64,000 nucleotides of DNA. Origin: Petrosia ficiformis. Lineage: Eukaryota; Porifera; Demospongiae; Haplosclerida; Petrosiidae. Made by a program: the position numbers and the translations under genes. The notes under the pieces were generated by a model. That model had not been told where the DNA came from, did not search any database, and saw only the letters and a list, made by a program, of their open reading frames with translations. The stretch spans positions 4,822,501 through 4,886,500 of the forward strand of contig OX345637.1 of assembly GCA_947044365.1 (NCBI GenBank). The letters are read 5' to 3'. Positions 1 to 64,000 of the stretch are shown here, piece after piece. Numbering within the stretch: the stretch's first letter is position 1; each line of letters starts with the position of its first letter.

Positions 1-538
1 ATTCAAAATTGTGCATACCAAATGTGCATTGTTCATATTCTTTTATAAAAAAAAATGTCTGATACATGAACATATATTAAAGAGTGTATGATTTGGGATT
101 GCAATTTAAAGAAGGTATCAAGCAATATTGTATTTTAACAGTCCAATGGCAAGTGATCAGAAATTTAAAAATTGATATTTTAGTCATTTTTTTAAATGTT
201 AGAAAAGTCCCCCCCCCCCCCAGTCATTAAAACGTACCCCTTGAATCATAAACACTTTGCAATCCAATATATAAGTGTTTTGGAATCACTTGAGATTTTT
301 TGGGTCATTGAAAATAATAAAAATCAGCCAATTTTTTAATCAATCAATTATATAGTAGTCCACCTACCTCTTCAACCAATCCCATTTCTGCAGCACTGCA
401 AAAACAGTTTGGTTATTTACACCAATCAGTTGGTTAACTCAAATATCCATTTCTGTCGAATAGAGATTAACTTTTGGTGTTGTAATGTTGTTCATAATGA
501 CAAGTAAATTCACAGTTTACATATTAGTACTCACCCAC
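1..538. other. Upstream flank of ENT copy A, no gene seen
   Basis: AT-rich sequence with no recognisable coding exon on either strand. It contains a run of about eleven C residues near position 211. Nothing here matches the repeat families found elsewhere in the window. Confidence 0.5.
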
Positions 539-546
539 TATAAATT
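539..546 (+). promoter_or_regulatory. Possible TATA box of ENT copy A
   Basis: TATAAATT lies about 115 bp upstream of the chosen ATG at 655. It is the only TATA-like string at a plausible distance, but in DNA this AT-rich it could be chance. No transcription start evidence is available. Confidence 0.2.
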
Positions 547-654
547 TACATAATTACTGACATCATATCAGTCATCCTCCGTTATCAGTTTACTTAGTCA
601 TTGTGAACAACAAATGGACAGCAGTCTTCATTGATAACATTGAGAAGACTGAAT

Positions 655-3600
655 ATGTCTAACTTGATAAGTAACAGAGATGAAGAAGCTTTTACTAGTG
701 AGTCATCACCATTGGTACGTCCTCGTGGGGCTGTTCAGCCTGAAGACCGGTATGATATAATACAATACTGCTGTGTGTGTGTGTATACTTAATGTGTGTT
801 GAATGGCTAGGCTAAGTGGAAATGTCGGTGAGATGTATAGTCTGTTCGCATTCACCCTGACCTCAAAATTAAGTTGTAGTGAATTATATGTAATATAGTG
901 TATAGTTTAATGTCATATGGTTAAAAAATACACAAATATACTGTAACTAATTAATAAAGTAATGGATTGAAATTTAACACACATAAAAAGAACAAGAAAG
1001 ATAATTGTACGAAAATGGTACAGGTAAAAAGATTATTGATATTTCAAACTAAAGTTACAAGCACTTTTCTGAGGTGAATGTGAATGACTATTATGTTGTG
1101 TCTACTGCACCAGATGCTTTGCTTTTGGAGTCCCAGCAAATGTCATGTGATCATCAAGTCATGGGGTCAACATTACTTCTAGAGGTTGGTTCTAGGAAGA
1201 GTAGGGTTTTAACTAGTTATATAGTAATTAATCCACTTCCCCATCCAAACCAGCCCTTGATTTTCTTCCTTTATAAACCTGTTGAATAATAAGGCTTTAT
1301 CTACATGCAATGATTGCAGTTCAGGCTTTGTTTTCAAACAAGTAAGCACAAGTTGCAAATTTGAGTTTGCAAAGATGAGAGATCACATGAGGGTACATCC
1401 ATCCCCAAAAATTAGTATACATGCAAGTGAAAAGACATGTATTGTACATGCACATGTATTAATGAGAGTGACATGTATAACTGTAGTTTTAAATTCACAA
1501 TTTTAATGAAAGGAAAGTGAAAATGAAACAATCATTCCGTATAACAAGTGGGAAATAGTGGTGAAGACCAATCGGAAAAAATTTTGCCCAAAAAAATGTG
1601 TTTTGATACGTCACTTTATCATAATGATGATTTGTTAGTTACAATTTAATAAACTATATAATTATGATGAATGTCATTACTACTATGCATGTGACTACAT
1701 TAACAACAGCCTTGTTAACATAGTAGTCACATGAATAGTGGTAATGATATATTCATCATGATTGTAGGTACATGTACGTACAGAGTGTCGTGGGTTCGAA
1801 TCCCACCTGAGGCAACTCTCATTTTTCATTTTTCCATTGCCTCAGGTGTCTTTCTTTCTTTCTTTCTTTCTTTCTACATCTCCGATAACATCATGTATAT
1901 GTATATAGCATGTGCCTATATCAATAGCTAAATACACTTACACATGACTTTTATCAACATCAAATTTATAATGTTTAAATATTAATTGTAATTTGATCAA
2001 GTTATCTCCTAACTAAAAATAAACCAACATGTTGTTTTAGTATGACAATAATAACCACTTTTAGTTATAGTTTATTTTATCAGCTGGCACTATGCATGGG
2101 GCCAATTACAATTGTATTAGAGAGACAAAATTGTAAGTGTAACATTTTTGGTACATACATGTATGTCTACATATATATATATGGTTTAGTTTTGAAAGTG
2201 TAGTTGGAAACTTTAAAGCAGAGTGCAGCATTGATCATTAACTGACATTATTTTTCAGAAATTAATGTTTATTTGATGTGATACAGAATGATGTTAATTA
2301 CAGTTGAATAGAAATCAAGGGCTAATAAAATTACACTGTAATTATAAGTGTCTCTTTTTATGTTTTTTTAATCGCACCTAATGTCAATAACACAAAGGCT
2401 GTAATTAATAGGGATCTTTTGTAATGACCCCAGGTCAGATCAATTACAATTGTGATTGATCTTGCTCTGAGATATACATACCTTTCTTTGTATGACAAAC
2501 ACAGCTGATACTTTCAAAGCCCAGATTGTTGTTTTAATAATTATTGTTTCAGTATGAGATCAAGTGAAAAGAATGCCACCGTTATTTGAGTACATATATA
2601 AGTATGTCTGTGATCCTAGTCAGTTTACTTTGTAGGAACTAAATCTGTGATTTTGCCCATGACCACTTGAGTTGCTGTTGTTTTCCCTTAGTCTCATGTA
2701 CATGTATGTAATATTGCCATTTGATGTAAACTATATAATATATAATTACACTGTAAAAATGAATTTGTTATTTTAACAGACCAGTTGTTACCTCAAATGC
2801 ATGTACATTTATAATACATAGTTAGAAACATGAAATACGAGGATAATTAACATTTCATCTGGTTATAATGTAAAGGAATGTTATGACTACAGTCATGATT
2901 GTACATTCTGCATGTGGTAGTAGGGTGTATATTGGTACATACATTCATGATTGCATGACTAGTTTTTACTATAACTAATAATTTGATACAAACCGTTTCT
3001 TCCTATGAATATTATCCCATTTTGAAGTTATTAATAACAGCCTCTTTATATAGTAGTAGGGTGTATATTGGTATGTACATTCCTCATTGTATGATTAGTG
3101 ATGTTTTTACTATAACCAATAATTTGAAACAAATCGTTTCTTCCTATGCATATTATGAACTTATCAATAACATAATGGTAGTAGGGTGTATAGCTATATT
3201 ATAACCAGACAAAATGTTAATTATTCTTGTATTTCATGTTTCTAACTACGTATTGGAAATGCAAGTGCAACTGAGGTAACAACTGGTCTGTTAAAATAAC
3301 AAATTCATTTTTACAGTGATATATATATAAAATTACGCTGTCTGGAAATGAAATTAAAGTCCATAAGTAATGATTATACTTATCTACCGGAATTGGTTAT
3401 GGTGAGCCAAATTGGACTGACAATGACACAAATACTCATGTCACAGAGGTGACATTTTAACTTTAATAATTATATTCACGGTGTGATAATTTCATCTTGT
3501 GACTTTCACACATGAAGTTGCTAGTGAAAACAGAGTTCAACTATATATATACGTACATGATTACTGCTTCTGCTGAGAAAAGATGAATTTAGAGGTTCTG

Positions 3601-6600
3601 ACAGTAGCATGTACATGTGATCTAAAATTCTAAATTACATTATCTTGTAATCTTCACAGGTTTATGTTGACTTACATTATTCTTTTCTTACATGGAATTG
3701 GTCACTTATTGCCATGGAATATGTTTATCACCGCACATGAGGTATGGCATATATTAGTTATTATTAGCAATCCTTTGAGTACATTATGAAATTACACATG
3801 AGAGTTGTGGTGGAGACAAGCATATAGAGTATGAGTAAAGCAAGTGCTGTGTACTTGTCTGGACTCATGCTGTAATTTCCATAGTGCAAACAGGAGCTTT
3901 AACTGATGTATAGTACAAGTTTATAGTATGTGAAATACAGAACTCTAGTTCACCCATCATACATGCACATGTACATTAGTGTTACACCTACAAGTATATT
4001 TGTATATGTGAGGTGCGTATATATATTAACTAGTGTTGTTTTAGTTAACTATAACTCTAACTAAATCCAGGTATTATGACTTTTAGTTAAGTAAACTATA
4101 ACTAAATTACCAAGTCTGCACCAATAACTATAACTAACTAAAATGAAAATTGGCCAATAATGAACAATTTTAGTCAGTTAACTAAAACTAAAACCCCTTC
4201 AGTGATTCTAAACCTTTTTAGTTAATTAAACTATAACTATAACTATAACTAAAATTTGATAAACTAATTATACTATAACTATAACTAAAAGTGGTCATTA
4301 TTGTCAAACTAAAATGACACTAATATTAACATACATGTATTGGTACAGGAAAGAAATATTGGCAGATATGCAGATACTAATGGAAACTTTAAATTGTATA
4401 CCAACACATACAAATCAGAGTCATACACATCACTCTTACACAATAGATCTGATCACTTTTTAGCGCGTCTCCTATGCTTATGTCACATGAGGTACATATT
4501 TATTTACAATTAATATACATTAAGGAAGTTCATTATTCTGGAATTAGGCTTGGTAGTCAATTAATGGGTCTGGTGCATAAATGAATGCACACTCTAGTTA
4601 TGTATGTATGTGTATGCTGGACACTTTACGACCTCACTAAAGTGTCATAATTATGGAGGTGTGCTTTGACTAAATTCCTATATAAAATGTGGCCCTACGT
4701 GTCAAGTGTTTAAAGGATCTGATCAAATTCATTCATTATCCAAAGCTTCATCTAACAGTCACATACATGTGCATGTATTGTTCTCACCTCTTATCTGTTC
4801 AGTAATCTAGATCTATTAATCATTGTTTATTCTATTATTGTTTCTTATCTTTTCTAGTATTTTGAAGATCGGTTCACATGTCACTTACAACATACTTCAA
4901 ATAAAACACATGTTCATTGTCCTGATTTTCATGACTCATTTGAAAGTTACTTTTCAGTTGCTGCCATGTTATCAGTAGTAGTTACTAGTGCACTCAATAT
5001 CTATATACAAAGCAAGTGAGTTTCTTCTTCCATTTTGAAGTCACCCCCAAATTGGTTTTTTACATGTACACTTAAACATTTATGCATACTATATATATAA
5101 CTAAAAGTGCTCATATTACCGTACTAAAACAACACTAATGTACATGTATTTGCCCTACCTGCCTGCAGTACTATGCTACTATTGTGCAAACGTACATCTT
5201 CAATCAGAGGTTTTCTATACATACTGTATATATAGTTTAATGCCAAATGAAATAAGATTGTAATATTTAGTTTATTCACGCCAGCCTTGAATAATTATTA
5301 TAGACATGTATATGTATATATGTATATTCATAATTACACATGTAATAAATTTATTTTATAGAATTCATTTCAAGTATCGAATGTTTGCATCTCTTGTAAT
5401 GATGCTAGTCCTCTTTGTTTTGACTGTTATAATGGTCGAAGTTGACACCAAAAACTGTAAATTGAATGACTGTCATATGAGTGTCATATGATTTAATTAC
5501 ATTCTCATACCTTAGGGGTTAATGGATTTTTTGCTCTAACTCTTTCAACTATAATAATAATGAACTGTGAGTTTAAATAGTACACACAATGCACATGTAC
5601 ATGTACATCATTCATACATAGCAAGCACACACATGTATGTGTACATGTACATCACCCATACATGTGTACATACAAACAAATGCATGTACATGTATATACA
5701 TGCATAGTGCACATGTATCTATTATATATGTGTTATGTATATCTCTTTTTCAAGTATTCAGTGGTCTGTTTCAAAGCAGTACATTTGGTTTTGCTGGTGT
5801 ACTACCTCAGAAGTATATTGCAGCTGTTATGAGTGGACAGGTGAGATGATAACGTACATTACAGTTTTACACTCAGGTTTACATGTACAAACATGAACCA
5901 GAGTTTTTTATACATTTTGAAGCGTGTTTGTGTGTGCCATTGGAAATACACTTTGAGCCAATCATGAACAAACAGTTAATGCTGTTAGTGATATTCATAA
6001 TTAACTGCACCATCTGGGCCAAAGAGACTTTAAGAGAGAACTGTGTTATGACAAATAAGAAGCTGTTTGGCCCAATGGCGCGCCATATGAGCTTATCAAA
6101 ACTCTGACATGCAGATTATACATGTAAGTTGACCTTTGGTGCAGAGATTGTCGTATGGGCAGACACTTTGTAAGTCAACTCTTTCAATGTGGTAAGCTTA
6201 AAATGTATCTTATGCATAATATTAAACACCACACCTAGCATTTCTGCTTGCAATATTGAAACTCGTCTATATATCAACATTGCAAAACTAAACAATGTAT
6301 GTGCTTGTCAAAAATCGCTTATGAGGTACACAATATTGGATATAAATAGTGTTATGCTGAATCAAGGGTTAAATGAGTGTTGTTGGGTGCTTGTTTCCAT
6401 TTAGTACATACAATATATATATGTAGATACAGTATTACTTGTAATGCACATGTACAATATTGTGTCTTATAAAGGTCATTTAGTTTCTCCTTCACCTTGA
6501 TCAGAAAAAAATGTTCTTAACTTCAGTTTTGAATCTCCAACAATCTTTTTTCCGGCAAATTTTGCATAGACATGCACAAATTATCCTTCCTATTATTTTT

Positions 6601-8179
6601 TTGTACATCAAACTTCAATCCATACACATGTAGTGTCATTATTAAATTACTGTTAATGTATAATCATGGACATATGTTAACCTTATGACATTAAAATGTG
6701 CATTGTGGTACATATAAAGTCATCTTGCGGTTTTTATTCTGTCCAAACTGGTCAGGAATAATCACCACTCATCATCAATTAAATGGGTAAACAGCATTAA
6801 ACACAAGTTAGACTCCAACCATCACTTAAATATCCTGAACAGAACACTGTGAAGTCATCAAGAATGTGAACAGACTTTATCACATACACCTAAATGTACT
6901 TGTACATTTTAGTTTGTATTTTCTTATTGCAGGCATGTGCTGGATTGTTCTCTTCCATTTCTCGTATTATCAGTATAGCAGTTGTGAAAAACCAAGATAT
7001 CAACTTAAGTTCTCTGATATACTTCATCTCAGCTGCAGTAGTCATATTGATTTGTCTAATATCTTTCTTTGTGCTGCTCAAACTGGTAAGATAATATGTA
7101 TTGTAATTCATTACATGTGAAAATTGACAACTGCTTGCTAGTCAGTTGTTTTCTACAGAATAACACTGATATTTGGTGTCTAAGACCTATAGTGTTTATT
7201 CTTCCTGGATACTGAATTTCATTCAGTTCCTGTTTAAAAGAATAGCTAGAGTTTAAATACAAGCTTTTTATCAAAAAGTACTTTCAAAAATTGCACAAAT
7301 TAATACAGTTCATATTCTGTGCAGAGATGATCAATATGATTATTGTTGTATATACTTGTTTTATTTTTATTTTGCAATGTCCCTTTCCTATTCCCCCTTC
7401 TCTATCCCTCTCTTCTCCCCTCTGTCCCTCTCTTTGCCACCCCCCTTCTTTATCCCTCTCCTCTCCCCTCTGTCCCTCTCCTGTCCCCCCTCGTCTATCT
7501 ACTTGTACTTGTTTTATTTTTGTTTTACAGTGTCCCTCTCTTGTCCCTCCTTCTTTATCTCTCTCCTCTTCCCTCTGTCCATCTCCTGTCCCCCCTCCTC
7601 TATCTATCTGTACTTGTTTTATTTTTGTTTTACAATGTTCCTCTCCTGTCCCCCCTTCTCTGTCCCTTTCCTCTCCCCTCTGTCCCTCTCCTGTCCCCCT
7701 CCTCTATATATCTGTACTTGTTTTATTTTTGTTTTACAATGTGATATATTCTTATACAGGAATATGTCAGACATCATTTAACACAAACCACCAGTGTTAG
7801 ATCTATACAAGAAGAAAGTAAGTTAAATATACCAGATCTACATGTATTTATTATATGTATGTTTATGCTTAGGCTATGGTAAAACATTTCATACATTACA
7901 TGTCCATGTGTATACTTGTATAGTCTAAACATGTGGTCAATTTTACATGTTTGTATGTGTTCCAAGATGTTCCAAGTGGAAACAGCAAGAGCACAATGAA
8001 TACATGTACATGTCAAGTTAGCCTGTTCATACAGGCATATGAGATGTTTGATTCGGACCCTGCCAGCTGAGCTGCCTTGGTATCTCAGTTGGTAGAGCAT
8101 CTGTCCGGAGTACAGAGTGTCGTGGGTTCGAATCCCACCTGAGGCAACTCTCATTTTCATTTTTCCATTGCCTCAGGTG

Positions 8180-8214
<35 letters not shown>

Positions 8215-11200
8215 ACATCTCCGATAACATCATGTATATGCTTAGGTTTGGTGTTGGTGTCTTTGGTGGTTTCATTACCCCGGCCTTCACCTAATGCCTA
8301 GTGTCAAGTTAGCCTGTTCATACAGGCGTATGAGATGTTTGATTCAGACCTTGCCAGCTGAGCTGCCTTGGTAGCTCAGTTGGTAGAGCATCTGTCCGGA
8401 GTACAGAGAGTGTCGTGGGTTCGAATCCCCCTGAGGCAACTCTCATTTTCATTTTTCCATTGCCTCAGGTGTCTTTCTTTCTTTCTTTCTTTTTTCTTTC
8501 TTTCTTTCTTTTTTCTTTCTTTCTTTCTACACCTCCAATAACATCATGTATCTGTACACTTAGTATTTATTGTAAAATACTAACTGAAATGAATACTGCT
8601 TTTTGGTAGTCAAACATGCTTGGTAGCTGCCATTTAATTTCCATGAAGATAGCGCATGTTTTGCTTCTGCACATGTGCAGACATTAAACAAATAACCAAA
8701 TACAAAAATACATACAAATACCAAAATAACGAATAAATAGTTCAATATTCGTTTTAGCACCATCTAACATTTTTGCTGACAAATCTGAAAGTAATTTTCA
8801 TCCCAGCTACACTGCAAAAACTAATTTATTTGTTAGCACAGTTGCGACACTGTAAAAAATTGTTTGTTGTTTCACTCAATTCGGCTGGTCTCTTATATCC
8901 AATGTCATATGTCTATAGGTATTACAGTATGAATAATGTGTGCCCCCTATAGTATAGAGTTATGTTATATAATGTGACAAATGTTTACTATAGCTAGCTG
9001 CTTTGACAGTGACACTTATATCACGTAGTGTGAATGACATCTAGCTTTGCAGCCTGTCCATGGTTTCATAACAATTATTTATGTTTGATGTTTATAATTA
9101 TAAAAATGAAACTCATATAACCAATTAAATTGGTCAAAATAACAAATCAGTTTTTACAGTGTAGCTGTGTTATAAATATGTAAATAATTTACATGTACAT
9201 TATAGCATGCAGTACATGTACATGCACTGCTTGATTTTTATTTTTTAGCTGTGAGAGGTTCAATGGATGAAACTCAAATTCCATTTTGCAGTATATTTCA
9301 AAAAGTGAGTTGAATTTCTTTTATACATTTACTTCCGTCTCTGTCTACAATGTACATGTACATGTCTTCACATATACATGTACATACAGAAGTACATTGT
9401 ACATGTACTTGCAAATCTCTATAGTATGTATTTGTACCTACATGTATATAATATTATGTGCATACAAAAGTGCATGCATCCTCAGTGAAGTAGTACTGTG
9501 TATTATACTGTACAAATACACGCAAAAGCCACTGTGTCCCTCTCCTCTATCCAAGACTATCCCTCTCCTCTCCATTCTGTCCCTCTCCTCTTCCCTCTGA
9601 CACCCTATCCTGTCCCTCCTCTGTTCCTCTTCTTTCCCCTCCACTGTCCCTCTCCTGTCCTCCTCCTCTGTCCCTCTCTTGTCCTCTCCTCTGCCCTCCC
9701 CTTTTTACAGATCTGGGTATATGCCACAAGTGTGTTTTTAGTGTTTGCTGTAACACTATCACTCTTTCCAGCTGTTATTAGTAACATAAAGTCAACAGTA
9801 AGAGATTCAACAGATTCAATATGGACAGGTACATATGAGAATAATTAGAGCATTGTAGACAATGTTTTTAGTCTTTGGGCGCTAAACAATGGTGTTTTTA
9901 GCCTTGAAGTGTGACAGTGTTGCTAACAATAATGTTGATATTGCTCCATGTAGTGGGGTCTGGGGGCATGTCAGATTGGAATTCCATATTGAATGCTATG
10001 ATTCCACTACACAGTGTACATATACATGTATATACAAGTGTACATGTACATGAATACATGTACATGTATGACTTATTTTCGTCATTTCAATGTTCTTGGA
10101 ACTTTACACATACAACACTGTTAATATATTTAGTGTTTGGAAAATGTGTGAGAAGTGACATTTATTCATACATATTTATCTTTTCATTATTACTTATTAC
10201 TCATATAGGCAGTTTGTTTGATGCTTTGGTTTGTTTCTTGTTATTTAATTCGGCTGATTTTGTTGGTCGATATCTTTCAAACTGGTTCAAAATGGTAAGA
10301 ACTGATGTTTACATGTACCGTAAGCTCTACTTTTCTTCGTCATTTACAAATAAAGAGAGAGACACATATCCAGAAAATAATCTGGGATTTGACCCAGGTC
10401 CTTCTGATTGCTAGTGAGATGCTCTATAAATCTATATAGCAATCAGAAGATCCTTGGTACAAATCCCAGCTGGTCCGGATTTTTTTCTAAAAGTGATACA
10501 ATTTCTCTTTACTGTTTGGTGATTTTGATATTTACATGTACATGTAGTTTAGATAATTGTTGCAATAGTTTTCATGTGATTATGGCATTATAGTAACTTC
10601 ACATAGTATAATTACAAACTTTATTAGCATTGTTTCTTATCATAACAGACATGGTTATGAAAGCTAATTAATTTAATTTGTTATATACGCATTATAAATG
10701 GCAATAATATCAGGTTTCTAATATTTGAAATGAGCTGACAACATGATTAACTGTGAAAACACAGTTTTTCACTCTTAACATTTGAAATGCATTTCAGCTA
10801 TAAATTTTATGTGTACATGTATGTATTTGATACCAGTAGCTTACTTCCTACTAGTCTATAGAACTCAAGTATGAAATGAGTTTTAAATTATTTTGTCAAA
10901 TGACTGATGTTCGCATCCACAGTCACATCACTATCAATATAATGTATTTATAATTTCCTTTCTTTAGCCTGGCAAGTGGCGTTATTTTCTTCTAGTGTTC
11001 ACAGTTCTTCGAGTTTTGTTTGTCCCCTTATTTTTCATGTGTAATGTTCAACCTCGTAGTGATGACTTTATAAATAGTGATGTATTTCCCATAATCATTA
11101 CTATAATCTTTGGACTGAGTAATGGATTCTTTGCCTCCGTTGCAATGGTCTCTGCTCCACAGTAAGTACAAATTCATATCTTCCTCTACATTTACACTTT

Positions 11201-12286
11201 TGGACATAAATAGCCACCAAAGAGTACAATACTAGCACAGTACTTTAGATCACCAATTGCGGTCTATTATTGTGTGTACTGTACTGTATCAAAAGTATTA
11301 TCACAGTAGTCTGCTACTGTATGTATATGTATCATTAATCTTTTACTTAATGATTAATTTATGCACAGTTCATATTAGATTTCACTTTCATGACTCGTGC
11401 TATTTTGGTGAAATATTACTTTTGCAGTATATTTAAACATAAGTAAATGCAACTGCCATATATATGCTTGCAGCACACTAGATGTACATGTCTCTGTATA
11501 GTGTTATCATTTAATTTTGTACAAACTATCAAGGAATAGTTGCTCTTTCAAGATAATGAATTTAGACAAAATAATGAATGAATTTAAAATTATAATTATC
11601 CACAAAAATAAACCAGAACTGTCAGAGCTAGGCCTGGAGCATATATCTAATGAATACTATAGGATCTGGTTTTGGATCCATAAATTTCTTTAATATCACA
11701 TGAATAGAAACTGAACATGTGAAACCAAAATTGCAATTTGCTCCAATGTATCAGCTTTCTAGCAAGAATTGCATCAAATAAGGTAACTATCAGTCGAAGT
11801 AGCATTCAAGCGATATCAGAGAGCCATTCATAGACCTCTTCTCTTGGGTGGACACGCTCATGTTCACCTCAATTATTTGACTATTGGTACTGTAATAGCA
11901 AGATCCCACTCTACAAAGAAATGTGAACTTTACCATAGAAATCAAAGTCACTCCTCAATTATATTATAAGGGCCACCTCCTCCATCCTGGTGGAAGGTAG
12001 GGTTGAAATCTTAATAAGGTTGATATACTAAGCCTGTTCATCCATCATTAGCAAATCAACGATACAATGTCATTGTGGGTTTAAATTTTTGTATATGTGA
12101 AAATATCAAAGTGCACAGATGGATATTACATTATCAATCTTCAACAGATGCGTTCAACAGGAATATCGTGAAACAGCTTCTATCATTATGACCTGGTTCT
12201 TGACTCTGGGTTTATTGGTTGGTGCGTCATTCTCATTCCTTTTCCTATACCTCATCCGAATAGATAATCATGTGATGATCACATGA
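655..12286 (+). CDS. Equilibrative nucleoside transporter (SLC29/ENT family), copy A, 12 coding exons
   Basis: Predicted plasma-membrane transporter for facilitated nucleoside/nucleobase movement (family knowledge). Exons read from the sequence: 655-749, 3660-3741, 4858-5015, 5362-5456, 5755-5840, 6933-7085, 7760-7817, 9249-9304, 9711-9828, 10209-10294, 10968-11161 and 12148-12286. All have GT-AG borders and joining phases, totalling 1320 nt (439 aa), close to typical ENT length. Family marks: GIGHLLPWNMFITA in the first membrane segment (about residues 44-57), FGFAGVLPQKYIAAVMSGQ (about 154-172), NSADFVGR in TM8, RVLFVPLFFMCN in TM9, and a C-terminal TM11 with GLLVGASFSFLFLYL. The hydrophilic exon 7-8 stretch matches the variable cytoplasmic loop between TM6 and TM7. 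The ATG at 655 is used because an upstream ATG at 614 stops after six codons. Tandem paralogue of copy B. Confidence 0.93.
1777..1898 (+). mobile_element. tRNA-derived SINE, 5'-truncated copy (intron 1 of ENT A)
   Basis: Begins inside the anticodon arm of the tRNA-like head, then has an intact box B (GGTTCGAATCC), the acceptor strand, the spacer, the inverted acceptor copy (TTGCCTCAGGTG), a (CTTT)n tract and the shared 3' end. Same family as the copies at 8011, 8302 and 63241. Confidence 0.8.
2749..3318. mobile_element. Foldback element / MITE with ~121-bp terminal inverted repeats
   Basis: The left arm (2749-2869) and right arm (3198-3318) are near-perfect inverted copies ending in CACTGTAAAAA. 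The loop carries a tandem duplication: AGTAGGGTGTATA recurs at 2919, 3055 and 3180. Element 8848-9161 has the same termini. No coding capacity is seen, so it would be non-autonomous. Confidence 0.75.
4031..4322. mobile_element. MITE with TAGTGTTGTTTTAGT termini, copy 1
   Basis: Starts TAGTGTTGTTTTAGT and ends in the near-inverse ACTAAAATGACACTA. The inside is built from repeated ACTATAACTAAAA motifs. A second copy lies at 23422-23659 in intron 1 of ENT B, and fragments occur near 2030, 5105 and 41740. Confidence 0.7.
5899..6106 (-). mobile_element. hAT-like MITE (CAGAGTTTTTGATAA termini), older copy
   Basis: Belongs to the family at 37800-38029 and 41903-42125, in inverse orientation. The right end CTTATCAAAACTCTG is intact and the left end is degraded. 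The 8-bp flanks (ACATGAAC and ACATGCAG) match only partly, consistent with an older insertion. Confidence 0.6.
7370..7745 (+). repeat. Pyrimidine-rich repeat upstream of ENT A exon 7
   Basis: Roughly 120-bp units, each a CT block built from TCCCTCTCCTGT-like strings plus a copy of a 3'-splice-site-like segment (TTGTTTTATTTTTGTTTTACA). Four such segments are present; the second ends in CAG at 7530 and is a potential decoy acceptor. The acceptor I use is at 7759. Copy B has a shorter equivalent (48125-48235). Confidence 0.7.
8011..8237 (+). mobile_element. tRNA-derived SINE, full copy
   Basis: A short 5' leader is followed by a 73-nt tRNA-like body (8074-8146). That body has a pairing acceptor, a near-consensus box A (TATCTCAGTTGG, one mismatch), a perfect 5-bp anticodon stem around CCGGAGT and a perfect box B. 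A 3' unit follows with a (CTTT)n run. The 12-nt acceptor end CACCTGAGGCAA is repeated in inverted form after about 23 nt. The same long structure at dispersed sites argues for a SINE and against a functional tRNA gene. Confidence 0.82.
8302..8550 (+). mobile_element. tRNA-derived SINE, adjacent second copy
   Basis: Same order as the neighbouring copy, in the same orientation about 60 bp downstream. Box A is consensus here (TAGCTCAGTTGG). The T stem is damaged: one base of the CCCAC side is missing and the junction gains AG. The (CTTT)n tail is longer and interrupted. tRNA-like body 8365-8438. Confidence 0.82.
8848..9161. mobile_element. MITE with CACTGTAAAAA termini
   Basis: The left end CACTGTAAAAAATTG and right end TTTTTACAGTG are inverted, followed inward by weaker complementarity. 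Same termini as the foldback element at 2749-3318 but shorter arms. It lies in intron 7 of ENT A. Confidence 0.6.
9535..9710 (+). repeat. Long polypyrimidine tract before ENT A exon 9
   Basis: About 170 nt of almost pure C/T, repeating TCCCTCTCCT-like words, ending in the exon 9 acceptor TTTTTACAG. The same arrangement is kept in copy B (about 49500-49688). Confidence 0.7.
10134..10208 (+). other. In-frame 75-nt exon 10 extension (possible alternative 3' splice site), ENT A
   Basis: An upstream TTTAG at 10129-10133 would lengthen exon 10 by exactly 25 codons with no stop, adding a hydrophobic stretch ending FIFSLLLITHI. Copy B has the same site and length (51309-51383), with only about three base differences. 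The shorter exon aligns better with the ENT family around TM8, so I use it in the gene model. Confidence 0.4.
10382..10469. repeat. Inverted repeat (hairpin) in intron 10 of ENT A
   Basis: The left arm starts CTGGGATTTG at 10382 and includes TTCTGATTGCTA. The right arm (10434-10469) is its near-perfect inverse, giving roughly 30-bp arms. The homologous hairpin in copy B is at 51581-51674. The origin is unknown; a decayed tRNA-like repeat is possible. Confidence 0.6.
11580..12062 (+). other. Intron 11 segment conserved between ENT A and B
   Basis: About 480 bp aligning with 53572-54105 in copy B. It includes long nearly identical blocks such as the stretch around GACTATTGGTACTGTAATAG. No open frame is shared. 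It may be residual duplication similarity, an intronic regulatory element or a noncoding RNA; the sequence alone does not decide. Confidence 0.5.
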
Positions 12287-12617
12287 CAAAAAATTAGATG
12301 ATAACGACATCATAATGTACAATTGTACATTATTATTTTATGTATGGCCAATTGCTTTGATATTCTTTTTTTTATAATAACATTATATGTATGTATGTAC
12401 ATGTAGTAGTAATTGTTTATGGAATTATGATTTTACTGTTTTTTTACTGTTGTGTCATAACATTCTTGTAATAGATAATAGTGCAATTAATTCGTGGAAT
12501 GATTAGTTTTTTTGTAACTTGGCAACAAATACAAACATATGAGGAAGTCATCATGTGGACATACACATCTATAACAATTATTACTGATAAGAGATTTTAC
12601 CTACATATAATTATTCC

Positions 12618-12704
12618 AATAAACTGATAATTATGTACTGATACCCGAGATTGATACCCATCCAATATTATTTCTACCTTCTGGTTTCTCATTCTTTCAA
12701 TAAA
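12618..12704 (+). terminator. Candidate polyadenylation signals of ENT A
   Basis: AATAAA at 12618-12623 and again at 12699-12704, about 330 and 410 bp after the stop codon. Placement is plausible for an animal 3' UTR; which one is used is unknown. Confidence 0.4.
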
Positions 12705-12719
12705 AACAAGCATTTTTTA

Positions 12720-14718
12720 AATAATGATATGATATAATCACAAGAAATCACATTATTAGTATGCTTACTACAGTATCGTTTACGAAATGACTGATACTGG
12801 AACTTGAAATAATGGCCAACATGTATTGATAATGACCAATGACCAACACAAATGACCAATCCGGTTCATCACTATCAATAATTACCATTTTATGATATGA
12901 AATTAATTAGAAAGTCCAGTAACTGGACATATGTACATGTACTACAGTTAGACAGACATCACACTTCTGTTATTGCCCATAATAATAATACATTGTATAA
13001 TTATAAGTAAAGAAACTTGATCAAGGAACACTTGATGCTTGAATCCAAAGTTAGTGATATGCATGATATCATGATATTTCCTGATGTTAACCACATGTGA
13101 ATGCCAGTCTCTTCCTACTTTAATTTACACGCAATCCGGGCCAATGGCTGAAATGACTGAAGTATGCAATTTCTTATATATCCAATGACTGAAGTATGCA
13201 ATTTCTAACATATTCACCTTGGAAAGTACATTCCATCATTACAATGTCTACAAGGAATCAAAAGCCACCTGATCGATATACCTATACTTCTTGCAATATT
13301 GTTACAATTGTGTCTGTTACTTATATCTCCATTGTATATCTAGATCTATAGTCTCATGGTGCATCATCTAGTCTTATTGTCTGATAACGTATATATTAAC
13401 CCTAGTTTTATAAGTTGCTGGCTATAAATATCAGATCAAGCAGTCAGTTAATTTATTATGAGTTTACTACTACAACATGCATAGCAAAATATATAGGTGG
13501 AGCAAGAAGTGATATGAGAGCTTAGAGATGTTGTCAAGGCCATTACCTCAATTACATTTGATTTCAATCAGTGTTTCGACAGCAATGACAAGATGAACTG
13601 TGTTTCCATGTATTTTTTTGTTACCAGAAGTCTTCTCAAGATTAGGAAACAGTAACCATGAGTTACAAAAATTGTTATAGGCTTATATATATAATATACG
13701 TATCAGTACCAAAAGGTTAGTTATTGCTCGTCCAGTGGTCCTATGAGTATCAGACTCCCTCACCTCAAGGATCTATCATCAAAGTGGACCCACGTGGCAA
13801 TCATGTCAATCATGTCAAGTCAGCCTCCGACACACCACTACCACACCCTGAAAATTAATAATAATAAGCAGTTAAGTATGGTGAAAGTTTGCCGCTCAAT
13901 TCATGGATTCATGACCTGGGCCGACTCAGGAGATCGAGACTGATCGTTTCGCGCCAAAATTTCCCTCCATATTGGTGGCAGACAGGTAGCTACTAGCTAG
14001 AGATTACTCAGATTAGCCAGTGACTGTGCTGTACTGTACTGTACAACTTTTTCTTTTGTGTGTATTGAGTCGTCTCTAAGATTTAGAGTAATAGATCAAT
14101 AATCGGACATACCTAATTTCGGACGTAGTTTTCTCCAAAACTGCAAGAGATATTTTGATGAAATTTGCATGATACAAAGCTCTTCTATAGCTCTATTCAC
14201 CATACAAAAAAAGGCTGAAATGTACTTATGTTTTTCATGCTACATTCAAAAACGTTCAGGTGGACGAATATCGCTATTTTCAGACGTTTTTATCATATTT
14301 CAGACTTCACCTATTTTTTACTGATATGTTCGAGATTTTGATGTCACATTTACAGACAACAAAGACCCACACATGGACTACAACTTTATAAAAATTGGGT
14401 AAGCTATTGTTTATACGAAGTAAACTAGCAGGCTGCAAACGCAAGTCTTTATAATGTATCATTTTTTCAGACACGGAATTTCTTATGTTGTGATTGGGTT
14501 TTAAACCTAAAATATCAAAAATGGAACGCTACAACCGATTTCCAGAGGGCAACAAGAAATCCACTGAAGAGAATCAGAAAAAGACTGAAACATGCATGCA
14601 CAACAGGTCTACCATAGCTGTTCACAAAAAAATGGAAGTGGTGGACAAACCTGAACACACAGCTACACCTACAAGATAATCAAATAATTATACAACCCAA
14701 AAATAATCAGAAGCAAAC
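12720..14718. other. Intergenic stretch, no gene recognised
   Basis: Short open frames at 13743-13943 (+) and 14494-14679 (+) resemble nothing I know and lack splice or repeat context. Paired CGGACATACC/TTTCGGACG-like phrases near 14105-14280 look repeat-like but no element end could be fixed. Confidence 0.4.
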
Positions 14719-17566
14719 TTATTTACAATCATCACACATCCAATCATCAGGAACAGTTGTGTCTTTAGGTATCCCTATACATTTGAAATGATACCAAGTC
14801 TCACATTGAACACATTCAACCATATCTGAATCGTACTGTTCTGGCATTCTACATGAGCAGAAAACTTTAACATAAAATATCTCAAGTTGACGATTTATTA
14901 AAGCTTTTCTTGATTTTTGAGGAAAGGGCTTTAGCTCAGAGCATTCCAAACAATTGAACAAATGACTACGCATTTCACTTTGCTCAAAATAAACTTCTTC
15001 TGGATTATTGCCAGCACATACTTCCACTGCAAAGGCTATTGAGAAAACCCCACAATCCTTAGTTCCTCTTTGTTGCTGAATGGGCAAGGCCTGGATTTCT
15101 AATGCTGAACATCTTGTTGGTAAACAATAAATATTAGCTATTTGAAGAGATGTTTCCAAGTTAATACTAGAGGACATCCTGGCACTGTCCATTAATTTCA
15201 CTACTGCAGTTTCATCAGAGCTAATGCATATCCAGTGGTTACCACCTACAACGGTTATCGAATCAACATTTGAAAAGACTAAAATATATTCATATACCTG
15301 TATGTAATATCTGTACTGAGAGCTTTCCTGGAGTAACTTTATGAAATGACAGCGTTTGACCTAACAATGAACACTGAAAGCCATCAACATGTTCATACTT
15401 TTGTGATAGTAGTTTCTGACATGCATTTATAATTGTATCAGGGAGCTCATGTCCAGAACAAATAGCTTCAATGTCTGTAAGAGACAGACGCAGACATTTC
15501 ATCCAACCTACATAGATACAGGTACAATATAACTATAATATGTATAGCTTGCATTTGTTTCATTTTACAATTTAAATAAGAATTTTAACCCCTGATTGAG
15601 GGTAGGGTAGGGATCCCCAATTTCTGGTTCCCAAGACAAGACTACTATCCACACAAACTAGTGCTACCATGTTTGCAATTTACAAACCAAAATACACACA
15701 AATTACATTACCTGTGGTCTCAGATAAAGGAGCAGTACTTTCATTCCTCTTTCGTCTAGCGTCTGGTTTATAAACTATTATGAATACACATTAAATATAC
15801 CTGTAGCCTCATGTAAAGGAGGAATACTTTCGTTCCTCTTTCCTCTAGCGACTGGTTTAGAAACTATTATGAATATACATTAAATATATACACATCAAAT
15901 TAAGTTATATATACCTGTGGTCTCATATAAAGGAGCAGTACGTTCATTCCTCTTTCCTCTAGTGACTGGTTTAAAAACTATTATGAACATTAAATACATA
16001 TACATGTACACATAACATGTTATACCTGTAGCCTCATATAAAGGAGGAATACTTTCGTTCCTCTTTCCTCTAGTAACTGATTTAGAAACTATTATGAACA
16101 TTAAATATATATACACATCAAATTAAGTTACATGTTATACCTGTAGCCTCATATAAAGGAGGAATACTTTCGTTCCTCTTTCCTCTAGTGACTGGTTTAG
16201 AAACTATCATAAATATACTTAAATATATATACACCTCAAATTAAGTTACATATACCTGTGGTCTCAGATAAAGGAGCAGTACTTTCATTCCTCTTTCCTC
16301 TAGTAACTGGTTTAGAAACTATTATGAACATTAAATATATATACACATCAAATTAAGTAACATGTTATACCTGTAGCCTCATATAAAGTAGGAATACTTT
16401 CGTTCCTCTTTCCTCTAGTGTCTGGTTTAGAAACTATCATAGATATACTTAAATATATATACACCTCAAATTAAGTTACATATACCTGTGGTCTCAGATA
16501 AAGGAGCAGTACTTTCATTCCTCTTTCCTCTAGTAACTGGTTTAGAAACTATTATGAACATTAAATATATATACACATCAAATTAAGTAACATGTTATAC
16601 CTGTAGCCTCATATAAAGTAGGAATACTTTCGTTCCTCTTTCCTCTAGTGTCTGGTTTAGAAACTATCATAGATATATTTAAATATATATACACCTCAAA
16701 TTAAGTTACATATACCTGTGGTCTCAGATAAAGGAGCAGTACTTTCATTCCTCTTTCCTCTAGTGTCTGGTTTATAAAATATTATGAATATACATTAAAT
16801 ATATAATTAAGTAACATGTTATACCTGTGGCCTCAGATAAAGGAGGAATACTTTCATTTCTCTTTCCTCTAGTAACTGGTTTAGAAACTATTATGAACAT
16901 TAAATATATATACACATCAAGTTAAGTAACATGTTATACCTGTAGCCACATATAAAGGAGGAATACTTTCGTTCCTCTTTCCTCTAGTGACTGGTTTAGA
17001 AACTATTATGAACATTAAATATATATACACATCAAAATAAGTAACATGTTATACCTGTAGCCTCATATAAAGGAGGAATACTTTCGTTCCTCTTTCCTCT
17101 AGTGTCTGGTTTAGAAACTATCATAGATATACTTAAATATATATACACCTCAAATTAAGTTACATATACCTGCGGTCTCAGATAAAGGAGCAGTACTTTC
17201 ATTCCTCTTTCCTCTAGTGTCTGGTTTATAAAATATTATGAATATACATTAAATATATAATTAAGTAACGTGTTATACCTGTGGCCTCAGATAAAGGAGG
17301 AATACTTTCATTCCTCTTTCCTCTAGTAACTGGTTTAGAAACTATTATGAACATGAAATATATATACACATCAAATTAAGTAACATGTTATACCTGTAGC
17401 CTCAGATAAAGGAGGAAAACTTTTGTTGCTTTTTCCTCTAGTGACTGGTTTAGAAACTATTATGAATATACATGTACACATCAAATTAAGTTACATGTTA
17501 TACCTGTAGCCTCATATAAAGGAGAAATACTTTCGTTCCTCTTTCCTCTAGTGACTGGTTTAGAAA
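14719..17566 (-). CDS. C48 (Ulp1-like) protease with PHD finger, preceded by a micro-exon array; 5' end not found
   Basis: Two C-terminal exons (15507-15298 and 15278-14719) encode a Ulp/SENP-type cysteine protease core. The expected catalytic positions are visible: His in GGNHWICIS, Asp in KLMDSARM, Gln and Cys in QQRGTKDCGVFS. A PHD finger follows (CSCRMPEQYDS, CVQCETWYHFKC, CDDC) at the very C-terminus. Such proteases remove SUMO/ubiquitin-like tags, and PHD fingers usually read histone tails. The exon starting at 15507 enters in phase 1, exactly the phase in which each of the 17 upstream 63-nt units ends, so the array could splice into this gene. The intron between the last two exons would be only 19 nt (15297-15279, GTATAT...TTTTAG); alternatively this is a pseudogene. 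The first exon and promoter were not recognised. A transposon-derived origin is possible (inference). Confidence 0.55.
15279..15297 (-). other. Candidate 19-nt intron in the C48/PHD gene
   Basis: Read on the minus strand it begins GTATAT and ends TTTTAG, with ACAG before and TC after. Removing it joins two frames that each carry C48 sequence. Left in, it gives a TGA on one side and a TAG on the other. Confidence 0.4.
15712..17566 (-). repeat. Array of 17 tandem 63-nt exon-like units
   Basis: Lower ends of the units: 15712, 15801, 15915, 16026, 16141, 16256, 16371, 16486, 16601, 16716, 16825, 16940, 17055, 17170, 17279, 17394 and 17504. Each is exactly 63 nt, mostly spaced 109-115 bp apart. 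On the minus strand each is preceded by AG and followed by GT (ACAG|GTAT), except units at 16716 and 17170 where the AG is AT. Every unit reads in phase 1-1 without stops as a 21-residue repeat around KPVTRGKRNESIPPLYEAT. A second version has TAPLSETT; the two types partly alternate. The separating DNA is AT-rich with stops. Confidence 0.8.
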
Positions 17567-18349
17567 CTATTATAATAACAAGAATAATAAAAAAAAATAT
17601 TTTCAACAAAAATTTCCAGATTGCAGAAATACTTGCGTAAGTTATATATATCACGCAATCATACAATCATATATTCATTATTTACAATTCATTCTTTTTC
17701 ACTTACAGATGATGTCTATTCTCTATTTCACTTACAGCACTGTCTGCAGTCCTACTTTCAGCCACTGTCAACCATTCAGTATTCCAATGCTTAATTAATT
17801 ATTATAAGACTGTATTTGCTTACAAGCGTTATTACTATGCTTATGATTCCAATACAAGTACTTTCTCCTTTTCAGCTTCCATGTTTCGAGTACACAAATG
17901 CATAAGTAATTCCACGTGGCTCGATTAATGAATTCACTTGAGATCAAATCTTTGTAGTTGTTGAGACTCTCTTCTTTCATAGTATCTGAGATCATCTAGA
18001 TACTTGTAGGCCAGAATTTTACTATGAATGCGATTGGAATAGTGCTAGAATCATCGTGATAGTGCAACAAACAAAAAAATGATTTGTCTGAAAAATAATA
18101 ATATGATGAAGATTTTGCCAGTTTTGCCACTCGCAGGTTCTCTACCTTAACAGCAATCTTTGGCCATCTAGATGTTGGTAGTCATAAAAACACTAGATAT
18201 GAATAGGTATGTGTGTATTAAAACCTATCTGTATATATTACCAGAGATTTCAGGTTATCATTTGCAATTGAAATTTATGGGCAGCCATTTTTTAGGTGCC
18301 ATCCATGCCTAGAGAGTACTACTGTACTCTCTGATATGTAGATCTGGAT
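17567..18349. other. Stretch upstream of the micro-exon array, no gene recognised
   Basis: This should hold any first exon of the minus-strand C48/PHD gene. An open minus-strand stretch (17995-17795) starts with ATG but its end does not offer a donor in the phase the array needs. I could not assign a start exon. Confidence 0.4.
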
Positions 18350-18807
18350 TAGGGTTGGGCAATAAATCAATATATCGCATACATTGCAATATTATTACAA
18401 TATGCAATAATCGTATCGCATTATTTGGTATGCCAATGTTATCGCAATGGCAAAATACTGTCTTACTGCAATTAAATAACAGTTATAATTATGCAATTGA
18501 AAAACACACTGACACTTAAGGCTGGTTCACAATATGACGCGAGGCCTTGCGTTGTGTGTGTTGAATTTTGAAAATGAGGTGCTTCTTTTAATTGCGTCAG
18601 ACACAACATAACGCAAGAATAGGATCTGATTCTATCTTTGCGTCAGCTGTATTGCGTTTGACCAATCAGTTTTCAGAATTGTATCACAACGCAACTGACG
18701 CAAAGCTATCATAGACAGTATCAATGAGTAGTTGCAATATTCCAATAACCACAAGTCACCTTTAGACAATAATTGCAAAACATAATCTTCAATATCACCC
18801 AACTCTA
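18350..18807. mobile_element. hAT-type non-autonomous element with 8-bp TSD
   Basis: Termini TAGGGTTGGGCAATA and, inverted, TAGAGTTGGGTGATATTG. The flanks carry a perfect 8-bp duplication ATCTGGAT (18342-18349 and 18808-18815). The interior includes a GGCTGGTTCACA segment and several GACGCAA words that may be a second, decayed insertion. No transposase frame is seen. Confidence 0.75.
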
Positions 18808-18821
18808 ATCTGGATAGTAGA

Positions 18822-19850
18822 CTATATGATTATAGTTAACTCACTCTTTTTATTGCTTAATTTAGCTGATCTCTTTTGCAGGCTTTTCCTTTCTTTTTCC
18901 TTTTTCTCTTTCTCCTTTCTTTCGAGTGCCTCAGCAATGTCCATACTGGTCATGACAAGACCACAGCTTTTAATTCGCTTAATTGATGGTTTAGATGTAC
19001 ATACTTGTTTTGGAGTTACCAGGTACTTGCTAACTGATGTTGATGTGGGTTCGAGCACGAGTGCAGTCTGAGGACTTTTGTCAGCAAAATAATCATCATC
19101 CGCTTTGTCATAGTCATGTAAAGATCGAGAACAGTCACCAGGAGTGTAATCTTCATCAGAGTTAGAAGATTTAACAGGTGTGCTGGTGTAACGTCGTCCT
19201 GCACTATATAAAGCAATATGAGCAAGCCCTGTTTGCTGACAAAGTGTCTCTGGCTTGAAGCTTTTATAGCTTTGATCTGGAATATCAATGGCGAATCTGA
19301 TGAAAGGGCAAATTCCAGTATTTCTAAATGAAGAGATAATATTTTTGCCAGTCATAGCAGCTAACCATGCAGCACTGAAAAGTTCTGAAAAATCATAAAC
19401 TGTCACAACTCTACCAGGATGTTTTGAATAAAAGTCATGACAAACTTGTCGCCAATGAATTTTCAATGGCGAGTAACAACCCTTATCTAAAGGCTGAGTG
19501 ATATGAGTACTGTGCGGGGGCAATACAAATAAGATAACCTTTTCAGTTGCGGCTTGTTTTATTAAATCAGGGCAGTAATGTGTGGAGTGTCCATCCATTA
19601 ACAGGATAATAGGTCTTATTTTTGGAGCATAAGTTAAGAAATGGTTAAAGAACCATTTTGTAAACAAGCTACGATTCATCCATCCATTGGCAGATGTTCC
19701 ATATATAGTTCCAGGCACCTCTCCAGTGCAAAGTTCTTTATTAAACGTTTCTCTGTTGAAAATGACAAATGGAGGTATTGCATAGCCGGCTGCATTTGCA
19801 CACCCAAGTATAGTAATTTGGCTTTTAGAATCCCCAGTTATAGAGCTAGA
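18822..19850 (-). pseudogene. pogo/Tigger-like DDE transposase, 5'-truncated
   Basis: The open frame encodes the C-terminal half of a DDE_1-type transposase. IILLMDGHSTHY carries the second catalytic Asp and LPPHSTHITQPLDKGCYSPLK the third. A charged Lys/Glu-rich tail ends the protein. The frame extends upstream of the first Met (19718) through GCANAAGYAIPPFVIF to about 19850 and then stops matching. The N-terminal CENP-B-like DNA-binding domain and first catalytic Asp are absent. The break coincides with the start of the Tc1-like fragment on the other strand. Confidence 0.75.
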
Positions 19851-20597
19851 AATGAGACAGGTGTTGTTGCATCAACATCAACAGTTAAGCGCAGGCTGAT
19901 TACAGCAGGGTTAAATGGAAGAATTGCCAGGAGGAAGCCCTTACTTCTGCCACGCCACAAAATTACTCATTTAGAGTGGGCTAAGGCTCATGCACAGTGG
20001 ACTGATGATATGTGGAAGAGAGTAGTATGGTCAGATGAGTCCAAATTCAACATTTTTAAGAGTGATGGAAGAACATATATTAGAAGAAGAAAATCAGAAG
20101 AGTTTAATGAGGATTGTGTAGTAGGTACGGTAAAACATGGTGGAGGTAGTGTAATGGTATGGGGTTGTATTTGTGGAGATCAAACAGGTATGCTTTTGAG
20201 GGTTGACACAACAATGAATGCACACCGATATCTACAAGTTTTAGAAGATGGTATGATTCCATCAGCTTGGGCTGCTCGAGGGTTGGACTTCATTTTTATG
20301 CATGACAATGCTCCATGTCATCGAGCCAATATTGTATCAGAGTGGTTAAGTGAACAAGATATTGAAGTTACAGCATGGCCTCCTCAATCACCTGATTTGA
20401 ACCCAATCAAGAACTTATGGGACTACATTGAGCGTCAAGTAGATAAATTACCATCAACCACAAAAGAAGATCTTTGGAAAAACCTGAAGAGTGTTTGGGA
20501 TGTCATTCCATCAGCAGTTATAGAAAACCTTGTTTGTTCAATGCCAAGAAGAGTTACTGAAGTGATAAAAGCAAAGGGGTGTCATACAAAATACTAG
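19845..20597 (+). pseudogene. Tc1-like transposase, 5'-truncated, third catalytic residue changed
   Basis: Encodes the second helix-turn-helix region (STVKRRLITAGLNGRIARR) and the DDE core of a Tc1 (DD34E) transposase. WSDESKF carries D1, MHDNAPCHRA D2, and SPDLNPIKNLWDYIE the third motif. That third position is normally Glu in NPIENLW; here it is Lys, which should abolish catalysis. The first DNA-binding helix is missing. The frame is otherwise open to its stop at 20597, but no terminal inverted repeats were identified. It is joined back to back with the pogo-like fragment. Confidence 0.8.
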
Positions 20598-20916
20598 AGA
20601 ATTTATACCTATTTAACTATAATAAATTATTATACATTTTATATACATCACATATTCTTTTCCTTCATAGCTAGCTACAAGTCTCACACACACTATAACA
20701 AAAATTATTATTATAAATAACACTCCAGTCTAATAACCAGAATTAATAATATTTAGGCATCCATCTATGGTAAATTTATATTTCTGTATCTCTGTAGCAC
20801 TTACCTAACAATCCAGCAATATTTTCTCACTTCTTTTTTTAAAAAACACTGTGGTAGCACACGTGATTTTGTGGTGACTCTGTGAAACCTTACAACTTTA
20901 TAAATTAATAAGTATA

Positions 20917-21017
20917 GGTTATACACCGAGGTAAAGGTTTCTACTGGATTTATCAAACCGAGGGCCGAAGGCACGAGGTTTGATAAATCAGTAGAAACCG
21001 TACCGAGGTGTATAACC
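20917..21017. repeat. Near-perfect foldback palindrome
   Basis: The arms, 20917-20958 and 20976-21017, begin GGTTATACACC and end GGTGTATAACC. They include TTTCTACTG...TTATCAAAC and its inverse around a GC-rich centre. No coding sequence. Confidence 0.7.
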
Positions 21018-21564
21018 GTCTTCTACCATGAAACGCGCGCGAAATACAGTAACTAAGCAAATCTTTGCGCGTGGCAACAGTATACATAATTTCACTAACC
21101 TATGGATATAGTGTGGGTTTCTGTGACTCTTTAGACAAGTAACTAATCAACAGTTGAATCGCAAATGACAAAAAGAGCTCTACATGTGGCAGACTTCCGG
21201 CTCCTCCTCTACTCCAGTGCAGTATAAGGTGTGGTCTTCCAGCGATATCGCTCGATCGCTATCAAGAAGCTAGCGCTGCAAGAACAGCCCCACCCAACTC
21301 TTTTGGAATCTCATACAAGAAGAAGCAATAGAGGTCTGAAAGACCTCAATCACAAGCATACAAATTGGTGTCAGATTTTCAAAAAGAACATGCATCACTA
21401 TGAATTACAGCTAATAATTATAGCTACAGTTGTATATATATAGTCATCATGATTGTTGTTTTATGTCAATTATTATATATAATTATTATTTTTGAAGTAT
21501 TATAAAGGAATTGACAACTATGTAACTTAAATTTCATTTCAATCAATGACGGGAAAATTTTACT

Positions 21565-21625
21565 GGGAGGTTTAATAACATGTTATCAAACCTCCCGGTA
21601 AAGACCGGGAGGTTTGATAACACAT
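21565..21625. repeat. Palindrome plus extra half-copy
   Basis: GGGAGGTTTAATAACA meets its inverse TGTTATCAAACCTCCC (21565-21596) with one mismatch. A third copy of the motif GGGAGGTTTGATAAC follows at 21610. The GAGGTTTGATAA word also occurs in the palindrome at 20917-21017, so both may be ends of one foldback element. Confidence 0.55.
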
Positions 21626-21837
21626 TTAGAAACCTCATTATAAGCAATCTGATTGGTCAATTCAATCTAGTCATGGTAGATAATTAGTTATTAATTATTT
21701 CTGCGTGGGTGTCCGAATTCTTTTGAGCGCCATTTTCTAATAAATTATCCTTACTGTTCTTTATTGTGTAGTAAGGCCATCAAATATTATCATTTGAATC
21801 TGTCATTGTATATAATCATCTATTTTTCCCTCAGTGA

Positions 21838-24800
21838 ATGGACAATAAGTCATTCTCTCCATTGAGAACATTGAGAAGACTAACTATGCTTAATAAAATA
21901 CGTAACAAAGATGAAGAATCTTTCAATAAAGAGACGTCACCTTTGCTACAGGCTCATACAGAGCCTAAAGACTGGTAAGATGTAATACAACACTGCTGTG
22001 TGTGTGTGTGTGTGTGTGTATGTTGATTTTGTTAGGCCAAGTGGAAATTTCAGTGAGATGTTGTATTAGATAATATATATATTCTACTGCAATAATATTT
22101 TTACTCTTGGAGTCCTAACAAATGGTCACATGATTGTCAAACGATAGGGTAGGTCTAAGAAGTGTAAGGCTATATCATTTCAGTTGTAGATTAATCCACT
22201 CACTTCCCATCCTAGCCATCCCTTGGTGTGCTTCCCCATCATGTCGTTGTGGGGGTTTGTTTGGATAAACATGTCATAATAGCCAATTCTGGTAGATAAG
22301 TATGTTTATTGTTGATGGAATTTAATTTCAATAGTAAATATTTTTTGCCATATTATGTGAGAAATATTGAAATACATGTACAGGTATAGTATATGTTGTT
22401 CTCTTGAAATATCAGTAGTAATTGCTACATGGTCACAACAGCTTGGAGTTCAGGTGTTTTAGAATTTAGGTTGTGGGCAATCTCCAAGGGTGATTATCAC
22501 TTCATAATCAGACTAGTCATTTGTTATATATATTAGGTCAGGTGGTATATATGAAGGTCACAAAATTTGGCTTCTATAATTATCCTCCCATTGTAATTTA
22601 TTTCTATTGTAGTGTTGGAAAGGACATTGTGTCAATGGTAACTATGACAATGTTATTTTAGTTATCACAGCTGTCTACCTACATATTGGTATTATCATAA
22701 TTGTTGTCTTACCATGCAGGAGTAAAGTAAACACTTTAAAGTCACACTGCATGTTCCATCGTGGTATTTCCTATTTTAAGCTGACAGATATACATGTAAA
22801 ATCCTGTGCTCAGTGAGCTAGCACAGAAGAAACAACACATAGTACAACATATGTACAGCCAGCCCACACAAAAAATAAATAAATAAACCAAAAAAAGTTA
22901 GAAATAATCAAATAATGAGCAGAAAATATAAAGCTATATACAGTGGCTTGTGAAATTTAACAGCTTCAATGGCTTAGGATGTTAACAGCTGTAATGGCTT
23001 AGGATGTTAACAGATGCAATGGCTTAGGATGTTAACAGATGCAATGGCTTACAAAATTTAGGAACAGCCACAGTACCATTTGAAAACTACAATGGCTTAG
23101 AAAACATGTACACCTTCATTTACTACACATAAAAAAGGCGATTGTTGGTCATTTAAAACTAAACTTTTTCTGAGGTCAAGGTGAGTATAAATGACCACAT
23201 GTAAAAAACATGTTTATTATGTTAACACAAAACTTACATGTACATGTTAATTGAGCTACAGTATAAATTATGTATTAATCTTATGACATTAAACTATACA
23301 TTGTATTATTACATATAAAGTCAACACATCCTAATTTGTATGTGAGCATACCAAAACATCATATATTAAACAAATTAGCTGCCAGTTAGTGATAAATTGA
23401 CAAATACTAACATACATGTACTAGTGTTGTTTTAGTTAACTATAACTAAAACCCCTCTTAGTAAGGCATTTTGGCCTTTAGTTAACTAAACTATAACTAA
23501 ATTACAAGTCTACTGTAATAAATATAACTGAAAATTGCCCTATAATGGGCACTTTTAGTTAGTTAACTAAAACTAAAACCCTTTTAGTAAGCCTGATATT
23601 CTTTTAGTTAATTAACTATAACTAAAAGTGGTCATTATTGTCATACTAAAACAACACTAATGTTACTGTACATGTACATGTACATGTACATTGTGTACAT
23701 GTAACTTCTGTTAGATATTTTCACTTCCCAGTATTTCAGATTGAGATTTCAAATGTTTTCATAATAATTATATTGTACATACAATGATATGTTTGACTTA
23801 AAGTACATATTTGTGTACATTGTATATGAAATACTTGTGCATGTATTATTATACTGATTGCCACTACTAACAGGTAGGCAGTATGTACATGTGCATATAC
23901 ATGTGTACAGTACATGTATATTATATATTGTAATTGTATAATTATAACTATAAACTACAGGTGTATTTCAATAACTAATGAGCACTTTTAGTTGGTTAAT
24001 GAAAACCAAAATCCTTTTATTAAGCCTAATATCATGTAACTGTAACCAGACCTGAGGTCAATTACAAAAGATCAATTACAATTTCACTATTAATTACAGC
24101 CTGTGTCTAGCATTAGGTACAATTACATATAAAAAGACATTTATAATCTAATGTCAGTTAATGAGCAACACTGCACTCTGTTTTAAAGTTTTCAATTGCA
24201 CTTTCTAGAACTTTGAAATGCTCACAAACTGAACTACATGTACATGTATGACACATGTACCAAATATGTTACAATTACATACATGTACATGTACATTGTA
24301 ATAATTGTGTAACTCAACTGTCATAATGCTTTGATGATTTTTACAACTAATATGTATGTAAACATTGTAAATTTGATGATATTGATACAATATACAGTGT
24401 ACATGTGCAGTATATATATATATACTATTGATATAGGCACATGGCACATGGTATATGATGAATTACCACTATGCATGTGACTACATTAACAATGTATGCT
24501 GTTAACCCTTTGAACACAGAAAGCATATAAATATGTGCAGGTGGTAACTTCATAAACCCTACACGCATATATATTAGGGCTGGGACGATTAATCGATTAA
24601 TCAATCGATATTGAAAATTCTTCTGATTATCGATTATAAGTCTGTGATATCAATTATGCTAATTATTCCAAACGACATACTTTTCAAGCATGTGACGGCA
24701 AATAATGTACAATATTGAAGTGATAGGAAGCCTTTTTGATCATCAAATGGGAGGAGTTTCCTGTATTAATTGACTTAATCACTTCCGTTGATTTTATTCG

Positions 24801-27800
24801 ATTATCAATCGACTTGGAGTTAGTGATAATTGATTTCAAAATCTCAGCCGATTCCCAGCCCTAATATATACATGTATATGTAATGAGGCCAACTTATAGA
24901 CCTCATCATTAGACTCTAAGTGTTAACTCATCTTACAGACCTCATAATTGTACTCATATGTGTTAACTAGATCTCATCATCTGTACCTTATACCTTTTTG
25001 TTAGACAGTGCCTTACTTTTGTTAGTTGTTCTTTTGTTTGCTGTATTCTATTTAAGTTGTGTAATTCTTAGTCATGTGGTTGTTGAATACAGTTCTAAAC
25101 TCTCTTTAACTCTGTCAATAATATTCCGTTATACGTGGTGAGACCACCACTACATTGGCGCAGTGGGTAGGATCCTGACTTCTTCTATTTACTTCTGATC
25201 AGCTACTAGCAAAGTGAACTATGGCAGGGCGACCGGTAGTCCTACCAGAGCCTTTCACGGGAGAATGTCGCAGCAGTCAACACGTGGGATGAGGCAGCCA
25301 AACTCCTCTGGCTGAGAGCAAGATTAACTAAAAGAGCACAGACGGCATATCAGAATTTTTCGGAAGAAGCCAAGGCTACTTATGGAGAATCAAAGAAAGC
25401 ATTAAAGGAAAGGTTTGAACCAAAGTGTAGACGTGAACTTTACCAAACGGAGTTTTGAAATCGGAGAAAACAGAGAACAGAAGGCTGGGCTGATTATGCT
25501 GAAGATCTAAAGATTTTGATAGATAAAGCTTTTCCAGACTTACAAGAAGAGGCTAGAGATTTACTAGCACTGAGCCATTTTCTAGGACAGATTGATGATC
25601 ATCAGGTTGCTTTTAGTGTCAAGCAATCTCGCCCAAAGAACCTTGACGAAGCAGTGGCAGCTATATACCTTGGAAATGGAATCATATGCTCAACCAAAAT
25701 CAACTCGATTAGTTTCACAGGTGGAAGAAGGGGAGGAACTCATATCAGTAGCAGTTACGAATAGAGAGAACTCTTCTGATTCCCTTCTGCTTATGATGAA
25801 ACAGATGATGCAGAGAATGGAGAAAATTGAAGGAGATTTGTCCTCTACAGAGCGAACCTCAGACAGTCGAAGACGAACTCCACCCAGTCGGGAGCAATGG
25901 AGCTACACACAGCCAGTTATCTGCAGGAAATGTGGACAGTCAGGTCACTATGCCAGAGGGTGTGCAACTCGAAGATCAACAAGCCAGCAGCAGGGAAACG
26001 AGATACCCTTCCAGCCGTGAGTCAAGCTGGCAAGGTGTTTGAGCCAATCTTTGGAATCCAAAGTTTTATTGCAGTTCAATGCGACTTGATATAATATCCA
26101 AACAACAAAGTATAAAACTATATATTATGATAACTACAACCTATTTATATACAAAAAATCAAAGAAAGTTCTAGAAGGGCCATGTGAGTGGTGTGACATC
26201 TAGTAACATCTAGTGTTAAACCACAAGTATTGAGCAATGCTTGCAGCAAAGGCAAGCCTGTGGCATACAATAAGTACTAAAATAATAAATTGCTTACAAG
26301 TGAATAAATAAACAATTAAACATACCGCCGGCCTAAGACCGATGGTCTTACAAAACATAGAGAAGAATAACTTATCATATTAAATGAGTTCATATAGTTT
26401 CATTTTCAGATAGCAATACGGCAATCTTATGGACAGGTCGACGATACAAACCCTTGGATGTCTTTACATCAACGACACGCACGACACCATCCCTTCCTGG
26501 ATGAGTTTTGACAATCCTGGCTAATGGCCATCGAGTAGGAACCATGCCGTCTTCAAATAGAATCACTACATCGCCAACTGAGATATTTCGGGAAGGACGA
26601 GTCCATTTGTAACCTTTCTGCAGAGTTATCAAGTATTCCAATGACCATCTCTTCCAAAAATGTTTCACGACCGTTTGGCACAAATGCCAACGTCGTATTA
26701 GAGAGAGTGGTTGGGGTGATACAGCCGTGTCAGGCAACGTCATTAGCGGTCGCCCAATGAGAAAGTGGCCTGGAGTAAGCACTTCTATCCCATCACTATC
26801 GTTGTTAATAGAGACCAAGGGACGGCTGTTTAGACATGCCTCAATTTGGGTTAGAACGGTATACATCTCCTCAAATGTCAATGTCACTTCTCCAACAATT
26901 CTTCTCAGGTGCCTTTTGAAACTTTTGACAGCAGCTTCCCAGATCCCACCAAAATGAGGGGAGTGTTCTGGAATGAAAATCCACTCGATGTTGTTGAAAG
27001 TGCAAAATTCTGAAATATCTTTCCGTGTCTTCTGGTCATTCAAGTGTTGAATTAGTTCCTTGATTTCACGATTGGCACCAACAAAATTAGTACCATGGTC
27101 GCTCCACATTAGAGATGGGTAGCCACGACGAGCAATGAATCTTCGTAAGCAAGATATGAATGCATCTGATGTGAGATCAGTTACCAACTCCAGGTGTATG
27201 GCTTTGACGCTTAGTGACACAAAAACAGATACGTAAGATTTGATGATCACTGGCTTACGTACGTGTCCATATTTGATATAGATTGGGCCTGCATAGTCGA
27301 CTCCGGTTCTCTCAAATACTGTCCCGGGAGTTAACCGTTCAAGTGGCAACTGTCCAAGTATTGGTGGTGTAGGCTTTGCTGACAGACGTCGGCAGGTGAT
27401 ACACTGACGAATAATAGACCGAGCAATGGTTCTGATTCGAATGATGTGGAACTTCTGACCAAGTGAGGAAATTACTAAGGTTGGTCCGGCATGTAAAAGT
27501 CGCTTGTGTTCAGAGATGATTATCAACTTCACAATAGGATGACTTCCATGAAGTATAATAGGGTGTTTCTTGGACGATGATAGATGTCCAAGTCTCTGCC
27601 TGCCTCCTACTCTAATTAGACCACTCGAGTCAACGAATGGAGAGAGTGGTAAAAGACAATTCCCTCTTGGTACAGGTTGGTTCGTCTTTAGGAGGTTGAT
27701 TACAGATGAAAACTGCTCAGCTTGAATGGCAGAGAAGATGTGGGCTTCTGCTTGGTACAACTCGGAAGTCGTCAAGTAATTAGTGAAATGTCTCTCCCTT

Positions 27801-30800
27801 TTGCAACGACAATTGGCAATGAATCGCATGCTCCATGCCACTATCCTTCGAAGACGTTCAAATATAGAGTAGTGATCAGGTGCTATAATCAATACTGGTT
27901 TCACTTGTAGGGTCATGGTTACGTGGCACACTTCAACGGCAGATTCAGGGGTGGAACACTCAAACAATAACTTTGGTTGTTCAGGCCATTCACTGGGTAC
28001 ATTCTTCAGCCAAGTGGGACCATTCCACCATAATGGATGATTAATGAGCTCAGAGGGATAAAGTCCACGTGATGCACAATCGGCAGGGTTTTCTGAACCG
28101 GCAATATGTCTCCAGCAACCTGGAGGGATTACATCAACAATAGCAGCAACTTGGTTACCTACAAATGTCTTGAATCTTCTGGGGTTGCCAGATAACCAAC
28201 TGAGTACTATTGTACTGTCCGTCCAGGCATGAACATGACTCACTGACATCTCAAACACTCCTCTAACATGATTCAACAAACGAGACAATAACAAAGCTCC
28301 ACACAATTCCAGGCGTGGTATTGTGAGTTTCTTTATTGGGGAGACTTTGGTCTTGGAGGTAACAAGTGAAGTGTGAACATTTCCTTCCATATCAATCATC
28401 CTCAAATATACAACTGCAGCATATGCCTCCTCGGATGCATCAGAGAAATCGTGCAATTGCTTGGAAACTATGGTCACTTCTTTAGGATAATAACATCGAG
28501 GGAACGTCTTCTCTACTAGTTGAGGAAGTTCACATCTCCACTTTTCCCAAGTGTTTTGTATGCTCAATGGCACAGGGTCGTCCCAATCAATTTTTCGTTC
28601 CCACAGTCTCTGAAACAATATCTTCACTTTTATAACTGCTGGTGAGAACCAGCCCAGGACATCAAAGATTCTGGCTATGTCAGAAATCAAATTACGCTTG
28701 GTAATGTTCTTGACAGGTTGTATCTGTGAAATGGTGACATGAAATTGGTCAGCATCAGTTTCCCATTGTAGACCAAGGGTTTTGGTGGATCCTTTAACTT
28801 CAGCAATTGAATGTGTGTCTCGCACGTCTCTCAGCTCTGGTTTTATGTGTTGCAGAACAGCTGGGTCATTGGAGTTCCATTTGTGTAGCAGGAATCCTCC
28901 TCTGGAGAACAATTGGTGTAACTCCTTCTGAAGTTTGATGGCTGTCTCAACATTATCAGCTCCGGTCAGACCATCATCTACATAGAACGATTCTTCAACT
29001 GCCGTGGCAGCGAGGGGAAATTCCTTGGCTAGGTTCATAGCATTCTGTTTGACACACATGTTTGCTATGAATGAAGAGGCTGCCACACCAAATGTGACTC
29101 TAGTCATCCTATAATCTCGAACAGTATCAGTGGGTTTCGGTCTCCAGACAAATCGGTGTAGGTCACGATCAGATTCTACAAGCTCTACAGCTCGATACAT
29201 TTTACTGACGTCAGTTGTGACGGCAATTCTGTTGAAACGAAATCTGAGAAGTACGTCGACTAGTGGTGGATGAACAGTTGGTCCGATCAATAGTTGGTCA
29301 TTGAGTGATACTCTGGATTCAGTCTTTGCTGAAGCATCGAACACGGCTCGCACCTTTGTAGTCGTGCTCGATTCCTTATGTACAACATGCAAAGGAAGGT
29401 AGAATACTTCAGCTTCAGGTTTCATCAAGTCTTTATTGGGAACAATTTCCGCATGTCCTAGATCAAGGTATTCTTGCATGACTGCCGTAAATTGTTGGTG
29501 TTGATTTTTCCTCTTGAGAGACTGTTCCAAATACATGAGTCTTCTCACTGCTTGCGATCGAGATTCACCAAGAGGTTCAACACTGGTCTGCTTCGGGAGT
29601 GATACAACAAATCGACCTTCAGTATTCTGGGAATGATTTAGCTTGAAGTGTTTCACTACTTCTTGTTCTTCCAAGGACCATGAGGTTTCACTTCCTGGTT
29701 GTTCTTCGATTTCCCAAAACTTCCTCAAAGCGTCATCATTTGAACTGATTACTGCTGAAACATGATGAGAGGTAACACAGAATTGGGAATCAATCGAGCT
29801 GGTTCTTCCTGAGAGGAGCCAACCAAAAATAGTCTCAAATGCAGTGGGTGATCCTGGTGGACCTGACCGCCTGCCATGCAGTATCGTATCAGCGTAAACA
29901 TCGACACCCAATAAAAGATCAACCTTTCCAGGGACGCCAAATTCTGGGTCAGCCAATGGGATATTAGATAAGTGAGTCCAGCTCGATTTCTGAGGTACAG
30001 GGTGGATTGGGAGATCACACGTAACTTGTGGGACAATAATGGCCATGAGTGATAAATGGTTCTCGGGAGAATGGACAGGTGAGACATTGATTGTAGCAAC
30101 AGACCTTGAGGGAGAATGATTTGTCAGTCCAGCAATTCCTGAGATAGTAACTTGATGTCGAGATCGAGGTAAACTGAGACTATGAGCCAAACGCTCAGAC
30201 ACAAATGAGGCAGATGATGCGGAGTCAAGCAAACCACGCACCTTCACCTTGGATCCATCAGGAGCGTTAATGAATGCTCGAAACGTCATGAGTAAAGTGT
30301 CAGGAATGATTCCAGTTGCAGTATTACTCGACACGGTTAATGGCTGTGGCGGATTACTGGATGATACATGGGGATCCACATGCAAAAGCGTATGATGTTT
30401 TTTCGGGCAATTTCGACAGTGATGAGATGATTTGCAATCCCTTGCGATATGACCTGGCTTGAGGCAATTAATACAGAGCTTATTGTTCTTCACAAATGCA
30501 AGTTTCTCAAGGTGAGGAAGGTCCTTGAACTTGAGGCAATGATACAATGGATGTATCTCAGTTTTGCAAACGACACAACGGTTGTCCGATGAGTTGGTAC
30601 TAGCAGCGAATGACAGAACGGACTTCTTGTAGTGGTTGTCAGTCTTGTGTACTCGTTTGGACACTGTGGATGATTCAGAGGCTCTGGCACGAAGATCAAT
30701 GAATTCCAACAATTGCTGGTACTGTGGCACTTCAACAGCATCGTGGGTGTGTTTTTGCCACTCAAACATTGTGTCAGGATCTAATTTTAGTTGTATAAGT

Positions 30801-33800
30801 GAGGTGATGAACTGGCTCAATGGTTCACAAGTAGCTACATCCAGAGCACGCAGGTGTTGTTGAAGAGTATCATGGAACCGACGAAGTTCTTTTCCACTAC
30901 CTTCCTTCAATGGAGAGATCTCTGTAATAATCCTGACATGACTTTGATGGATGAGTCGTGGTCTATCGTACCTTGACTTGAGGCATTCAACAGCTTTAGC
31001 GTAGTGTTCACTAGTTCCGGATAGACCTTCAATCACATTCCTGGCCGATCCTTCCTTTAGAGCATTCTGCAAATAAACAAATCTTTCGGCGTCAGTGAGA
31101 CTGGAATTACTGTCGATCGAGATGGTAAATTGTTCCCAGAAGTGAGTCCAGTTCAGGATGTTGCCATCGAATGTAGGTGCTTCAAGCTTCGGAACCTTGA
31201 GTCCCTTGGCTTCTGTGGAGGATGAGAGGGCAGCAATGTTATGAGCAGTATCACAAGGATTGAGCAGCTTCTTGATTTTGTGACAACAATCAAACTGAAT
31301 CTGTTTTATTTCTGAGTATAGACGCTGTAGTTCATCTTCCTCTTCCAACTCGAGGCTGGACAAATCATTGTAGCACTGAAAGATCTGCTCCTTGAGGCTT
31401 GATAACTCTTCCTCGTGTGATTGGATTAATGCTAGATCGTCTGTTTCAGATGGTAAATGTTCAATAGCAGTGCTTGTGGTGTTTAGAGTTTCTTTCAAGT
31501 GGCGCAATTTCCGTGATAGAATCTTGCGCTCTTCCAATACGGTAGGAGTTCCAAGAGTAGCTAATAGTGTTTCAATACGAACGGTAAGAGCATCAACATC
31601 GTCATCATGCTTGTCCATTGTGGCTTGTTCAGCTGTTAGAGTGTCAGCATCACTTTCATCGATCGCAGCGATGATATCAAAGTGTTGAGTCTTGAATTCA
31701 CTGTCTAACGCATTTAGTCTTCTCGATCAAGCATCTCTTCTACCTCCGTCAGGCGATTATTGAGTCTGGTTATGGATGCACGAACTACACCTCTTTTTCT
31801 ACGTAGTGCTGAGATGTCACTCATCTTGACAATGGTAAATAACAGATACAATAAAGATAGTTTATAACGTTCCAAGATCAGCTGTACGATAACGAGTATT
31901 CAAAGTATCCGGTTCGGCGGACCAATAATGTTTGAGCCAATCTTTGGAATCCAAAGTTTTATTGCAGTTCAATGCGACTTGATATAATATCCAAACAACA
32001 AAGTATAAAACTATATATTATGATAACTACAACCTATTTATATACAAAAAATCAAAGAAAGTTCTAGAAGGGCCATGTGAGTGGTGTGACATCTAGTAAC
32101 ATCTAGTGTTAAACCACAAATATTGAGCAATGCTTGCAGCAAAGGCAAGCCTGTGGCATACAATAAGTACTAAAATAATAAATTGCTTACAAGTGAATAA
32201 ATGAACAATTAAACACAAGGGTTGTCTACAAAAGACTCAAACATGTATACCAGTATCTCCTATTACTTCAAATACTACTTACAAGGTTGCTGCAACTATC
32301 CATGGTTCTTTAGTTTCTTTTACTCTCGATACAGGGGCAGCTGTTACTTTAATTCGTAAGGATATTTGGGACTCAGTGAAGTCTACAGATCACTGTTTAG
32401 AGATGTGGAATGGACAAAGTCTTATTGGAGTTGAAGGAACACCTCTGCAAGTTCATGGGTACACAAAAACAACTATCCAGTTAGCAGGGGAGCAGTTCCA
32501 CGTGAGAGTGATTGTTGTTGACTCTCTCACACCGGAAGCTATATTGGGTATGGACTTTCTTGAAGCTAACAACTGTAGTAGCGATATTGGGAAAAAGCAA
32601 CTACTATTCCCTAAGTTAAAATTGTCCATCCCCTTGAAGGATGGAGCTTCATCAGGTGTCGCCCACATTGGAGTAACACTCAATACATCATTGCACATCC
32701 CCGCTATGAGTGAAATTGAAGTCATGGCAAAGATAAATGGTGTCAGTAACACTGGGACTTGGCTGCTGGAAGAAAAAGATTCCAGAAAACTTCCAGTAAG
32801 AGTAGCGCGTGCTTTAGTCTGTCCTAATTCGAACAATGTTCCTGTTCGTCTCCTGAATGTCGAATCAACATCAGTCACTGTGTATAAGAACACACAAATA
32901 GCTACTATGGAGCAAATTGGGGAAGGAATTGATGAACATACGATCAATATATCTACTATCGAATCTCATAAATTACTAGAGGAGAAAAAGCAAATGCTGT
33001 GGAGTATAGTTGAACGATGCGGCAAAGATCTTAGTGAGGAGCAGAGAAGGGCCTTTTTTCACTTATTAATTACCTATGCCGATGTATTTGCCATGTCTAA
33101 AATGGATGTAGGTCGAACAGGCAAACTTATACATTCAATATTTACTGGAAATGCTGCACCAGTTAGACAATCTACAAGACAAATTCCAGTACACAGAAGA
33201 GATGAAGTACAGAAAATGCTGAAAGATATGCTTCGTGATGACATCATAGAACCATCAAACAGTCCATGGGCATCGCCAATTGTTCTTGTCCGGAAAAAAG
33301 ATGGAAGTGTTAGGATGTGCATTGATTATCGAAAATTAAATGCTATTACTCGGAAAGATGCTTTCCCCCTACCCCGCATTGATGATACCTTGGATATTTT
33401 ATCAGGATCCAAATGGTTTAGTACACTAGATTTGATTAGTGGATATTGGCAGGTAGAAGTTGCCAAAGAAGATCGAGACAAGACAGCATTCTGCACGCAA
33501 GAGGGGCTTTTTGAGTTTAAAGTTATGCCTTTCGGATTATGTAATGCTCCAGCAACTTTTCAAAGATTGATGAACTTGGTCTTGGCTGGTTTACAATGGT
33601 CCAGTTGCCTAGTATACCTAGATGATATCGTCATAGTAGGCAGTACCTTTGAGGAACACATGGAGAGAAGTAAGGCAGTATTAGAAAGATTAAGAAAAGC
33701 AGGGTTAAAGTTACAACCGTCGAAGTGCAGATTCTTCCAACAAGAGGTCCAGTATTTAGGTCATGTTGTCTCTAAACATGGAATTTCTACCGATCCATCA

Positions 33801-36800
33801 AAAATAGAGAAGGTAATACAGTGGCCTATTCCGTGTTCCAAGAAAGAGGTTCAACAGTTTCTGGGATTTGCTGGTTATTACAGGAGATTTATCAGAGATT
33901 TTTCAACCACTGCCAGACCTTTACACAAGCTGGCTGAGCGATCCTGTTCATTCAATTGGACAGAAGAGTGTGAACAGTCTTTCAATCAGCTAAGACTAAG
34001 CCTCACATCAGCTCCTGTTTTAGCATTTCCTGATTTCAGTAAGACTTTTACACTAGACACTGATGCTAGTAGTACTGGAATTGGAGCAGTCCTATCCCAA
34101 GTACATGACGATGGAAGTGAGAGAGTTATTGCTTATGCAAGCCGATTACTCAGTAAGTCTGAACGAAGTTACTGTGTCACCAGACGAGAACTCTTAGCTG
34201 TTGTCCATTTTTTACACTACTTTCATCCTTACCTTTTAGGTAAAGGATTTGTGTTAAGGACTGATCATGGGTCGCTTACATGGCTAACAAATTTTCGAGA
34301 ACCTGAAGGGCAGTTAGCACGTTGGTTGGAAAGACTACAAGAGTATGACTTCAGAGTTGTTCACAGACGGGGTAAGAAGCACACAAATGCTGATGTACTA
34401 TCTCGACTGCCTTGTCGACAATGTGGACGGGAGAATCATGACAGTACCGAAATTGAGTTAGGTGTATCAGATGAAATCGTGGCTGCAATTCAGGTGATTG
34501 GTAACCGAGATGCCAAGGAGTTACTCCAGTTTCAACTAAATGACCCTGTAGTAGGACCAATACTGAGAGCAAAGCAAATAGGTGAGAAACCCACAGATAA
34601 TGCAGTAAAACAGAATCCCAAAGGACGTAGGTTACAACAAATATGGGAACAGTTAGTACTTAAGAATGGACTGTTATTCCGGAAGTTTGAAAGTCAGGAT
34701 GGAACATCATCCTATTTACAGTGGGTGGTCCCCAGTAGTTTACAGAAAGAGATTTTGGATGAACTACATGGTGGAACACAGAGTGGGCACCTCAGAGAGG
34801 AAAAGACTCTCAGTCGTCTTAAGGAAAGATTCTACTGGCCAGGTCACTGGAATGATGTTAGAAACTGGTGTAACACATGTGCTACATGTGCCACTAGAAA
34901 ATCTGTAGGAGCAAAGAATAGAGCACCCTTACAAACTATTAGGGCAGGGTACCCAATGCAAGTGGTTGCCGTTGACATCCTTGGTCCTTTGCCAGAAAGT
35001 GATGGAGGTAACAGTTACATACTTGTAGCCGGTGACTATTTCACTAGATGGATGGAAGCTTATGCTATCCGAAACCAAGAAGCAAAAACTGTTGCAGATA
35101 AATTGGTTAATGAACTATTTTGTCGCTTTTCATCCCCCGAGCAATTACATTCTGATCAAGGGAGACAATTCGAGTCGGAGTTACTGAAGGAAGTATGTAA
35201 GCTGCTGAATATTCACAAGACAAGGACTACACCATACCATCCACAGAGTGACGGACTAGTAGAGCGATTTAATCGTACCTTACTTCACATGCTAGCTACA
35301 TCTGTTAAGGATCATCCATTTGATTGGGAAATGCAGTTGCCAAAGGTCTGTATGGCATACAATACAAGCATTCAATCATCTACTGGGTATTCTCCATTCT
35401 TCCTCATGTTTGGCCGTAAAGCAAGGATACCAATTGATCTTATGTATGGATTCCACTACCAAAGGGAAGCGGAACCAAATGAATATGTAGCTGACTTGGA
35501 AAAGACTATGTCTTCAGCTTACGGAATTATGAGAGATAACATGAATGTACAACATGAACGACAGAAAGAGTATTATAACCGCAAAGTGTATGGTCAACCA
35601 TACAACATAGGAGATCGGGTCTGGTTACATTCACCTGTGATAACTCCAGGAAAATCAAAGAAATTCCATCATCCTTGGACTGGCCCTTATATTGTCATTA
35701 AGAAGCTGTCAGATACTACCTATCGTATTCAACATCATGACAAAAAGAACAAACGACTGGTAGTCCATTTTGATAGATTAAAACTGTGCCATCCTGACAC
35801 TCGTTTTTCTGAGGGAATAAACAGATCTAACACACACATAACAGCTCAACCAGCACAAACGTCCAGCATTGGTGAGAATTTGGAGCTAGTCGATGACTAT
35901 CCTGATGAGTTACCTACCCGACGTTATCCCATACGCACCAGGCACCCACCAATTCGGTTTCAAGAGGATTTCTCATTTTGACAAGGAATCCGGGACGTAT
36001 TCTTTCAAAGGAGGGAGTGATGTAATGAGGCCAACTTATAGACCTCATCATTAGACTCTAAGTGTTAACTCATCTTACAGACCTCATAATTGTACTCATA
36101 CATGTATGTGTTAACTAGATCTCATCATCTGTACCTTATACCTTTTTGTTAGACAGTGCCTTACTTTTGTTAGTTGTTCTTTTGTTTGCTGTATTCTATT
36201 TAAGTTGTGTAATTCTTAGTCATGTGGTTGTTGAATACAGTTCTAAACTCTCTTTAACTCTGTCAATAATATTCCGTTATACGTGGTGAGACCACCACTA
36301 CATATACAATGTATACACAATATGTGACTAAATTGTGTGTGTGAGTGTTACAACCTACACACTAAGTCCTACTAGTATTTTGATTAGAAGCACAGTGTTA
36401 ATATCCAGGCTTAAATTAGTTAGAAAATAGTTCAATCACCTGGATGTGGATGAAATGAAATGGGTGGAGCTAAAATTGGCAGTCGTGGCAGAAAGCTTAG
36501 AGCCAGCTTGAAGTTGTAGCAGCCACTACTTCAATTGTACTTCATTTCAAGCTGTGATTTAATAGACATAGGCTTCAAGCAAGATGAGCTGTGTTTCACA
36601 TCACCACATCCCTGATAGGTGTACATATATAAACAGAAGGTGACATGTGAATTTAATTATATTCACGTTGTGATAATTTCTATCTTGTAACTTTCACAAA
36701 TGAATTTGCTAGTTCAACTATATATGATTACGGCTTCTGCTGTGCTTATGGGGTTCTGAAGCTACAATGTACACTGTGTGTAATAATGAGTATGATTCAG

Positions 36801-39800
36801 GTACAATGTGACACATTCCAATCATTCATTACATTAATAGATAACACAATATTTACACACATCTTTTCACTTGACCCAAATCTTGTTGTTTAATATTCCA
36901 CACCCCAGACTCATTACCTACAATGTACCTACATTGTACATTGTACATGTAAATGTACATTTGTCACCTTTCAATGTGAATGTACATGTACATACTACAT
37001 ATCAGGGCATAAACAAAGGTGGTAACATTCAAAGGTTCGTTATAATTCCTTACCTTCGAAGGTAGAATTCATTCCACAAAGGTTCGCAATTAACACGTGG
37101 TTAATTATGCTCTTGTGTATACATACATGTAAATGTACATTTGTAACCTTTCAATGTGAATGTACATGTACAAGCTCTTTGTACATGTACATACTACATA
37201 CATGTATGCTCTTTTGTATACATACATGTACATGTACATGTACATGTTACTGTATATTCATGTATTTGGTATGTGTATATACATGTACATAAATTTATTG
37301 TTTCTATACATGTTCATGTACCTAAAATTCTAAATTCTAAATTACATTATCTTGTAATCTTCACAGGTTTATGTTGACTTACATTATTCTTTTCTTACAT
37401 GGAATTGGTCACTTGTTGCCATGGAATATGTTTATCACTGCACATGAGGTATAGTACATATTAGTTATTATTAGCAATCCTTTGAGTACATTATGAAATT
37501 ACACATGAGAGTTGTGGTGGAGACAAGCATATAGAGTATGAGTAAAGCAAGTGCTGTGTACTTGTCTGGACTCATGCTGTAATTTCCATAGTGCAAACAG
37601 GAGCTTTAACTGATTTATAGTACATGTTTATAGTATGTGAAATACAGTGCTGTGGTTCCTTTGATACACCCATCATACATGTACATGTACATGCTTATAC
37701 TAACAAGATATATTGAGGAAAAAGTATCCTTATAATTGCTTCGTGATGACTATATACTGTACATGTATCAGTCATTGCTGATGGCACTAGTGTCTCTACC
37801 AGTGTTTTTGATAAGCTTATATGGCGCACCGCACCATTGGCCCAAAGAGCTTCTTATTTGGCACTGCACAATTCTCTCTTTGGGCCAGTGGCACAATTAG
37901 GTAAATTATATTGTCACTAACAGCATTACCTCTTTGTTAATTGGCTCAAGATGTATTCCTAATAGCGCACACACACTAACCATTTTTGAGCCAATTTGGC
38001 CCATGCTTCAAAATTTATCAAAAACTCTGGTCTCTACCTTTCTGTGTAGTGTAAGCCTGATTGCAGTCTAAGTACATACAATGTAGATCTTTGATGAACT
38101 ACTCTTTCAAGATTCTAAATGATGACTTCCTCATGTCTGAAACTCAACAACTTATGCATGTTCTTACATGTACTTGTTAAAGATTCTTTATTGTTTATCT
38201 GCTATGTACAACATTTATTAGCAGTTTTATTTCCTTTCTGAATCTTCCTGCTAGTCTGTAGCTCGAACGTGCTTTCTGTTACGTGCCATGCCCATTAATT
38301 GACTGAGCCCCCGGAATGACGCAACTACCTTAATTATGTATATATAGTTTGAACTCGTAGGAAAGCAATTATAGAGACGGCCCTACGTATAAAAGTATAA
38401 ACAAGTACAGGAAAGAAATACATGTATCACCAGATACCATAGTGGACATACATGTAAGAAAGTTAATGTTTAGTGACCTTTTTACTATCGGTCTCTGATT
38501 CTTTCAATTTTTACAATTGTATTTGTTATTAAATAACAATTGAAACTGTTAAAGCAATCTTTGCACATTTTAACATTAAATCACATGATCACATGATCAG
38601 CATTTTTTACTTAGTGTAAAAGTAGTGAAGTATAGTTAGTTTGGCTGTTCTGTTTCCTGAAGGTGTTTGAAGATGGTATATTCTACTTATAAGAAGCAAA
38701 GGATCCTAGTATACTACATGACATGTTTGTATTCATGAGGACTGAAGGCTAGTATGGTGGGAATTCACAAGTTTTTAAGGTTTGAGCTGTATGGTTGGAT
38801 AGAGAGGAAGGCAGGATCTGGGTCAACGTCAAAGATAACCACTTAAGTTAAGAGAATAGTGGAAGAGATGATGATGAGTCTACTGCTTACCAGTTGCACC
38901 TACTGATCATCTCTAGAGCCATTAGTATATCAGTAGAACTGTGTTAAGGTGCTATACATCTCTTGGATGAACCTTTAGAGGTAGCTGTCAACTCATTAGA
39001 GATGTTGATATAGTAAAGAGACTTGATTGGGCATTTAAGCCTGTAAGGATGATTATTTTATGAATGTGATACACACAGATGAGTGTAGGGTGTAATTCAA
39101 GACCCATCATTCATTCTGCTGCAGGAAGAAAGGGGAACCACCCAAACCCACACCTACACTTAAATATCCTTTGAAGCTCCACATATTGGATAAATACTTG
39201 TATATTCATATTTTGCATGAGAGTTCAATAACATTTGTAAAACAAGTTTATCCAAATAGTCATAGATTCATAGCTGATAATGACTTGAAACATACTTCAA
39301 AGTTTGCACAGAGATATTAAATTGAACGATATTCACTAGTGGAGAACACCTGGTGAAAGTCCAGTTTTTAATCCCATAGGGCGTGAGCTAAAGGAATTTA
39401 TGAGGAGAGAAAACAAGCCAGGATTAAGCAGTCTAAGAGCTTTGTGTATAATTTTGGAGGACGGTTGATGCGAGAAAATACATATGTATATCAAACACTT
39501 TAAGAACTTTATACCAAATTATCACCATCAATAAACTTACATGTACATGTACATGTACATGTAGTCTCCATTAATAGTTAATACATGTACAATCTCATAA
39601 ACTACATGTATTCAGCCCTAAAAATGATCACGGTTCTTGTCACCTTACCTTTTGCCATTACTACTCTACTATATGTCACCCTACTCTCTTTCACACTGCA
39701 TTTCATCTTTACATCTGGATTTTCTGGGCTAACTGTTCTCTTCCTCTCCACAATGCAAACTGCATTATCATTTTCCCAGTAAACGAGATAACATGATTAT

Positions 39801-42800
39801 AAATAAGTAGTAAAAACTCAACTTTAGCTGTAGCCTATAGAATGTAGTATTCTCTTGGTTTTCTTTCAGAGTATTCCTTATTTTCGCTCTCAGTCTGTTT
39901 TCTTCTGCATCAGTCTGCTACTTGTTTTGCAATTATAGGGTAAATTATTTTCATTAATATTAAAACTTATAAACAATAATTATTACTGCATAAAGCAAAT
40001 TATTGTTTATAAGGAGCTTGCAATGGCAAGTAGCTAAAGCTTTTCATCGCATGTACATGTACCTACAGGTGAAAGACAGATGACAAGATGGGGGAAAAAA
40101 CACCACAAACTCCGACTTTCTCTACTTGCGAACAACACCCACTTTTCAGTTTAGCATTGAGATCTCTAATCTGCTTCAAATGGAAAGATTCAGACTAGTA
40201 TTTGCTGCTGCAGCTGAAATTGTACCTGGAGCCATCTCAGCTTGGCTTGGTTTTTCTTGAATAATGGTTTCTACTATCAGGTCAGCAACACCTAAAATGT
40301 ACCTCACACAACTGACTTTTGATTAAAGACTTTCCTGACTTGCAGTTCGGATAGATTCTTATATGGTTTGCTGCTTCTACATGTTGTGCCATTGATTAAC
40401 AATAAGAAGAATTATTATTCATAATTATTATCATTATCACCACGCCCACAAAATGTAGAGTGTATATATATGTGTAGGCGGAATGGTATTAATTATGTAC
40501 TTACTAAAGTGTAACAGTCAGCATCTTATGATTACAACTGTAATTAGCAACAAATGGAACCGTAAAATGATTGTTCTGCTATTACAAAACATTAAAATGT
40601 TTATCTCTTGTATGTACTGTATGCAGATACTAATTAAGGGAGACTACCAAATGTACTTGTATACAAATCATAGTCACACACAACACTCACATAATAGAGA
40701 TGATCACTTTGTAGCACCTCCTATGCTTGTGTCACATGTGGTATGTACTGTACAATGTATGTATAGTACCTGACATTATTAAGTTTACATACTATCACTG
40801 TGCTTCCATTGACTACAGTGTACTTTGTGGGTGAAGTACACTATCACCTCATTAAAGTGTACATTTAGCTCCCATAAACTTGATGAAGTCAGGTATTGTA
40901 CATGTACAGTACATGTAGATGATAAAAGTTAATAACTTGCCTCTAAATACTTGCGCCATTTTGTGCAAGAACTAAATTAGGTATGAAAGTGGATCAATAG
41001 ATGGTCTTCATGGACACATAATCTACATGTACATACCTGTATACATGTAGTTGATTTAATTCCTATAAGCATCTGATCGAATTCTTTTATTATCCAAAGC
41101 TTCATTTAATTAGCAGTCACATACTTTAAGTCCACTTTTAATTGCATGTACATGTACATGCTAAAAAATAAATTTCGTGATCATTTTCTTTGGCATATTA
41201 GTCAAGGCTCAGAAATAAGCTAAAATTAATACATGCTAAAGTATGTTCACATTGAGTTGGCACCAAACTAAATGATAATATCATTTAGTTAGGTGCCAAC
41301 TCTACGTCAACGTAGTTTAAATATGAACATATTAAAATCGCTAAATTTAGTGGACACAATTAATAGTAGGCTCAAGGGATTGTTCTCACCTCTTGTCTGT
41401 TCAGTAATCTAGACTTATTAGTCGTTGTCTATTCTATTATTGTTTCTTATCTTTTCTAGTATTTTGAAGATCGGTTCACATGTCACTTACAACATACTTC
41501 AAATAAAACACATGTTCATTGTCATGATTTTCATGACTCATTTGAAAGTTACTTTTCAGTTGCTGCCATGTTATCAGTAGTACTTACTAGTGCACTCAAT
41601 ATCTATATACAGAGCAAGTGAGTTTCTTCTTCCATTATGAATTAAGTCATCCCCAAATTGGTTTTTGAATAGGTACATGTGTACATGTACATGTATAATT
41701 ACATGTACATGTACATTGTACATGCAGTGTTTCAGTGTAACTAACAATAATGACCGCTTTTAGTTATTGTCACAATTTATAGTTATAATTAGAGGTGGGC
41801 AGTATACCGGCATTTGCCCTGCTTGCCTGTGCTGTAATGGTACAAATGTACATGTACATCTTCAATTGTACATGTGCTATACATGTACATGTATATGTAC
41901 ATCAGTGTTTTTGATAAGCTTATATGGTGCACCATTGGCCTAAAGAGCTTCTTGTTTGGCACTGCACAGTTCTCTCTTTGGGCCAATGGCGCAGTTAGTT
42001 ATGATTACATTGTCACTAACAGCATTAACTCTTTGTTAATTGGCTCAAGATATATTCCCAATGGTGCACACACTAACCATTTTTGAGCCAATTTGGCCCA
42101 TGCTTCAAAACTTATCAAAACTCTGATGTACATGTACATGTACATGTAGGTTGCCTGTACACGCAATTTCATTATTGCTATCTATCAGTGCATTAATAGG
42201 ATAATTAAATATCCCACAAATCTACATGTACATGTACCTGCCTTTGTGTTTAAATTTGTATTTTGTATACAATGTACATGTTGAGTCTAGCTAGACCTGG
42301 GCGATAGTGACATTTTGAACTGTCACGATATTTAATAGATACTTGAACGATATTAAATACTACTAACATGATAGTGAAACTAGATTCTGAGCATTTTCCA
42401 CCTGTGGCAGAGAAACTACATGTAAGTACTCCCATACAATATGTACATTTACTGTACATCATTCTTAGAGCCCTCCAACAGAAAAACTTGGAGTCCTTTG
42501 TCAAGATTGATCTCATCAGAAATATTCATTACCATCTTTGCATTGTTTTTCACATAGTTATGGGTATGTTTAGGCGAGATGCACTTGCCTGAAACCACAG
42601 GTCCATTATCATGATAGTAGTTTTTAGCTGTTGTGATAGTAACACTGATAATAATGATAGTCACACTATCACTACTATCACCCAGCCCTAGTGTTGATAA
42701 GAAAAATTGTGTGAATAGTGTGATGCAATAATAATAATACATGTATGTGACCGTGGATGTCATTTATCAAACACTCGTACTCATATTTAGATGGTCATTA

Positions 42801-45800
42801 ATCAGCCATTTTGTATAAGTACATGTAGCCAACAGAATATAGTATCCAAGAAGAGCTATTATTGCTCTACCTAAATTCCAAATTTAGTTATGTAGTGTCT
42901 TATACAAAATGGCTGATTAACAAGCATTTAAATATATATGTATGTACATCTAAGTGTTTGATAAAATCATTATTTGACAAATGACTGATTCTCACATTCA
43001 TGGTCACATTTACTAGCAAATACCAGCAGAAAATCTGCTAGCTAACATTTTCTTTTGCTCTCGTCTGTGCTGTTTGAGTTTGCTCTCGATTGTCTTACAC
43101 CTTGCGGAGTTCCTTTTCTTTCTCTCTGCCTTGCACTGTCTGTCAGTTGTACAAATTTGCCATTCTCTCTATCTCTTGTTCTTGTCGCTTCCATCCTGTG
43201 TGCTCTATGCCTTCTCTCCATTTCTACTTGGTACGCACATACATTACTCTGAGCCTCCATGATGCTGTGCAGAGGAGTATGGCCATTGTAAAATTGATTC
43301 GTTGCTCTGACTTTCTATATATTATGCACATGCTTGACCTTTGATCCATGATGATTAAATTTAACAAAGCAATCATAGAGATGTTTTTCTTCCCTCTATA
43401 TACACTTGTTCAAGGGACAAATATACTTTCAAAATTTCTTTACATCAACTGTCTCGCAAAATTTACATACACTGTATACCATCCATCATTTTATCTCTGG
43501 TTTTGGGCTTCACTTCTTGTCTTTTAGTTCGTGCCAGAGATTTTCAGTTCGGTTTAGGTCTGGTGATTCAGCAGGGTTTTCCACCAATTGATCTCTTCCT
43601 TTTCAAGCCATGCCTTAACTAGTGTAGACGTATGCTTTGGATCATTTTCCTGCATGAATCTTGCATTTCTGATAACATTTGACAAAAAAAAATGTTTTAA
43701 TCCAATCTCCAGAATATCCACATACATGTATGCCGTAACATTCATTTTGCTTTAAAACATGACTAGTGACATTCTACCTTCCCGGTATTGGAAGTATGAA
43801 AAATATATTCATCTTGCTGAAGCCTCGTTCCCATGCTGCACTACTAATGGGAAGAACTAACAATATCTGTATAAGCTTCCATATTTCTGGATACGAAGAT
43901 TGATACCCAGTTGATAAAAACTCCTGAGAGACTTCATGATTGTAGAAGGAGAGGCTACCATGTTATTAAATTTAAACTGATTCCACTCATTCAGAACTTC
44001 TTGGAGACTGTTCACAATCGCCACCTGTAACAGCTTCATCAGGGGGAGATGATGACAAGAAAATATCCTGTTCTGAATGACTGTCAAATGTGAAAACCAA
44101 ACTGAAATGAAGTCACTACTTGCTTTTTCTTACTTGCCGTCAATTGATAACACATGTTATGCATTATGTTAGTTTGGCCTTATTGCCACTCCCATTATTA
44201 AGTTTTGAATTTAAGTATGCATCTTTACAGTTATAGTACAATTATGCACAACATACTAAGAGGGAAATATGTGTAATGGATCTTCCACCACAAGAGTGGA
44301 TCATTGTATTTCTTCACATGGTTTGATCAAGGTACAATGTACAGTGTACATGTAGTTAGTTATTCATCTCTGGGACTTGACCAAATATTGGTCAGCAACA
44401 TAGTCTACTTTGAATGTGGCATCACCAAAGCAGGTGTATCAATATGTACATGTATATATAAGGTACAGCAGGTTTTATTGGTGAAGGAAAAGTTAAGCGA
44501 ATTTTGAAAAATTTGCCAAATTAAAGTACAGTTAAATTTTAGCTACTGCAAACCCATCACTGCTGTTACTAGACTCTGCTACACAAGATAGAGTTTCTCG
44601 GACAACAGTATCTCGTATGGTCTGGTGGATGTGGTATCTTCTCACAGCACTTTCTAACCTGGACTACAGCTCCATTATCAAAAGTAGGCATGGTTTAGTA
44701 ACATGTGCTTTAAACGTGAAATTTTTATGATTCCAGCAAAATTTCTTCTTGTCAAAAATACCAGCTATATGTTATATAATAAATAATTATATATATATAT
44801 ATAATTTCAGTTGTGTATGTGTATTATTTTTACTTACCAGGATATGTCAATAAGCAATCTATCTTCCAAGTTAGTCCCATCACTATCATCTGTAAATTGC
44901 TCATCAAAAAAAACAAGTGTATATAGAGAAAAAAACATCCCTATATTTGCTTTGTGATGACTATGTATTAAGCATTGCTGATGGCACTAGTGTTTCTACC
45001 TTTCTGTGTACTCGAAAGCTGGGGCCTGAAGAAGTAAGTGTAAGCCTGATTGCAGTCTAAATCTTTGATGAACTGACTGAAGTACTCCTTCAAGGTTCTA
45101 AATGACGACTTCCTCGTGTATGAAACTCAACAACTTATTATACTTACTTGTTAAAGATTCTTGCATAATATTTATACTGTTTCTCTGCTATATGCAACAG
45201 TTATTAGCAGTTTAAAGGAAGCTTCAGAAAGGATGTAAAACTTTTACATCCTTTCTGAAGCTTCCTCAGCCTTCCTGGCCTGGCTGCTCTGTAGCTCACA
45301 AACGCGCGTTCTTTTACGCGCCACGCCCATTAATTGACCGAGCCCCCGGGAATGATGCAACTTCCTTAACTACGTATACAACGCATAGTCGCGCAAGTGA
45401 CACAAACATATATATATATATATATATATATACATTAAACCCTGTGGAAAGCAATTATAGGGATGGCCCTACAGGCCATAAAAACGATGATAATGCCACC
45501 ATCACTGCTAATAATGCAAGCAACTTCTTCTCCACCAACTTACCACCATTGCTATCTATAAATTATAACCGTAAATTTTCGTGGGTTTTGACAATATTCA
45601 ACTACACATGTATTTGTCACTAAAATATTTGCACGCAGTCAGTCTTTTTTTACAAAAAGCGTGAAATTTATATATACATTGTAGCGATGAAAATTTAGGG
45701 CTATACGATACACTGTCCTCTTGTGACCAAGACCACGTTTCCAATACTTGCAATTAAAATTGCAGCAAACAGGAAATACAAAAATCAAAGATGGTGGGAT

Positions 45801-48800
45801 AAACTAATGTTGAAAATTGGATAACCCGCTTTTTAAAGTTTAATAGCAGAATCCTTCGTGCAATAGGTACATGTACATGTATTTTTAATGCACTACAATG
45901 CATCATGCAATAATTTCTTTTGCATGTTAGTACAAATAGCAATAATGATGTTTCCAAAATGTTTGTGTACCTCTGTATGTGTAGTAGCAGGTCGTATTAC
46001 TGTGGACTTTTACATATACATGTACATGTACATGTTGTTTTACTACATATACATGTAAAAGTCCAGTTTGATGGCCCCACTTTTTTGTGGCGTAGTGTTT
46101 AATGCTTGAGCCTCCTGATCGAATGGTCAGTGGTTCAAGTTCTGCTACAGTCATGCCGTTTTCTGGAAAAGAGATTAAGTGTTTGTTTTTCAGTATGGTA
46201 ATCCTAACTAACTTCTCTATGTACATGTATATTAGTTGCTCCTATTTTGATAGTACCACCCAAAAATGCACTTACGTTGGATACTTTGGTCTTCCTTATT
46301 CTCCTCTTGATTTATGATACCCTAACCTCATACCTCATTGTATATGTACATGTATATTAGTTGCTCCTATTTTGATAGTACCACCCAAACATGCACTTAC
46401 GTTGGATACTTTGGTCTCCCTTATTCTCCTCTTGATTTATGATACCCTAACCTCATACCTCATTGTATATGTACATGTATATTAGTTGCTCCTATTTTGA
46501 TAGTACCACCCAAACATGCACTTATGTTGGATACTTTGGTCTCCCTTATTCTCCTCTTGATTTATGATACCCTAACCTCATACCTCATTGTATATGTACA
46601 TATATATTAGTTGCTCCTATTTTGATAGTACCACCCAAACATGCACTTACGTTGGATACTTTGGTCTTCCTTATTCTCCTCTTGATTTATGATACCCTAA
46701 CCTCATACCTCATTGTACATGTACACACGTACATGTATGCATGTGTTTTATTAAATTTATTCATTTTTTTATTTTATAGAATTCATTTCAAGTATCGAAT
46801 GTTTGCATCTCTTGTAATGATGCTAGGCCTCTTCATTTTTACTGCTATAATGGTCAAAGTTGACACAACAAAGTGTAAATTGAATGACTATCATCAATAT
46901 CATGTGATTTAATTACATTTTCATACCTTAGGGGTTAATGAATTTTTTGCTGTAACTCTTATAACTATAATAATAATGAACTGTGAGTTTAAATAGTACA
47001 CACAATGTACATGTACATGTGTACAACAAATACACATCACGAAGGCATGTATACATGTACATGTACTTGTACATGATTTACAAGCACACACATGTACATT
47101 AACATGTGTACAACACATACACATCACAAAGGCATGTATACATGTACATGTACATGTACATGATTTACAAGCACACACATGTACATTAACATGTGTACAA
47201 CACATACACATCACAAAGGCATGTATACATGTACATGTACATGTACATGATTTACAAGCACACACATGTACATTAACATGTGTACAACACATACACATCA
47301 CAAAGGCATGTATACATGTACATGTACATGATTTACAAGCACACACATGTACATTAACATGTGTACAACAAATACACATCACAAAGGGGCATGTATACAT
47401 GTACATGTATAGTGTACACACTACATGTACATGTACATGTGTTATATGTGTATCTCCTTTTCAAGTATTCAGTGGTCTGTTTCAAAGCAGTACATTTGGT
47501 TTTGCTGGTGTACTACCTCAGAAGTATATTGCAGCTGTTATGAGTGGACAGGTGAGATGATAACTTCAATCCATACACATGTAAATGTATACTCATGTAC
47601 ATGAATTAACCTTACATGTATAACATTAAACTGTACATTATAGTACTTATAAAGTCACCTTGAGGTCATCTTAATTGTGATGAGCAATTGAGCATAACGT
47701 TAGTTTGTATTTTCTTATTGCAGGCATGTGCTGGATTGTTCTCTTCCATTTCTCGTATTATCAGTATAGCAGTTGTGAAAAACCAAGATATCAAATTAAG
47801 TTCTCGGATATACTTCCTCTCAGCTGCAGTAGTCATATTAATTTGTCTAATATCTTTCTTTGTGCTGCTCAAACTGGTGTGTTGTAATTCATTACATGTG
47901 ATCTTATTTGTGAAAATTTGTCTCCCTTTATTTCAACAAGCACCTCCCCCCTCTTGGTAACTTTTCTCAATGCAGCACTGTATGTCCAATTGAAAAGTAC
48001 TTCGAAACCTAATTTTTTTTGGCAAAATTAATGATTCATATTCTGTGCAGAAATGATTAATATGATTATTATTGTACATGTATTTGTAAGTACTTGTACT
48101 TACAAATACATGTACAACTTGTCACCCCTTCTCTATCCCTCTCCTCTCCCCTCTGTCCCTCTTTTGTTCCCTCTTCTCTATCCCTCTCCTCTCCTCTGTC
48201 CCTCTCCTGTTCCCCTTTCTCTATCCCTTTTTATTTTTGTTTCACAATGTGATATATTCTTATACAGAATTATGTCAGATATCATTTAACACAAACCAGT
48301 GTTAGAGCTGTAAAGGCAGTACAAGAAGACAGTAAGTTGTATTTATTACATTTATATACAGTAACTGACATTATTAAGTTTACATTTTATCACTACTTCC
48401 ATTGACTACAGTGTACATGTACTTTGTGAGTGAAGTACATTGTACTTTGAATGTATACTACATGGTATCACACCTTAGTACTATGCTATCACATACAAAT
48501 GTAAAGGGAATTCACACATTACTATGATTACAGTACAAAGTAGTACTATAGTACTACTCGGAAGTACAGTTGACTATCACCTTATTCATTACATAATACT
48601 AATAAGTTACATGTATGTTGAGAAAAAGTATCCCTATAATTGCTTTGTGATGAATGTATTAATCATTGCTAATGGCACTAGTGTCTCTGCCTTTCTGTAT
48701 ACTCGAAAACTAGGGCCTGAAGATGTACATGTAAGTGTAACTGTAGTCTAAGTGCACAGAAACTGATGTACTCTTTCAAGGTTCTAAATGATGACTTCCT

Positions 48801-51800
48801 GAAACTCAACAATTTATTACATGTTTTTGCATCATCTTTATACTGTTTCATTGCTATATACAACAGTTATTAGTATTAGTTTCAGTTTTACCTTCTTTCT
48901 GAATCTTCCTGCTGGCCTATAACTTGAGTGCGGATTCTTTTATGTGCCACGCCCATTAATTGAGCGAGTCCCAACTTCCTTAACTACGTTTACAACACAT
49001 ACTAGTGTATGAGACACAAGCATATACAGTGTATATAGATTCAACCGTATGGAAAGCAATTATAGGGATGGCTCCGTGGACATAAAAACTGGATAATGTA
49101 CTTGTTGTACTCATAAAATATTAATCCAATTTTGAGAACCTAAGAATACAAGATTGTGTGAGCAACCTTCTAACATTTCTGCTGACGAATCTGAAAGTAA
49201 CTTATATATATATACATGTACATATTTTACATGTAATACATGTACATGCACTGCTTGATTTTCCCTTCTTTAGCTTTGAGAGGTTCAATGAATGTTAGAG
49301 TAGAAGATCGAATTCCATTTTTCAAGATATTTCAAAAAGTGAGTTGAATTTCTCCATCTATGTATATAATACATGTATGTGTACACATGTATGTACATGT
49401 ATGTACATGTATGTACATACAAATGTACATACATCCTCAGTGAAGTACATGTAGTACAGTACAGTGTATTGTATAGTACAAGTACATGCCAAAGGCTATA
49501 TTTATATCTCCTGTACCTCTTTTGTCCCCTCCTCTGTTCCTCTCCTGTTCCTTTCCTGTCCCCTCTGTCCCTTTCCTCTCCCCTACTCTGTCCCTGTTCT
49601 ATCCCTGTTCTATCCCCTCCACTGACCCTCTCCTGTCCTCCTTCTCTGTCCCTCTCTTGTCCTCTCCTCTGCCCTCTCCTTTTTACAGATCTGGGTATAT
49701 GCCACTAGTGTGTTTTTAGTGTTTGCTGTAACACTATCACTGTTTCCAGCTGTTATTAGTAGTATAAGGTCAACAATAGGAGATTCAACAGATTCAATAT
49801 GGACAGGTACATGTACATATAATGAATGCACTTGCAGTGTAGAACCATCCCCACAAATGTTATTGGGCAACAAGAACAATTACTGACAAGAAAATAATTG
49901 CAGACAATACTTGACCATAATAATAATTATTATACCAAGATTATATTATGTAAATGTATATATATATATATATATTATTATTATTATCTACTCTGTTTAC
50001 CTTTTAAAGGGCCTTGTAGAACTTTAGGAATATATTTCAGGCAGAATGGCTAGCCATTAGTTCTGGTTTCTACGTAAGCTACACAGCTTTCTTTCTGCTG
50101 TAGAGTTTGAGCATGCGTTCTTTTACGCACCACGTTCATTAATTGACCGGGCCTCGAGGAATTACGTAACTTCCTTAACTACTGTACATGTACGTATACA
50201 ACGCATAATCGCATAAGTGGCCACAAACACATATATACATGTACATGTATATAAACATATATCGAACTCGTGGGAAAGTAATCATAGGGTTGGCCCTACA
50301 GGCCAACCCTAATAAATAAATACAAAACTGCTAATACACATAAAACCCGCTGTAAAAACTTGACAAAATGTGTTTAGTGCTTTAATATGTGCTAAACAAT
50401 CACATCTACAAAAAGTGCTCAAGCTCAAGTGATAAAATGCTTTCAAGTACTGTCAAGCACTTGACAGTGCTTAAAGCACTTTTAAGCACAAGCACCATAA
50501 TGCCTGGTAGCACATTTTACATGTACTTCAATTGTACTCGACTTTAAGCTGTGATTCGACAGTGATAGCCTTCAAACAAGATAAGTTGTGTTTACATGTA
50601 CTCTTTTGCTACCAGAAGTCTTCAGAAAGTAGTGAAACAAGTTGTAAAAATTTTCACAACTTTATAATCAAAATGTTTTAGAAAAGCCTGTCTGATCCTT
50701 GTATAATTTCAAGTCTGTTGGTACCTCAATCAAAATACCAATGTTGTTAGTTGTCCAGAAATTTTGTTAATACACAGACTTGATTACAATAACCCTCCGC
50801 TCTGCCTTTGTGGGTGAGGGTTACTAATTAGAGCTGTGCACCTGACAGATTTTTAATAACTCACTTCAGTTAATCAATTAACTGGCCACACCCACTTACT
50901 ATGTTCTACTGCAAGCAAACAAACTTGATTTCTGTTATTTGTATATAGACAGTATAACAAAGATGAGCCTCAACTATTTTAATGACAAAGTACGTGTAAC
51001 TGGTACACTATAGAATGTACTTTGTCGTTAACAGTTTAGAGTCTGTGAGGTGTAAATCAACTCCATAGAATTGTTGTCTTTGTTGTATTGTTTCACCATG
51101 ATCAATTTCGTATAGTCTGATATCATCTTTAGTAAACAAATATTTTTTAGCCAAAAAAAGGTTGGATTACTGACACTTTAACTGCTCTAGATTGTCAGAT
51201 TGGAATTCCATATTGAATGCTATGATTCCACTACACAGTGTACATGTATAACATATTTTCATTATATCAATGCAATTACATGTACACATTATAATACATT
51301 AATTTTAGTGTTTGGAAAATGTGTGAGATATGACATTTATTCATACACATTTATCTTTTCATTATTACTTATTACTCATATAGGCAGTTTGTTTGATGCT
51401 TTGGTTTGTTTCTTGTTATTTAATTCGGCTGATTTTGTTGGTCGATATCTCTCAAACTGGTTCAAAATGGTAAGAACTCACGTTTACATGTAGTCATGTA
51501 CTCTACTTTTTATGTAATATGCATTTTTTTTAAAATTATCATTTACAAATAAAGAGAGAGACACATGTCCAGAAAAAATGTGGGATTTGAATCCAGGTCC
51601 TTCTGATTGCTAGTGAAACGCTCTATAAATCTATATACATGTAGCAATCAGAAGATCCTTGGTGCAAATCTCAGTTGGTCCAGATTTTATTCTAAATATA
51701 TACAATCTAGGACATTAACCTTTTCTCTATACTGTTTGGTGATTTTGATATGTACATGTACATGTAGTTTAGATAATTGTTGCATTAGTTTTCATGTGAT

Positions 51801-54327
51801 TATGGCATATGTTTATGTATCCTCAATAGTAACTTCAAATAAGTATAAACGGCACACAAACTGAATTGTTAGTATTGTTTCTTATCATAACAGACATGGT
51901 CAACAGAGTGTATGAAAGCTAATTTGTTACTGCCATTTACATGTACACGTACATGTAAATGGCAGTAATATCATGTTCCTAATAAGCTGGCAAAATGATT
52001 AACTATGATAATATTATAATTGCAACTGACTTCAGTCTTTATATTTGTTTTCCACTCACAATGTTTTGAAGCATGGGCCAAATTGGCTCAACAATGGTTA
52101 GTGTGTGTACCATTGGGGATACATCTTAAGGCAATTAATAAAGGGTGCATAATATAATCATAATTATCTGGCCCAAAGTGAGAACTGTGTAGTGCCAAAT
52201 AAAAAATTGTTTGAGCCAATAGTATGCTATTCAGCTAGAAAAGCCACATGTACTACGTGTATTAGATGTCAATAGCTTACTTGTACTTGCTAGTGTATAG
52301 AGCTTGAGTGTGTGTTCTAATTCTTCCCCCCCTCCCCCAAAGAATGATGCAACTTTAACTACATGTGTATGTGACAAGTACAGTATTACATGTATGTATT
52401 AACCCCATACATACATGTATAATCATAGGAATGGCCTTGCAGATCATGAAAATCACTTCAGCATTAATTTGATATTATTCTTATTTCCTTTCTTTAGCCT
52501 GGCAAGTGGCGATATCTTCTTCTAGTGTTCACAGTATTTCGAGTTTTGTTTGTCCTCTTATTTCTCATGTGTAATGTTCAACCTCGTAGTGATGACTTTA
52601 TAGTTTATCTTAATAGTGATGTATTTCCCATAATTATTACTACAATATTTGGACTGAGTAATGGATTTTTTGCCTCTCTTGCAATGGTCTCTGCTCCACA
52701 GTAAGTACAAATTCATATTTTCATCTACATTTACACTTTTGGACGTAATAGTCACCAAAGAGTACAATACTAGCACAGTACTTTAGATCACCTGTACTGC
52801 AGTCTATTATTGTGCGTACTGTATTGTATCAGAAGTATTATCAATGTACATGTACATGTAGTCTTATCTAGAATAAAGCAACAGTACTACATGTGGTACT
52901 GTTTAGTATTGTTCACTACTGTATGTCCTAGAGCTGGGCGATAGTGAACTTTCGAACTGTCATGATATTTAATAGATACTACATGTATCATGATAGTGAA
53001 ACTAAAATTTGGATACAGATTCTGAGCATTTTCCACCTGTGACGGAGAAACTAAGTACTCCCATTATCCCATACATCACTCTTGGAGCCCTCCAACAGAA
53101 AAATTTGCAGCTTTTTGTCAAGATTGATCTCATCAGAAATATTCCTTGCCATCTTCGCATGTTTTATCACGTGGTTATGGTATGTTGAGGCTAAATGCAC
53201 AGACCCAAAACTACATGTCCACTATCATGATAGTAGTTTTAAGCTATCACTGTCATGATAGTAAACATTGACGATAACAATACTCCCACTACCGCTACTA
53301 TCACCCAACCCTTAGTACATACATGTACATTGTTAATCTTTTACACATGTACTTAATGATTTGTTTATGAATAGTTCAAATTATATTTCACTTTGACTCG
53401 TTCAGTTTTGGTAAAATAATCCTTTTACTATATTTATGAATGCAACTGTCACATGCGTATGTGCAACCTTATATAGTACCATACATGTACATGTGTGCAT
53501 GCCTCATCCCTAATGATTATCATCTGTGTAGTGTTATTTTAAACAACCAAGAAATAATTGCTCTTCCAAGATAATGAATTTAGGCACAAGATTAAACAAG
53601 AACTGTCAGAACTATAATAGAACTAGGCCTGGAACAGATATCACTAGTATCTGTTTGGGTCCAGAAATTTCTTTTATATTTACACGTGAATAGAAACTGA
53701 ACACATGAAACCAAAATTGTATTGTATATATGTAAAGAGTTTTCTTGCTCCAATGTATGGGCTTCCTAGCAAGAATTTCATCTAATAAGGTAACCATTCA
53801 TTGAAGTCGCATTCAAGCGTTATGAGAGAGCCATTCATAGACCTCTCTTCTAGTGTGGGCACACTCAGGTTCCCTTCAATTATTTGACTATTGGTACTGT
53901 AATAGCAAGATCCCACTCTACAGAGAAATGTGAAATTTACCATAGAAATCTAAGTCACTCCTCACATTATATTATAAGGGCCACATCCTCCATCCTGGTG
54001 GAAGGTAGGGCTGAAATCTTAATAAGATTGATATAGTAAGCCTGTTCATCCATCATTGGCAGGCAAATCAATGATAAAATGTCATTGTGGGTTTAAAGTT
54101 TTGTATATATGAACAGATCAAAGTGCATAGATGGATCTGTACCTAACGCAATTCATAATAATTATTAATGATGTTACATTATCAATCTTCTTTTTAACAG
54201 ATGTGTTCAACCTGAATATCGGGAAACAGCTTCTATTATTATGACCTGGTTCCTGACTCTGGGTTTATTGGTTGGTGCGTTGTTCTCATTCCTTTTCGTA
54301 TACCTCATCAGAATAGATAGCTCATGA
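21838..54327 (+). CDS. Equilibrative nucleoside transporter (SLC29/ENT family), copy B, 12 coding exons
   Basis: Exons: 21838-21974, 37367-37448, 41460-41617, 46780-46874, 47466-47551, 47724-47876, 48268-48331, 49274-49338, 49689-49806, 51384-51469, 52498-52700 and 54201-54327. They total 1374 nt (457 aa), with the same phases as copy A. Exons 2 and 3 differ from copy A by only about 2%, and intron starts also align, so the duplication is fairly recent. Differences: a 14-codon longer N-terminus (its ATG aligns with the short upstream frame of copy A), changes in the cytoplasmic loop (exons 7-8), and three extra codons in exon 11 after DDFI. The signatures GIGHLLPWNMFITA, MSGQ, NSADFVGR and MCNVQPR are kept, so function is expected. 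The exon 6 donor is GTGTGT, weaker than GTAAGA in copy A. Intron 1 is 15.4 kb because of retrotransposons. Confidence 0.92.
22955..23050. repeat. 25-bp minisatellite
   Basis: About four copies of AATGGCTTAGGATGTTAACAG plus a variable tail (CTGT or ATGC). It lies in intron 1 of ENT B. Confidence 0.7.
23422..23659. mobile_element. MITE with TAGTGTTGTTTTAGT termini, copy 2
   Basis: Both termini are intact: TAGTGTTGTTTTAGT and ACTAAAACAACACTA. Shorter than the copy at 4031-4322 but with the same internal ACTATAACTAAAA words. Confidence 0.75.
24040..24220. repeat. Inverted copy of intron 1 repeat from ENT A
   Basis: Reads as the reverse complement of parts of 2200-2480, including TTAATTACAGCCTGTG and the segment ending in the GCACTCTG...TTAAAG region. 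A dispersed repeat of unknown type. Confidence 0.5.
24575..24863. mobile_element. hAT-type MITE (TAGGGCTGGGA termini)
   Basis: Ends TAGGGCTGGGA and TCCCAGCCCTA are inverted copies. The flanks ATATATAT and ATATATAC agree at 7 of 8 positions. It lies immediately before the gypsy 5' LTR. Confidence 0.65.
24879..25154 (+). repeat. 5' LTR of the gypsy element
   Basis: 276 bp, identical to the 3' LTR except for a missing 6-bp unit: a plain TA at 24957-24958 versus TACATGTA in the 3' LTR. Confidence 0.93.
25156..25175 (+). other. Primer-binding site of the gypsy element
   Basis: Starts TGGCGCAGTGGGTAGG, one or two bases after the LTR. TGG matches the CCA end of a tRNA. The string TGGCGCAGTGGG also fits the polymerase III box A pattern found in tRNA D-arms. 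The primer tRNA was not identified. Confidence 0.6.
25221..26020 (+). pseudogene. gypsy gag, broken
   Basis: The ATG at 25221 opens a gag of the animal gypsy type (NTWDEAAKLLWLRARL, LQEEARDLLALSHFLGQ, CCHC knuckle CRKCGQSGHYARGC near 25922-25963). It is not continuous. The frame slips near 25262, where a piece of the N-terminal domain appears to be missing. A TGA interrupts near 25456 and the frame shifts again near 25665. The last segment ends at TGA 26018-26020, just past a slippery heptamer. Sequencing error cannot be excluded, but three faults suggest real decay. Confidence 0.8.
25993..25999 (+). promoter_or_regulatory. Slippery heptamer GGGAAAC for -1 gag/pol frameshift
   Basis: In the gag frame the codons fall as G GGA AAC, the X XXY YYZ form. 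The gag stop is 18 nt further on. Protease and polymerase lie in the -1 frame once the BEL insertion is discounted. Known retroviral sites use the same heptamer. Confidence 0.65.
26036..26322 (-). repeat. 3' LTR of the BEL element (left copy)
   Basis: 287 bp. Differs from the other LTR at two sites only, both A/G. On the element strand it begins TGTTTAATTGTT and ends in CAAACA. Confidence 0.93.
26333..26349. repeat. Small hairpin next to the BEL 3' LTR
   Basis: TAAGACC GAT GGTCTTA forms a perfect 7-bp stem with a 3-nt loop. The position normally holds a polypurine tract, but the element-strand sequence beside the LTR (AGGCCGGCGGTA) is not purine-only. Confidence 0.4.
26390..31618 (-). CDS. 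BEL/Pao Gag-Pol polyprotein
   Basis: 1742 codons without interruption. Order: coiled/charged N-terminus, DUF1759-type gag (LNWTHFWEQF), Cys/His knuckles (CINCLKPGHIARDC, near residue 385), retropepsin-like protease with DSAS (near 464), and RT with the YVDD active site (near 878). RNase H follows (DFSDASEEAYAAVVY near 1055; WTDSTIVLSWL), then an HHCC integrase zinc domain (near 1380). The integrase core has the catalytic triad in GVDYAGP, SDHGTNF and GGIWEAAVKS, followed by a DUF5641-like C-terminus. All key catalytic residues are present. The true N-terminus probably lies upstream, beyond a frame break (see 31619-31824). Annotated as a transposon gene, not a host gene. Confidence 0.93.
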   Translation of the reverse strand: MDKHDDDVDALTVRIETLLATLGTPTVLEERKILSRKLRHLKETLNTTSTAIEHLPSETDDLALIQSHEEELSSLKEQIFQCYNDLSSLELEEEDELQRLYSEIKQIQFDCCHKIKKLLNPCDTAHNIAALSSSTEAKGLKVPKLEAPTFDGNILNWTHFWEQFTISIDSNSSLTDAERFVYLQNALKEGSARNVIEGLSGTSEHYAKAVECLKSRYDRPRLIHQSHVRIITEISPLKEGSGKELRRFHDTLQQHLRALDVATCEPLSQFITSLIQLKLDPDTMFEWQKHTHDAVEVPQYQQLLEFIDLRARASESSTVSKRVHKTDNHYKKSVLSFAASTNSSDNRCVVCKTEIHPLYHCLKFKDLPHLEKLAFVKNNKLCINCLKPGHIARDCKSSHHCRNCPKKHHTLLHVDPHVSSSNPPQPLTVSSNTATGIIPDTLLMTFRAFINAPDGSKVKVRGLLDSASSASFVSERLAHSLSLPRSRHQVTISGIAGLTNHSPSRSVATINVSPVHSPENHLSLMAIIVPQVTCDLPIHPVPQKSSWTHLSNIPLADPEFGVPGKVDLLLGVDVYADTILHGRRSGPPGSPTAFETIFGWLLSGRTSSIDSQFCVTSHHVSAVISSNDDALRKFWEIEEQPGSETSWSLEEQEVVKHFKLNHSQNTEGRFVVSLPKQTSVEPLGESRSQAVRRLMYLEQSLKRKNQHQQFTAVMQEYLDLGHAEIVPNKDLMKPEAEVFYLPLHVVHKESSTTTKVRAVFDASAKTESRVSLNDQLLIGPTVHPPLVDVLLRFRFNRIAVTTDVSKMYRAVELVESDRDLHRFVWRPKPTDTVRDYRMTRVTFGVAASSFIANMCVKQNAMNLAKEFPLAATAVEESFYVDDGLTGADNVETAIKLQKELHQLFSRGGFLLHKWNSNDPAVLQHIKPELRDVRDTHSIAEVKGSTKTLGLQWETDADQFHVTISQIQPVKNITKRNLISDIARIFDVLGWFSPAVIKVKILFQRLWERKIDWDDPVPLSIQNTWEKWRCELPQLVEKTFPRCYYPKEVTIVSKQLHDFSDASEEAYAAVVYLRMIDMEGNVHTSLVTSKTKVSPIKKLTIPRLELCGALLLSRLLNHVRGVFEMSVSHVHAWTDSTIVLSWLSGNPRRFKTFVGNQVAAIVDVIPPGCWRHIAGSENPADCASRGLYPSELINHPLWWNGPTWLKNVPSEWPEQPKLLFECSTPESAVEVCHVTMTLQVKPVLIIAPDHYSIFERLRRIVAWSMRFIANCRCKRERHFTNYLTTSELYQAEAHIFSAIQAEQFSSVINLLKTNQPVPRGNCLLPLSPFVDSSGLIRVGGRQRLGHLSSSKKHPIILHGSHPIVKLIIISEHKRLLHAGPTLVISSLGQKFHIIRIRTIARSIIRQCITCRRLSAKPTPPILGQLPLERLTPGTVFERTGVDYAGPIYIKYGHVRKPVIIKSYVSVFVSLSVKAIHLELVTDLTSDAFISCLRRFIARRGYPSLMWSDHGTNFVGANREIKELIQHLNDQKTRKDISEFCTFNNIEWIFIPEHSPHFGGIWEAAVKSFKRHLRRIVGEVTLTFEEMYTVLTQIEACLNSRPLVSINNDSDGIEVLTPGHFLIGRPLMTLPDTAVSPQPLSLIRRWHLCQTVVKHFWKRWSLEYLITLQKGYKWTRPSRNISVGDVVILFEDGMVPTRWPLARIVKTHPGRDGVVRVVDVKTSKGLYRRPVHKIAVLLSENETI
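31619..31824 (-). pseudogene. BEL gag N-terminus separated by a frameshift
   Basis: An upstream ATG at 31824 opens MSDISALRRKRGVVRASITR and runs about 36 codons to a stop near 31713. The following bases continue as gag in the frame of the main ORF (through DSEFKTQHFDIIAA to its first Met). A single-base indel near 31715-31722 would account for it. Confidence 0.65.
31907..31924 (-). other. Primer-binding site of the BEL element
   Basis: On the minus strand TGGTCCGCCGAACCGG begins four bases after the 5' LTR. It is the complement of a tRNA 3' end finishing GGCGGACCA. The tRNA is not assigned. Confidence 0.6.
31929..32215 (-). repeat. 5' LTR of the BEL element (right copy)
   Basis: 287 bp, followed on the + side by the target duplication CAAGG (32216-32220). 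Pairs with 26036-26322. Confidence 0.93.
32216..35981 (+). CDS. Ty3/gypsy Pol polyprotein (protease, RT, RNase H, integrase)
   Basis: Open from the insertion boundary to the TGA at 35979-35981, without an ATG of its own. It would be reached by -1 frameshifting from gag. Domains: aspartic protease DTGA (32328-32339) with ILGMDFL downstream; RT with the YLDD active site (33615-33626); RNase H (LDTDASSTGIGAVLS near 34057, RRELLAVV, LRTDHGSL). The integrase follows, with an HHCC zinc finger (about 34770-34890) and a D,D,E core: VAVDILGP near 34970, HSDQGRQFES near 35148, GLVERFNRTL near 35260. A chromatin-end GPY/F-like segment (HPWTGPYIVI near 35670) closes it. All catalytic residues appear intact, unlike gag. 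The BEL element separates it from its gag. Confidence 0.92.
36007..36020 (+). other. Polypurine tract of the gypsy element
   Basis: AAAGGAGGGAGTGA directly abuts the 3' LTR and would prime plus-strand synthesis. Confidence 0.75.
36021..36302 (+). repeat. 3' LTR of the gypsy element
   Basis: 282 bp, six longer than the 5' LTR owing to TACATGTA at 36099-36106 where the 5' copy has TA. Confidence 0.93.
37711..38396 (+). repeat. ~450-bp interspersed repeat, copy 1 (contains a nested MITE)
   Basis: Matches 44921-45485 and 48618-49087 in order: the TGATGGCACTAGTGTCTCTACC segment, the GATGAACT...TTCTAAATGA segment, the GCCCATTAATTGA block and the final GGAAAGCAATTATAG. It is interrupted by the hAT-like MITE at 37800-38029. 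No coding potential was found. Confidence 0.7.
37800..38029 (+). mobile_element. hAT-like MITE with perfect 8-bp TSD
   Basis: Termini CAGTGTTTTTGATAA and TTATCAAAAACTCTG. Target duplication GTCTCTAC at 37792-37799 and 38030-38037. The related repeat copies at 44921 and 48618 show the uninterrupted site. Confidence 0.88.
38673..39470 (+). pseudogene. Tc1-like transposase remnant in intron 2 of ENT B
   Basis: Starts ATGGTATATTCTACTTATAA (reading MVYSTYKKQRIL) and continues in broken frames through HTH-like, DEC-type, KKGEPPKP-like and ADNDLKHTS pieces to NPIGRELKEFMRRE. Several stops and shifts are present. The third catalytic motif has lost the residues between NPI and the ELKEF segment, so the catalytic Glu is gone. 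Confidence 0.7.
40762..40905. mobile_element. MITE with GTACCTGACATTAT termini, short copy
   Basis: Begins GTACCTGACATTATTAAG and ends in an inverted TGATGAAGTCAGGTATTGTAC-like terminus. Relatives at 48357-48595 (+), 57730-57920 (+) and 61490-61712 (inverse). It contains an empty TA at 40821 where the 48-kb copy has TACATGTA. Confidence 0.6.
41253..41302. repeat. Palindrome with ~24-bp arms
   Basis: GAGTTGGCACC, one mismatch, then AACTAAATGATA pair with the inverse ending GGTGCCAACTC around a single central base. Confidence 0.65.
41903..42125 (+). mobile_element. hAT-like MITE with perfect 8-bp TSD ATGTACAT
   Basis: Same family as 37800-38029. The flanks ATGTACAT (41895-41902 and 42126-42133) are identical. 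It inserted in a TACATG repeat. Confidence 0.85.
42291..42691. mobile_element. MITE with CTAGACCTGGGCGATAGTGA termini, copy 1
   Basis: The left terminus and right CACCCAGCCCTAG are inverted. The internal sequence matches 52928-53314 along its length, including GAGCCCTCCAACAGAAAAA. Carries TACATGTA at 42417-42424 where the other copy has TA. Confidence 0.7.
42766..42966. mobile_element. Foldback element with nested inverted repeats
   Basis: Outer ends TTTATCAAACACT and AGTGTTTGATAAA. Inner 22-bp inverted repeats lie at 42798-42819 and 42899-42920 (core AATCAGCCATTTTGTAT). Confidence 0.6.
43400..43745 (-). pseudogene. Tc1-like transposase remnant (minus strand)
   Basis: The minus-strand frame includes ARFMQENDPKHTS (second catalytic Asp region) and EEINWW, then in another frame a SPDLN...ENLWHELKDK piece. 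It is broken by frameshifts and in intron 3 of ENT B. Confidence 0.6.
44921..45485 (+). repeat. ~450-bp interspersed repeat, copy 2
   Basis: Uninterrupted at the site where copy 1 carries the MITE. Contains a perfect 51-bp palindrome (45216-45266) not present in the other copies, and a TA microsatellite near 45408-45432. Confidence 0.7.
45216..45266. repeat. Perfect palindrome, 25-bp arms, 1-nt centre
   Basis: The left arm begins AGGAAGCTTCAG and the right arm ends CTGAAGCTTCCT, with a single C at 45241. The homologous region of copy 1 (about 38222-38255) has only the right-hand version. Confidence 0.9.
46231..46715 (+). repeat. 125-bp tandem repeat, four copies
   Basis: ATTAGTTGCTCCTATTTTGA recurs at 46231, 46356, 46481 and 46606, exactly 125 bp apart. 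The copies are nearly identical. The array lies just before ENT B exon 4. Confidence 0.88.
47000..47415 (+). repeat. 81/87-bp minisatellite with embedded TACATG runs
   Basis: GATTTACAAGCACACACATG recurs at 47075, 47162, 47249 and 47330. Spacing is 87, 87 and 81 bp, so units differ by one 6-bp TACATG step. It lies just before ENT B exon 5. Confidence 0.85.
48072..48117. repeat. Perfect palindrome, 22-bp arms, 2-nt centre
   Basis: The arms start TTGTACATGTATTTG and are exact inverses around TT. The homologous place in ENT A (about 7340) has no palindrome. Confidence 0.88.
48357..48595 (+). mobile_element. MITE, GTACCTGACATTAT family, longer copy
   Basis: Aligns with the inverse of 61490-61712 over nearly its full length and with 57730-57920. 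Contains TACATGTA at 48414-48421 where the 40.8-kb and 61.6-kb copies have TA. Confidence 0.65.
48618..49087 (+). repeat. ~450-bp interspersed repeat, copy 3
   Basis: Same order of blocks as copies 1 and 2. TACATGTA at 48726-48733 replaces a TA in copy 2. It lies in intron 7 of ENT B. Confidence 0.65.
50086..50302 (+). repeat. ~450-bp interspersed repeat, copy 4 (3' part)
   Basis: Matches the last half of the family: the CATTAATTGACCG block through GGAAAGTAATCATAGGG. It ends in a small palindrome GGGTTGGCC...GGCCAACCC. A more decayed piece lies at about 52300-52450. Confidence 0.6.
51309..51383 (+). other. In-frame 75-nt exon 10 extension, ENT B
   Basis: Counterpart of 10134-10208, same length and frame, preceded by ATTTTAG. 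Differs by about three bases, giving two amino-acid changes. Confidence 0.4.
51581..51674. repeat. Inverted repeat in intron 10 of ENT B
   Basis: Homologue of 10382-10469. The loop has gained six bases, making TACATGTA at 51636-51643. Confidence 0.6.
51927..51968. repeat. Perfect palindrome, 20-bp arms, 2-nt centre
   Basis: TTACTGCCATTTACATGTAC faces its exact inverse across AC. The ENT A equivalent region (about 10685-10705) keeps only one arm-like sequence. Confidence 0.85.
52062..52230 (-). mobile_element. hAT-like MITE fragment
   Basis: Matches the 37800/41903 family in inverse orientation (AAGCATGGGCCAAATTGGCT onward). Neither terminus is intact. Confidence 0.5.
52928..53314. mobile_element. 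MITE with CTAGAGCTGGGCGATAGTGA termini, copy 2
   Basis: Partner of 42291-42691. The right end reads CACCCAACCCTTAG. It lies in intron 11 of ENT B. Confidence 0.68.
53572..54105 (+). other. Intron 11 segment conserved with ENT A
   Basis: Counterpart of 11580-12062, with long shared blocks through CATTGTGGGTTTAAA. Confidence 0.5.
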
Positions 54328-54685
54328 TAATCACGTGATGATCACATGAGAAAACAATTACATACACTTGTATGTTGTAGTTTAATTATTATTTATTCGT
54401 TATAGTTTAATTATTATTTATCTATGGCCAGTTGCTTTCTTTTCTTTAAATTACTTGAAATATCTGTGCATGTACATGTACGTATGTATTTATAATTATG
54501 TTAGGATTGCTTTCTTTTCATATCTGTGTATGTATTTATAATTGTTATAATTTACTGTTTTGGTTGAGTTAGAGATGAAAGTAATATTATCACTATAATT
54601 GTACATCCTTATAATGATAGCACGGTGCAATTCATTGTAGAATTAGTTTCTTATAACTGAGTGCAAACAGTAGTGGACAGTAGAG

Positions 54686-54729
54686 AATAAAATACTTGTA
54701 ACTATTATATGAAACAATTTCTGAATAAA
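54686..54729 (+). terminator. Candidate polyadenylation signals of ENT B
   Basis: AATAAA at 54686-54691 and 54724-54729, about 360-400 bp after the stop, similar spacing to copy A. Confidence 0.4.
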
Positions 54730-55345
54730 CCTCTTGAGGTTATGATATGTCTCTGTCTGTAGTTGATAGTGAAGTGGAAGGAATAGGTGTGTGTCCATTC
54801 TTACGAGAATGGGTCTCGAAGACTTGTAAACATTTCCCTCTTCTCATTTGTTTAGCTGAAAAAACAGAGAAAAGCACATTGAATAAATCAACTATGGCAG
54901 ACATTCATTTAGAAAATTTGTTGAGGGGGGGGGAGGCAATGTACAAGTGTGCTGTGTTTATTGGCATACTAACTTCAGTGGGGTATGAATAAACACTGCC
55001 ACTGTATGCTATAAATGTAATTCAAGAGCTCATAATGAAATGTTGTCATGTAATCAGTTATGAACTGAGTTACTAAACTATTAATTATTACATGTACATG
55101 TATGTCTATGGGAAACGATAATTGAAATGCTGATAATATGAAAAGCACTGCATTTATGATAAAACTGATATTTGAATTAGCGATACACAGACAAAACAGA
55201 ATGTTAATTAAACATAAATTATTGTATAGTCGATAAGCAGATTTTGATTGAACACAATAATTATATAAGATAAGTTAATGATACATTAGCAGGCACGAGA
55301 TAATTAGAAACACAGGAAAACTGAAAAATCAGGAATCTGTCAAAC
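54730..55345. other. Intergenic stretch, one unrecognised ORF
   Basis: An 81-codon + frame (54747-54992) starts with ATG but resembles nothing I know. A run of G residues lies near 54926. No other signal. Confidence 0.35.
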
Positions 55346-56504
55346 TGAGGACCTTCTAATATCTAGTCAGGCGTCAAACTCAGAACCTTCAGATATGTAG
55401 TCAGGTAGTTGAACTCAGCACCTTCTGATATCTAGTCAGGCGTTGAACTCAGCACCTTCCGATATCTAGTCAGGCAGTTGAACTCAGCACCTTCTGATAT
55501 CTAGTCAGGTAGTTGAACTCAGCACCTTCTGATATCTAGTCAGGCAGTTGAACTCAGCACCTTCTGATATCTAGTCAGGTAGTTGAACTCAGCACCTTCT
55601 GATATCTAGTCAGGTAGTTGAACTCAGCACCTTCCGATATCTTGTCAGGTAGTTGAGCACAGGACCTTCTGATATGTAGTCAGGCAGTTGAACTCAGCAC
55701 CTTCTGATATGTAGTCAGGCAGTTGAACTCAGCACCTTCTGATATGTAGTCAGGCAGTTGAACTCAGCACCTTCTGATATCTAGTCAGGCAGTTGCACTC
55801 AGCACCTTCTGATATCTAGTCACGCGTTGAGCTCAGGACGTTCTGATATCTAGTCAGGTAGTTGAACTCAGCACCTTCTGATATCTAGTCACGCGTTGAA
55901 CTCAGGACCTTCTGATATCTAGTCAGGTAGTTGAACTCAGCACCTTCTGATATCTAGTTAGACAGTTGAACTCAGCACCTTCTGATATCTAGTCAGGCAT
56001 TGAACTCAGGACCTTCTTATATCTAGTTGGACAGTTGAACTCAGAACCTCCAATATCTAGTCAGTCAGCACCTTCTGATATCTAGTCAGGCGTTGAACTC
56101 AGGACCTTCTGATATCTAGTCAGGTAGTTGAACTCAGGACCTTCTAATATCTAGTCAGGTGTTGAGCTCAGGACCTTCTGATATCTAGTCAGGCATTGAG
56201 CTCAGAGCCTTCTGATATCTAGTCAGGTAGTTGAACTCAGGACCTTCTGATATCTAGTCAGTCAGCACCTTCTGATATTTAGTCAGACAGTTGAACTCAG
56301 AACCTCCGATATCTAGTACTTCTGATATCTAGTCAGACAATTGAACTCGGGACCTTCTAATATCTAGTCAGACAGTTGAACTCAGGACCTTCTGATATCT
56401 AGTCAGACAGTTGAACTCAGCACCTTCTGATATCTAGTCAGACAGTTGAACTCAGGACCTTCTAATATCTACTCAGACAGTTGAACTTGGGACCTTCTGA
56501 TATC
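55346..56504 (+). repeat. 35-bp minisatellite, roughly 33 units
   Basis: The unit is close to TCTGATATCTAGTCAGGCAG plus TTGAACTCAGCACCT. Variants alternate GCACC/GGACC and GGCAG/GGTAG/GACAG, and some units are 34 bp with GGCGTTGAA. Confidence 0.9.
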
Positions 56505-56950
56505 AGTTTTCCTTTGTATCTAATTCTCTCATGCTTGCTAACATCTCTCAAAAGCCTTATACTAATTAAGTTTATCTCATTACATTATTTGATTATATGG
56601 CTACTAATATCATTACTACATCACATACACCTGTTATTCCAGCATACAAATACAGGTATGTATAATTATACCTCTTCCTGTACAGAATAATGAATGGATT
56701 GAGTTGAAATAGTGTAATTATCCAAATCAAACTGATATTCTCAGATCCAGTTCACTTATATAGTGTGGTTACCATAGTGATTGAACCCTAGTTATGCGTA
56801 CTGGTGAATTTAAAACTATGAATATATAATGAGTTGAGTTTCAACTCAACGTGATCCTGCTTTAGTTAGAGATGTAAATCAGAGGCAAGTTTAACAGTAC
56901 AATGTACATGATGCATAATTCTAAGTGACAGTTACATAATGAATCATCAA

Positions 56951-57659
56951 TGAGCTCAATGTGGTTACTGTGCTCGATGTGGTCACTGTGCTCAATGTGC
57001 TCAATGTGCTCAATGTGCTCAATGTGCTCAATGTACTCAATGTGGTTACTGTGCTCGATGTGGTCACTGTGCTCAATGTGCTCAATGTGCTCAATGTACT
57101 CAATGTGGTTACTGTGCTCGATGTGGTCACTGTGCTCAATGTGCTCAATGTGCTCAATGTGCTCAATGTGCTCAATGTGCTCAATGTACTCAATGTGGTT
57201 ACTGTGCTCGATGTGGTCACTGTGCTCAATGTGCTCAATGTGCTCAATGTACTCAATGTGGTTACTGTGCTCGATGTGGTCACTGTACTCAATGTGCTCA
57301 ATGTGCTCAATGTGCTCAATGTGCTCAATGTGGTTACTGTGCTCGATGTGGTCACTGTGCTCAATGTGCTCAATGTGCTCAATGTGCTCAATGTGGTCAC
57401 TGTGCTCATGTACTCAATGTCCTCAATGTGCTCATGTACTCAATGTGCTCAATGTGGTTACTGTGCTCGATGTGGTCACTGTGCTCAATGTGCTCAATGT
57501 GCTCAATGTGCTCAATGTGCTCAATGTGCTCAATGTGCTCAATGTACTCAATGTGCTCAATGTGGTCACTGTGCTCATGTACTCAATGTCCTCAATGTGC
57601 TCATGTACTCAATGTGCTCAATGTGGTCACTGTGCTCATGTGCTCAATGTGCTCAATGT
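56951..57659 (+). repeat. 9-bp minisatellite (TGCTCAATG) with higher-order units
   Basis: Runs of TGCTCAATG broken by GTGGTTACTGTGCTCGATG, which recurs at 56961, 57042, 57105, 57195, 57258 and 57330. The spacings (81, 63, 90, 63, 72) are all multiples of 9. Long open frames on both strands follow from the period of nine and are not taken as genes. Confidence 0.9.
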
Positions 57660-57729
57660 AATTTAATGTCCTCAATGTGTCTAACTAATGTAATTTTTGT
57701 TGCCCATAGAGTATTTAACATTATAAAGG

Positions 57730-57920
57730 TTACTTACTATGTACATCCATTGACTACAGTGTACATTGTGAGTGAACTACACTGTACTTTGAATGTACTA
57801 TACAGTATTACACCTTAGTACAATACTATCACATACAAATTAAATGGAATTTACACACTACAGTGCAAAGTAGTACTACAACACAACTAAGAAGTACATT
57901 TCACTATCACCTCATGAAAC
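57730..57920 (+). mobile_element. MITE, GTACCTGACATTAT family, divergent copy
   Basis: Matches 48357-48595 in the GACTACAGTGTACATTGTGAG and TATCACATACAAAT regions. The left terminus is lost. Confidence 0.55.
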
Positions 57921-58599
57921 TATAGCTAGTACATATATGTGAAGGTACTGTGTTAAAATAGCTGGGCAATAGATAGAGTACCTCCTACACAATACAATAG
58001 AAGAAATGAAGTCATTTCTCATAGCTACTTGTAATTGAAATTACGAATGGGATAATTTCCTGACCATTTGTCTAGACATGATTGGTCAAACTTGTCTGGA
58101 ATGACCAATGGCCAACTGTTATTGTGTACTTTGGGAATGCATCAGAAAGCATCCCATTATGAAACAGATGTGTCCTGACCTAAAAATATGCAACATCTAA
58201 TGCAATACTAAGTTAGTACATATAATAGTATATATATATATAATTATATATATAATTATATATACAAGCTTATACATAATACATATATGTATGATTGATG
58301 CAATTACAGCTCAAGACACAAAGGTACTGTAAAAACACTTTAAAGATATATAATTACTATGAAACGTTACTCTAATTTTAACCATCAACAAAGCATGACA
58401 AGTGTATGGTCAGTGGTATACAAACATGTAAATACATGTAATATAATTACATATATAAGTACATACATGTAATACATACATGTACATGTATGTCATCTAA
58501 TTAGTACATATGTATAACTATCCCATATTTCCAGAAAACTACACTTGTGCTCATTAACAATACAATATCATATACGTGTATTTCCATATATGTATTCAT

Positions 58600-59285
58600 T
58601 AAAGAAGTGTATATCCAATAAAGATATATGATCCGGTTAATACATAAACCCCAAATGGCACGCACACTATGATAAGCATCCTAGAGTAAAGTAAACCATC
58701 ACAGCTGTAAAATACACACTAGCGTAAAACTAATTCCACACTTTAACAAGGAATTTACGGCAAAAATTACCATTGAAGGAAATCCATTGATATGTAATGT
58801 AAAAGAATATATTTGATAATACATATTTATTGAAAAAGTATATATCCAATAGAGAAGATACATAAGCCATAAAATCCCAAATGCTACGCACACTATGATA
58901 AGAATCCTAGAGTAAAATAAACCATCACAGCTGTACAACTTCGTGTAGCGTAAACCATATTCCATACTTTTAACAAGGAATTTATGACAAAGATCACCAT
59001 GGAAATTTGTATGCGAATCAATTCATAAGAATTGTAAAAAGATATCTTTGATAAGATATGTATATATTCATTAAAGAAGTATATATTTAATAAAGATATA
59101 TGATCTGGTTAATAAATAAACCCCAAATGGCACACACACCTAGAGTAAACTAAACCATCACAGCTGTACACATGTAATGTAAAACTAATTCCATACCTTC
59201 AACAAGGAAATTACCCATAACCATCACCATGGAAATTTGTATGTGAGTTCATTTATATGTAATGTAAAAGGATGTCTTTGATTGC
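58600..59285 (-). repeat. Three tandem ~230-bp repeats
   Basis: Each unit has AACCATCACAGCTGTA, a region matching CCTAGAGTAAA..., AACAAGGAA and a variable AT-rich end. On the minus strand the middle unit is open for 88 codons with a hydrophobic stretch (SRILIIVCVAFGILWLMYLL). The other units read similarly for a while but are interrupted, so a gene is doubtful. Confidence 0.65.
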
Positions 59286-59309
59286 ATCAAAGAAACAGTG
59301 AAAATTAAA

Positions 59310-59766
59310 TTATATGTAATAATAATGTATTAATAATGTAATAATAATGTATTAATAATGTATTAATAATGTATTAATAATGTATTAATAATGTATTAAT
59401 AATGTAATAATAATGTATTAATAATGTATTAATAATGTATTAATAATGTATTAATAATGTATTAATAATGTATTAATAATGTAATAATAATGTATTAATA
59501 ATGTATTAATAATGTATTAATAATGTATTAATAATGTATTAATAATGTATTAATAATGTATTAATAATGTATTAAAAATAATGTATTAATAATATATTAA
59601 TAATGTATTAATAATGTATTAATAATGTAATAATAATGTATTAATAATGTATTAATAATGTATTAATAATGTATTAATAATGTATTAATAATGTATTAAT
59701 AATGTATTAATAATGTATTAATAATGTATTAATAATGTATTAATAATGTATTAATAATGTATTAAT
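59310..59766 (+). repeat. 11-bp satellite (TAATAATGTAT)
   Basis: About 40 units of TAATAATGTAT with occasional variant TAATAATGTAA. Confidence 0.92.
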
Positions 59767-59799
59767 TATAATTTACATGTAGGTACATGGCTATATGTA

Positions 59800-60300
59800 C
59801 TATATTAATAATATATTAATAATGTATTAATACTTGAGATTTAGGTACATGTATATTAATAGGGATGTATTAATTAGGTAAATGTACATGTATATGTATA
59901 TTAGTAATGTATGTATATGTACTATATTTAATATTGTATTAATACTTGAGATTTAGGTACATGTATATTAATAGGGATGTATTAATTAGGTAAATGTACA
60001 TGTATATGTATATTAGTAATGTATGTATATGTACTATATTTAATATTGTATTAATACTTGAGATTTAGGTCATGTACATATACATGTATTATATTAATAG
60101 GGATGTATTAATTAGGTAAATGTACATGTATATATATTAGTAATGTATGTATATGTACTATGTATTAATACTTGAGATTTAGGTACATGTGCATATACAT
60201 GTATTATATTAATAGGGATGTATTAATTAGGTAAATGTATATGTATATTAGTAATGTACATGTATGTATATGTACTATGTATTAATACTTGAGATATACA
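59800..60300 (+). repeat. ~112-bp tandem repeat, about 4.5 copies
   Basis: ACTTGAGATTTAGGTACATG-like starts at 59832, 59944, 60056, 60170 and 60287. Units contain TACATG words and ATTAATAGGGATGTATTAATT. It follows directly from the 11-bp satellite. Confidence 0.85.
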
Positions 60301-62930
60301 CATTTTGTCATACCTAAACATGTAGTATTGAGATATTTATTATATACATGCACCTAGTATCAAGTATTAAACTAGTAGTACTTAAGTATGTTAATAGTAG
60401 TATACCAAATACATGCAATGATGTATTATTACTTGATATTATATGTAATATAATTATAATCTAATTATAATACCAAAATCAAAATTACTAACTGAACTAA
60501 TTCTATACAATCTCTTTTCTGAGAAATAAAGTAACTTACTATACATCCAAACACTACATGCTGGCTCTGCTGCTATGAATTTGTAATTTTGAACACATAC
60601 TTACGTATATATACATTCTGGACACCTAAATTCAGTATCTTGGGATGACAGTAATTAGTCTTTCTTTATACTAGTTAGTTTGCTTCATATACACAATGAC
60701 GTTCAAGGTTAACATTTGAACAGAGTGGTTTTCACGTAGCCAATCACATTATTCCAATTAATTTGTACAAGTAGCTGCTGACTATCTTGATGTAATTAAC
60801 CAATCAGATTGCAGTGTTCCTGACAATTTATTGATAGATGTTGTTTGTATGTAATTGGATAATGTCATAAAATAGTATTTATAGATTAGTTCTAAAAAAT
60901 AGTAAAAATGATATTACATTTTTAGAGAAACTTGTGATAGCAGACACAGACACCAAGCTCTACAATTACAGTCTTTGGTATGAATCAAAAGGACCACTTT
61001 CACAGATGCTCTTTATGAGTTTCATAACTAGTTTGAAGTAGAGCTGGACTATATTGCTATATATAGTACATTTAATAGCAATTTATATCATGACAAGCCA
61101 GACTGAGCCCCACCCTAGCCAGCTCTACAATGCCCTTGGATCATGCTTGAATGTATGGTTACTGTACTCTCCTGATGAAATTCTTGTTAGCTCAGACTCA
61201 CCCCTCTGATGATAATCACATGTCTAGTTATTGCAAGATGATATTACAATCAAAACAGTAAACGTCTTTTGATTCAAATATGTTTTTTTTAATCATATAA
61301 TCGGACAATCAGATTAAATTTACTCAACTAAAGAAGAGCAGCAATACCTCTTGAAGCCAATAGTACCAACAATATTAAAATGTGGAATCACAATATTAGT
61401 ATATTACCAGGACATTCAGTCAACAATACAATCTAAATGGTGCAATACCTGAGTTTACATGCTATGATGGGAGCTAGACTTCGATAAGGTGATAGACAAT
61501 TGTACTTCTGAGTAGTACTATAGTACTACTTTGTACTGTAATCATAGTAATGTGTGAATTCCTATACATTAATTTGTATGTGATAGCATAGTACTAAGGT
61601 GTAATACTGTGTAGTACATTTGAAGTACAGTGTACTTCACTCACAAAGTACACTGTAGTCAATAGAAGTACAGTGATAGTATGTAAACTTCATAATGTCA
61701 GGTACTGTACATAAATTATTCTTTAATGTACACTTGACATATATGAAATATGACTTCTTTGTATTGACCTTTGACCCGTTAGCATATGCTGTGAATAGTA
61801 TTTATACTATAATAAAGTAGAACTTTGGACTGGAAAGCTATGCTGTGAATACATTTCTACTATAATGACGTCTTCACTTTATATTTTATATAGAACTTTG
61901 AAACGGACTACATGTACATGTACATGTACATGTACAAATAAGATGGAGTGAACAATGTCAATTTACAGTATTCCCGACAAATGTTGACATATGTACACTA
62001 TGATAATTTGATTGTAATGTAACTACTATAAAACAAGTTTGTTTGTTTCAAATGATTAACATTTTTGTGGCAATCCGAACTTAAGAACATCACCATACTA
62101 AGGACACTTGTCTTTGTCCCAATACAATATATTTAATTGTGTATTGACCAATCTCTGAATAAGAACACCACATCAAAGAAGCCTCATTATTAATCTTCCT
62201 GGAGGTGCCATACTATTTTGTCTGCTTCCATTTTGTTGAAAGTAGAGAAAATGGTACAAGACTAAGTGCAATGTACATGTATTGTGTATTTCAAACTATT
62301 TCATGTGCGAAAAGAATTCAACGACATTTGTAACAATTATTTTAAGAATATAAGTCTTGTAAATGAAACATAATTCATGATATTAATATTAGAGGGGTGC
62401 AGTATTTGTCTACTCCCAGTATCTTTCTCACTGATTTGGTTTTATTTATACATGTAATGTCATGTAATGTTATTAACTGATTTCAATATTAAAAATTTTT
62501 AATTTCATATTCAGTAGTAAAAACATTAAAACAACTCTTTAGCAATAACATAATTATATAAGTACATGTACATGTACAATCATGATACAAGGTCAATGTG
62601 ATTCCATTTTCAAATACCTGATGTACTTTTAAATAAAGTTAATTTTCTTTGTAGTATTGCTTACTTAAAATTATAAATACCCATTCTTATGATCACTTTT
62701 GTAACTGGTCTATTGCTGACATATATTCTATAAAATTAGAGTAGGATGCATGAGTACAAGGGATTACAACAGTACATGTACATGTACATTGTAGATCCCA
62801 TGCACACTCTGTAAACTCTATAATTATAATTGATTTATGTTTAGGCACTGTTTATAACTTTTGCACACTAACTGTGTTACTATAGTAGCAGTGTCTGCCA
62901 CTATACCCAGGAACTCACCATTATCTAAAT
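60301..62930. other. No gene recognised; one MITE inside
   Basis: AT-rich, no exon-like signal I can defend on either strand. Apart from the MITE at 61490-61712 I see only scattered TACATG runs (for example 61909-61935). Confidence 0.4.
61490..61712 (-). mobile_element. MITE, GTACCTGACATTAT family, inverse copy
   Basis: Reverse complement of 48357-48595 over most of its length. It has TA (61649-61650) where that copy has TACATGTA. Confidence 0.65.
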
Positions 62931-62933
62931 TAA

Positions 62934-63052
62934 ACACATAGTAACACATACTAACACATACTAACACATAGTAACACATACTAACACATACTAACACATA
63001 GTAACACATACTAACACATACTAACACATACTAACACATAGTAACACATACT
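62934..63052 (+). repeat. 10-bp repeat (AACACATACT / AACACATAGT)
   Basis: About twelve units alternating C and G at one position. Confidence 0.92.
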
Positions 63053-63240
63053 AACTGGTTACAAATTACTGATTTTATTTGCTTGTGTCACTCACTGGAT
63101 CCATTAGTGGTGTAATTATTAAGAACTGTTTTGTGAAGCGTTAGACATATTTCATATGCTTGAAAATTACAGACCAGAGCACTACAATATGTAATTATTG
63201 CTGTTATTAATAATACATTAATAGTTTGTAGACAGCCATA

Positions 63241-63260
63241 CATGATGTTATCAGAGATGT

Positions 63261-63291
<31 letters not shown>

Positions 63292-63461
63292 CACCTGAGG
63301 CAATGGAAAAATGAAAATAAGAGTTGCCTCAGGTGGGATTCGAACCCACAACACTCTGTACTCCGGACAGATGCTCTACCAACTGAGCTACCAAGGCAGC
63401 TCAGCTGGCAGGGTCCGAATCAAACATCTCATACGCCTGTATGATCAGGCTAACTTGACAC
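63241..63461 (-). mobile_element. tRNA-derived SINE, full copy on the minus strand
   Basis: All parts present: leader, tRNA-like body (63397-63325) with consensus box A and box B, inverted acceptor copy, (CTTT)n and 3' end. Little diverged from the copies near 8 kb. Confidence 0.83.
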
Positions 63462-64000
63462 TAGGCATTATGTACATGCACATGTACAATTACATATATT
63501 TGTTAACAATACTATACATGTAACTATAATTATTCAGAGATGTGTCACAATAAATATTAAGTACAATTAAATTTTGTCAGAGTCTCGTTATAATGATTCA
63601 TTACTTAACAATAATCTAATAACTAAAACTAAAATGAATCACATGCACATGGCTTGAAATACAGTATAAGCCAATCAAATCTCACCAAGTAACAGTAATT
63701 ACCTGGCTTCTTCATGTAACAGCCATTACATTCAACCTAGCCATCAACTTGTTAAGTGTTGTATTTAATTATAGTTCTACTGTAAGTACAGTCAGCCTCA
63801 CTATTTTGGTGTTCAATTGACAAGTGTGATAATGAAACTACTAAGTAACTACATGTACTATTATACAGTATGGTGAACATATACTATAGATGGAACTATA
63901 ACATGTAGAAAGTGACTTTCATTGCAGGAATACTTGAAGGCAATACTCGTAATCACTACCTCTGTTGTGTTTGATTTGATGTAGTGTTTCATTAGCAATA
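63462..64000. other. Right end of window, nothing recognised
   Basis: AT-rich, without repeat or coding signal beyond short TACATG words. Confidence 0.4.

Follow-up and report, generated by a model that had tools for sequence, protein, structure and literature searches.

Within the 64,000-nt stretch of the Petrosia ficiformis genome analysed here (the window), the minus strand carries the 3′ part of a DNA transposon in which a transposase exon is followed by an array of micro-exons, a protease and a PHD finger. The features of the locus, in window positions, are as follows.

14084..19849, minus strand: 3′ part of a DNA transposon assigned to the pogo type; BLASTN alignments to the copies L069, L070, L071 and L073 stop at 14083-14100
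18845..19849, minus strand: truncated transposase exon with a DDE_1 domain (Pfam DDE_1, E 7.1e-23)
15712..17566, minus strand: micro-exon array of 17 symmetric units, each 63 nt long (51 nt if the inner acceptor is used)
17566-17504, 17456-17394, 17341-17279, 17232-17170, 17117-17055, 17002-16940, minus strand: units 1-6
16887-16825, 16778-16716, 16663-16601, 16548-16486, 16433-16371, 16318-16256, minus strand: units 7-12
16203-16141, 16088-16026, 15977-15915, 15863-15801, 15774-15712, minus strand: units 13-17
15298..15507, minus strand: first protease exon, 210 nt, phase 1 in and out
15246..15297, minus strand: 52-nt intron between the protease exons, equal in length to the commonest array spacer
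14722..15245, minus strand: second protease exon, then the PHD finger; stop at 14721-14719
14084..14472, minus strand: 3′ terminal inverted repeat with the end ..ACTC-TA; 391 aligned columns, 72% identity to the inverted 5′ end of L069

Elsewhere in the window lie a BEL/Pao-type retrotransposon frame (1778 aa, minus strand, 26390-31726), a Gypsy-type retrotransposon frame (1258 aa, plus strand, 32205-35981), a 9-bp repeat of about 82 copies that is open in several frames (56947-57679) and further tandem arrays at 55343-56504 and 59314-59766.

The micro-exon array and its gene

The preliminary description had reported 17 tandem units, each exactly 63 nt long and open in phase 1-1 (the first codon is preceded by two bases, the last followed by one). 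All 17 were recovered on the minus strand between 17566 and 15712, with the spacing of 89-115 bp that it had given. A donor GT follows 17 of 17 units and an acceptor AG directly precedes 15 of 17, AT standing in its place at units 4 and 8. The spacers measure 46-52 bp except for the final one of 26 bp. Since a second acceptor AG, 12 nt within the unit, is kept in all 17, a 51-nt exon, likewise in frame, is equally possible. An ordinary intron is probably longer than the 26-bp spacer, so that use of all 17 units as 63-nt exons within a single transcript is unlikely. Tandem Repeats Finder scores of 2415 and 2809 indicate that the array did not arise by chance, and a 454-bp higher-order repeat, corresponding to four units, lies within it. 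Directly upstream of the array, about 60 bp (window 17618-17680) recur at no fewer than 33 other places in the genome (59-68 bp, 87-92% identity), perhaps as the end of a small transposon inside the first intron.

The array had been described as feeding a protease/PHD gene. Exon 15507-15298 does enter in the phase of the array, phase 1, and the protease and PHD finger follow in phase; the gene is that of a transposon rather than of the host, its frame starting in the DDE_1 exon. This transposase exon ends AAAAAGA/GTGAGT in phase 1 (the phase being read off the corresponding exon end of L069). When the window was spliced in silico, the 17 units and both protease/PHD exons formed one frame of 601 residues. 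The same phase recurs in related families (described below; W denotes the family of the window): in L069, B, C, E and F the transposase exon runs up to a phase-1 donor, and in W, A, B, C, D and F the protease exon starts at a phase-1 acceptor, the best-consensus site being taken by eye where there were several candidates. All intron borders that could be checked are in phase 1, so that the frame would survive if a unit were gained, lost or skipped.

The 69-residue product of the first protease exon has 46 genome matches at E ≤ 0.001. In a pairing count covering 96 of 150 protease matches (54 were left out), 32 of the 96 had a DDE_1 match upstream on the same strand within 9 kb, with 29 of 80 DDE_1 matches used, against 1 on the opposite strand and 1 with DDE_1 downstream. 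Locus L068 holds a single F-type unit and has a transposase immediately upstream.

A spliced query of 467 nt, made up of three micro-exons and the protease exons, was searched against the genome for retrocopies and matched only places broken at introns; neither a transcript nor a protein spanning a junction was found. In the protein database the second protease exon had 3 matches, the transposase had 444 among 7998 scored candidates, and the spliced 601-aa product had 3, which are 30-39% identical; none of these 3 belongs to the family of the window and none extends across the array. One transposase relative, the public-contig protein P0055, has a frame that by eye continues into two or three micro-exon units of another family; it was the sole relative flagged by a simple tail scan among the 120 transposase matches listed.

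The window protein matches PHD with 35.9 bits (Pfam cut-off 24), all 11 members of an alignment of the protease/PHD region (A1) match PHD, and the nearest solved chains in the Protein Data Bank are PHF2, EBS and PHF8; a protease chain is absent from the 60 Protein Data Bank matches listed. For Peptidase_C48 the window protein scores 16.1 bits, under the Pfam cut-off of 20.7. Seven of the 11 members of A1 match C48 at E ≤ 0.1 (best 5.8e-5), and two longer relatives exceed the cut-off (P0124, 24.7 bits; P0126, 28 bits). D19, Q58 and C64 are invariant in the alignment and H3 nearly so; we take this His-Asp-Gln-Cys set to be the active-site residues of CE-clan (Ulp1-like) proteases. A related protease is also found on proteins with YqaJ (P0126) and with a just-subthreshold SWIM match (P0124), and on P0125, a stretch of which, by eye, is presumably GPY/F-like, as in Ginger1. 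Self-cleavage sites for the protease were considered and dropped, there being no sign of them by eye. Mimicry of histone H3 by the units was likewise dropped, although ARTK occurs in some family C units, because PHD fingers require a free N terminus.

The transposon and its copies

The most complete copy of the element, L069 (C2:8.37 Mb), spans 6751 bp between TA dinucleotides. It ends TAGAGT..ACTCTA and has inverted repeats of its own of about 390 nt (71%). Read at the copy ends, TA-GAGT..ACTC-TA is present in L069 and ACTC-TA at the 3′ end of the window copy, L070, L071 and L073. The L069 transposase exon matches HTH_psq with 39.3 bits (cut-off 20.4; 5.3e-10) and DDE_1 with 80.3 bits (cut-off 22; 1.7e-22); HTH_Tnp_Tc5 reaches 15.3 bits, under its cut-off of 22.2. 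In the predicted L069 protein a DDxD triad, picked by motif, places the predicted catalytic residues at D156, D263 and D299, with 35 residues between the last two (DD35D). TA, the target site in the pogo superfamily, thus also stands at the 3′ end of the window element. By its HTH_psq and DDE_1 domains, DD35D motif, TA site and inverted ends, all sequence characters, the element classifies as pogo-type.

The window copy lacks its 5′ half, and L069 extends about 1.4 kb further in the 5′ direction. A Tc1-like transposase (DDE_3, HTH_Tnp_Tc3_2) on the plus strand at window 19850-20600 abuts the truncated element at about 19850. In L069, protease exon 1 contains an 8-nt insertion relative to the window (gene-oriented position ~6720), possibly the footprint of another transposon. 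Owing to these two lesions neither copy holds a whole gene. Relatives of the element were absent from viral contigs and prokaryote genome contigs, and no plasmid carrying the 3′ end of the element was found.

Searched at the DNA level, the 191-Mb genome yielded the array at five further places and a short piece at a sixth, and at the array-bearing places the flanking DNA matches along with the array. The six counted copies of family W hold 17, 13, 10, 7, 6 and 4 units. The window copy and L069 are about 97% alike, yet carry 17 and 13 units, respectively. The first unit has an identical exon sequence in the window, L069, L072 and L073, and the last unit is identical in the window and L069; the middle units turn over between copies, and in L070 a three-unit block is repeated. 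The seventh copy, L015 (C1:38386319-38389505), is decayed and internally deleted and retains roughly one and a half units. The unit was thus seen in seven places, all of them copies of the pogo-type transposon (40 of 208 candidates scored). The statement that unit length is fixed while the spacers vary also holds across copies: 54 of the 57 family W exons measure 63 nt (two fragment matches having been removed from a set of 59), whereas 26 of 51 introns depart from the commonest length.

Related families and selection on the units

Eight related families in the genome have symmetric micro-exons before the protease, so that micro-exons occur in all nine families, W included, whose protease-upstream region was inspected in detail.

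Family A: two units, 90 nt
Family B: 12 units, mostly 84 nt
Family C: 24 units, mostly 69/72 nt, two loci
Family D: 13 units, 69/72 nt
Family F: 14 units, 72/69 nt, three loci
Family G: 4 units, 66 nt
L057: two clear units, 96 nt
L050: three units, partly decayed, one of 78 nt

A transposase was seen upstream in seven of the nine (W, A, B, C, D, F and G), and the transposases of the five families compared share 48-66% identity. Across the 124 units of six counted families (W included), AG is present in 116 and GT in 116, and 113 are open and a multiple of three in length. In a DNA comparison of one unit from each of the nine families, 34 of 36 pairs gave a z no better than 4, and the other two gave 4.3 and 4.6. 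When four families were compared for traces of their own transposase exon tail and first intron, the units of B and F carried them (z 22 and 45); the exon tail was not seen in units of W and C. Given unit DNA that is unlike between families, and the exon tails in B and F, we read the sequences as indicating that each family amplified its micro-exon separately, and the units of B and F as having arisen through tandem duplication across the exon-intron border.

Family C also includes a locus (L045) in which 3 of 9 main-array units carry an in-frame stop and a further four, decayed, are found upstream of the transposase rather than in the linker. At L079/L046 (C1:8193200-8201181) a family C transposon apparently sits within a family F micro-exon array, dividing it in two. 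A 105-bp repeat (7.9 copies, 100% match) lies between two family A transposase copies at L074 1807-2633 (C7).

The unit peptides have a motif in common. With one unit per family (family G being represented by its commonest unit), T-R-x-K/R occurs in 6 of 9 families, where shuffled peptides would give 0.37, and TR in 7 of 9, where they would give 1.9, two families having no TR in the unit used; TR reaches 8 of 8 when a rarer family G unit is used and L050 is excluded. The motif was picked after inspection and the families are not fully independent, and P-values serve here as a guide only.

Substitution rates were estimated from parsimony counts on 96 of the 124 units, as exon and intron changes per site. 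The 28 units left out had an odd length or a missing intron, and include all 4 of family G; an L071 unit without a measured intron carries a stop. Rates for all intron sites and for the core intron are given in that order.

Family W: exon 1.32, intron 1.62 / 1.72, dN/dS 0.97
Family B: exon 0.40, intron 0.61 / 0.73, dN/dS 0.83
Family C: exon 0.40, intron 0.63 / 0.62, dN/dS 1.68
Family D: exon 0.18, intron 0.09 / 0.11, dN/dS 0.57 (few changes)
Family F: exon 0.10, intron 0.05 / 0.04, dN/dS 1.06 (few changes)

The trees behind these counts are rough because units exchange with one another. The preliminary description had made it a test of its exon-array reading whether substitutions in the units are rarer and more synonymous than those of the spacers. 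The outcome was mixed and mostly negative: family W exons change at about 0.8 times the rate of the spacers with a dN/dS of 0.97, and in D and F, on few changes, the order is reversed, exons changing faster per site than introns. The identity of the unit peptide within an array is hardly constrained.

Length changes behave differently between exons and introns. Length variants are multiples of three in 15 of 21 cases in exons versus 8 of 52 in introns (Fisher 8e-6), or 13 of 19 versus 7 of 40 when only distinct sequences are counted (2e-4). Families B, C, D and F account for this frame-keeping signal, which consists partly of AAG or ATG triplet slips; the three exon length variants of family W, in older copies, are all frameshifts. 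Stops are also scarce: 2 are seen among 117 non-synonymous changes where 8.2 would be expected (P 0.012); stop-bearing units of whole-codon length number 4 of 23 in C and 1 of 54 in W. With a between-unit dN/dS near 1, and exons that are the faster in D and F, it is the frame that is kept, not the peptide.

A proposed variable linker and its alternatives

The DNA itself shows the transposon, the order of its parts, the phases, the varying unit numbers and the micro-exons before the protease in nine families. These observations support a model, which we consider probable, in which the array serves a single transposon gene as its variable linker. That gene would run from a pogo-type transposase (HTH_psq, DDE_1, DD35D) through a phase 1-1 micro-exon array to an Ulp1-like protease and a PHD finger. 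Unequal exchange or slippage in the DNA could add and remove units consisting of an exon and its intron, and splicing could skip them, in either case safely for the frame, and each family would have amplified its own micro-exon. The units would be spliced into one long protein, in which the repeats may form a flexible, basic, multivalent tether between transposase and protease/PHD, perhaps for chromatin or DNA. More tentatively, and with the odds against it, a lineage of pogo-type transposons may repeatedly re-invent a copy-number-tunable array between transposase and protease/PHD, in which unit number, set by DNA exchange and exon skipping, tunes the tether and through it the choice of target or the activity.

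The closest alternative shares this gene layout and differs on the function of the array, so that our confidence in the two overlaps; we place it only a little short of even. It holds that the units are real exons in a functionless array: tandem duplication would be frequent in short AT-rich introns, phase-1 introns and a loose linker would permit the extras, duplicates would be tolerated and only frame-breaking units removed. A between-unit dN/dS of about 1, exon rates of about 0.8 those of the spacers in W and above those of the introns in D and F, the 17 and 13 units of copies that are about 97% alike, and the multi-unit repeat of 454 bp all fit such a ratchet. What it explains less readily is the presence of micro-exons in nine of nine inspected families, with T-R-x-K/R in six of the nine, on DNA that is unrelated. 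In the choice between a neutral pile-up of harmless units and a selected array, the neutral process is at least as likely.

It is also conceivable, though improbable, that the repeats act untranslated, as DNA or RNA, for instance as enhancers, as splicing decoys or as sites to which the transposase binds. Short DNA repeat arrays are common in transposon ends, RNA evidence for the exons was not found, and purifying selection on the peptide between units was not seen, all of which would suit such a role. Yet length changes keep the frame, the phases match on both sides, stops are few, families without DNA likeness have a peptide motif in common, and the array lies in mid-gene, away from the ends.

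The preliminary description had left a choice between an exon array and a satellite that had taken up an exon together with its splice sites. The exon array is well supported by phase, splice dinucleotides, steady length, the frame-keeping length changes of the related families and the arrays that these families have of their own; the satellite is very improbable in spite of the tandem homogenised units with higher-order repeats, because seven of the seven unit places are copies of the pogo-type transposon (among the 40 of 208 candidates scored) and unrelated arrays precede the same protease exon in related families.

For the proposed variable, spliced-in linker of the transposon gene, parallels can be sought among transposons and among exon arrays. 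With the pogo superfamily (IS630-Tc1-mariner group), as outlined in the available text of PMC7386202 and PMC7325037, the element has in common an HTH, a DDE_1 domain, a DDxD triad and inverted ends. It differs in that the gene here runs on through a micro-exon array into the protease and PHD finger, in an element of 6.75 kb. The terms PHD, Ulp and intron have no occurrence in the main texts of these two papers; the element described here adds an Ulp1-like protease and a PHD finger to a pogo-type transposase. Ginger1 DNA transposons have a C-terminal Ulp1 protease on the transposase, with a PHD finger in Ginger1-9_HM (PMC2836005). Their transposase is Gypsy-integrase-like, with an H2C2 zinc finger and GPY/F, and an exon array is not mentioned in the available part of that article. 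Membership of Ginger1 was rejected, the transposase exon here matching DDE_1 and not rve or H2C2. In the literature searched we recognised no description of an exon array in a transposon.

Arrays of symmetric exons are raw material for exon shuffling, and good series are rare. Here a single genome offers several copies and nine families, with arrays that differ in age, size and sequence at one defined part of a gene, and with such a series rates of unit gain and loss become directly measurable. The same holds for the way in which tandem duplication gives rise to introns and exons (B and F) and for the tolerance of the spliceosome for strings of tiny exons. The nearest such series is that of the Tetrahymena LRR genes, with tandem 90-bp symmetric exons in one phase, proposed unequal crossing over and independent waves of expansion (PMC6564038). 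In the available text of that paper, the exons encode an LRR domain in phase 2, the introns are ~230-260 bp and the genes are not those of transposons. An array of this 90-bp LRR type was rejected for the sponge, where the phase is 1, the short basic peptides are not LRR by eye and exon length varies, the two units of family A measuring 90 nt. The sponge arrays differ from those of Tetrahymena in belonging to transposon genes, in their phase 1, and in combining exons of 63-96 nt with introns of mostly 34-66 nt.
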